Origin: Bacteroidota bacterium
GTDB taxonomy: Bacteria; Bacteroidota; Bacteroidia; Palsa-948
NCBI GenBank assembly: GCA_003164895.1
Contig: PLUL01000053.1
Coordinates: 1 to 35,700, forward strand
DNA: 35,700 bases
Direction: 5' to 3'
The translations under genes and the position numbers were made by a program. The notes under the pieces are model-generated. The model saw nothing but the letters and a program-made list of their open reading frames with translations. It did no database searches and was not told the DNA's origin. Positions 1 through 35,700 of this stretch are shown here, in pieces. The stretch's first letter is position 1. Every line of letters starts with the position of its first letter.

Positions 1-344
1 GAATTTTTGAGTTCTAATGTTTATTATTAGAATTTCATATTATCACATTTACAATTAATAATTACAGATACACATTTAATATCCACGAATATTTAACATT
101 TTTTGGAGATAAAACATGATTAGTATCATTCTTTGCGATGTTTTAGACGAAGTATTCAGTTTCATCGTTGAACTGATATGTAATCGTGATGAATTTAAAT
201 AAAAAATGTTTTTTATTCATTTCAAAATTGAGAATAGGATATTGAAGTGTAGTAAATGAAGCAGTAAAAAATTTCGAAAATAGAAATTTAGCCAGAGAAG
301 AAGTATTAGTGAAAGAAATTATTGCAATTAGAATAATTAATATT
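1..344. other. AT-rich stretch without a convincing gene
   Basis: This is the only stretch over 300 bases without a well-supported gene. It is very AT-rich and has stop codons in all frames at short intervals. Two things stand out: a 28-codon open frame at 116-202 (listed separately), and an open plus-strand frame from 246 to 359 that has no start codon of its own and runs into the 3' end of the exopolyphosphatase gene. I see no tRNA-like fold, no strong hairpin with a T-run and no repeat. It could be the decayed end of a gene lying to the left of the window. Confidence 0.5.
116..202 (+). CDS. possible 28-residue small protein
   Basis: An ATG at 116 opens a 28-codon frame ending in TAA at 200-202. 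A GGAG sequence at 105-108 lies 7 bases before the ATG, a good ribosome-binding spacing, although Bacteroidota rely little on such sites. The peptide starts with a hydrophobic stretch (MISIILCDVL) and continues with a second hydrophobic stretch (FSFIVELI). I recognise no family. In such AT-rich DNA a frame of this length arises easily by chance, so this is only a candidate. Confidence 0.15.
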   Translation: MISIILCDVLDEVFSFIVELICNRDEFK

Positions 345-1289
345 TCAGGAATGCATTAACTCCCACAAAACACCTTCCTTGAGAGAATATTTGGAGAGAC
401 GCATTTTTTTTAATCCGAGACGAAGAACGATAAAGTCCACAAAAATAGCTGAGACTACGATCATATCCACACGCATTTTTGAAAGTCCTTTCATGTGCAT
501 TCGTTCTTTGGTGGTTGATCGAAGAATGACATTGTAAATCTTTTCGCAGTCCTCAAGATTAAAATCGCACTCGGTAATTCCTTTCATGATGCTTATATCA
601 TAAAGCATGTGCGCTATCATTTCGGCTAAAGAATCAAAAGTACCTGCTGAGCCAATCAATTCTTGACATCCTCCGGCTTCTTTAATGAATGAAGAATCAA
701 AAGCTGAAAATAATGGTTGCAATTCCTGTTCTAAATAATTTTCAATTTGTTTTATTTCTTCTTTTGTTATCGGGTCCGAAGGTTTGAATTTATCCATCAG
801 GCGCGCCACACCCAAAAGAAAACTTTTTTTCCAAAGAATTTCATTTTTGTTTGCGATGATGAATTCGGTGCTACCGCCTCCAATATCCATAATCAGAGAT
901 GGCGTGTCGTTCATTTTCACAGCCGAACGAACTCCGTAATAAATAAGTTCAGCTTCTCTTTCTCCCGAAATAACCTGAACATCAATTCCTGTTTTTTGTT
1001 TTGCAATTTTGATAAACTCTTTCCCGTTGCTGGCGCCACGGATGGCAGCGGTGGCAAATGCCAGAACTTTTTCAGCGCCAAATTTTTCAATTGTTCGTTT
1101 GTGTTTTTTTAGTGCACGAATTCCCCTGATGAACGGTTTTTCCTGAATGAAATTTTTATTAATGCCACCTTCGCCCAGCTTGACGGATATTTTGCTCTTG
1201 TAAATTTTATGGAATGTCTTATCTGGAAAAATTTCAGCAATGAAGATATTGAAGGTATTTGTTCCCAGATCTATGATTGCGATTTTCAT
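345..1289 (-). CDS. Ppx/GppA family exopolyphosphatase
   Basis: The 314-residue product is a Ppx/GppA phosphatase, the family that removes terminal phosphate from polyphosphate or converts pppGpp to ppGpp in the cytoplasm. The actin-like ATPase fold is visible: the first phosphate loop IDLGTNTFNIF (residues 6-16), the family motif SGEREAELIYYGV (108-120) with acidic catalytic residues, and the second phosphate loop MDIGGGSTEFII (134-145). The length equals the short, single-module form and lacks the HD-like C-terminal domain of long E. coli PPX. The start lies 6 bases after the stop of the ABC permease on the same strand, so the two are probably cotranscribed. Family assignment is firm; the choice between polyphosphate and pppGpp as substrate cannot be made from sequence. 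Confidence 0.9.
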   Translation of the reverse strand: MKIAIIDLGTNTFNIFIAEIFPDKTFHKIYKSKISVKLGEGGINKNFIQEKPFIRGIRALKKHKRTIEKFGAEKVLAFATAAIRGASNGKEFIKIAKQKTGIDVQVISGEREAELIYYGVRSAVKMNDTPSLIMDIGGGSTEFIIANKNEILWKKSFLLGVARLMDKFKPSDPITKEEIKQIENYLEQELQPLFSAFDSSFIKEAGGCQELIGSAGTFDSLAEMIAHMLYDISIMKGITECDFNLEDCEKIYNVILRSTTKERMHMKGLSKMRVDMIVVSAIFVDFIVLRLGLKKMRLSKYSLKEGVLWELMHS

Positions 1290-1295
1290 TTGACG

Positions 1296-2627
1296 CTATC
1301 CGCTGTAACGGAGCCATTTCCAAAGTTCTTTGTAAGAAACTTTTTTTCCATACATTAAAATTCCGGTGCGGTAAATTTTTCCTGCAAGCCAAGTCATGAA
1401 AACAAAAGCAGCCACCAGCAATGCCATGGACAAAGCCAATTCCCAAACTGGAACACCAAACGGCAAACGCACCATCATTACAATTGGCGAAGTGAATGGA
1501 ATGATGGAAAACCAAAATGCTAATGGAGATTCCGGATTTTGCATGATGAACTGCGCGGCAATAAAAGAAATGACAAGCGGAATTGTTATCGGCATCATGA
1601 ATTGTTGTTTGTCGGCTTCGCTGTCAATGGCAGAACCAACTGCAGCAAACATGGCACTGTAAAGCAAATATCCTCCGAGAAAATAAAATAAAAAGTAAAA
1701 TAGCATCTGCACGAAATTTATATGCTGAAGTCCTTTAATTAAATCTGCCGTTTCCGAAGAAGTGATGTTTGCCTGAGTATGTATTTGATTCGGCATACTC
1801 GGAACAACATTCTGCTGCAATGCGGTATTTTTTTGTTCGGTAAAATCTTTCAGGAAAGTTGCCTGACCGATTCCGGCAAGAATCATGGTAAGTGCCACCC
1901 ACAAAATAAATTGTGTCAATCCCACCATCGCGATGCCGACAATTTTTCCCATCATCAGTTGAAAAGGTTTTACAGAAGAAATAATTACTTCCACAATGCG
2001 GCTGGTTTTTTCTTCAATCACGCCTTGCATCACCTGAACTCCGTAAAGAAAAATAAAAATGTAAATTAAAATTCCGGCACCAAAACCAACTGCCATATTC
2101 ACACCTGTATTTGTATTTTCGGCATCCCCGTGTTCTGGTTGTTTTTTAGTGAGCATATTTATGGAGATATGTGCCGCATCCACTTTTTTCATGTCAATGC
2201 TGTCGTCTTCTAATTGATGTTCATACAAAGCAGTTTCTATAGCCGAACGCATGTATTCCTGCGCTCCAATTGCGGGATTGCTTTTATAAAAAATAGTGGG
2301 CGCTGCACGGTTGAGGATATTATATGGAATATAAAGAATGTCAGTATAAATGGAATCTTTTTTATAAAAATTCTTTTGTGCGTCTGCCAGCGAAACATCT
2401 GCATAATCATAATGAATATTCTTGCTATCTTTTAAATATCCCATCACGATTTTTGATTCATCAATCACTTCAACAAAATGCTGCGATTCTCCCTGCATCG
2501 AAAGCCAGATAGGAACGATCATCAGCGCGGAAAAAAGAATGGGTCCGAGAATCGTCATGATGATGAACGATTTCTTTTTCACCCGTGATAAATATTCCCG
2601 TTGAATGATAATGATGATTTTGCTCAT
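1296..2627 (-). CDS. ABC-2 type transporter permease, NatB-like
   Basis: The product is a membrane permease of the ABC-2/NatB type (COG1668-like), which exports sodium ions, drugs or lipids with a separate ATP-binding protein. From the chosen start it has 443 residues: a short cytoplasmic lead with KREYLSRVKKKSF-like residues, a first membrane helix (IIMTILGPILFSALMIVPIW), a long extracytoplasmic domain of about 150 residues, and a C-terminal bundle of about five helices. The ATG at 2627 was chosen because the MSKIIIIIQREYLSRV beginning matches the family; a GTG at 2648 would add seven residues. No ATP-binding subunit lies next to it: the upstream neighbour is divergent and the downstream one is an exopolyphosphatase. 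Either it uses an ATPase encoded elsewhere or the complex has been split. Confidence 0.85.
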   Translation of the reverse strand: MSKIIIIIQREYLSRVKKKSFIIMTILGPILFSALMIVPIWLSMQGESQHFVEVIDESKIVMGYLKDSKNIHYDYADVSLADAQKNFYKKDSIYTDILYIPYNILNRAAPTIFYKSNPAIGAQEYMRSAIETALYEHQLEDDSIDMKKVDAAHISINMLTKKQPEHGDAENTNTGVNMAVGFGAGILIYIFIFLYGVQVMQGVIEEKTSRIVEVIISSVKPFQLMMGKIVGIAMVGLTQFILWVALTMILAGIGQATFLKDFTEQKNTALQQNVVPSMPNQIHTQANITSSETADLIKGLQHINFVQMLFYFLFYFLGGYLLYSAMFAAVGSAIDSEADKQQFMMPITIPLVISFIAAQFIMQNPESPLAFWFSIIPFTSPIVMMVRLPFGVPVWELALSMALLVAAFVFMTWLAGKIYRTGILMYGKKVSYKELWKWLRYSG

Positions 2628-2670
2628 GCTTTTTGCTTTTCGAGACACGAATTTATGCTAATTTATGAAT

Positions 2671-2678
2671 CAAAAATA
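2671..2678 (-). promoter_or_regulatory. candidate -7 box for the permease/ppx operon
   Basis: The minus strand reads TATTTTTG, an exact match to the Bacteroidota -7 element TAnnTTTG, about 43 bases before the permease ATG. No clear TTTG -33 element lies 17-23 bases upstream, so the call rests on the -7 box and the divergent intergenic position. Confidence 0.4.
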
Positions 2679-2688
2679 TGTTAATTCG

Positions 2689-2696
2689 TACATTTG
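2689..2696 (+). promoter_or_regulatory. candidate -7 box for the exonuclease operon
   Basis: The plus strand reads TACATTTG, matching TAnnTTTG, 24 bases before the exonuclease ATG, which would give a leader of about 18 bases. The -33 region has no perfect TTTG. It lies just 10 bases from the opposing box at 2671-2678, so the two divergent promoters would compete. Confidence 0.45.
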
Positions 2697-2720
2697 CCAT
2701 GAATCATTTAATATTTATTT

Positions 2721-3431
2721 ATGGAAGTGCTGAAAAACATTAACACCGAAAAAATTCTTTTTCTGGATATTGAAACCGCTCCTCAATATCCAAATTACAA
2801 AAATGTGCCTGAATCATTCAGGAAATTATGGGACGGCAAGGCGAAATATTTAGTGAAGGACAAAGAAACTCCTGCTGATGTTTACAAAAGTGCGGGTATT
2901 TATGCCGAATATGGAAAAGTGGTTTGCATCACGGTGGGAATGTTCAGCGGAAAAACTTTTCGCCTGAAAGCATTTTATGGCGATGATGAAAAAATAATGT
3001 TGGAAGAATTTTCAGAACTTCTGAATAAGCATTACAACACGGAGGCGCATTACCTTTGCGCTCACAACGGAAAAGAATTTGATTTTCCGTTTCTTGCCCG
3101 AAGGATTCTGGTGAACGGATTAAAAGTCCCTCACGTTCTTGATAATGCCGGCAAAAAGCCATGGGAGGTAAAACATCTGGACACAATGGAACTCTGGAAG
3201 TTTGGCGATTATAAAAATTATACTTCCTTAAATGTGCTTGCCGAAATTTTTGGCATTCCATCTCCCAAAGGCGATATGGACGGCAGCATGATGTATAAAG
3301 TTTATTGGGAAGAAAAGGATTGGGAACGGATTGTAAAGTACAACCAGAAAGATGTACTTACCGTGGCGCAGGTGTTTTTGAAATTTAAAGGAGAGAAATT
3401 AATTGAGGAAAAAGATATTATATTTGTGTAA
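2721..3431 (+). CDS. DEDDy 3'-5' exonuclease (PolB-like)
   Basis: The 236-residue product has the ribonuclease H-like fold of DEDDy exonucleases, closest to the predicted DNA-polymerase-B-like 3'-5' exonuclease family (PF10108). The catalytic set can be read: D16 and E18 in LDIETA, D121 in NGKEFDFPFL, and Y207 with D211 in YNQKDVL. The tyrosine rather than histidine marks the DEDDy subclass. The protein consists of the nuclease domain alone, with no polymerase or helicase attached, which is usual for the family. Expected role is trimming DNA or RNA 3' ends during repair; the true substrate is unknown. The lipoprotein gene starts on the base after its stop codon, suggesting one transcript. Confidence 0.85.
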   Translation: MEVLKNINTEKILFLDIETAPQYPNYKNVPESFRKLWDGKAKYLVKDKETPADVYKSAGIYAEYGKVVCITVGMFSGKTFRLKAFYGDDEKIMLEEFSELLNKHYNTEAHYLCAHNGKEFDFPFLARRILVNGLKVPHVLDNAGKKPWEVKHLDTMELWKFGDYKNYTSLNVLAEIFGIPSPKGDMDGSMMYKVYWEEKDWERIVKYNQKDVLTVAQVFLKFKGEKLIEEKDIIFV

Positions 3432-3926
3432 ATGAAATTTAAAAAATACATATTACTTTTTCTCTTTATTCCTTTTTGTATTACTGATTGTAAAAAATAT
3501 CCTGATGACGATAAGCGATATTTTTTTCGGACGGCTAAACGCAGAATTCTATATGGTGCGAGGGTTGGATATTGGGAGCTAGAATCTTTTTTTGTTAATG
3601 GGGCGGATTCCACAGGAATGTATTGTCATTCCACAACATTTGGTTTAAGCTGTGTAGGATATCAATTTGGTGATAAAATGAGCGGGTATTCCAGCGCATA
3701 TTTTATTAGTAGCTACGGTCCTGGTACCGATGATGGTAAGTGGAGTTTTACAAATAGTAAAAAGAATATCGTTATTGAAAATAGATACGGAGGCGGAGCA
3801 AAACCTCTTTTTATAGCTCTCGGTTCGCAAGAATGGGAAATACAGAAACTTGAAGGAAAAGAATTTTGGTTAAAAACAAATTACAATAATAAAGAGTATT
3901 ACCTGAAATTAAAAAATCCTAATTAA
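3432..3926 (+). CDS. small lipoprotein, lipocalin-like in outline
   Basis: The 164-residue product begins with a lipoprotein signal: a basic start, a hydrophobic core (YILLFLFIPFCI), and the lipobox ITDC with the acceptor cysteine at position 20. The mature part is rich in aromatic residues and alternating strands, with motifs such as GYWELESFFVNGADST and WEIQKLEGKEFWL; this pattern is seen in Bacteroidota lipocalin-like lipoproteins (DUF-type beta barrels), but I cannot name a family. It abuts the exonuclease gene and lies 17 bases before cutA. Its DNA is more AT-rich than its neighbours and codon use is looser, which may mean weak selection or recent acquisition. Confidence 0.6.
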   Translation: MKFKKYILLFLFIPFCITDCKKYPDDDKRYFFRTAKRRILYGARVGYWELESFFVNGADSTGMYCHSTTFGLSCVGYQFGDKMSGYSSAYFISSYGPGTDDGKWSFTNSKKNIVIENRYGGGAKPLFIALGSQEWEIQKLEGKEFWLKTNYNNKEYYLKLKNPN

Positions 3927-3943
3927 TATTCCAGTATTTATAA

Positions 3944-4261
3944 ATGTTCGCACTCACTTTTGCCTACATCACCGCCAAAAACAAATCCGAAGCAAAAAAA
4001 ATCGGCAAGGTTCTTTTGCAGGAGAGATTAGCTGCCTGCATAAATATTTTTGATAAAATGAGTTCCATGTATTGGTGGGAAGGAAAAATTGAAGAAGCCA
4101 ATGAAACAGTCCTCATCGCCAAGACAACAAAAAAATTATTCCCAAAACTTTCTAAAAAAGTAAAATCAATCCACAGTTATTCTGTTCCCTGCATTTTGCA
4201 GTTGGAAGTTAAGGGTGGGAATAAAGAGTATGTGAAGTGGCTTTTGGAGAATGTCAAATAG
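3944..4261 (+). CDS. cutA: divalent-cation tolerance protein CutA
   Basis: This 105-residue protein is a CutA1 family member, a small trimeric cytoplasmic protein with a ferredoxin-like fold linked to copper and divalent-metal tolerance in E. coli, though its biochemical role remains unclear. Family hallmarks are RLAACINIF (residues 29-37), SSMYWWEGKI (40-49), ETVLIAKTT (54-62), and the HSYSVPCIL segment (76-84). The full family length is present. Its 3' end overlaps the end of the convergent flippase-like gene by 8 bases, so no terminator can separate them. Confidence 0.93.
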   Translation: MFALTFAYITAKNKSEAKKIGKVLLQERLAACINIFDKMSSMYWWEGKIEEANETVLIAKTTKKLFPKLSKKVKSIHSYSVPCILQLEVKGGNKEYVKWLLENVK

Positions 4262-5264
4262 TTTTCTCTTTATTTCCAATCGCCAGCAAGCCAAACGATA
4301 AAAGTCCAACAAAGAGAACAACTGCAGTTTGCGCAAGCCAAACCACCCAGCCAAATGCAACTCCCATCGCGGTAGTGAAACCCCAAAGAAGCATTATCTG
4401 CAGCACGATCCATTGGTACGCGCCAATTCCACCGGGTGTGGCTATAACGCCCAAACTTCCGAAAGTCATGATGACAAGACAATCGGCAATCGTCATGGAT
4501 TTTGTTTCGCTGAAAGCAAAAACGCATAGGTAAACCGACATTAAATACATTGTCCAAATGAACAGCGAATGGAAAATAAACAGCAAAGGGTTTTTCATTT
4601 TCGCAACAGAACGAATTCCTTCTAGAAAACTTAATAGTAGCGTTCTGATTTTTTGAGCGATAGGATTTTGAAATATTTTTTTTCGAAAGATGAAAAGAAC
4701 AATTAATGCACCAATGAAAATTCCGATCAGCACAAATAACATCATTTTGTTTTCGAAAAGAGAATGAAGTTTAATCGTCAACGGATGAATAATATTTTCT
4801 GCGAGATACGTTTTTATCCTTTCGTATTCCAGCCATGTGCTGACAATGAAAAGGCAAAACAAAACGAAAACGTCAATCACTCTTTCTGTAACCACAGTGC
4901 CGAAAGATTGAGGAAGCGGAATTTTTTCATAGCGTTTTAAAATCCCGCAACGCAGCACTTCACCCAAACGCGGAAAAGCGAGGTTGCCAAGATAACCGAC
5001 CATCACAGCATAAAAGGTGTTGCTTAATTTAGGAACAAATCCAAGCGGTGCTAAAAGCATTTTCCATCGGATGGCGCGGCTGAGGTGTGCGATAATTCCC
5101 ACTACCATTGCAAGAGCTATCCAAAAATAATTTGCTTCCGAAAGTGATTTTGAAATTTGAACTTTATCTGCTTCGGTTAGATCTTTTACTGCTAACCAAA
5201 TCAGCAGTGCGCCCAATCCGAGAAAAATCAAAAACTTTATTGCAGGTAAGAAATATTTTTTCAA
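4254..5264 (-). CDS. flippase-like membrane protein (UPF0104/LPG-synthase TM family)
   Basis: The 336-residue integral membrane protein belongs to the UPF0104 family (PF03706, TIGR00374), related to the membrane half of lysyl-phosphatidylglycerol synthase and to AglD. About eight hydrophobic helices can be seen. Conserved family signatures are HLSRAIRWKMLL (residues 60-71), GNLAFPRLGEVLRCGILKRYE (near 93-113, read as GN-x-x-FPRxGEVxR) and the ATPGGIGAYQW segment near 275-285. Members are thought to move or modify lipid-linked substrates, but the substrate here is not known. It is the last gene of a minus-strand run panC-panD-this gene, starting 13 bases after the panD stop. That order recurs in Bacteroidota, so the link to panC-panD is probably positional rather than functional. 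Confidence 0.85.
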   Translation of the reverse strand: MKKYFLPAIKFLIFLGLGALLIWLAVKDLTEADKVQISKSLSEANYFWIALAMVVGIIAHLSRAIRWKMLLAPLGFVPKLSNTFYAVMVGYLGNLAFPRLGEVLRCGILKRYEKIPLPQSFGTVVTERVIDVFVLFCLFIVSTWLEYERIKTYLAENIIHPLTIKLHSLFENKMMLFVLIGIFIGALIVLFIFRKKIFQNPIAQKIRTLLLSFLEGIRSVAKMKNPLLFIFHSLFIWTMYLMSVYLCVFAFSETKSMTIADCLVIMTFGSLGVIATPGGIGAYQWIVLQIMLLWGFTTAMGVAFGWVVWLAQTAVVLFVGLLSFGLLAIGNKEKTI

Positions 5265-5277
5265 GGCAATAAATGCG

Positions 5278-5628
5278 TTACTTCAGTTTGTTTGTGTTGC
5301 TGTCGGGGAAAGCAAGTTTTGGATGAAATTTTTTCGCTTCCTCAAAATCCATATCGGCATAAGAAAGAACAATTACTTCGTCACCCACGGCAAATTTCAG
5401 AGCGGCAGGTCCATTCATACAAATGATGCCGGAATTGCGCGCTCCTTTAATAACATAGGTAATGATGCGCTCTCCATTGCGGTAATTCAGCACATGAACT
5501 TGCTCGTGCTCGATCAGGTTTGCGGCATCCATCAGATTTTCGTCAATGGTGATGCTGCCAACATAATTCAAATCGGCTTCGGTAACCCGTGCACGATGGA
5601 TCTTTGATTTTACAACTTGTATCTGCAT
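5278..5628 (-). CDS. panD: aspartate 1-decarboxylase
   Basis: PanD is a pyruvoyl-dependent enzyme that turns L-aspartate into beta-alanine for pantothenate synthesis in the cytoplasm. The 116-residue proenzyme has the self-cleavage site YVGSITID, with G24-S25 as the cut and S25 becoming the pyruvoyl group. Also visible are the [14 protein letters not shown] start, the [10 protein letters not shown] segment, and [15 protein letters not shown] near residues 62-76, which contributes to the active site. The length is normal. It follows panC by 46 bases on the same strand, so both beta-alanine supply and its condensation with pantoate sit in one operon. Confidence 0.96.
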
Positions 5629-5674
5629 AATAAAATTTATTGCGCGAAGTTATACAAATTTGGAAAGAGGAAAT

Positions 5675-6523
5675 TTACAAAGCAATATTATCAATCAAAC
5701 GAATTGTGCCGACTTTCACAGCGATACAGGCGCGACAGCCGGTAATCGGTAAATGGGTATCAGTAATCAGTTGCAGAGTTTCAGAATTTACAATCTCGAA
5801 ATATTCTAATTTCAGAAAAGGGTTTTCGTTAACTTTTTCTTCCACCCATTTTTTTAATTCTGAAATTGTCTTATTTGTATTTAACAACTTTGCTTCCATC
5901 ATTGTCTTGTAAATGAGCGGAACATTTTTTCTTTCATCCGGATTCAGAAACACATTTCTTGAACTCATGGCAAGTCCATCCGCTTCGCGAAAAGTCGGGC
6001 ATGGGATTATTTCAACAGGAATGTTCAGTATTCTTACCATATATTTAATGACTGCCAACTGCTGAAAATCCTTTTCACCGAAATATGCCTTATTCGGAAG
6101 AACAATGTCAAATAATTTTTTTACTACAGTGCAAACACCCTGAAAATGACCAGGGCGGAGTTTGCCTTCCATCACTTTGCCGAGGTTGCCTAAATCTATT
6201 TCAGGTTCTTTGACAAGCGTGGAAGGATACATTTCTTCCACGCCGGGTGCAAAAAGCACATCGCAATGGGCAGCTTTCAGTTTTAAAATATCATCCTCAA
6301 TAGTGCGTGGATATTTTTCCAAATCTTTTTTATCATTGAATTGGGTAGGATTCACAAAGATGCTTGATACCGAAATATCATTTTCTTTCTTCGCTTGTTC
6401 CAATAAAGATATGTGTCCGCGATGCAAAGCCCCCATGGTTGGAACAAAACCAATCGTTTTTCCCTCTTTTTTGAGGTTAATCAGACAATCTCTTGTCTCT
6501 TTTATCGTAGAAAATATTTCCAA
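5675..6523 (-). CDS. panC: pantothenate synthetase (pantoate-beta-alanine ligase)
   Basis: PanC joins pantoate and beta-alanine, using ATP, to make pantothenate. The 282-residue protein shows the nucleotidyl-transferase HxGH motif in GFVPTMGALHRGHISLL (residues 25-41), the substrate-binding FVNPTQF (57-63), GEKDFQQL (about 149-156), and the KMSKS-equivalent region MSSRNVFL (about 186-193). The length fits the family. It heads a panC-panD operon and is divergent from the glycogen-synthase-like gene. No panB is present in this window. Confidence 0.96.
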   Translation of the reverse strand: MEIFSTIKETRDCLINLKKEGKTIGFVPTMGALHRGHISLLEQAKKENDISVSSIFVNPTQFNDKKDLEKYPRTIEDDILKLKAAHCDVLFAPGVEEMYPSTLVKEPEIDLGNLGKVMEGKLRPGHFQGVCTVVKKLFDIVLPNKAYFGEKDFQQLAVIKYMVRILNIPVEIIPCPTFREADGLAMSSRNVFLNPDERKNVPLIYKTMMEAKLLNTNKTISELKKWVEEKVNENPFLKLEYFEIVNSETLQLITDTHLPITGCRACIAVKVGTIRLIDNIAL

Positions 6524-6578
6524 ATAAAAAGGAAGAATTATTTTGGATTTCTCAGTAATTTTTATATACAGAAAACGC

Positions 6579-6586
6579 CAAAACTA
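6579..6586 (-). promoter_or_regulatory. candidate -7 box for the panC operon
   Basis: The minus strand reads TAGTTTTG, an exact TAnnTTTG match, about 55 bases upstream of the panC ATG. A perfect TTTG was not found at the -33 position. It lies next to the divergent promoter of the glycogen-synthase-like gene. Confidence 0.45.
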
Positions 6587-6595
6587 CTTTAAATA

Positions 6596-6630
6596 TTTGT
6601 TCAGTTATCGGATTTTTATTACTATCTTTG
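6596..6630 (+). promoter_or_regulatory. promoter of the glycogen-synthase-like gene
   Basis: TTTG at 6596-6599 and TATCTTTG at 6623-6630 form a Bacteroidota-type -33/-7 pair with a 23-base spacer, the long end of the accepted range. The ATG lies 40 bases after the -7 box, giving a leader of roughly 34 bases. Confidence 0.6.
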
Positions 6631-6670
6631 ACCTCCTTTAACAGAAATCCCTAATAAACCAAACCTTCCT

Positions 6671-7492
6671 ATGAAAAAAGCCAGAATGTTATTTATTTCG
6701 CAGGAAATCACCCCTTATGTGGAGGAAAATCAGATGAGCATAATCAGCCGTCAACTTCCACAGGGAATCCTTGAAGCAGGAAAAGAGATCAGAACTTTCA
6801 TGCCAAGGTACGGTTGCATCAACGAGCGCAGGCATCAGTTACATGAGGTCATTCGCCTTTCAGGAATGAACCTTATTATAAATGATTTTGATCATCCGCT
6901 TATTATTAAAGTGGCTTCTATTCCGGCAGCACGCATGCAGGTTTATTTTATTGATAACGAGGATTATTTCAGCCGCAAAGCGGTTACTACTGATAAAAAC
7001 GGAAATATTTTTGCCGATACGGACGAGCGCCTTATTTTCTTTTGCCGCGGTGTGATTGAGACCGTGAGAAAATTAGGATGGGCGCCGCATATTATTCATT
7101 GCCAAGGATGGATGACATCTCTTGTGCCGATGTACCTCAAGCGTTCTTTTGGTGACGATCCTTTGTTTGGTGAAAGCAGGATTATTTATTCTATTCACGA
7201 TGATGAATTCAAACAAACGCTGAATAAAGATTTCGCTAGCAAAGTTTATTTTGAAGGAATTCAAAAAGATGATGTGAAACATTTGAAGAGCGGAACTTAT
7301 GCCGGACTCATCAAAACCGCTATTGATTTTTCAGATGCAATCATTAGGGTAGGAGAGAAGAGAAATTCGGAAGTGGAAAAATATCTTAAGAAAGCCGAAA
7401 AACCTGTGCTTGACCATCCGGGCGAGGATTATATTGATATGTATAACGACTTTTACGATGCGGTGCTGGAAGAAGAACCCGCGCTGGCATAA
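6671..7492 (+). CDS. half-length glycogen/starch synthase-like protein
   Basis: The 273-residue product resembles the N-terminal Rossmann-like domain of GT5 glycogen/starch synthases (PF08323). Matching segments are ARMLFISQEITPYV at the start, the PRYGCINERRHQLHEV stretch, VYFIDNEDYFSRK, the HIIHCQGWMTSLVPMYLK segment (related to H-x-H-D-W-xT in GlgA) and IIYSIHDDEF. Two things set it apart: the ADP-glucose-binding KTGGL loop near the start is absent (VEENQMSII occupies the place), and the whole C-terminal GT domain is missing, full GlgA being near 480 residues. The ORF is intact and ends naturally, so it is a short family form rather than a broken gene. Glycogen synthesis is unlikely; a binding or regulatory role is inference. 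It is divergent from panC and followed by DUF4270. Confidence 0.8.
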   Translation: MKKARMLFISQEITPYVEENQMSIISRQLPQGILEAGKEIRTFMPRYGCINERRHQLHEVIRLSGMNLIINDFDHPLIIKVASIPAARMQVYFIDNEDYFSRKAVTTDKNGNIFADTDERLIFFCRGVIETVRKLGWAPHIIHCQGWMTSLVPMYLKRSFGDDPLFGESRIIYSIHDDEFKQTLNKDFASKVYFEGIQKDDVKHLKSGTYAGLIKTAIDFSDAIIRVGEKRNSEVEKYLKKAEKPVLDHPGEDYIDMYNDFYDAVLEEEPALA

Positions 7493-7527
7493 TTCAATAG
7501 TTATCAAATAAATAAATTTTTGTATCG

Positions 7528-7559
7528 TTGTCCCCTGAAAGTTCGGGGGACAATTTTTT
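7528..7559 (+). terminator. intrinsic-terminator-like hairpin touching the DUF4270 start
   Basis: TTGTCCCC (7528-7535) pairs perfectly with GGGGACAA (7546-7553), giving an 8-base-pair stem with a 10-base loop, followed by six T at 7554-7559. The shape is that of a rho-independent terminator for the upstream gene, whose stop is 36 bases before the stem. The T-run ends on the base immediately before the ATG of the next gene. Confidence 0.75.
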
Positions 7560-9017
7560 ATGAGTAAAAACATTCGATATTTTTTTCTGCTGGCGGCAAT
7601 TACAATCATTGTTTCCTGTAAAAAGAAAACTCCCGATGACATCGGACTTCCCTATGTGCCTACCGGAGATTTGCTTCAAGCAAACTTTATTGATACGTTT
7701 ACTTTGATTACACATACTTGTAAAAGTGTTCCTTTGCTTATGACTGGACAGCCACTTAATCTTCTTGGAGCTACCAACGATCCGATTTTTGGAACCACCA
7801 CTGCATCCATTTTTACCCAATTTGAACCGGCTTTCTATTATCCGTCATTTGGCAAGAATATTACGCTTGATTCTGTTGTTCTTTCTTTGGCTTTATATAA
7901 CAATGGCGGGAAATATTATTACGGTGCTCTTGCTGCGGAAAAATTTGCGGTATATCAAGTAAGTGATCCTGCATTTAATGTGAGTTCGCCCTATTATTCA
8001 AACAGCACAACTTTATATAATACCGAAATCGGTAGTGCTTACATAAAACCGAGCGTAGTTTCTGAAAAAATTGGAACAGGTGCGGATACGCTTATCCTTC
8101 CTCCACAATTAAGAATAAAATTGCCTGCAAGCTATTTTTGGAATTCCGGATTTCTTGACTCTACTAATTATCTTACTCCAGCAATTTTTCAGAATTTTTT
8201 CAAAGGATTATATATTACCACAACATCCGCGCCTTCCTCCGGTCAAGGAGCAATTTTATATATTGACCTTACTGATGCCAATCCTTTTTATTCTCATCTC
8301 ACATTCTATTTCCGAAGCAGTTTGAAGTCAGGCGCAGCTGGACCATTAGGACGGGACACATTATTTAATTTAAATGTGAATACTGGCACCTGCGCACATT
8401 ATTCGCATATCGCCCATGATTATTCTAACGCCACGGATATTAATACTCAGATTAACGATAAGGATACTATGCATCAGGAAAATGATGTATATGTTCATAC
8501 GCTTGGAGGCGTGAGAACAAAAATTACATTTCCAAATCTCAAACATTTTTTTGATGATGGAAAAAAAGCAATCAATAAAGCCGAACTGATAATGAATGTT
8601 GAACCAAATTCCATTACAGGTAACGGTACAAATACTTCAACCTTTTCATGTCCAAATCAATTGATTGTTTGGGTTGCTGACTCTCTCGGTCCTCTTGTCA
8701 TTCCTGATTATTACGAAGGCGCAGCCTATTTTGGTGGTGTCTATGATTCCATAAAGCATCAGTACACTTTCAACATTGCCCGATATGTTCAGCAAGTATT
8801 AAATGGAACAAGGAAAGCGGAAGGTTTATACATTATGACGACTTCAGATTACACAACTGCCAATCGTGTTCAACTTATTGGTGGAAGTAAAGCGTTAAAC
8901 GGGCACATGAGTTTGGCAATAACTTATACTCCGTTAAGATCTGCGAGGTCTAAATCTCCTGTAAAAGATGTGAGCAAAACATCTTTGCAACCGGTTCAAT
9001 TAACTCAAAAGCAGTAA
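7560..9017 (+). CDS. DUF4270 family lipoprotein
   Basis: The 485-residue product is a DUF4270 protein, a family known almost only from Bacteroidota. It has a lipoprotein signal with a hydrophobic core and the lipobox IIVSC, cysteine at position 20, followed by KKKTPDDIGLP; the DIG-x-P segment after the cysteine is characteristic. The mature part is beta-rich with many Ser/Thr and no catalytic motif I can point to. The start at 7560 is required because the signal peptide begins right there. It follows the glycogen-synthase-like gene, an arrangement I recognise from other Bacteroidota, and the hairpin at 7528-7559 sits between the two. Probable location is the outer-membrane surface or periplasm; function unknown. 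Confidence 0.85.
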   Translation: MSKNIRYFFLLAAITIIVSCKKKTPDDIGLPYVPTGDLLQANFIDTFTLITHTCKSVPLLMTGQPLNLLGATNDPIFGTTTASIFTQFEPAFYYPSFGKNITLDSVVLSLALYNNGGKYYYGALAAEKFAVYQVSDPAFNVSSPYYSNSTTLYNTEIGSAYIKPSVVSEKIGTGADTLILPPQLRIKLPASYFWNSGFLDSTNYLTPAIFQNFFKGLYITTTSAPSSGQGAILYIDLTDANPFYSHLTFYFRSSLKSGAAGPLGRDTLFNLNVNTGTCAHYSHIAHDYSNATDINTQINDKDTMHQENDVYVHTLGGVRTKITFPNLKHFFDDGKKAINKAELIMNVEPNSITGNGTNTSTFSCPNQLIVWVADSLGPLVIPDYYEGAAYFGGVYDSIKHQYTFNIARYVQQVLNGTRKAEGLYIMTTSDYTTANRVQLIGGSKALNGHMSLAITYTPLRSARSKSPVKDVSKTSLQPVQLTQKQ

Positions 9018-9026
9018 ATAGGAATT

Positions 9027-9710
9027 TTATTCTACAGCATTTTCTTTGGCAACTGCTGCGTCCACTACTTTTTTCTGAGCATCTAACTCCTGTTTCTTTT
9101 TTTCCTGATCAGTTTTATTTTTTGCCAGATTATCCTGGGCATCTTTAATCCGTTTATTGTAATCTTCAATTTTAGATTTGTAATCATCAATATTTGAAGT
9201 TAATTTTTTCTGTTGTTTATCCAGATCACGTTGATCGCTTTCCAAAGCTGCAAGTTGTTTCTCCGCAGCTTTACGCTGACCGACAATAGCGTCTTTGGTT
9301 GTTTGCACGGCAAAGTCATGAACAATTTGTTTTGCTGCCTTGAGTTTTTCAGATGGTGAAGACGAACCGAGGAAAGCCCCGCCTAAATCAAACGCCACGA
9401 TCAATTTTGTTTCGCCATCTTTTACTTTTTCCGCTTTGGCATATACATCGATCGTATTGTTGCCGTTGACTTCAGAGATCACCGCATTATCAGCAAACAC
9501 TCCATCTTTTGTGGATACTTTTCCTTTATAACTTTTCATCAGCGATTTCCATTTGCTTTCCACCTCATCAGGTGTGGCATTATAAACATTCACCACCAAT
9601 GCAGGATTCTTATTTCCTCCTATGCGCTCAGTGGATTCGGTGACTTTTATTTTTTGAGCGAAAGATGAAAACGAAATGAAGAGAAGCGAAAGTGCGATGG
9701 GGTATTTCAT
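9027..9710 (-). CDS. secreted coiled-coil protein of unknown function
   Basis: The 227-residue product starts with a clear signal peptide (MKYPIALSLLFISFSSFAQ, cut after SFAQ). Residues 20-140 form a mixed domain with GGNKNPALVVNVYNATPDEVESKWK and FDLGGAFLGSS. From about 140 to the end it is charged and heptad-like (AALESDQRDLDKQQKKL and so on, rich in K, D, Q, E), a long coiled coil. No family name is known to me. It probably acts in the periplasm. Its promoter interlocks with that of tatD. The last codons lie only 9 bases from the end of the convergent DUF4270 gene. Confidence 0.7.
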   Translation of the reverse strand: MKYPIALSLLFISFSSFAQKIKVTESTERIGGNKNPALVVNVYNATPDEVESKWKSLMKSYKGKVSTKDGVFADNAVISEVNGNNTIDVYAKAEKVKDGETKLIVAFDLGGAFLGSSSPSEKLKAAKQIVHDFAVQTTKDAIVGQRKAAEKQLAALESDQRDLDKQQKKLTSNIDDYKSKIEDYNKRIKDAQDNLAKNKTDQEKKKQELDAQKKVVDAAVAKENAVE

Positions 9711-9729
9711 GGGTAATTGAATTTATTAT

Positions 9730-9759
9730 CAAAGATAGAATTTCATTTGGAAAGACAAA
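9730..9759 (-). promoter_or_regulatory. promoter of the coiled-coil secreted protein
   Basis: On the minus strand TTTG (9759-9756), an 18-base spacer and TATCTTTG (9737-9730) form a complete Bacteroidota promoter. The ATG is 19 bases beyond the -7 box. It interlocks with the plus-strand promoter at 9746-9774. Confidence 0.75.
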
Positions 9760-9774
9760 GAATTTCTAATTTTG
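9746..9774 (+). promoter_or_regulatory. promoter of tatD and the TMTC-like gene
   Basis: TTTG (9746-9749), a 17-base spacer and TAATTTTG (9767-9774) match the Bacteroidota consensus. The GTG start of tatD follows after just 4 bases, so transcription should begin at or next to the start codon, giving a leaderless or nearly leaderless message. Confidence 0.7.
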
Positions 9775-9778
9775 ATTC

Positions 9779-10546
9779 GTGACTTTAATTGACACACATA
9801 CTCATCTATTTGCAGAAGAATTTGATTCTGACAGAAAGGAAGTAGTTCAACGGGCAATTTCAGCAGGAGTAAATAAATTATTTCTTCCGAACATTGATAG
9901 TTCTTCCATTCAGTCAATGCTTGATCTTGAAAAACAATTTCCGGAAAATTGTTTTGCGATGATGGGTTTGCATCCATGTTCGGTGAAAGAAAATTATTTG
10001 GAAGAATTAAAGATTATTGAGGATTGGTTCTTGAAAAGAAAATTCAGTGCTGTTGGCGAGATCGGCATGGATTATCATTGGGATAAAACTTTTATTCCGC
10101 AACAGAAAGATGCTTTTTCAAAACAAATTGACCTGGCTAAAAAATATAATCTTCCAATTGTTATTCACCAGCGTGAATGTTTTGATGATGTATTTGAAAT
10201 TGTAAAATCGAAAAACGGCAATAATCTGAAGGGAATTTTTCATTGCTTTACGGGAACAATTGAAGAGGCAAACAGAATTATTTCTCTCGGAGGATTTAAA
10301 ATGGGAATTGGTGGTGCAGTAACTTATAAGAACTCAAAACTTCCCGAAGTTCTCAAGCAAATTGATTTGAAACATATCGTTCTTGAAACAGATTCTCCTT
10401 ATCTCACGCCGGTTCCGCATCGGGGAAAAAGAAATGAAAGCTCTTTTGTTATTTTTGTCGCGCAGAAGATTGCTGAAGTGAAGGGAATTACAGTTGAAGA
10501 AGTAGCAAAGATCACAACAAAAAATGCTGAAGACATTTTCGGATGA
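9779..10546 (+). CDS. tatD: TatD family metal-dependent deoxyribonuclease
   Basis: TatD-family hydrolases are TIM-barrel enzymes that act as 3'-5' DNA exonucleases in repair, or on other phosphoesters. The 255-residue protein has all metal ligands: H7 and H9 (DTHTHL), E94 (GEIGMDY), H130 (VIHQRE), H155 (FHCFTG) and D205 (ETDSPYLTPVP). The start is GTG at 9779; no other start is possible without losing the first histidine pair. The promoter -7 box ends 4 bases before that GTG. The stop overlaps the ATG of the next gene (ATGA), indicating coupled translation. Family is certain, the physiological substrate is not. Confidence 0.92.
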   Translation: MTLIDTHTHLFAEEFDSDRKEVVQRAISAGVNKLFLPNIDSSSIQSMLDLEKQFPENCFAMMGLHPCSVKENYLEELKIIEDWFLKRKFSAVGEIGMDYHWDKTFIPQQKDAFSKQIDLAKKYNLPIVIHQRECFDDVFEIVKSKNGNNLKGIFHCFTGTIEEANRIISLGGFKMGIGGAVTYKNSKLPEVLKQIDLKHIVLETDSPYLTPVPHRGKRNESSFVIFVAQKIAEVKGITVEEVAKITTKNAEDIFG

Positions 10547-12549
10547 GTAAAAAGAAAAATAATATTTCTAAAACCCAGAAGTCGGCAGCTAAAAATCAAC
10601 CGCTGAATTTTCAATGGGTATATATTTTACTTTTTGTCTTTGCAGTCGGTTTATACCTAAACACTCTCAATCATAGTTTCGCTTTTGACGATTCGGTTGT
10701 TATCACCGGAAATAAATATACCAAGCAGGGATTTGATGGAATTAAAACGCTCGCCACCAAAGATTTGTTCTACGGAATTTACGGCAATGCACTTGATCTG
10801 GAAGGAGGTCGTTGGCGTCCGCTTACGCTCGTGATGTTTGCCATTGAATATCATTTTTTCGGAGACAATGCAATGCCTTATCACTTCATCAATATTCTTC
10901 TTTACGGAATAACTGCCATCGTCTTGTTTTTAACGCTGAAAGAATTTTTTCCGCGAAATCATTTGCTCGCATTTCTTGCAACGCTGTTGTTCATCGCTCA
11001 TCCCATTCACACTGAAGTGGTGGCGAATATCAAGAGCCGAGATGAACTAGTTTCCTTTCTGTTTTTGTGTTTGATGCTTTTCAATTTGTTCAGATTTGTT
11101 AGAACGGAAAACAAGAAATTTATTTTGTATTCTGTGCTTTGTTATTTCACTGCTTTGCTTTCCAAAGAAAATGGGATTACATTCATTGCAATTATTCCGC
11201 TTGCGTTATTTTTCTTTGCGAAAAAAAATATCAAGCAAAGTATAATACTGACGATTCCTTTTTTCATCACTGCCGGAATTTATCTTGCAATACGAACTTC
11301 TTTGGTTGGAATGATTGGCGACCGTCAAAGTAATGACATTACCGACAATCCATTTCTTGCTTTGCATTTTCCAAATTTGCCAACGCCGATACCGTTTATG
11401 GATAAACTTGCCACTATTTCATGGATACTTCTGAAATATTTAATGCTTCTCATCTTCCCGCATCCGCTCACCAGCGATTACGGGTTTAACCAGATTCCGG
11501 TTATCGGTTTTTCCGATCCAAAGGCAATTGCTTCGGTTTTAATTTATGGAGGACTGATTTTTTATGCGATAAAAATTCTTTTAGAACGAATTAAATCAGA
11601 AAATTCAGAAGAAAAAACTCTCAACTCTCAATTCTCAACTCTCAACTCTATTTTTTCTTTCTCAATTTTATATTTCGTTGCAACCATTTCCATCGTCTCC
11701 AATATTTTCTTTCTCATCGGTACGGCAATGGGCGAAAGGTTTGTCTATATCACTTCGCTTGGATTTTGTTTGGCACTTGCAGCAGCTCTTCTGCGAATTA
11801 CGAATACAACAAATTATGAATTGCGAAAAGATTTTTATAAGAATTCAAAACTTGCGTTTCCATTATTGCTTCTGCTTGTGCCGTATTCATACAAAACATT
11901 TACCAGAAATCCTGCATGGAAAGACAACAAAGCGTTATTCACCGCGGATGTGAAGACCAGCACAGGAAGTGCGAATGCGCATTACTATTATGCCAACACA
12001 CTGTTTACCGATCACATCAACGATGATCCGAGTCCGAAACGTGATTCACTTTTCACAGAAGCAAAAAATGAATTCAGGAAGGGAATGGAGATAAATCCTT
12101 ATTTCCATTACTGCTATTACAACATCGGGCTTATCTGGGAAAAACTCGGCAATCCCGATTCGGCAATTTATTACCAGCAAAAAACGCTTGCTCTCAAACC
12201 TGAAAACACAATGGCAATCTACATGGCTAAGGGCGCACTAGGTCTGGTGTATGGAAAACTAAAAGGAGATTTTGAACATGCCATTCCGCTTTTGAAGGAA
12301 GCGCTTGCCAACAAACCGAACGACGAAGGATATCACGAGAATTTAGGAATTTGCTATGCGATGAAAGGGGATTTTGACAACTCTATAAAGGAATTTGATA
12401 GCGCCATTAAATTGAAAACGAAATTTGAAAAAGTGGATGCCCGGATTTTTATGAACCTCGCACTTAGTTGGCAGAACAAAGGCAACAAGCAAAAAGCCGA
12501 TGAGTATTTTCAAAAAGCGTTTCAGTTGGATCCTTCGCTGAAGAAGTAA
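10543..12549 (+). CDS. TMTC-like multi-pass membrane protein with C-terminal TPRs
   Basis: The 668-residue product resembles DUF1736/TMTC proteins, GT-C-fold membrane glycosyltransferases with TPR tails. A first helix (residues 25-41) is followed by FAFDDSVV (47-54), whose acidic pair matches the catalytic position of GT-C enzymes. GGRWRPLT and HPIHTEVVANIKSRDEL (about 153-169) are the family signature. Roughly ten helices extend to about residue 450, then four or so TPR units (YYNIGLIWEKLGNPDSAIYY, LGICYAMKGDFDNSIKEF) fill residues 475-668, presumably outside the membrane. In the loop near 358-369 lies the in-frame LNSQFSTLNS, translated from a heptamer repeat. It overlaps tatD by 4 bases. 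An O-mannosyltransferase-like role is inferred from family only. Confidence 0.8.
   Translation: MSKKKNNISKTQKSAAKNQPLNFQWVYILLFVFAVGLYLNTLNHSFAFDDSVVITGNKYTKQGFDGIKTLATKDLFYGIYGNALDLEGGRWRPLTLVMFAIEYHFFGDNAMPYHFINILLYGITAIVLFLTLKEFFPRNHLLAFLATLLFIAHPIHTEVVANIKSRDELVSFLFLCLMLFNLFRFVRTENKKFILYSVLCYFTALLSKENGITFIAIIPLALFFFAKKNIKQSIILTIPFFITAGIYLAIRTSLVGMIGDRQSNDITDNPFLALHFPNLPTPIPFMDKLATISWILLKYLMLLIFPHPLTSDYGFNQIPVIGFSDPKAIASVLIYGGLIFYAIKILLERIKSENSEEKTLNSQFSTLNSIFSFSILYFVATISIVSNIFFLIGTAMGERFVYITSLGFCLALAAALLRITNTTNYELRKDFYKNSKLAFPLLLLLVPYSYKTFTRNPAWKDNKALFTADVKTSTGSANAHYYYANTLFTDHINDDPSPKRDSLFTEAKNEFRKGMEINPYFHYCYYNIGLIWEKLGNPDSAIYYQQKTLALKPENTMAIYMAKGALGLVYGKLKGDFEHAIPLLKEALANKPNDEGYHENLGICYAMKGDFDNSIKEFDSAIKLKTKFEKVDARIFMNLALSWQNKGNKQKADEYFQKAFQLDPSLKK
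11621..11648 (+). repeat. four tandem heptamers TCAA(C/T)TC inside a gene
   Basis: Four consecutive 7-base units (TCAACTC, TCAATTC, TCAACTC, TCAACTC) lie in a loop-coding part of the TMTC-like gene. Read in frame they give LNSQFSTLNS, a 7-residue periodic peptide. Gain or loss of one unit would shift the frame. Confidence 0.9.
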
Positions 12550-12581
12550 TTTCTGTTTTTCTTTTTCTAAGAAGGACTAAG

Positions 12582-13394
12582 TCATCGAGTAGTTGGCTGA
12601 ATATTTTTTACATACTCAACTTGCCATGCTAGTGTTTTTCGATATTTAACGGGACGACCATTGAATTTAGCAGGAGTCCAGTTTTTAGTATATTTTTTAA
12701 AAACACTAATGATTTGCCTATCATATTTTTCCTTTACATAAATACTAAATACGCTAATATCAGTCATACTGCCATTTTCTAATATTGTAAAGGTTAGAAA
12801 GACAGTGAATAAATTATTTCCTTTTCTTTCATCCTCTGCTGGAACAATATATTTTAAATTTTCAATAATATTGTTTTCGTTTTCTGGATATTTAGGAGGA
12901 GAAGGGGTAACGTAAAATATGGAATCATTATTTATAACTTTCATGGATACTAATACTTTTTTATTGTAGTCAATTCGCTTATAAGATAGATCGGTAGTAT
13001 AAATGCATTTGGTTGTAATATCCATATAAGCAAATTTCTTTTTTGAGTATATAGAATGGTAATCGTTGTAATATGTTGTATCAACTGTTGCGCAATTTTT
13101 CCAAAATAATTTATTTGCAACGGTATCTCTCATGTTAGCTGCATTGCCTAGGTCTAAGCAATATCCTTTGGTGTTGCCAAGTTGTTTTCTAACGTTTGCA
13201 CGATTAAAATATGTATCGGGATGTCGTAAATATTTTAAAGAAAGAGTATACAGGGAATCTGCAAGTAAATACTTTCTTTGTCCTGTTGCATCATTGCCCA
13301 GATTATAATAATATGATGATGAGTCAATTGTTTGTGAAAAAGAATTTAAAAAACTCAATAAGAAAAAAATAATATATATGGGTTTTAGATCCAT
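12582..13394 (-). CDS. secreted protein with TPR-like start and TonB-C-like end
   Basis: The 270-residue product begins with a signal peptide (MDLKPIYIIFFLLSFLNSFSQ). Residues 25-90 (YYYNLGNDATGQRKYLLADSLY, then TYFNRANVRKQLGNTKGYC) look like one or two TPR units. The C-terminal 90 residues (FTVFLTFTILENGSMTDI, VFKKYTKNWTPAKFNGRPVKY) follow the pattern of the TonB C-terminal domain: a strand, the GS/T-x-x-D turn, a helix and W-x-P-A-x-x-x-G-x-P-V. Bacteroidota have many such proteins lacking the TonB membrane anchor, and the function is unknown. The DNA is more AT-rich than metG and tatD beside it. It lies 48 bases downstream of metG on the same strand. Confidence 0.65.
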   Translation of the reverse strand: MDLKPIYIIFFLLSFLNSFSQTIDSSSYYYNLGNDATGQRKYLLADSLYTLSLKYLRHPDTYFNRANVRKQLGNTKGYCLDLGNAANMRDTVANKLFWKNCATVDTTYYNDYHSIYSKKKFAYMDITTKCIYTTDLSYKRIDYNKKVLVSMKVINNDSIFYVTPSPPKYPENENNIIENLKYIVPAEDERKGNNLFTVFLTFTILENGSMTDISVFSIYVKEKYDRQIISVFKKYTKNWTPAKFNGRPVKYRKTLAWQVEYVKNIQPTTR

Positions 13395-13442
13395 AAAGTG
13401 TTGTGAGATTTTAGAATATCATTTCTATCCCTGTTTTACAGT

Positions 13443-15464
13443 TTAGGACAACTTTCCCCCAACCTCCGCATCTTTTCCCGGCTCAACAAGAATGGTTTCA
13501 TTGTTCTTATCGGGAACGCCAAGTGTAAGCACTTCAGAAATAAATGGGCCAACTTTACGCGGAGGGAAATTTACAACCGCAAGAATGAGTTTTCCTTTCA
13601 ACTGTTCTTTGGTATAATTTTTCGTGATCTGTGCGCTTGAGTTTTTTATTCCAATTTCTTTTCCGAAATCTATTTTCAGCTTGTAGGCAGGTTTTTTCGC
13701 CTCTGGAAAATCTAATGCTTCTATAATTTTTCCAACCTGTATATCAAGTTTCTTGAAATCGTCAATGGTCGCCATTTGAGTTTCGGATTTTACATTTTCA
13801 ATTTTTGGTTTTGTTGCCAAGAGTTTTGCAACTTGTTTTTCAATCACATCATCCTCTATTTTCTCAAACAAAAGTTTTGCAATGCCTAATGGATGACCGG
13901 TTTTCAGAATATCGGTTCTACCTCCATCGCGCCAATTTAATTTTCCGATGCCAAGAATGGAAGAAAGATTTACGCACATATTTGGTAAAAATGGTTCTGC
14001 AAGCACGGCAATGTTGGCGCAAACCTGCAAACAAATATTCAGAATGGTTCCAACTCTTTTTTGGTCTGATAATTTCCATGGCTCATTCTCAGCTAAATAT
14101 TTATTCCCGATGCGCGCGAGGTTCATCATCTCTGCCAGTGCTTCGCGAAAACGGAATGCTTCAATAGATGCAGAGATTTTTTGCGGGAAACGACTGATCT
14201 CTTCCATCAACAGAACATCCGCTTTTGTAAATTCTTCCGCAGGCGGAACTTTTCCTTCAAAAAACTTTTGCGTGAGAACAACCGTGCGGTTCACAAAGTT
14301 TCCAAGAATAGCAACGAGTTCGCTGTTATTCTTCATCTGAAAATCTTTCCACGTAAAATCATTGTCTTTTGTTTCTGGAGCATTTGCCGTGAGCGAATAG
14401 CGAAGAACATCCTGCTTGTTCGGGAAATCAATTAAATATTCGTGAAGCCATACTGCCCAGTTGCGTGAAGTGGAAATTTTATCGCCTTCAAGATTTAAAA
14501 ATTCATTTGCAGGAACGTTATCTGCAAGAATATAATCTCCATGCGCCATAAGCATTGCAGGGAAAATGATGCAGTGAAAAACAATATTGTCTTTTCCGAT
14601 GAAATGAATTAAACGTGTTTCTTTATCCTGCCAGTATTTTTTCCAATCATTCGGCAATAATTCTTTTGTAGCCGAAATATATCCGATTGGCGCATCGAAC
14701 CACACATACAAAACTTTTCCTTCGGCATCTTTAACCGGAACTTTCACGCCCCAATCCAGATCGCGTGTCATTGCTCTGGGTTGAAGTTTTTGATCGAGCC
14801 AGGATTTACACTGACCATAAACATTCACTTTCCAATCCTTATGCGACTCAATATATTTTTCTATCTGGGGTTGCATTTTATCAAGAGGCAAAAACCAATT
14901 TTTTGTTTTTCTCAGTACAGGTTTTTCTCCTGATAAAGTGGACTTTGGATTTATCAAATCGGTCGGACTCAATGTGCTTCCGCATTTTTCGCATTGGTCG
15001 CCATAGGCATTTTCATTCTGGCATTTTGGACAAGTTCCTATGATATATCGGTCAGCGAGAAACTGATTTGCTTTTTCATCAAAATATTGCTCCGTAATTT
15101 CTTCTGTAAAAACTTTTTTATCGTAAAGTGTTTTAAAGAATTCAGAAGCTGTTTCGTGATGTATTTTACTTGATGTGCGCGAATAAATATCGAACGATAT
15201 TCCAAACTCCTCGAAAGAATCTTTCATCATCTTGTGATATTTGTCCACCACTTGCTGAGGAGTAATCCCTTCTTTCTTCGCTTTGATCGTGATCGGCACA
15301 CCGTGCTCATCCGAACCGCAGATGAATTTCACATCTTCGCCTTTTAATCGGAGGTAACGCACATAAATATCTGCCGGCAAATAACAACCCGCCAAATGCC
15401 CGATGTGAACGGGACCATTTGCGTAAGGAAGCGCGGCAGTAACTGTGTGTCTTTTGAAACGCAT
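13443..15464 (-). CDS. metG: methionyl-tRNA synthetase
   Basis: MetG charges tRNA-Met, needed for initiation and elongation. From the chosen start the protein has 673 residues. The HIGH motif is at 20-23 ([10 protein letters not shown]), the zinc knuckle cysteines are C145, C148, C158 and C161 (CPKC...CEKC), the KMSKS equivalent is KISTS at 329-333, and a C-terminal tRNA-binding domain of the Trbp111 type starts at [14 protein letters not shown] near residue 565. The ATG at 15464 is preferred over upstream in-frame ATG codons because [17 protein letters not shown] matches the family; the extra upstream residues are translated from the heptamer repeat and are not protein-like. This is the long Bacteroidota form carrying the binding domain in the same chain. 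Confidence 0.95.
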
Positions 15465-15480
15465 ACTGTTCGTAAAATTC

Positions 15481-15508
15481 TGAATTCTGAATTCTGAATT
15501 CTGAATTC
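15481..15508 (-). repeat. four tandem TGAATTC heptamers upstream of metG
   Basis: Four exact copies of TGAATTC (plus strand) stand at 15481-15508, with partial copies on both sides. They fall between the candidate metG -7 box and the metG ATG, so they are in the leader. Translated, the repeat yields the periodic NSEFRIQ peptide. Confidence 0.95.
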
Positions 15509-15524
15509 TCTGATAATTTAGCAT

Positions 15525-15532
15525 CAAAGATA
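15525..15532 (-). promoter_or_regulatory. candidate -7 box for metG
   Basis: The minus strand reads TATCTTTG, an exact TAnnTTTG match, 60 bases upstream of the metG ATG. No clear -33 TTTG is present. The box lies 6 bases before the start codon of the divergent LD-carboxypeptidase gene. Confidence 0.5.
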
Positions 15533-15538
15533 ATAAGA

Positions 15539-16429
15539 ATGACTACTCCTCCTTATTTAAAGAAAGGCGATAAAATTGGAATTGTTGCTCCAGCCAGAAA
15601 GATTTCTAAGGAAGAAATTCGGTTCGCTGTTGACACTTTCGAAAAGTGGGGGTTGAAAGTTATCTTAGGAGAAAATCTTTTGGGAGATGAGAATCAATAT
15701 TCCGGCAGCGATGAACAACGTGCAGATGATTTACAAAAAATGCTCGATGATAATTCCATTCATGCAATTATTTCCGCACGTGGAGGATATGGAACGCTGA
15801 GAATTATTGACAAACTGGATTTTAAAAAATTTCAGGAGAAACCAAGATGGATAATCGGTTACAGCGACATAACCGTTCTTCATTCTCATATTCACCAGAA
15901 CTTTGAAATCGAGACTCTTCATGCAACAATGCCAATCAATTTTTCTAAAGATGAAGAATCGGTTGAAACGCTTAGAAAGAATTTATTTGGAGAAGAAATA
16001 ATCTACAAAATAAATTCTCATCCGCTAAACAGAAAAGGAAATGCCGAAGGTGAGTTAGTTGGTGGAAATCTTTCCTTGCTTTATGCGATGAAAGGAAGCA
16101 AATCGGGAATTTCCACTTCTGGAAAAATTCTTTTCATTGAAGATCTGGATGAATATTTGTATCACATTGACCGAATGATTATTTCTCTGAAGCGTTCAGG
16201 TAAACTTTCTCATCTCGCAGGATTGATTGTTGGAGGAATGACGGATATGAAAGACAACCCAATCCCATTTGGAAAAACTGCCGAGCAAATTATTTTTGAT
16301 GCGGTGAAGGAATTCGATTATCCGGTTTGCTTTGGATTCCCTGCCGGACATGCACAAAAAAATTTAGCCCTTCCGTTTGGCAGAAGGGCTAAATTAAAAG
16401 TTGCGGGTAGTTCTAACTTGTCTTTCTGA
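15539..16429 (+). CDS. LD-carboxypeptidase, S66 family
   Basis: S66 peptidases remove the terminal D-alanine from tetrapeptides of recycled peptidoglycan, in the cytoplasm. The 296-residue protein has the Ser-Glu-His triad of the family: S109 in [10 protein letters not shown]201 in [15 protein letters not shown], and H271 in [10 protein letters not shown]. Other signatures are [11 protein letters not shown] at the start and [11 protein letters not shown] near 79-89. The length is normal. It is divergent from metG and convergent with the DUF4412 gene, whose terminator lies inside its last 25 codons. It could equally be a related S66 member acting on microcin-like peptides. Confidence 0.92.
16356..16395 (-). 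terminator. intrinsic terminator for the DUF4412 gene, inside LD-carboxypeptidase
   Basis: Plus-strand bases 16361-16373 pair perfectly with 16383-16395, a 13-base-pair stem with a GCCC core and a 9-base loop. On the minus strand the stem is followed by T at 16360-16356, continuing the two T at the foot of the stem. It lies about 40 bases past the DUF4412 stop and within the coding sequence of the convergent gene. Confidence 0.85.
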
Positions 16430-16432
16430 AAA

Positions 16433-17071
16433 TTATTTTTGAAACTTGGTGTAATCTTTAGGGATGTCAAACATTTTTGCATCAATCGTTTTCTTTTCAA
16501 TCTTTGTAACTTCCAGTTTCACTTCTTCTTTGTTTGTATCAAGATTCATCTGGCTTGAAAGGAAAGGAAACATTCCATCAACATCTGGTATTTGCTGAAT
16601 ATACACCGAGGATTTATCTTTTCTGTTCAGCACTTTCAATAGCTTGAAAAAGAAATCAAATTTTCCGCTTGCCAACCAGTAGGTAATCTGAATTTTTTCA
16701 TCGGCATTATTTACCACATATTCATTGCACTTTTCGCCTTGAATTGTTTTTACATTTCCGGTTTTCTTAACATCTGCTTTTCCATTCATTACCGGAGTTG
16801 AACCCGATGCTTGTTCAATGTAAAGTTTTCTTTCGTGGCTAAGCGAGATCATGCTTTTTGTTTTCAGATTAATCAGAAAACTTCCTTCCACTTTTTTTGA
16901 TTTACTGCCGATTTCATCCAGGCGCACATTATCTCCTTTTACATAATAAATGTAGCTAACAGTATCGGTAGGAGTTTGTTTTTTGAATGCAATCGTGCCT
17001 TCAAATGATTGTGCGGAGGCAAAAAATATTCCTGCGCATGCAAATAAACCGGAAAGAAATAATTTCTTCAT
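16433..17071 (-). CDS. secreted DUF4412 family protein
   Basis: The 212-residue product has a signal peptide (MKKLFLSGLFACAGIFFASAQ) and a mature part of the DUF4412 type: an opening FEGTIAFKK strand, YIYYVKGDNVRLDE, then KTIQGEKCNEYVV and ITYWLASGKFDFF. Such proteins are predicted periplasmic beta-rich domains, related in outline to LolA-like lipid-binding folds, but without a known role. It is a single-gene unit: divergent from yraN across a 154-base gap and convergent with LD-carboxypeptidase, with its own terminator. Confidence 0.75.
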   Translation of the reverse strand: MKKLFLSGLFACAGIFFASAQSFEGTIAFKKQTPTDTVSYIYYVKGDNVRLDEIGSKSKKVEGSFLINLKTKSMISLSHERKLYIEQASGSTPVMNGKADVKKTGNVKTIQGEKCNEYVVNNADEKIQITYWLASGKFDFFFKLLKVLNRKDKSSVYIQQIPDVDGMFPFLSSQMNLDTNKEEVKLEVTKIEKKTIDAKMFDIPKDYTKFQK

Positions 17072-17225
17072 GTGTGGATGTTTTAGTTTTTACGAAAATA
17101 ATCTTTTTTTAGAAACAACAGGACGAGATTCAACAATCATACCAAATCCTCGAAAAAGTGAATTTATTCGAAAGAATAGGTTTTCAATTTTCGTACTTTC
17201 GTGTACATTCGATTTTCGTTGATTT

Positions 17226-17588
17226 ATGGCTGAACACAACCAAACCGGAACAACAGGCGAAGAACTTGCCGCCTCTTTTTTGGAAAAGAAAGGTTATTCC
17301 GTTCTTGAAAAAAATTGGCGTTTCGGACACGAAGAGATTGACATCCTTGCAAGCAAGGACTCAACACTTGTGGTTGCTGAAGTAAAAACGCGCAAGAGCA
17401 ATTTTTTCGGAGAGCCGGAAGAATTTGTTACTCGTCAGAAACAAAAACATTTGATCAAAGCCGCCAATGCTTATATTGAAAAAAATAATCTCGATCTAGA
17501 AGTTAGGTTTGATATTATTTCGATAATCCTTTCGGGAAATGAACAAAAAATATTTCATATTGAAGATGCATTTCATCCGATAGCTTAA
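17226..17588 (+). CDS. yraN: YraN family (UPF0102) endonuclease-like protein
   Basis: The 120-residue product is a UPF0102/YraN protein, a small cytoplasmic member of the restriction-endonuclease-like fold with unknown substrate. The family pattern is GTTGEELAASFLEKKGY (about residues 7-23), NWRFGHEEIDIL (29-40) and VVAEVKTRKS (48-57), carrying the E...D...E-x-K catalytic arrangement. Length is typical. It lies 4 bases before the response regulator gene, suggesting one transcript. In many bacteria it travels with replication or ribosome genes; pairing with a regulator is probably chance. Confidence 0.9.
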   Translation: MAEHNQTGTTGEELAASFLEKKGYSVLEKNWRFGHEEIDILASKDSTLVVAEVKTRKSNFFGEPEEFVTRQKQKHLIKAANAYIEKNNLDLEVRFDIISIILSGNEQKIFHIEDAFHPIA

Positions 17589-17592
17589 ATTT

Positions 17593-18288
17593 ATGGCATA
17601 CAGAATACTTTTAGTTGAGGACGAAGAAAATTTGCGAAGCACCATTCGGCTGAATCTCGAAATGGAAAATTATCATGTTACGGAAGCGGGTGATGGAAAA
17701 ACTGCATTCAATCAGTTTCGCTCGGCACATTTTGATCTTATTATTCTGGATGTGATGCTTCCTGAAATGGACGGTTATACATTGTGTCAGAAAATTCGCC
17801 TTGAGAATACTGAAGTGCCGATTATTTTTCTTACTGCAAAAGGTGCAAGTGATGAACGCGTTCAGGGGTTGAAACTCGGAGCAGATGATTATTTGCCGAA
17901 GCCATTTAACCTGGAGGAACTATTATTAAGGATAAATTCTTTGATAAGACGAAGAAGTAAATCTCACGAAGAGCGAAGCGAAAACAGCACGTATCGTTTT
18001 GGAAAATGTGAAATTAATTTTCTTACGTTTGAAATTATTGGAATGGATAGTATGAAACAGACACTTCCCAAACGCGAAATTCAATTGCTGAAACTTTTGA
18101 TAGAACGGAAAAATGAAGTAGTGTCGCGAGAAGATATTCTGAAAAATGTTTGGGAATACGATGTGTATCCTTCCACACGCACGATTGATAATTACATTGT
18201 AAGCTTTCGAAAATATTTTGAAAAAAATCCTCGTGAACCAAAACATTTTTTTTCGGTGAGAGGAGTTGGATATAAATTTACCGAGTGA
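17593..18288 (+). CDS. OmpR/PhoB family response regulator
   Basis: The 231-residue regulator has a receiver domain (about 1-120) with the acidic pocket D10/E11, the phosphate-accepting D53 in LIILDVMLPEMDG, T81 (FLTAKG) and K103 (LPKPF). A winged-helix DNA-binding domain of the OmpR type fills about 135-231, ending with VSREDILKNVWEYDV, RTIDNYIVSFRKYFE and the VRGVGYKF wing. No histidine kinase gene is near, so it is an orphan here and the signal is unknown. The gene overlaps the convergent glycosyltransferase gene by 11 bases. Confidence 0.92.
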   Translation: MAYRILLVEDEENLRSTIRLNLEMENYHVTEAGDGKTAFNQFRSAHFDLIILDVMLPEMDGYTLCQKIRLENTEVPIIFLTAKGASDERVQGLKLGADDYLPKPFNLEELLLRINSLIRRRSKSHEERSENSTYRFGKCEINFLTFEIIGMDSMKQTLPKREIQLLKLLIERKNEVVSREDILKNVWEYDVYPSTRTIDNYIVSFRKYFEKNPREPKHFFSVRGVGYKFTE

Positions 18289-19585
18289 TCTTATTTATCA
18301 GTTCTGTAAATTGTCCGGCAAGGGATTTTCTCGAATACTTTTTATAAACTTCTGATTCAACCGAAATGTTTTTGCTATTCTTCCATTCATTCAGCAAATT
18401 TTGAAGGTGATTGAAAATTCCATTTTCATCATTTACCTCAAACATTTTTCCTGCATTGCACGATGAAATAATTGCAGCAGCATCTCCGTCAACCGGACCA
18501 GTGGCGATGATTGGTTTTCTTGCAGCAAGGTATTCGAAAAGTTTTCCAGTGAGGATTCCTTTATTGCCTTCCGCTTGTGGGATTGCAAGATAAAGTATGG
18601 TAGATGTCAGCATGTATTCAATCACTTTTTCATGAGGAGAGTAGGGGATATATTCGAAATTATTTGTCCATGAAACTGATTTTAGAAAATCATGCATTTC
18701 TTTTGGCATACTTCCGATAAATCTGAAAAGAATATTTGCATCGGAATTATTTTTTATCAATTTTTCAATTGCATTGAAGAATTGATAAGGAGAATAACTT
18801 TCTGCTATGGTTCCTGTATAAGTAATGATGAATTTGTTTTCATTACGAATCTGAATTTTATTCTCAAAATCTTTTTCATCAAAACCATTCGGTATCACGA
18901 CTATGTTTTCTTGTTTTATTAATTTACTTTTCTGCATAAACGAACGCCTGATAGATTCACTTACCACTACTACCTTGTCTGCATTCTCTAAAACTTTTTT
19001 TTCGTAACTATTATCTATCTGCTTTGCAATGGAAGTGTGCAATAATTTTTTGTAATAATAAATATCTGTCCACGGGTCACGCATGTCTGCAATCCATGGA
19101 ATTCCGAATTGTTTTTTCAGTTTTAGTCCAATCAATTGTGTTGAATGTGGCGGACTTGATGTGATGATGGCAATAGGTTTTTCTTTTTGGATGAAATCGC
19201 ACGCTGCTTCATACGCGAATTTATTCCAGCCCATCCTTGCATCCGGAATAAAAAAATTACCCCTAAAAAAACGCATCAGCGTATCTTTAAAGGAAGAAGA
19301 ATTTCCGCTGGCAAAACCTCCTGAAGGTATTTGATTTTTTCCAACCACTTTTTTGTAAATGCCAAAAGGTTCTTTTGTTTTTGTGCGGATGACTTTAATA
19401 TTTTCAGGAACTTCTTTTAAAAGAGATTCATCAAGAACTGGATAAGAAGCAAGATTTTTATCTACCGTAATAATGATGGGTTGAATATTAAACTCCAAAA
19501 AGTATTTTGCGAATTTCAGCCAGCGCTGAACACCCGCGCCTCCGCTTGGAGGCCAATAATAAGTGATGATGAGAACTTTTTTCAT
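18278..19585 (-). CDS. glycosyltransferase, family 4-like
   Basis: The 435-residue product has the two-Rossmann GT-B layout. The N-terminal domain starts with VLIITYYWPPSGGAGVQR and contains ITSSPPHSTQLIGL and WIADMRDPWTD; the C-terminal domain opens near residue 250 with FIITYTGTIAESYSPYQF and holds PQAEGNKGILTGKLFEYLAARKP near 345-368, where the E and K/R residues contact the nucleotide sugar. It probably transfers a sugar in surface-polysaccharide synthesis; donor and acceptor are unknown. Its ATG overlaps the stop of the YfhO-like gene (ATGA), so the two are translationally coupled. Confidence 0.85.
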   Translation of the reverse strand: MKKVLIITYYWPPSGGAGVQRWLKFAKYFLEFNIQPIIITVDKNLASYPVLDESLLKEVPENIKVIRTKTKEPFGIYKKVVGKNQIPSGGFASGNSSSFKDTLMRFFRGNFFIPDARMGWNKFAYEAACDFIQKEKPIAIITSSPPHSTQLIGLKLKKQFGIPWIADMRDPWTDIYYYKKLLHTSIAKQIDNSYEKKVLENADKVVVVSESIRRSFMQKSKLIKQENIVVIPNGFDEKDFENKIQIRNENKFIITYTGTIAESYSPYQFFNAIEKLIKNNSDANILFRFIGSMPKEMHDFLKSVSWTNNFEYIPYSPHEKVIEYMLTSTILYLAIPQAEGNKGILTGKLFEYLAARKPIIATGPVDGDAAAIISSCNAGKMFEVNDENGIFNHLQNLLNEWKNSKNISVESEVYKKYSRKSLAGQFTELINKITR

Positions 19586-22116
19586 TCTTTAAACTCAGAA
19601 CCTTTCTTTCTAAACTCAACAAATGCGGCTCCACCGCAAAGCAAAAAAAGTAAAACCATACTCGCAGCAGAAATTTTTTCACCCGTTACAAAAACACGCG
19701 GTTCGAATTTGAATTCAAGAGTATGTTTTCCTGCCGGAATTCTCATTGAACGAAGAACATAATCTGCACGAAAATGCGGAGTGGATTTTCCATCTATGAA
19801 TGCATTCCATCCGCTGGCATAATAAATTTCTGAGAACACTGCCAGTTGTTCGGAGGAAGCGTTTGATTCGTAAATAAGGTCATTTGGTTTGTAAGAAGTT
19901 AATTTAATGATTCCGGTAGAATCTTTCTTCGCTTTAAATCCGCTGAGTTCGCTTTCAAATTTTTTGTCAACGATTGCAGTTTCTGCGGGATTAAAATGTT
20001 TAAGCGCAGTAATCTCAGAATCAGCGCTGGCAACGAATTTATATTCGCCAACAAACCATGCATTGCCAAGCGCTTCGCGGTTGGGATAAACCATCGGCTG
20101 ATTTTTTTCACCGCCAATGATGATATATTTTGTATTCAACATATTTATTACCGCCATGTTTCTGCGGTTGATGTGGAAGTCAATCAATTCCTGATACCTG
20201 CGAAGTTTTGCTCCGTGATAACCTCCGATTGATTTATGAAAATAAGAAGTTGCAGCATCCTGATCAGGTCGCGCCAATGTATTCCACACTCTGTAATTTG
20301 GATCGGTATCTTTCAGGATTTCCAAATCAGCGTTGTTGGGTCTTCCCATAGCGGCAAGAGGATTTTCATTTTTAGTTTTTTTCTTGTCAACAAATGCATC
20401 ATTATTTAGATATCGCCTGTCAATCGCCACCATGTCGAGCAAAACCAAAATAATGAGTGCACCAACCAGAATATTTTTATTCACCAGTTTATTTTTTGAA
20501 TAAAGAAAAATTGCAGCGGCAGCAAAAAGAATAAAAAGAAAACTTCTCAACGCATCGGCTTTTACAACCGTTTTACGCGCCTCCTCAACTGCCGGTAAAG
20601 TTTGATCGAGATAATTTTTTACCTGAGCAACATCCACATCCGGATTGCTTTGTTTTATTTGACCCATCAGTTCATTGTATTCTCCGGGAGCGGAAAAATC
20701 AGTGAACATCCCGGGTGCAAGCCAGCAGAGTAAAGCGATTCCGCCAGAAAGTGCAAAAGCGATGATTAAAATTTTTTGTCCTGATAAAATTTGTTTGAAG
20801 GGAAGTGTGATATTTTCCTTCAGGAAATTTTTATTCTTTATCAATTGGTCAATGGCAAGAATGCCAAGCAAAGGAATCGTGAATTCTGCAATGACAAGAA
20901 TTGTTACTACCGCGCGAAATTTATTGTAAGCCGGAAAATGATCGAGCATCCAATTGCTAAAGCCGAACGGATCATTTCTTCCCCATGAAAGCCAGATTGA
21001 AAGTACGGTGGCAAGCGCAAACGCCCATTTAAGCGGACCTTTCACAATAAATAATCCAAGCATAAATAAAAACATAACGATTGCGCCAACATAAATTGGT
21101 CCTGATGTGAATGGCATATCGCCAAAATAAGATGACATACGTGAAACCGCTTCGCGTTTTTCAGGATCAATTTTTTCCATCGCACTTTTATTGTTTCCGA
21201 AAGGAGATGAAGATCCTCCTTTGAAATTTGGAATCAGCAGCGTCATAGTTTCGCCAATGCCGTAGCTCCAAGCAGTAGCGTAATCTTTATCAAGACCGGA
21301 AGTTACATTGTGTTCGTTCTTTGTCCCGTCAGGATTGATGGTGAGTTCCGTTCCTCCGCGAATAGTTTGCTTGCTGTAATCAGCAGTTGCCCATAAACTT
21401 GTGATGTTCACTCCAACTGCGATGAGTCCTGCAATTCCAATCACAGCAGATTGTTTGAAGAAATCAATTATTTTTTTTGATTTCCATGCGTTAACAAGTT
21501 CTGCTAATGCGTAAAAAAGAATAACGAAACCAAAATAATAAGTCATCTGCGGATGGTTCACTAAAATTTCCATCGTGAGAAATAATGCGGTGATGGCACC
21601 GCCTGTGAGAAGTTTCCCGCGATAAGTAAGAATAATTCCCGCCAGCAAAGGAGCAAAATACATGATGGCTGCCATTTTGGTATTATGTCCGGTATCAATG
21701 AAAATAAAAAAGTAGGATGACAAGCCGAACGCCAATCCTCCAATCACAGATAGCCAAGGATCAACTTTTAATACCTGAAGCAGAAAATAAAAGCCAAGGA
21801 AACAAATGAAAATCATTCCAGCAGGATGAGGAAGAAACAAAGAAAAAATTTTGTTTAGGAAATTTAATTTGCTTGAGAGATATAAAACAGAAATCTGGTA
21901 TGCAGGCATTCCGCTAAAAAGGGAATTTGTCCACAGAGCTTCCTGTCCGGTTTTTTCTCGAAAGTCAGAAAGTTCTTTCGACACACCTTGCGCACGCATA
22001 ATATCTTCCTGAAAAATTTGTTTGCCTCCGAAAATTACCGGAGAAAAATATCCGGCTGTTACCAAAAGAAAAATTCCGATGGCGATGAGATGCGGAGTGA
22101 ACGTTTTTAAATTCAT
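19582..22116 (-). CDS. YfhO-like multi-pass membrane protein
   Basis: The 844-residue protein resembles the YfhO family (PF09586), large GT-C-fold membrane proteins; B. subtilis YfhO helps glycosylate lipoteichoic acid. There are about twelve hydrophobic helices: the first at residues 10-30, then after the extracytoplasmic loop FGGKQIFQEDIMRAQG, a block at 85-245, another at 340-420 and 440-460, and two near 520-560. The roughly 250-residue soluble end (NYRVWNTL, NMLNTKYIIIGGEKNQP, EQLAVFSEIYYASGWNAFIDG) carries the family W-x-A-x-I-DG motif, followed by a final helix near 815-832. It is cotranscribed with the glycosyltransferase. Role as a membrane glycosyltransferase is inferred from the family. 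Confidence 0.82.
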   Translation of the reverse strand: MNLKTFTPHLIAIGIFLLVTAGYFSPVIFGGKQIFQEDIMRAQGVSKELSDFREKTGQEALWTNSLFSGMPAYQISVLYLSSKLNFLNKIFSLFLPHPAGMIFICFLGFYFLLQVLKVDPWLSVIGGLAFGLSSYFFIFIDTGHNTKMAAIMYFAPLLAGIILTYRGKLLTGGAITALFLTMEILVNHPQMTYYFGFVILFYALAELVNAWKSKKIIDFFKQSAVIGIAGLIAVGVNITSLWATADYSKQTIRGGTELTINPDGTKNEHNVTSGLDKDYATAWSYGIGETMTLLIPNFKGGSSSPFGNNKSAMEKIDPEKREAVSRMSSYFGDMPFTSGPIYVGAIVMFLFMLGLFIVKGPLKWAFALATVLSIWLSWGRNDPFGFSNWMLDHFPAYNKFRAVVTILVIAEFTIPLLGILAIDQLIKNKNFLKENITLPFKQILSGQKILIIAFALSGGIALLCWLAPGMFTDFSAPGEYNELMGQIKQSNPDVDVAQVKNYLDQTLPAVEEARKTVVKADALRSFLFILFAAAAIFLYSKNKLVNKNILVGALIILVLLDMVAIDRRYLNNDAFVDKKKTKNENPLAAMGRPNNADLEILKDTDPNYRVWNTLARPDQDAATSYFHKSIGGYHGAKLRRYQELIDFHINRRNMAVINMLNTKYIIIGGEKNQPMVYPNREALGNAWFVGEYKFVASADSEITALKHFNPAETAIVDKKFESELSGFKAKKDSTGIIKLTSYKPNDLIYESNASSEQLAVFSEIYYASGWNAFIDGKSTPHFRADYVLRSMRIPAGKHTLEFKFEPRVFVTGEKISAASMVLLFLLCGGAAFVEFRKKGSEFKE

Positions 22117-22199
22117 AAGTTAAATTTTGAAAGTCGAAAGTAGTAAAAGTTTGACGATGCCATAGTGAACAAACGCAGACATCGCATGGATATTTTGAT

Positions 22200-23582
22200 T
22201 TAAATTTTTATACCCATCACCAAAACATCGTCTAATTGAATGTGATCTCCTTTCCAGTCATTAAAAGTTTTTATCAGGTTTTCTTTTTGTTGTTGCATCG
22301 GAAGATGCGCCGATGTTGCTAAAATATTTTTGAATCGTTCGGTGCCAAATCTTCGTTTCTGTTCTGCGTGGAATTGATCAATGTATCCATCGGAAAAAAG
22401 ATAAATAATCATTTCTTTTTCAAAAGGAATCGTGTGATTGGTAAAAGAAACGTCAACCGGTAAATTTCGTTTCCGAACATTGCTGCCAATGGACTGGCTA
22501 TCAGCATTAATTATTTCCATCTGTCCTCCATTTGATTTACGCAGAATGTATAAAGGATTCATCGCTCCGGCATATTCAACAACCTGATTTATCGGATCAA
22601 TCGTACATATTGCAATATCCATTCCGTCTTCAGAAGCATTAGAAAGGTTTTCTCGGTGAAGAGAATTCAATATGTCATAATGTAATTCCTTCAAAATTAA
22701 AGCCGGCTCAATAATTTTTTTCTCATTCACAATTTTATTCAAAAGCATATTGCCGATCATAGAAAGAAAAGCTCCCGGCACACCGTGACCTGTACAATCG
22801 GCAACAGCCACAACGTATATACTATTACCATCCTTTTTTATTTCGGAAAGCCAGTAAAAATCACCGCTCACAATATCTTTTGGCTGATAATAAATAAATG
22901 ATTGCGGAAAAATATTTTGCATTTCACTTTCTTCAACAAGAATACTTTGCTGAATATGTTTTGCATAATTAATGCTGTCGATAATTTTTTCTTTTTGGGT
23001 TTCAATGATTTTATTTTTTTCAGATAATTTTTTATGATTTTTAGAAAGTTCTGCTCTAAAGCGCGCCATGCTGAGATAAATAAGCAAGCCGGTAGCTACC
23101 AAATTAAACACTCCGGTTTTTGCAAGTGCAGCATCGGGATAAAAAGGTTTGAAATGCGAGTACATTATTTTTGCTCCTACCATGCAGAGCATTGCCGCCA
23201 GAAAATAATAAACGGTGTACTTTCTACTTCCGAAAACAACGCTTCCTATGAGAATAAATAAAAAGATAACATGGAAGTCCGCTTTTTCGCCAAACAGAAT
23301 ACACATGGAATAAATAAAACTTAATCCGCAGATCATCATCAGATGTAACGCAAACACCGATTTGTTGGAGCGGATTAACAGCAAAAAAAATATAAGAATT
23401 GCAATATACGAAACGAAAATAAAGTTGAAATTATAAAGCTGTTGTGAAATAATTCCAACGGTAAGATAAGTTAAGTTGATGAGAATAATAATCAGAATAG
23501 CAACGTTGAAGATGCGAATCTTGTTCTGAACGGAAAAAGATTGTTCAGGGAGAATTCCGTTATTGATTAGTTTTTTAAACAA
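22200..23582 (-). CDS. membrane-anchored SpoIIE/PP2C-type serine phosphatase
   Basis: The 460-residue protein has six or so N-terminal helices (first at about 25-47, last near 160-172), a charged coiled-coil linker (RAELSKNHKKLSEKNK, 175-205), and a SpoIIE domain from about 210: INYAKHIQQSIL, IVSGDFYWLSE with the metal-binding D, VAVADCTGHGVPGAFLSMIG and LFSDGYIDQ. Such proteins dephosphorylate anti-sigma-factor antagonists in response to signals sensed at the membrane. The start is TTG at 23582; no ATG precedes the first helix, and the frame remains open upstream, so a different unusual start cannot be excluded. No anti-sigma or STAS gene is nearby. Confidence 0.85.
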   Translation of the reverse strand: MFKKLINNGILPEQSFSVQNKIRIFNVAILIIILINLTYLTVGIISQQLYNFNFIFVSYIAILIFFLLLIRSNKSVFALHLMMICGLSFIYSMCILFGEKADFHVIFLFILIGSVVFGSRKYTVYYFLAAMLCMVGAKIMYSHFKPFYPDAALAKTGVFNLVATGLLIYLSMARFRAELSKNHKKLSEKNKIIETQKEKIIDSINYAKHIQQSILVEESEMQNIFPQSFIYYQPKDIVSGDFYWLSEIKKDGNSIYVVAVADCTGHGVPGAFLSMIGNMLLNKIVNEKKIIEPALILKELHYDILNSLHRENLSNASEDGMDIAICTIDPINQVVEYAGAMNPLYILRKSNGGQMEIINADSQSIGSNVRKRNLPVDVSFTNHTIPFEKEMIIYLFSDGYIDQFHAEQKRRFGTERFKNILATSAHLPMQQQKENLIKTFNDWKGDHIQLDDVLVMGIKI

Positions 23583-23655
23583 TGGGAAAACTATTCGATT
23601 AGTAGATTTGAAAAATGCAAGCCGAAAGTAAAGAAAAATTTGGGAATGACAGGTA

Positions 23656-25353
23656 TTAACGTACCAGAGAAATATTTCCTTTCCTCATTATTTGCCTTTC
23701 TGTTGCTGTAATTGTTTTGCAGTAATAAGTGAGAGTTTGCGAGTCTAATTTTTTTCCATTGAAAGTTCCATCCCACGAATCACGAAGATGATTTGTTGCA
23801 AAAACATTTTCTCCCCATCGATCATAGATAGATATTTCAAATTCCTTGAGACAATGATTATCCAATAAATAGAATTTTAGTGAATCATTTTCTCCATCTC
23901 CATTCGGACTGAATGCATTTGGAATATAAACAGCGACCAATGTGTCGTGGATAGAGTAGGGGACAAAAAGCGAAAAAGTATCCGTGCAATTAGTATTGCA
24001 ATTAATAATCAGAGTAGGATTATAAATTGCTGAATCAGGATAAATCCAACAGGGATTTTGGTTGGATGAATTGCCTCCATCGCCCATATTCCAGAACCAG
24101 TTGAAAGCATTTGAAGATTTATCGATGAACTGAACACATTTATTTTTACAAGGATTAAATTCATAGCTGAAAGAAGCGATGCTTGAGTTTACAACTGTTA
24201 CAGATGTATTTGCATTTGCTGAAGCGCAATCGGTGGAAACAGTTACTGAATATGTAGTGGATGAAGTTGGAGAAACATTTATTGAATTGCTTGTTGCGCC
24301 TGTACTCCACAAGTAATTTGTTCCTCCGGATGCAGTGAGCGAAACACTGCTGCCAACGCAAATAGTTGTGTTGCCGAAAATGGTTGCAATAATTGGCGGC
24401 AAATTATCAGGAGTAAATTCCCACAAATCATTAAAATAATTGTTTGCATTTTGTGGATCATCCGAACCGCAGCCAAAATATCCATGACATCCAATGCTGA
24501 ATGAAGCGTGATCAATATCTGAAGTTGGGTGAGAATAATTTGCTTTCTGTGTCCATGTATTTGTTGTTTGATCCCATTCATAAAAATCACTATAAATATT
24601 TCCGCTATAATCTGAACCTGTTCCTATGTAACCTTTTGTTCCGATGGAAAAGCCGGAAGCAAATCCCCTTATTGCTCCAAGAAAGTTTGCTTTTTGTGTC
24701 CAATTATTTGCCGAAGGATCATACTCCCAAAAATCGTTATAGAAGGTAGAATTATCTTCGCCAGTACCCACATAACCTTTGTTACCAATAGAAAAACCAA
24801 CTGCGTAAGCACGATGTCCTCCTCCGAAATTTGCTTTTTGTGTCCATGTGTTTGTTGCTTGACTCCATTCCCAAAAATCATTGCAGAGAAATGTGCATCC
24901 CATTCCAATGTATCCGCTTTGTCCGATGGAAAAACCAATGGAAAACGCTCTTGCAGTGCCGGGGAAATTTGTCTTTTGAATCCATAAATTTGTTGCCTGA
25001 TTCCATTCCCATAAATCATTTGTAAAATTTCCGGTACTATCTTTGCCGGTTACTATGTAACCTTTTGTTCCAATGGAAAACCCGACGGCATCTCCTCTTT
25101 TGGTTCCCGGAAAATTTGCTTTTTGTGTCCAAACATTGGTTGCCTGATCCCATTCCCAGAAATCATTGTAGAAAATATTGTTTGTGTATTGCCAGCCCGT
25201 TCCGAAATATCCTTTGGTACCGATTGAGAACCCAACAACTCCGGCTCTTCCGGTTGAGAAAACACTTGATTTCTGTGTCCAAGTGCCTTGAGAGAAGATG
25301 TTAAATGAAATAAGAAAAAATAAAAATGAGAAAATTATTTTTCTGAAAAACAT
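23656..25353 (-). CDS. secreted Kelch-propeller protein with type IX secretion C-terminus
   Basis: The 565-residue product has a signal peptide (ending NIFSQ, residue 21), six tandem Kelch-like units (about 23-314), an Ig-like strand region (about 318-390, ICVGSSVSLTASGGTNYLW), a PKD-like domain (about 392-465, FNWFWNMGDGG) and a gliding-motility C-terminal domain (from about 473: YIPNAFSPNGDGENDSLKF, ISIYDRWGENVF, WDGTFNGK). The last is the CHU_C/TIGR04131 sorting domain, type B, which directs export by the type IX system. Six units suit a six-bladed propeller, presumably displayed on the surface for binding sugar or protein; the ligand is unknown. The repeats are well preserved. Start chosen at the first ATG before the signal. 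Confidence 0.9.
   Translation of the reverse strand: MFFRKIIFSFLFFLISFNIFSQGTWTQKSSVFSTGRAGVVGFSIGTKGYFGTGWQYTNNIFYNDFWEWDQATNVWTQKANFPGTKRGDAVGFSIGTKGYIVTGKDSTGNFTNDLWEWNQATNLWIQKTNFPGTARAFSIGFSIGQSGYIGMGCTFLCNDFWEWSQATNTWTQKANFGGGHRAYAVGFSIGNKGYVGTGEDNSTFYNDFWEYDPSANNWTQKANFLGAIRGFASGFSIGTKGYIGTGSDYSGNIYSDFYEWDQTTNTWTQKANYSHPTSDIDHASFSIGCHGYFGCGSDDPQNANNYFNDLWEFTPDNLPPIIATIFGNTTICVGSSVSLTASGGTNYLWSTGATSNSINVSPTSSTTYSVTVSTDCASANANTSVTVVNSSIASFSYEFNPCKNKCVQFIDKSSNAFNWFWNMGDGGNSSNQNPCWIYPDSAIYNPTLIINCNTNCTDTFSLFVPYSIHDTLVAVYIPNAFSPNGDGENDSLKFYLLDNHCLKEFEISIYDRWGENVFATNHLRDSWDGTFNGKKLDSQTLTYYCKTITATERQIMRKGNISLVR
24415..25287 (-). repeat. six coding Kelch repeats of about 146 bases
   Basis: The FSIG core recurs at protein residues 42, 92, 141, 187, 235 and 285, a period of 46-50 residues, and the shared W-TQKANF and NDFWEW segments keep high DNA similarity between units. 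These tracts could recombine and change the number of blades. Confidence 0.9.
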
Positions 25354-25443
25354 TCTGTAAAGATAGGAAGGAAAAAATAAATTAAGGTAAATGAGTAATA
25401 TTTTTCAAACGTAATTAACATAATTATCAATCAACCCATTATC

Positions 25444-28305
25444 TTACCTACTCAAATACAAATTCCTTTCGCCATATACTTGTTGAAAGAATTCATCCTG
25501 AAGGTCTTCAATGAAGTAAATGGATTCACCGGTTGATTTCATTTCTGGTCCAAGCTCTTTGTTCACATCCAGAAATTTATCGAAAGAGAACACAGGAACT
25601 TTTATAGCATAACCGTGTTTCTTAGGATGGAATTTAAAGTCCTTCACTTTTTTTGCACCCAGCATTACTTTTGTAGCGTAGTTAATATATGGTTCGTCAT
25701 ACGCTTTGGCAATGAAAGGCATGGAGCGTGAGGCACGCGGATTGGCTTCTATCACATACACTTCTTCGTCTTTAATTGCAAACTGAATATTGATAAGTCC
25801 TTTTGTTTTCAGTGCGATGGCAATTTTCTTGGTGTATTCTTCCAGCTTCTTGATCACTTTGTCGCTCAAGTCGAATGGAGGAAGCACTGCGTTGGAATCT
25901 CCGGAGTGAATGCCGGCAGGTTCGATATGCTCCATGATTCCCATGATGTAATTATCGGTTCCATCGCAAATGGAATCTGTTTCCGCTTCGATGGCTCGTT
26001 CCAGAAAATGATCAAGCAGGATTTTATTCCCTGGAATATCGTTCAGAATTTTTATAATGTGCTGTTCCAGTTCCTGTTCGTTGATGACGATCTTCATGCT
26101 CTGTCCGCCCAATACATACGAAGGACGAACCAGCAGCGGGAATCCGAGCGTGCGCGACAACTGCACCGCCTGTTCTGCATCTTCCGCCACTCCGAATTTT
26201 GGATAAGGGATTTTAAGATCGCTCAGCAGCGTGGAAAAACTTCCGCGGTCTTCGGCAAGGTCAATACTCTCGAAATCGGTTCCGATAATTTTAATTCCAT
26301 ACTTCACCATCTTCTCGGCAAGTTTCAGCGCAGTTTGTCCGCCCAGCTGAACAATTACGCCTTCGGGTTTTTCGTGCTGAATAATTTCATACACGTGTTC
26401 CCAGAAAACAGGTTCGAAATAAAGTTTGTCGGCAATATCAGGGTCGGTAGAAACTGTTTCCGGGTTACAGTTCATCATAATGGCCTCAAATCCTGCTTCG
26501 CGGATGGCCAGTACACCGTGTACACAACAGTAATCAAACTCAATACCCTGGCCTATCCGGTTAGGGCCGCTGCCAAGTACTATTATTTTTTTCTTATCAC
26601 TTACCTTACTTTCAGAAGACTGAAAATCGCCGGTCTTATGCGCAGGCGAAGATTCAAAACTTGAATAGTAGTATGGTGTTTTCGCTTCAAACTCTGCCGC
26701 ACAGGTATCAACCAGTTTATAAACGCGGCGGATATTTAATTCTTTGGTACGGTAATAATAAACATCGTCTTCGCTGCATTGGGTCATCCAGGCAATTTGC
26801 AGATCGCTGTAGCCTTTCTCTTTCAGATCCTGCATTGAAGCGTGGTCAATATCCTTTAAGTGCAGCTTGCGTGTTTTTCTTTCTGTCTCAACCAATTCCA
26901 TTATCTGGTTCAAAAACCAGGGGTCAATTCTTGTTATATCCTGAATGGTTTTTATTGGCACTCCTAATTTAAGCGCATCGTAAATTCTAAATATCCTGTC
27001 CCACGAAGGCGTTTTAATTCCCTGCAGCATATCATCGGTACTAACCCATGTTTTGCCATCGGCACCCAAACCTATCCGGTTATTCTCTAACGACTGACAA
27101 GCTTTTTGCAAGGCTTCCTGGAAACTTCTGCCTATAGCCATTACTTCACCCACTGCTTTCATTTGCAGGCCAAGGGTATCGTCACATCCTTGAAACTTAT
27201 CAAAATTCCAGCGCGGTATTTTTACGATGACATAATCTAACGCCGGTTCAAAAAACGCAGAAGTTGTTTTGGTAATCTGGTTCTTTAATTCATCTAATGT
27301 GTAACCGATAGAAAGTTTTGCCGCAATTTTGGCAATAGGGTAACCGGTAGCTTTAGAGGCAAGTGCCGATGACCGCGAAACCCGTGGATTCATTTCGACC
27401 GAAATAATATCCTCCGTAACCGGGTCAATGGCAAACTGCACATTGCAACCACCGGCAAAGGTTCCTATTTTGGTTATCATGTCCTTGGCATATTCGCGCA
27501 TCCGCTGGTAGGCGGTGTCGCTCAACGTCATGGCAGGCGCAACAGTAATTGAATCGCCGGTGTGAATTCCCATCGGGTCAAAATTCTCGACCGTGCATAT
27601 AACCACAAAGTTGTCGTTCATGTCGCGCATAACTTCCAACTCATATTCCTTCCACCCTAATACTGCTTTCTCGATCAGCACCTCGTGCGTGGGAGAAGCC
27701 GCGAGTCCGCGTTGTAATTTTTCATCAAACTCTTCCTTATTATGCACAAAAGAGCCACCTGAACCACCCAATGTATATGAAGGACGGATTACCAATGGGT
27801 ATCCGATCTTCTGCGCAGCTTCTTTTCCTTCCAGAAAAGAGTTAGCAACAAATGATGGGGCCACCGATATGCCAAGTTCCACCATAAACTTGCGGAACGC
27901 TTCGCGATTCTCAGTGGTTTCTATGGCTTTAAAGTCGGCGCCTAAAACCTTTATGTTGTTCTTTTCCCACAGGCCTAATTCGTAGGCTTCCATACACAGG
28001 TTAAGGGCAGTTTGCCCACCCATAGTAGGCAAAACAGAATCAATTGCCTTGCCTGCAGCCTTTCTTTCTTCAATAATGGTAACGATGCTATCTATAGAAA
28101 TCGGCATCAGGTAAACATTGTCGGCCACTAGGGGGTCGGTCATAATGGTGGCGGGGTTAGAATTAAGCAGGGTAACTTCTATGCCTTCTTCCCTTAAACT
28201 GCGGGCGGCTTGGGAGCCCGCGTAATCAAATTCGCAGGCCTGTCCGATAATAATAGGTCCGCTTCCGATAATTAAAACTGATTTAATGGATGTATCACGT
28301 GGCAT
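25444..28305 (-). CDS. carB: carbamoyl-phosphate synthase large subunit
   Basis: CarB makes carbamoyl phosphate from ammonia, bicarbonate and two ATP, feeding pyrimidine and arginine synthesis. From ATG 28305 the protein has 953 residues: N-terminal ATP-grasp half (SVLIIGSGPIIIGQACEFDY; YTLGGSGGSF; VEMNPRVSRSSALASKATG), an oligomerisation region, and a second ATP-grasp half (IIVLGSGPNRIGQGIEFDY; YVLGGQSM; VIEANPRASRSMPF). It ends near GYAIKVPVFSFDKFLDV plus 40 residues, so the MGS-type allosteric domain of E. coli CarB (1073 residues) is absent, as in other Bacteroidota. The upstream frame to 28407 is open but not protein-like, so the PRDTSIKS start is preferred. An elongated linker (about 12 extra residues rich in S, E, K) joins the halves. 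No carA lies nearby. DNA style changes within this gene near 26.3-26.5 kb. Confidence 0.95.
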   Translation of the reverse strand: MPRDTSIKSVLIIGSGPIIIGQACEFDYAGSQAARSLREEGIEVTLLNSNPATIMTDPLVADNVYLMPISIDSIVTIIEERKAAGKAIDSVLPTMGGQTALNLCMEAYELGLWEKNNIKVLGADFKAIETTENREAFRKFMVELGISVAPSFVANSFLEGKEAAQKIGYPLVIRPSYTLGGSGGSFVHNKEEFDEKLQRGLAASPTHEVLIEKAVLGWKEYELEVMRDMNDNFVVICTVENFDPMGIHTGDSITVAPAMTLSDTAYQRMREYAKDMITKIGTFAGGCNVQFAIDPVTEDIISVEMNPRVSRSSALASKATGYPIAKIAAKLSIGYTLDELKNQITKTTSAFFEPALDYVIVKIPRWNFDKFQGCDDTLGLQMKAVGEVMAIGRSFQEALQKACQSLENNRIGLGADGKTWVSTDDMLQGIKTPSWDRIFRIYDALKLGVPIKTIQDITRIDPWFLNQIMELVETERKTRKLHLKDIDHASMQDLKEKGYSDLQIAWMTQCSEDDVYYYRTKELNIRRVYKLVDTCAAEFEAKTPYYYSSFESSPAHKTGDFQSSESKVSDKKKIIVLGSGPNRIGQGIEFDYCCVHGVLAIREAGFEAIMMNCNPETVSTDPDIADKLYFEPVFWEHVYEIIQHEKPEGVIVQLGGQTALKLAEKMVKYGIKIIGTDFESIDLAEDRGSFSTLLSDLKIPYPKFGVAEDAEQAVQLSRTLGFPLLVRPSYVLGGQSMKIVINEQELEQHIIKILNDIPGNKILLDHFLERAIEAETDSICDGTDNYIMGIMEHIEPAGIHSGDSNAVLPPFDLSDKVIKKLEEYTKKIAIALKTKGLINIQFAIKDEEVYVIEANPRASRSMPFIAKAYDEPYINYATKVMLGAKKVKDFKFHPKKHGYAIKVPVFSFDKFLDVNKELGPEMKSTGESIYFIEDLQDEFFQQVYGERNLYLSR
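26300..26485. other. zone where DNA composition changes inside carB
   Basis: Left of this zone the sequence almost lacks GGCC and prefers GGA glycine and ATT isoleucine codons. Right of it, GGCC is common and GGT, GGC, ATA, AGG and AAC codons rise. The first right-style GGCC is at 26482-26485. No gap, frameshift or repeat marks the change, and the reading frame of carB passes through unbroken. Confidence 0.75.
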
Positions 28306-28408
28306 TAGCTCAATTTGAGGATGAAAGGCAAAAAGCGGTGCGAAGATAAAAAAGGTAGACAATTTAAATGCGGTAGAGGAGCAAAAGGAGCAGGTAGAGC
28401 TACACACA

Positions 28409-28416
28409 CAAATTTA
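28409..28416 (-). promoter_or_regulatory. candidate -7 box for carB
   Basis: The minus strand reads TAAATTTG, an exact TAnnTTTG match, with a TTG 23 bases upstream. It would give a leader of about 95 bases before the ATG at 28305. Confidence 0.4.
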
Positions 28417-28484
28417 TGCCCAGCGCATTGTTAGTATTTCAATAGCCTTTAAAACCTGCAAAACCTCAAATTCGCCGGTCTATT

Positions 28485-29633
28485 ATGATTACTCCCTTTT
28501 TAATTATTGCGGTTATCCTTTCTGCCCTGTATGTGGTGATGGTGATGTATTTTTTTGTTGGCTGGCTCCGGCTAAAGAAGTCTGCGGTTGCAGTTGATGA
28601 TAGCAAGCTTCCTTTTGTAAGCATCGTGGTTCCTGTAAGAAACGAGGCAGATTATATCAATGAGTGCCTTGAATCGCTCTTTAAGCAAAACTACCCGGCA
28701 GATAAATTTGAAGTGGTTGTAATTGACGACTACTCTACCGATCCAACGCTGCAATTGGCAAGAGAGTTTAACAGGACAAACCTGCTTGTACTGGACCTTC
28801 AGCAATACTTAGGCAACCCGGGCGAGTATTCCCCTAACAAGAAAAAGGCCCTGGCGCTTGGTGTAAAAAATGCGCAGGGAGAATTGATAATCACCACCGA
28901 TGGCGACTGCGCCATGGGCGAAAACTGGCTCCGCACAATGGCCGGTTATTACCAAACCAACGAATACAAACTGATAACCGGCCCCGTTTTAATAAGGCCG
29001 GCACGTAATCCGCTGGCCTGGTTTCAGCAGTTAGATGTTATTAATATGCTGGGCATTACCGGTGCTACCATACGCAATAACTTTCCAACCATGTGTAATG
29101 GCGCCAACCTGATGTACTCAAAAAAAGTTTTTCATGATGTGGAAGGTTTTAAAGGCAACCATGAAGTACCGACTGGTGATGATATTTTTTTGATGCACAA
29201 GATTAACGAGCGCTATCCGGGCTCTATTGGCTTTGTAAAAAACTTCGATGCCTGCGTTTTTACTAAGGCAGAAAAAGGGTTAAGAGGTTTTATTGCCCAA
29301 AGGATAAGGTGGATATCAAAATCAAGAAGGTTCAGCGAACCTAAAGTTTCTTTGGTTCTTGTGTTCGCTTACCTCTTCAACTTTTTTATCATCATTGCCG
29401 CATTGCAAGCCATTCAACCGGACCAATGGAGTTGGCTTGCAATTGCAGTTGCAGGTGGCGCAAAGCTTTTGATTGACTTTATATTTTGCATTCCAGTTAC
29501 ATACTTCTTTCGTAAAATGATTTTGTTGCTACTTTTACCCGTTATCGAAATTTTCCATGTGCTGTATGTTGTAATAGCCGGTGCATTAAGTTTAACCGGC
29601 AGATACAGGTGGAAGGACAGGTTGATCAGGTAA
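28485..29633 (+). CDS. membrane-bound glycosyltransferase, family 2
   Basis: The 382-residue product is a GT-A glycosyltransferase of family 2. An N-terminal helix (residues 4-26) is followed by the catalytic domain: VSIVVPVRNEADYINECL, the nucleotide-binding D81-D82 (VIDDYSTD), the metal-binding DGD at 139-141 (TTDGDC), GDD at 231-233 as the likely base region, and the processive-type QRIRW at 272-276. Three C-terminal helices lie at about 288-370. The QxxRW motif suggests linear polysaccharide chain synthesis or glycolipid formation at the cytoplasmic face. It is divergent from carB across 179 bases, which hold the carB promoter candidate. Confidence 0.88.
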   Translation: MITPFLIIAVILSALYVVMVMYFFVGWLRLKKSAVAVDDSKLPFVSIVVPVRNEADYINECLESLFKQNYPADKFEVVVIDDYSTDPTLQLAREFNRTNLLVLDLQQYLGNPGEYSPNKKKALALGVKNAQGELIITTDGDCAMGENWLRTMAGYYQTNEYKLITGPVLIRPARNPLAWFQQLDVINMLGITGATIRNNFPTMCNGANLMYSKKVFHDVEGFKGNHEVPTGDDIFLMHKINERYPGSIGFVKNFDACVFTKAEKGLRGFIAQRIRWISKSRRFSEPKVSLVLVFAYLFNFFIIIAALQAIQPDQWSWLAIAVAGGAKLLIDFIFCIPVTYFFRKMILLLLLPVIEIFHVLYVVIAGALSLTGRYRWKDRLIR

Positions 29634-29636
29634 AAA

Positions 29637-29665
29637 CAACTTGCCTAAATTGAACTGGTAAGTTG
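29637..29665 (+). other. hairpin between the glycosyltransferase and oppC-like genes
   Basis: CAACTTGCC (29637-29645) pairs with GGTAAGTTG (29657-29665), nine pairs including one G-T, around an 11-base loop. No T-run follows on the plus strand, so it is not a standard terminator; it might protect a transcript end or affect the ribosome site of the next gene, 13 bases away. Confidence 0.4.
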
Positions 29666-29678
29666 CGGTAAAAGGATA

Positions 29679-30839
29679 ATGAAGGAAACAAAAAGCACTT
29701 CTCTTAACGAAAAAGCATGGAAACGTTTAAAGCGTAACCGTAGCGCCATGTTTGGGCTTTGCATTATTATTTTCGCGGTACTGCTTGCTGTTTTTGCTTA
29801 TGTCGTATCGCCTGATAATTCACCCTCAGCAAACGAACAGATATTGCAACTTGAAACACACCCACCGGGGTTTAAGATCAAAATTTTAAAGAAGATCCGT
29901 GAAGGGTCGCAGTCGACCGGCGCTATGGATGGTCTTGTAAACGGTTTTATGAAAGACTACGAGCCGGTTCCCGTTCTTGATTATAAGTTTGAAAAGGATT
30001 CATTGCAGTACACTGAATACAAGGGCAAAGTATTTAAACCGGAGGTGTACAAAATAACCTTTGCCGACTTGATAGGTACAAAGAGTGACGACAAACTTCA
30101 ACCTGCTGAACAGAAGAACTTTATTGAAAAAAACCTGATAGTAGAAAGACGATACCTGCTCGGCACAGATAAATTTGGCAGAGATATTTTATCGCGGCTG
30201 ATTATTGGGGTCAGGGTTTCGCTATCGGTTGGTCTTATATCGGTCGGCATTTCTCTTATAATCGGAATTTTTCTAGGGGCGCTTGCCGGGTTTTTTAGAG
30301 GATGGGTGGACGAATCCATCATGTTTGTGATCAATGTTTTTTGGAGCATCCCTACTTTGCTTTTGGCAATGGGTCTATATATCAGTGCCGGCAGCCTGAT
30401 CGAGAATAAATTGGTGATGATATTTATTGCCGTGGGCTTAACCATGTGGGTTGATACTGCTCGTATTGTACGAGGGCAATTTATTGTATTGCGCGAAATG
30501 GAGTTCGTTTCTGCGGCTAAAAGCTTAGGCTTTGCCAATGGCCGTATCATTTTCAAACATATTTTGCCCAATATCCTCGGGCCTGTTATTGTTGTTGCTT
30601 GTGCCAATTTTGCCAACGCCATTTTGGTGGAATCAGGCCTTAGTTACATTGGCCTGGGTATTCAACCACCCGCCCCCAGTTGGGGTAGTATGTTGAACGA
30701 ATACAAGGACTTTATAGATACGGATAAAGCCTACCTGGCTCTTTTTCCAGGCTTGGCTATTATGCTTTTAGTGCTTGCGTTTAACCTGGTTGGCAATGGC
30801 CTGCGCGATGCCCTGGATGTAAAAGGACAATTGGATTAA
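29679..30839 (+). CDS. peptide/oligopeptide ABC transporter permease, OppC-like
   Basis: The 386-residue product is a permease of the Dpp/Opp type importing peptides or nickel. The first helix is at residues 24-44, followed by an extracytoplasmic insert of about 110 residues, then the conserved LLGTDKFGRDILSRLIIGVR segment near 158-177 and five more helices. The inner-face EAA loop, which contacts the ATPase, reads EFVSAAKSLGF...IIFKHILPN near 270-295. E. coli OppC is about 300 residues; the extra length is mainly in the first periplasmic loop, a form common in Bacteroidota. No partner permease, ATPase or binding protein is present here, so it is an isolated component. Confidence 0.87.
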   Translation: MKETKSTSLNEKAWKRLKRNRSAMFGLCIIIFAVLLAVFAYVVSPDNSPSANEQILQLETHPPGFKIKILKKIREGSQSTGAMDGLVNGFMKDYEPVPVLDYKFEKDSLQYTEYKGKVFKPEVYKITFADLIGTKSDDKLQPAEQKNFIEKNLIVERRYLLGTDKFGRDILSRLIIGVRVSLSVGLISVGISLIIGIFLGALAGFFRGWVDESIMFVINVFWSIPTLLLAMGLYISAGSLIENKLVMIFIAVGLTMWVDTARIVRGQFIVLREMEFVSAAKSLGFANGRIIFKHILPNILGPVIVVACANFANAILVESGLSYIGLGIQPPAPSWGSMLNEYKDFIDTDKAYLALFPGLAIMLLVLAFNLVGNGLRDALDVKGQLD

Positions 30840-30918
30840 TTAAGTACGTAACATTGTATGCCTTGCTTGCGTTTCACATAGTGTAGGGAATTTAATTTGA
30901 ATTTTGTGATTTACCTGT

Positions 30919-30926
30919 TAACTTGG
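30919..30926 (+). promoter_or_regulatory. possible -7 box before the RsbU-like gene
   Basis: TAACTTGG differs from TAnnTTTG by one base, and a TTTG lies 19 bases upstream at 30896-30899. The GTG start comes after 4 bases, the same spacing as for tatD. Confidence 0.3.
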
Positions 30927-30930
30927 TCGA

Positions 30931-32190
30931 GTGTCAACCCAGCAATTCTCCGAATTCGATTTTTTTAAAAAACGCCTTGGCCAAACCGAGCGGCTGCTTG
31001 CTATTAAACAGCAGCAGATAGACTCATTGCTTGAGATAACCCGGGCAGTGAATAACAACATGCCTATTACCGCACTGGCACGTATTTACGAAAACATTCT
31101 CCATGCCCAATTAGCGGTTTCTAAAATAGCGCTCTTTATTAACGAAAAGGATGATGCCTGGATATGTATTACCCCCGGCGAATTGCCTTCCACAGTGTTG
31201 AATTATAGTGTGCACGAAAAATTTTCGAAGCACAGCTTTATAATGTCGGTAGCTGCCTTTAAGGACGAAATGCTGGAAGGCTTTGAATACCTGATTCCGG
31301 TAACACATAAAAAGGAACCAATTGGATATGTTTTGATAGGGCCTTTTGGCAACGACCAGAGCGATACGAAGGAAGAGAAACTGAAGTTTATTCAAACCAT
31401 TACAAACATTATTGTGGTGGCCAACGAGAACAAAAAACTTTTTAAAAGTCAGTTAGACCAGGTGGTTATGCAAAAGGAGCTGAAGCTTGCCGCTGATATG
31501 CAAAATATGCTGGTTCCTTCATCGCTTCCGAACAATGATAAAATAGAAGCCGCTGCATATTACAAGCCACATAAAAATATTGGCGGCGACTATTATGACC
31601 TTGTCAATATATCGGAGCATGAATTTGCCTTTTGCATCAGCGATATTTCCGGCAAGGGAATCCCGGCCGCGTTGTTGATGGCTAATTTTCAGGCTAACCT
31701 TCGTACCCTTATTACGCGCAAATACCAATTGCCACAGTTTATTGATATTCTGAATGGCAAGGTTGGAGAGATTACCAAAGGAGAAAAATTCATTACACTT
31801 TTTATTGCCACCTATAATACTCAAACGCGAATTCTCACTTATGTGAATGCAGGGCACAATCCTTCTATACTCTACTATAAAGGCGAGGTGCAATTATTGG
31901 ATCAGGGCTGCACTATCCTGGGTATGTTCGATACATTGCCATACATCAATTACGGCGAGGTGAAAATTGAACCGGGCTCCCTAATAGTTAATTACACCGA
32001 TGGCCTTTCGGAAGCCTCTAATAACGAAGGCAAAATGTTTGAGGTTGAGGGCCTTATAGATTATATTGAGGGACACCATACCCTGGAACTGACGGACTTT
32101 AATACCAAACTGATAGATCAGGTTATTGCCTATAAACAGGATACTGATTTTGATGACGACATCACCTTACTCACCCTTAGGTTCAAGTAG
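30931..32190 (+). CDS. RsbU-like SpoIIE phosphatase with GAF-like N-terminus
   Basis: The 419-residue soluble protein has a coiled-coil start (SEFDFFKKRLGQTERLL), a GAF-like sensory region (about 35-180, ALARIYENIL, PIGYVLIGPFG) and a PP2C-type SpoIIE domain from about 190: LKLAADMQNMLVPSSLP, NIGGDYYDL with the metal-binding D, FCISDISGKGIPAALLMA, NAGHNPSILY, NYTDGLSEA and FDDDITLLTL. The likely reaction is dephosphorylation of an anti-anti-sigma (STAS) protein, releasing a stress response; no STAS or kinase gene is next to it. It starts with GTG at 30931, 4 bases after a promoter-like box. Its end overlaps the convergent O-antigen-ligase-like gene by 24 bases. Confidence 0.87.
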   Translation: MSTQQFSEFDFFKKRLGQTERLLAIKQQQIDSLLEITRAVNNNMPITALARIYENILHAQLAVSKIALFINEKDDAWICITPGELPSTVLNYSVHEKFSKHSFIMSVAAFKDEMLEGFEYLIPVTHKKEPIGYVLIGPFGNDQSDTKEEKLKFIQTITNIIVVANENKKLFKSQLDQVVMQKELKLAADMQNMLVPSSLPNNDKIEAAAYYKPHKNIGGDYYDLVNISEHEFAFCISDISGKGIPAALLMANFQANLRTLITRKYQLPQFIDILNGKVGEITKGEKFITLFIATYNTQTRILTYVNAGHNPSILYYKGEVQLLDQGCTILGMFDTLPYINYGEVKIEPGSLIVNYTDGLSEASNNEGKMFEVEGLIDYIEGHHTLELTDFNTKLIDQVIAYKQDTDFDDDITLLTLRFK

Positions 32191-33618
32191 TTTTTTACGA
32201 TTGCCGATATCAAATGCAGCGAGCAGCGCGATGCATATAAAGAAAAAAGGCCCCACCTTGTCAGACTCCAGCAGGTCACTTAATAAAAGGTTTACGTAAA
32301 CCATCCCCATTATTAATAAAAGAGTCATCACTATCTTTTTATCATCATCGTCAACCATTCGGTGATATATCCTTTCGCCATATATAAATATTACCACAGT
32401 TAGAAAAAGAAAAATTGAAAGGCCTATTACTCCTTGTTCGGCCAGCAGCAGAAGCGGGTAATTATGCGCGGTAGAACGTTCCGGATTGTCGCTTACATAA
32501 GTTTGAAAATCGGAAATAGTATAGCGCATGTAATTAGGATAAAAATTTCCCGGCCCGAAACCCATGTAAGGATGTACTTTGAACATTCTGCTGGCCGCAA
32601 CCCATCGGTACACACGCTCCATACTCGAAACATCTTTGCCTTCAAGTGTTGACGAAAGGTGCTGACCAAAATCATCATGAGCAATAGTTTCTTCATACAC
32701 CGGGGCATATTTCAAATACTCATTGTGCTTTGCAAGATTCATTACCAGCAACGTTACCGCAATGCCAATAACAACCAGTGTCGGGCGCATCAGCTTATGC
32801 CTGATGATAAAATAAAAAGGGTACACAAGCAACACCGCTATATAACATGTCCGGGTATATGAAAGGTAAATAGCAACTACGTACAGAACAACCGAAAAGG
32901 TTAAAAGCGCTCTTGTTGAGGTGCCCTTTGCATACCAGTTTCGTGCTAATAAAATGAATGGAAAGAATACAGATAGGATGGCTGCGTAATTGACGTGGTT
33001 GCGAAAAAAGGGATACATCGGCCGGTTAACGTCATCGAAGGTAAACCCTTGAATGGCTTGCCTGATAAGTACCTGAAAAATGAGTAGGGTTAATGGGGTG
33101 TATATGCACCAAAAAACCTTTTTAAGGTCATCTTTCGTTTTTACAATTATTGCGGTAAGAATGCAGAATGTAGTAACGTACCATACCTTGGCCAAAAACA
33201 CTTTAAATGATACAATAAAATGCACCGAGTTAAGGGCAGAAAGGAATATCCAGAATAAATGGAGTATCAGTGCAAGCACCAAAAAATTGGCAAAGAACCC
33301 CGTTGGCAAAGCTTTATAATTACTTAAAATATAGACCCAGGTAACAAACATTAACCCTATCATCAACGGTTCATCAGGAAGATCAGTGCCAAGCGATGGA
33401 GAAAAACTGAACTCAATTGACAAAGGCAATGTAGCCAGTAACAAATAATAAAGGAATTTGAAATTAGTAATGCCCAGGTACACAATGATAATTCCAAAAG
33501 GAATGAGCCCGATATAATTCAAACCTGTTTGCAAAGCAGCCAGTATCGAAACAATAGTAACCGTTCCGAGAAAAGCGAATATGCCTAATTCAATTTTGCT
33601 AAAGGCGCGGGTAAACAC
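32167..33618 (-). CDS. O-antigen ligase / Wzy-type membrane protein
   Basis: The 483-residue protein has about twelve helices and belongs to the Wzy_C/O-antigen ligase group (PF04932), which joins or polymerises lipid-linked sugar repeats on the periplasmic side. Family features: the R in ERVYRWVAASRMFKVHPYMG, the FGPGNF loop near 350-360, then STAHNYPLLLLAEQGVIGL near 385-403, in a large periplasmic loop between helices. Distinguishing ligase from polymerase is not possible from sequence alone. The start is GTG at 33618, which overlaps the stop of the Wzz-like gene by one base (TAGTG), so translation is coupled. It is the last gene of the polysaccharide run. Confidence 0.85.
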   Translation of the reverse strand: MFTRAFSKIELGIFAFLGTVTIVSILAALQTGLNYIGLIPFGIIIVYLGITNFKFLYYLLLATLPLSIEFSFSPSLGTDLPDEPLMIGLMFVTWVYILSNYKALPTGFFANFLVLALILHLFWIFLSALNSVHFIVSFKVFLAKVWYVTTFCILTAIIVKTKDDLKKVFWCIYTPLTLLIFQVLIRQAIQGFTFDDVNRPMYPFFRNHVNYAAILSVFFPFILLARNWYAKGTSTRALLTFSVVLYVVAIYLSYTRTCYIAVLLVYPFYFIIRHKLMRPTLVVIGIAVTLLVMNLAKHNEYLKYAPVYEETIAHDDFGQHLSSTLEGKDVSSMERVYRWVAASRMFKVHPYMGFGPGNFYPNYMRYTISDFQTYVSDNPERSTAHNYPLLLLAEQGVIGLSIFLFLTVVIFIYGERIYHRMVDDDDKKIVMTLLLIMGMVYVNLLLSDLLESDKVGPFFFICIALLAAFDIGNRKKLLEPKGE

Positions 33619-34562
33619 TAAAGCTGTTTTTTTAATTCGTTGATCTGTTCAATCAGCAGTACTCCTATTACCGAAACAAAAGTTACAATAAGTACAGTTA
33701 TCAAAACAACCAGCGAACGCACAGGCTTTTCTCTGCGGTCGGCAGGGAAAGCCTCTTCCATTACGTACAGTGATGTTTCGTTGTTTTTTAATGAAACTTC
33801 CAGTTGGCCCCTTATGTTTATCAGGTTATTTAATTCGCGGGTAGCATTGGTTTGCTTAGACATGATGGATTTATATTGCTGCACTACCATGTAGTCAAGC
33901 CCTTCTACTATAACAGTTGCATCGCTGGCGGCAGAAACCTTGATCTTATATTCCTTTCCCAAGCGGGCAAGTGTGTCAATATATTCATTAACCGTGCGTT
34001 GCAGCTTCATAATTTGCCCAGTTATCGCGTCATATACTTTTCCCTTTGTCTCATTAACGTGCTGCTTGTTCAGCTCATCCACTTTTCGCGCCATGGTATT
34101 AATAATATTGGCAGCCATTTTAGGATCCGTATCATAAAGCGACATCATTACAGCATCATGCTCAGTTTTGATCGCCTCGTAGTTTTTAGTAAACTCTTTA
34201 TACACCCTGGTCTTCCAGAAAGGTTTGGTTTTATCAATCTTGTAGTGCTCGGCAATGTGAAATGAATCTATCACAAAATTAATGATCGGAGCAGAAGAAG
34301 CGATAGTTAGGATACGGTTCACATCGGCCTTGTTTCCAAAGTACTCAACCTGTACACCTGCTTCGGTGTTAAAGATGGCTGCCCGGTCAGAAAGCGCCTG
34401 GTTGGTAGGATAAAAGGTGGTCCACGAGTAATAATACTCATCCATTACAAAAACAGAGAACAACCCTGAGATGATAGCAGACGAAATGATAAGAATAACA
34501 ATAGAGTATCGCCATTTCATTATTATTCTGATAGCTGTAAGAAGATTGAACTCTTTATCCAT
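33618..34562 (-). CDS. Wzz-type polysaccharide chain-length protein
   Basis: The 314-residue protein has the layout of a polysaccharide co-polymerase: a cytoplasmic lead, helix 1 (about residues 19-39, SIVILIISSAIISGLFSVFV), a periplasmic helical domain of about 240 residues with heptad-like segments (KQHVNETKGKVYDAITGQIM, LNNLINIRGQLEVSL), and helix 2 near 283-305 (SLVVLITVLIVTFVSVIGVLL) with a short basic tail. There is no attached tyrosine-kinase domain. Such proteins set polymer length together with Wzy. It follows the flippase gene by 52 bases and overlaps the ligase-like gene by one. Confidence 0.85.
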   Translation of the reverse strand: MDKEFNLLTAIRIIMKWRYSIVILIISSAIISGLFSVFVMDEYYYSWTTFYPTNQALSDRAAIFNTEAGVQVEYFGNKADVNRILTIASSAPIINFVIDSFHIAEHYKIDKTKPFWKTRVYKEFTKNYEAIKTEHDAVMMSLYDTDPKMAANIINTMARKVDELNKQHVNETKGKVYDAITGQIMKLQRTVNEYIDTLARLGKEYKIKVSAASDATVIVEGLDYMVVQQYKSIMSKQTNATRELNNLINIRGQLEVSLKNNETSLYVMEEAFPADRREKPVRSLVVLITVLIVTFVSVIGVLLIEQINELKKQL

Positions 34563-34596
34563 GTTTGATTGTTAAAGGCTGTTTATTTAAAGCGGG

Positions 34597-34604
34597 CAAA
34601 AATA
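34597..34604 (-). promoter_or_regulatory. possible -7 box before the Wzz-like gene
   Basis: The minus strand reads TATTTTTG, an exact TAnnTTTG match in the 52-base gap before the Wzz-like gene, 34 bases before its ATG. No -33 TTTG was found, and in AT-rich DNA such matches can arise by chance. Confidence 0.25.
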
Positions 34605-34614
34605 AAATAATTTA

Positions 34615-35700
34615 CTAAGTGGCTTTTGAACGTATAAGGTTTGCCACTTCCCTTATCGGAACCAATTTAACCACCATTGCAATTGCCAGGCAAACCGACA
34701 ATGCGGCACCAAGGTTTATCATCCAGTTAAAAGGGGCTGATTGAATAAAGTATACTGCAAAACAAGATAATGCAGTAAAACCAGCCATTTTGAACAAGTC
34801 TTTCACCTCATACTCAAACCTAAACTGCCTGTTTGCAGCTATAATATGAGCACCTGCGGCCAAAATCTGCGTTAAAAGGGTTGCCGCAGTTGCCCCCAAT
34901 GCTCCGTAATGTGGTATAAGGTATAGGTTTAGGCCAATGTTTAACAGCATTCCACCCAGGGCAATGGCGTTGAGTACCTTAAGGTTACCCTTTGCAGTAA
35001 GCAGGGTTCCGAAAATATATATGCTACTCATGGGAATGAAATTTATCATCAACCAGCCAAATATTCGCGCCCAGTATGGCCCGGAAGCAGGATACATCAG
35101 GTGCATCATTTCATTTCTGAAAAAGTAACAGTTTACTCCAATTATAATGGCCGCCACAAACATTAACTCCGAGCTAAACTTTACCAGGTTTTTCATGCTT
35201 TCATTACGTCGTATCATAATGGCAAACATGGGCAGTAGTAAGGTAGCAAAAAGATACCCGAACTGATTTACAGCATCTAAAAGGCGGAAAGAAGCTGCAT
35301 AGATTCCGGCCTCATGCTTGCCGTTGGGAAGCATTTGAGCGATCATTACGGCATCAATCCGATAATAAATTCCCATCAGCAGGGCCAGCATTGCAAATGG
35401 AGCGGATTTAAGCAATATCATTTTAGTGAATTTGCCTTTCCAGAAATTGAGCTTTATAACTGACCTGCCGATAATTACAAAAAAGGCAATAACTGCTGTT
35501 ATAAGTAGGGCCGCAGTTTGCGCATAAATGAACCACATGATATTAAAGGAGTCTTTAAACGGCGCAGCATAAATTAAAACAACACAGAACAAAATGGACA
35601 ATAGCCTATCCAACGTAGAGATGATAGAATCTGTTTTAAAGAGTTGCAGCGCCGCAATGTTAGCCCTGAAATACAATATGGCAGAAAGCAGTAACTGGTT
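34615..35700 (-). CDS. Wzx-type oligosaccharide flippase, N-terminus beyond the window
   Basis: The frame remains open to base 35700, so the gene is cut by the window edge; a TTG at 35676 is not a convincing start since the frame continues upstream (NQLLLSAI before it). The visible 361 residues form about ten helices of the polysaccharide-transporter/MATE type (PF01943 or PF13440), for example FAMLALLMGIYYRIDAVMIA, PLLG-like LNIGLNLYLIPHYGALGAT near the middle-to-end, and a pair of C-terminal helices. Family members are near 420-490 residues, so roughly 60-130 are missing. It flips lipid-linked sugar units across the inner membrane and begins the visible part of the operon flippase, Wzz, ligase. 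Confidence 0.85.
   Translation of the reverse strand, partial: NQLLLSAILYFRANIAALQLFKTDSIISTLDRLLSILFCVVLIYAAPFKDSFNIMWFIYAQTAALLITAVIAFFVIIGRSVIKLNFWKGKFTKMILLKSAPFAMLALLMGIYYRIDAVMIAQMLPNGKHEAGIYAASFRLLDAVNQFGYLFATLLLPMFAIMIRRNESMKNLVKFSSELMFVAAIIIGVNCYFFRNEMMHLMYPASGPYWARIFGWLMINFIPMSSIYIFGTLLTAKGNLKVLNAIALGGMLLNIGLNLYLIPHYGALGATAATLLTQILAAGAHIIAANRQFRFEYEVKDLFKMAGFTALSCFAVYFIQSAPFNWMINLGAALSVCLAIAMVVKLVPIREVANLIRSKAT

Follow-up and report, generated by a model that had tools for sequence, protein, structure and literature searches.

Among described proteins, the closest in kind to the one reported here comes from plants: STARCH SYNTHASE 5 (SS5), which arose independently, acts in the context of starch and, as we take it, lacks the C-terminal domain. 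Published work terms SS5 non-canonical and non-enzymatic, and presents it as a starch-synthase-like protein that acts in a regulatory manner (PMC10801857). The protein reported here resembles it in being a GT5 N-domain that lacks the catalytic motif. For bacteria, a single sentence of PMC11046441 mentions a conserved GlgA-GT5 fragment in Bacteroidetes, and that sentence gives no function, architecture, neighbourhood or distribution. A conserved GlgA-GT5 fragment is therefore already known, and the nearest analogue of such a glycosyltransferase-derived pseudo-enzyme is, by analogy, plant SS5. In the open-licence literature we found no paper on the architecture, gene order or function of the short form, nor, among publications on symbionts, anything on the protein.

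The relative of the short protein in B. thetaiotaomicron is, by annotation and position, BT_4307, which is annotated as glycogen synthase (PMC10797578, PMC8941943) and was one of 16 proteins that a vitamin B12 photo-probe enriched in each of two screens (log2 2.61 and 1.05), a capture that the corresponding part of PMC8941943 leaves without follow-up. The name has already misled, since a passage of PMC10797578 sees in BT_4307 a sign that glycogen may be stored. Published BamH proteins of the outer-membrane BAM machinery are Bt4306, PGN_1735 and Fjoh_0823, and the 100 bp upstream of fjoh_0824, judged by its number next to Fjoh_0823 probably the short gene of F. johnsoniae, have served as a native promoter (PMC12611786); the main texts of two BAM papers mention neither glycogen nor glmS. 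With regard to essentiality, the main texts of PMC3547785 (P. gingivalis) and PMC13114119 (P. vulgatus) held no match for glycogen, starch or the tags near PGN_1735.

A GT5 N-terminal domain with altered catalytic residues

The gene studied here lies in a window of 35,700 nucleotides from a Bacteroidota bacterium (contig PLUL01000053.1), whose relevant features are collected in Table 1. An earlier note on this DNA had described an intact gene for a protein that keeps the outline of the GT5 N-terminal domain, lacks KTGGL and the whole C-terminal domain, and so cannot work as a glycogen synthase. The reading frame is indeed intact from its ATG start, and the domain outline is borne out by PF08323 (GT5 N-terminal domain), the sole Pfam family of the protein, P0001 (E = 4.5e-47, positions 2-225 of the 239 of the profile). 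Neither a C-terminal glycosyltransferase family nor the CofD-type family PF01933 (GlmR/YvcK) was matched by Pfam in its 273 residues, and among 131 aligned short relatives PF08323 was matched in all and a C-terminal glycosyltransferase family was listed for none. The NCBIfam glgA models match P0001 on their N-terminal half only and far under their cut-offs (e.g. 158.9 bits against 754). Inspection of the sequence by eye found no export signal or lipobox, as a BAM subunit would carry, and in the structural model the first beta-strand of the fold already occupies residues 5-10. A reading as a defence protein was dropped, PADLOC giving no match, and Rfam had no match anywhere in the window.

Table 1. 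Features of the short GT5-like gene and its surroundings, in window coordinates.
Feature	Coordinates	Strand	Basis or remark
panD	5278..5628	-	Pfam
panC, divergent neighbour	5675..6523	-	profile matches
Putative Bacteroidota-type promoter: TTTG (6596-6599), 23 nt, TATCTTTG (6623-6630)	6596..6630	+	sequence; presumed consensus
Short GT5-like protein P0001 (273 aa), made up of the GT-B N-terminal domain and the last helix	6671..7492	+	predicted non-catalytic from its residues
Site at which the KTGGLADV donor loop was lost, now EENQMSII (residues 18-25)	6722..6745	+	alignment
Codon 146: Gly replacing acceptor-binding Asp137 of E. coli GlgA	7106..7108	+	alignment
Codons 176-177: His-Asp at the site of the GlgA His161-Asn162 motif	7196..7201	+	alignment
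C-terminal helix, residues about 254-267; likely the retained GlgA cross-over helix	7430..7471	+	model, PDB alignments, sequence
12-bp intrinsic-terminator-like hairpin, T-run up to the bamH start codon	7527..7554 (to 7559 with T-run)	+	z -3.60
DUF4270 lipoprotein, BamH-like	7560..9017	+	BamH_fj 96 bits, under cut-off 420

Residue positions were read from an alignment of P0001 with E. coli GlgA, and the ADP- and acceptor-binding roles of the GlgA residues are those given in PMC6086201. Lys15-Thr16-Gly17-Gly18 of E. coli GlgA correspond to Glu18-Glu19-Asn20-Gln21 in P0001, so that the window reads EENQM at the KTGGL site, and the K.GG motif is found in none of 132 short forms against 14 of 17 full-length relatives. 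The acceptor position 146 is Gly in 122 of the short forms and Asp in 10. At position 176, 106 short forms have Tyr and 10 have His, as against His in all 17 full-length relatives. The adenine of ADP is held by the GlgA C-terminal domain according to the same source (PMC6086201), and this domain is absent from P0001. With the C-terminal glycosyltransferase family, KTGGL and the acceptor Asp all gone, the protein is predicted to be unable to act as a glycogen synthase, in line with the earlier note; it shares with GlgA the PF08323 GT-B N-terminal domain and the fold and appears to share the final helix.

Equivalents of Asp137, His161 and Asn162 are all retained in just two short forms, both of family f20 (L047, 2607-3404, and L157, 2514-3311), from which KTGGL and the C-terminal domain are gone; this combination points to an earlier loss of the donor side. 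As a separate observation, two full-length GlgA proteins of family f17 (L148, 1479-2948, and L149, 1196-2665), each the sole GT5-like match in its genome, carry RISAL instead of KTGGL, and L181 and L185 are likewise degenerate at this site. For GlgA proteins of the L148/L149 type, either KTGGL is replaceable or the proteins are inactive too.

Descent from full-length GlgA and the retained last helix

An IQ-TREE phylogeny of 73 N-terminal domains placed all 39 short forms in one clade (support 100/100, present in 200 of 200 bootstrap trees); nine rows of a quicker tree of 82 rows, near-duplicates or rows left out for time, were omitted from it, and in that quicker tree all 46 short forms also fell together. 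The clade sits inside the full-length GlgA of the FCB type (Fibrobacterota-Chlorobiota-Bacteroidota), distant from the canonical GlgA encoded elsewhere in some of these genomes. The trees show that the short protein descends from full-length FCB-type GlgA, and the alignments that it has lost the C-terminal Rossmann domain, the donor loop and the acceptor residues. Directly downstream of the full-length gene, a BamH-like gene was present in 4 of 17 full-length loci (L046, L151, L153 and L154), a count based on 1-3 kb of downstream sequence, in which a bamH lying farther away would be missed. These four proteins, close to the short forms in the tree, differ from them in their length of about 490-510 residues and in their intact KTGGL loop, Asp and His-Asn. 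As full-length GlgA proteins that retain KTGGL already stand beside bamH, the glgA-bamH order seems to be older than the excision.

The AlphaFold2 model of P0001 (mean pLDDT 93.3, pTM 0.92) adopts the GT5 fold by comparison with Arabidopsis SSIV, both in Foldseek (E = 2.6e-14) and in VIA-align, which aligned 253 of the 273 residues with Z 28.6 and an rmsd of 2.5. The aligned target ranges reach the chain ends (6gne_B 23-516, 2qzs 1-477 of 477, 1rzu_B 1-478), and since the middle part of the targets has no counterpart, the last helix of P0001 would fall on the C-terminal cross-over helix of GlgA, an identity that we infer from the aligned ranges and not residue by residue. The C-terminal ends also agree, with Y..FY..L in short forms and SA.KY..LYK.LL in full-length proteins. 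Scored with a profile of the full-length helix, 61 of the 132 C-termini of short forms exceeded the 95% level of shuffles, where about 7 would be expected, against 21 of 586 C-termini of other proteins, and the best site of the profile in the whole protein lay within the last 40 residues in 87 of 132 short forms (about 15% expected). The model of L047, from the base of the short clade, has a pLDDT of 87.9, the same terminal helix and the same chain ends aligned (Z 30.7).

A last helix that is retained while the middle is gone looks like the outcome of an internal excision rather than of a premature stop. The models and alignments strongly suggest that one excision removed the C-terminal Rossmann domain and kept the last helix, which would now cap the remaining domain. 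The claim that the whole C-terminal domain is missing thus stands for the Rossmann domain and has to be amended for the final helix, apparently retained. The short form is best explained as an ancient, repurposed pseudo-glycosyltransferase, and it would offer a clean example of an enzyme domain excised once, with its old last helix as a cap, and retained throughout a phylum.

Spread, selection and gene neighbourhood

A match was found in 197 of 198 genomes of the phylum. The short form itself is present in 49 of 49 genomes of the same class and, for Bacteroidia in total, in 102 of 106; restricted to genomes at least 90% complete, the figure is 101 of 102, the exception (G199) being an assembly of 410 contigs. 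Within the genus, dN/dS ranged from 0.028 to 0.080 in the 8 of 10 pairs for which it was computable (two gave no value). Most pairs are saturated in dS, and only the closest one, with a dN/dS of 0.028, has a dS below 1. These data show that strong selection keeps the gene in nearly every examined Bacteroidia genome, and what these genomes keep is a gene misnamed glycogen synthase. At E 1e-3, a level that a distant GlgA may escape, 40 of the 49 class genomes have no GT5-like match besides the short protein.

A separately encoded C-terminal half that could pair with the short protein was also sought. All 20 PF00534 matches in the genome of the window lie in frames of 352-436 residues and none in a stand-alone frame, in a search limited to PF00534 (related families such as PF13692 fell outside it), and a separate half of this family is rejected. 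Together with the dN/dS values and the near-universal retention, this result upholds the proposal of the earlier note that the protein has a conserved role different from glycogen synthesis. The ligand binding or regulation suggested there would be compatible with these data.

Residues fixed in the short forms of all classes and not in full-length proteins are L57, E59, V60, S64, G65, V81, A82, S83, K103 and T131, nearly all of them on a hairpin and loops of residues 46-103. Much of this conserved loop/hairpin face is common to active FCB-type GlgA, and being largely shared it may be structural.

The neighbourhood that had been described as shared across Bacteroidota is confirmed and extends to bamH, glmS and panC; the bamH-glmS link and the kept C-terminal helix are additions to the first reading. 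A DUF4270 gene is directly downstream and co-directional in 62 of the 66 phylum genomes with a DUF4270 match (61 with a short and one with a full-length protein) and is unlinked in G002, G007, G146 and G019. This count covers 99 genomes, namely 97 with a short best match plus the full-length G019 and G097, including all 66 with DUF4270, and leaves aside other full-length rows and matched genomes without listed rows. In 12 of 13 fetched loci with no DUF4270 match, our own BamH profile detected, by weak matches, a BamH-like gene in the same place. At the level of named loci with room, bamH is next in 63 of 73, mostly at most 60 nt away or overlapping, and panC is divergent upstream in 47 of 74; for this reason a pantothenate link was set aside as weaker than that to bamH. 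In 51 of 70 loci glmS begins no more than 2.3 kb downstream, giving the usual order short gene-bamH-glmS with the short gene leading, and where bamH has moved away glmS directly follows the short gene (L089, L092, L114, L164). In the loci fetched from other classes (2.4-4.1 kb downstream) no glmS adjoins the gene, and neither does one in the locus of the window, where a reversed gene of 227 residues with only weak coiled-coil-like Pfam matches (9027-9710, minus strand) occupies the place that glmS has in most relatives.

An unbiased clustering of neighbours in 80 named loci (56 groups at <70% identity of the short protein) recovered bamH in 63, panC in 48, glmS in 46, panD in 26 and an LPG-synthase-type membrane protein in 26, followed by RadA (24), an RfaE-type adenylyltransferase (20), GalE (14) and PBP1A (13); one member each of the glmS, RadA, RfaE, GalE and PBP1A neighbours was confirmed by NCBIfam or Pfam. 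Such gene order can persist by inertia, given that panC and panD also adjoin and that full-length glgA already stands beside bamH.

The promoter elements of Table 1 match TTTG / TAnnTTTG, which we take to be the Bacteroidota promoter consensus. A TAnnTTTG box is present upstream in all five same-genus loci. Among 131 short-form loci, 113 have one within 150 nt, where mononucleotide shuffles predict 12.3, an excess that agrees with the claim that the gene has its own promoter. The hairpin that follows the gene recurs, with differing sequence, in 12 of 17 near relatives (weakly in L194; one further locus lacks the ORF), and read-through past it from the short gene may account for bamH expression. 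As a phylum-wide feature the hairpin was rejected, occurring in 5 of 41 intergenic gaps of at least 25 nt in the wider set, the window among the five; the shuffles behind this count and that of the near relatives preserve single-base composition only.

Possible roles of the short protein

Retention across the class, even in a half-megabase genome, argues that the protein probably does an important housekeeping job. The genome in question, G224, consists of one contig (489,825 bases, GC content 0.218). Its short gene (L203, 6925-7779) lies between eno and gyrB, and the product, of 262 residues when read from the likely start codon, retains 18 of the 20 invariant positions and 25 of the 37 nearly invariant ones. 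Searches by tblastn, with E. coli queries for most genes, Bacteroidota queries for bamH, panC and panD, and both for glmS, matched murA, murB, murC, murD, murE, murF, murG, mraY, ddl, ftsI, ftsW, ftsZ, RadA and PBP1A in G224, and found no match for glmS, glmU, lpxA, lpxB, lpxC, lpxD, glgC, panC or panD, nor for bamH at E 10; an absent bamA match says little for a divergent BamA, as the query came from E. coli. Because G224 retains the short protein and gives no match for bamH, glmS or panC, its function appears independent of BamH, GlmS and PanC. This pattern places the role, cautiously, on the peptidoglycan side or in another core process, and the link to peptidoglycan is weak since its genes are just one of many core sets in G224.

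The reading that we favour, tentatively and with somewhat less than even confidence, is that of a non-catalytic housekeeping protein in envelope or peptidoglycan control, a pseudo-glycosyltransferase formed by excision. The protein would be soluble and cytoplasmic and would bind a metabolite or partner through the loop/hairpin face (residues 46-65 and 74-103), and by this binding it would adjust how precursors of the cell envelope, most likely those for peptidoglycan, are supplied or used. With its own promoter the short gene would come first in the short gene-bamH-glmS cluster, which would couple its expression, in most Bacteroidia, to the assembly of the outer membrane and to hexosamine synthesis, while the protein itself would require neither bamH nor glmS. 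If the envelope role is true, the protein would be a new control point at which central carbon, the precursors of the cell wall and the assembly of the outer membrane are joined, in a phylum that is dominant in the gut. A stronger version, a core and perhaps essential phylum-wide envelope regulator that acts on peptidoglycan precursor use and supplies the missing GlmR/RapZ-type control, is doubtful. Retention after the loss of the outer-membrane canopy, LPS synthesis and hexosamine entry suggests that such a regulator would act on precursor use. The families of GlmR (PF01933) and RapZ (PF03668) were found in none of 60 class genomes (controls 10 of 14 and 6 of 14, respectively), an absence that leaves room for such a regulator without showing one.

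We regard as unlikely that the protein is a dedicated BamH or BAM factor that regulates or assists the expression or export of the downstream lipoprotein. The adjacency described above, strong in genomes and named loci alike and extended by the weak matches in loci without DUF4270, speaks for it, and the pairing with bamH is more widespread than the link to glmS. Yet G224 keeps the protein with bamH unmatched, the genes are unlinked in G002, G007 and G146 and in 10 of the 73 named loci, a terminator-like hairpin separates them in the lineage of the window, and the short protein does not figure among the subunits in the published descriptions of BAM complexes consulted.

A new or residual enzyme, with a different nucleotide, cofactor or sugar bound by the one remaining domain and a newly acquired activity, is improbable as well. 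The capture of BT_4307 in both B12 screens (PMC8941943) and the many fixed charged residues would fit it, but no new catalytic signature was found, and the capture may be unspecific, as the B12 list has other proteins without a known B12 role.

A GlmR-like regulator of GlmS that responds to a metabolite of the hexosamine pathway by adjusting the synthesis of glucosamine-6-phosphate seems similarly improbable. In B. subtilis, GlmR is an activator of GlmS as long as it has no UDP-GlcNAc bound (PMC7525490), and GlmR (YvcK) and RapZ, small regulators tied to GlmS, offer a working analogy only, as they belong to families unrelated to P0001. The proximity of glmS in most loci, its direct position in four of them and the absence of both known regulators from the class genomes favour this possibility; against it, glmS is not beside the gene in loci of other classes or in the window, and G224 retains the protein with no glmS match.

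That the protein is a residual alpha-glucan-binding scaffold is very improbable. The GT5 fold and the comparable loss in SS5 would allow it, but the acceptor residues are gone, the genome of the window has no second GT5 (PF08323), no phosphorylase (PF00343) and no glgC above cut-off, and the 490-kb genome, which has no glgC match, still carries the gene. Glycogen was set aside as the main reading on the same grounds. Unlike that of SS5, the genome context of P0001 needs no glucan metabolism, and an SS5-like role in starch granule initiation and MRC binding is unlikely.

Finally, a functionless relic of a lost glycogen synthase, which the missing donor and acceptor residues might suggest, has practically no chance, being refuted by the dN/dS values and opposed by the retention of the gene in nearly all complete class genomes and in the 490-kb one.
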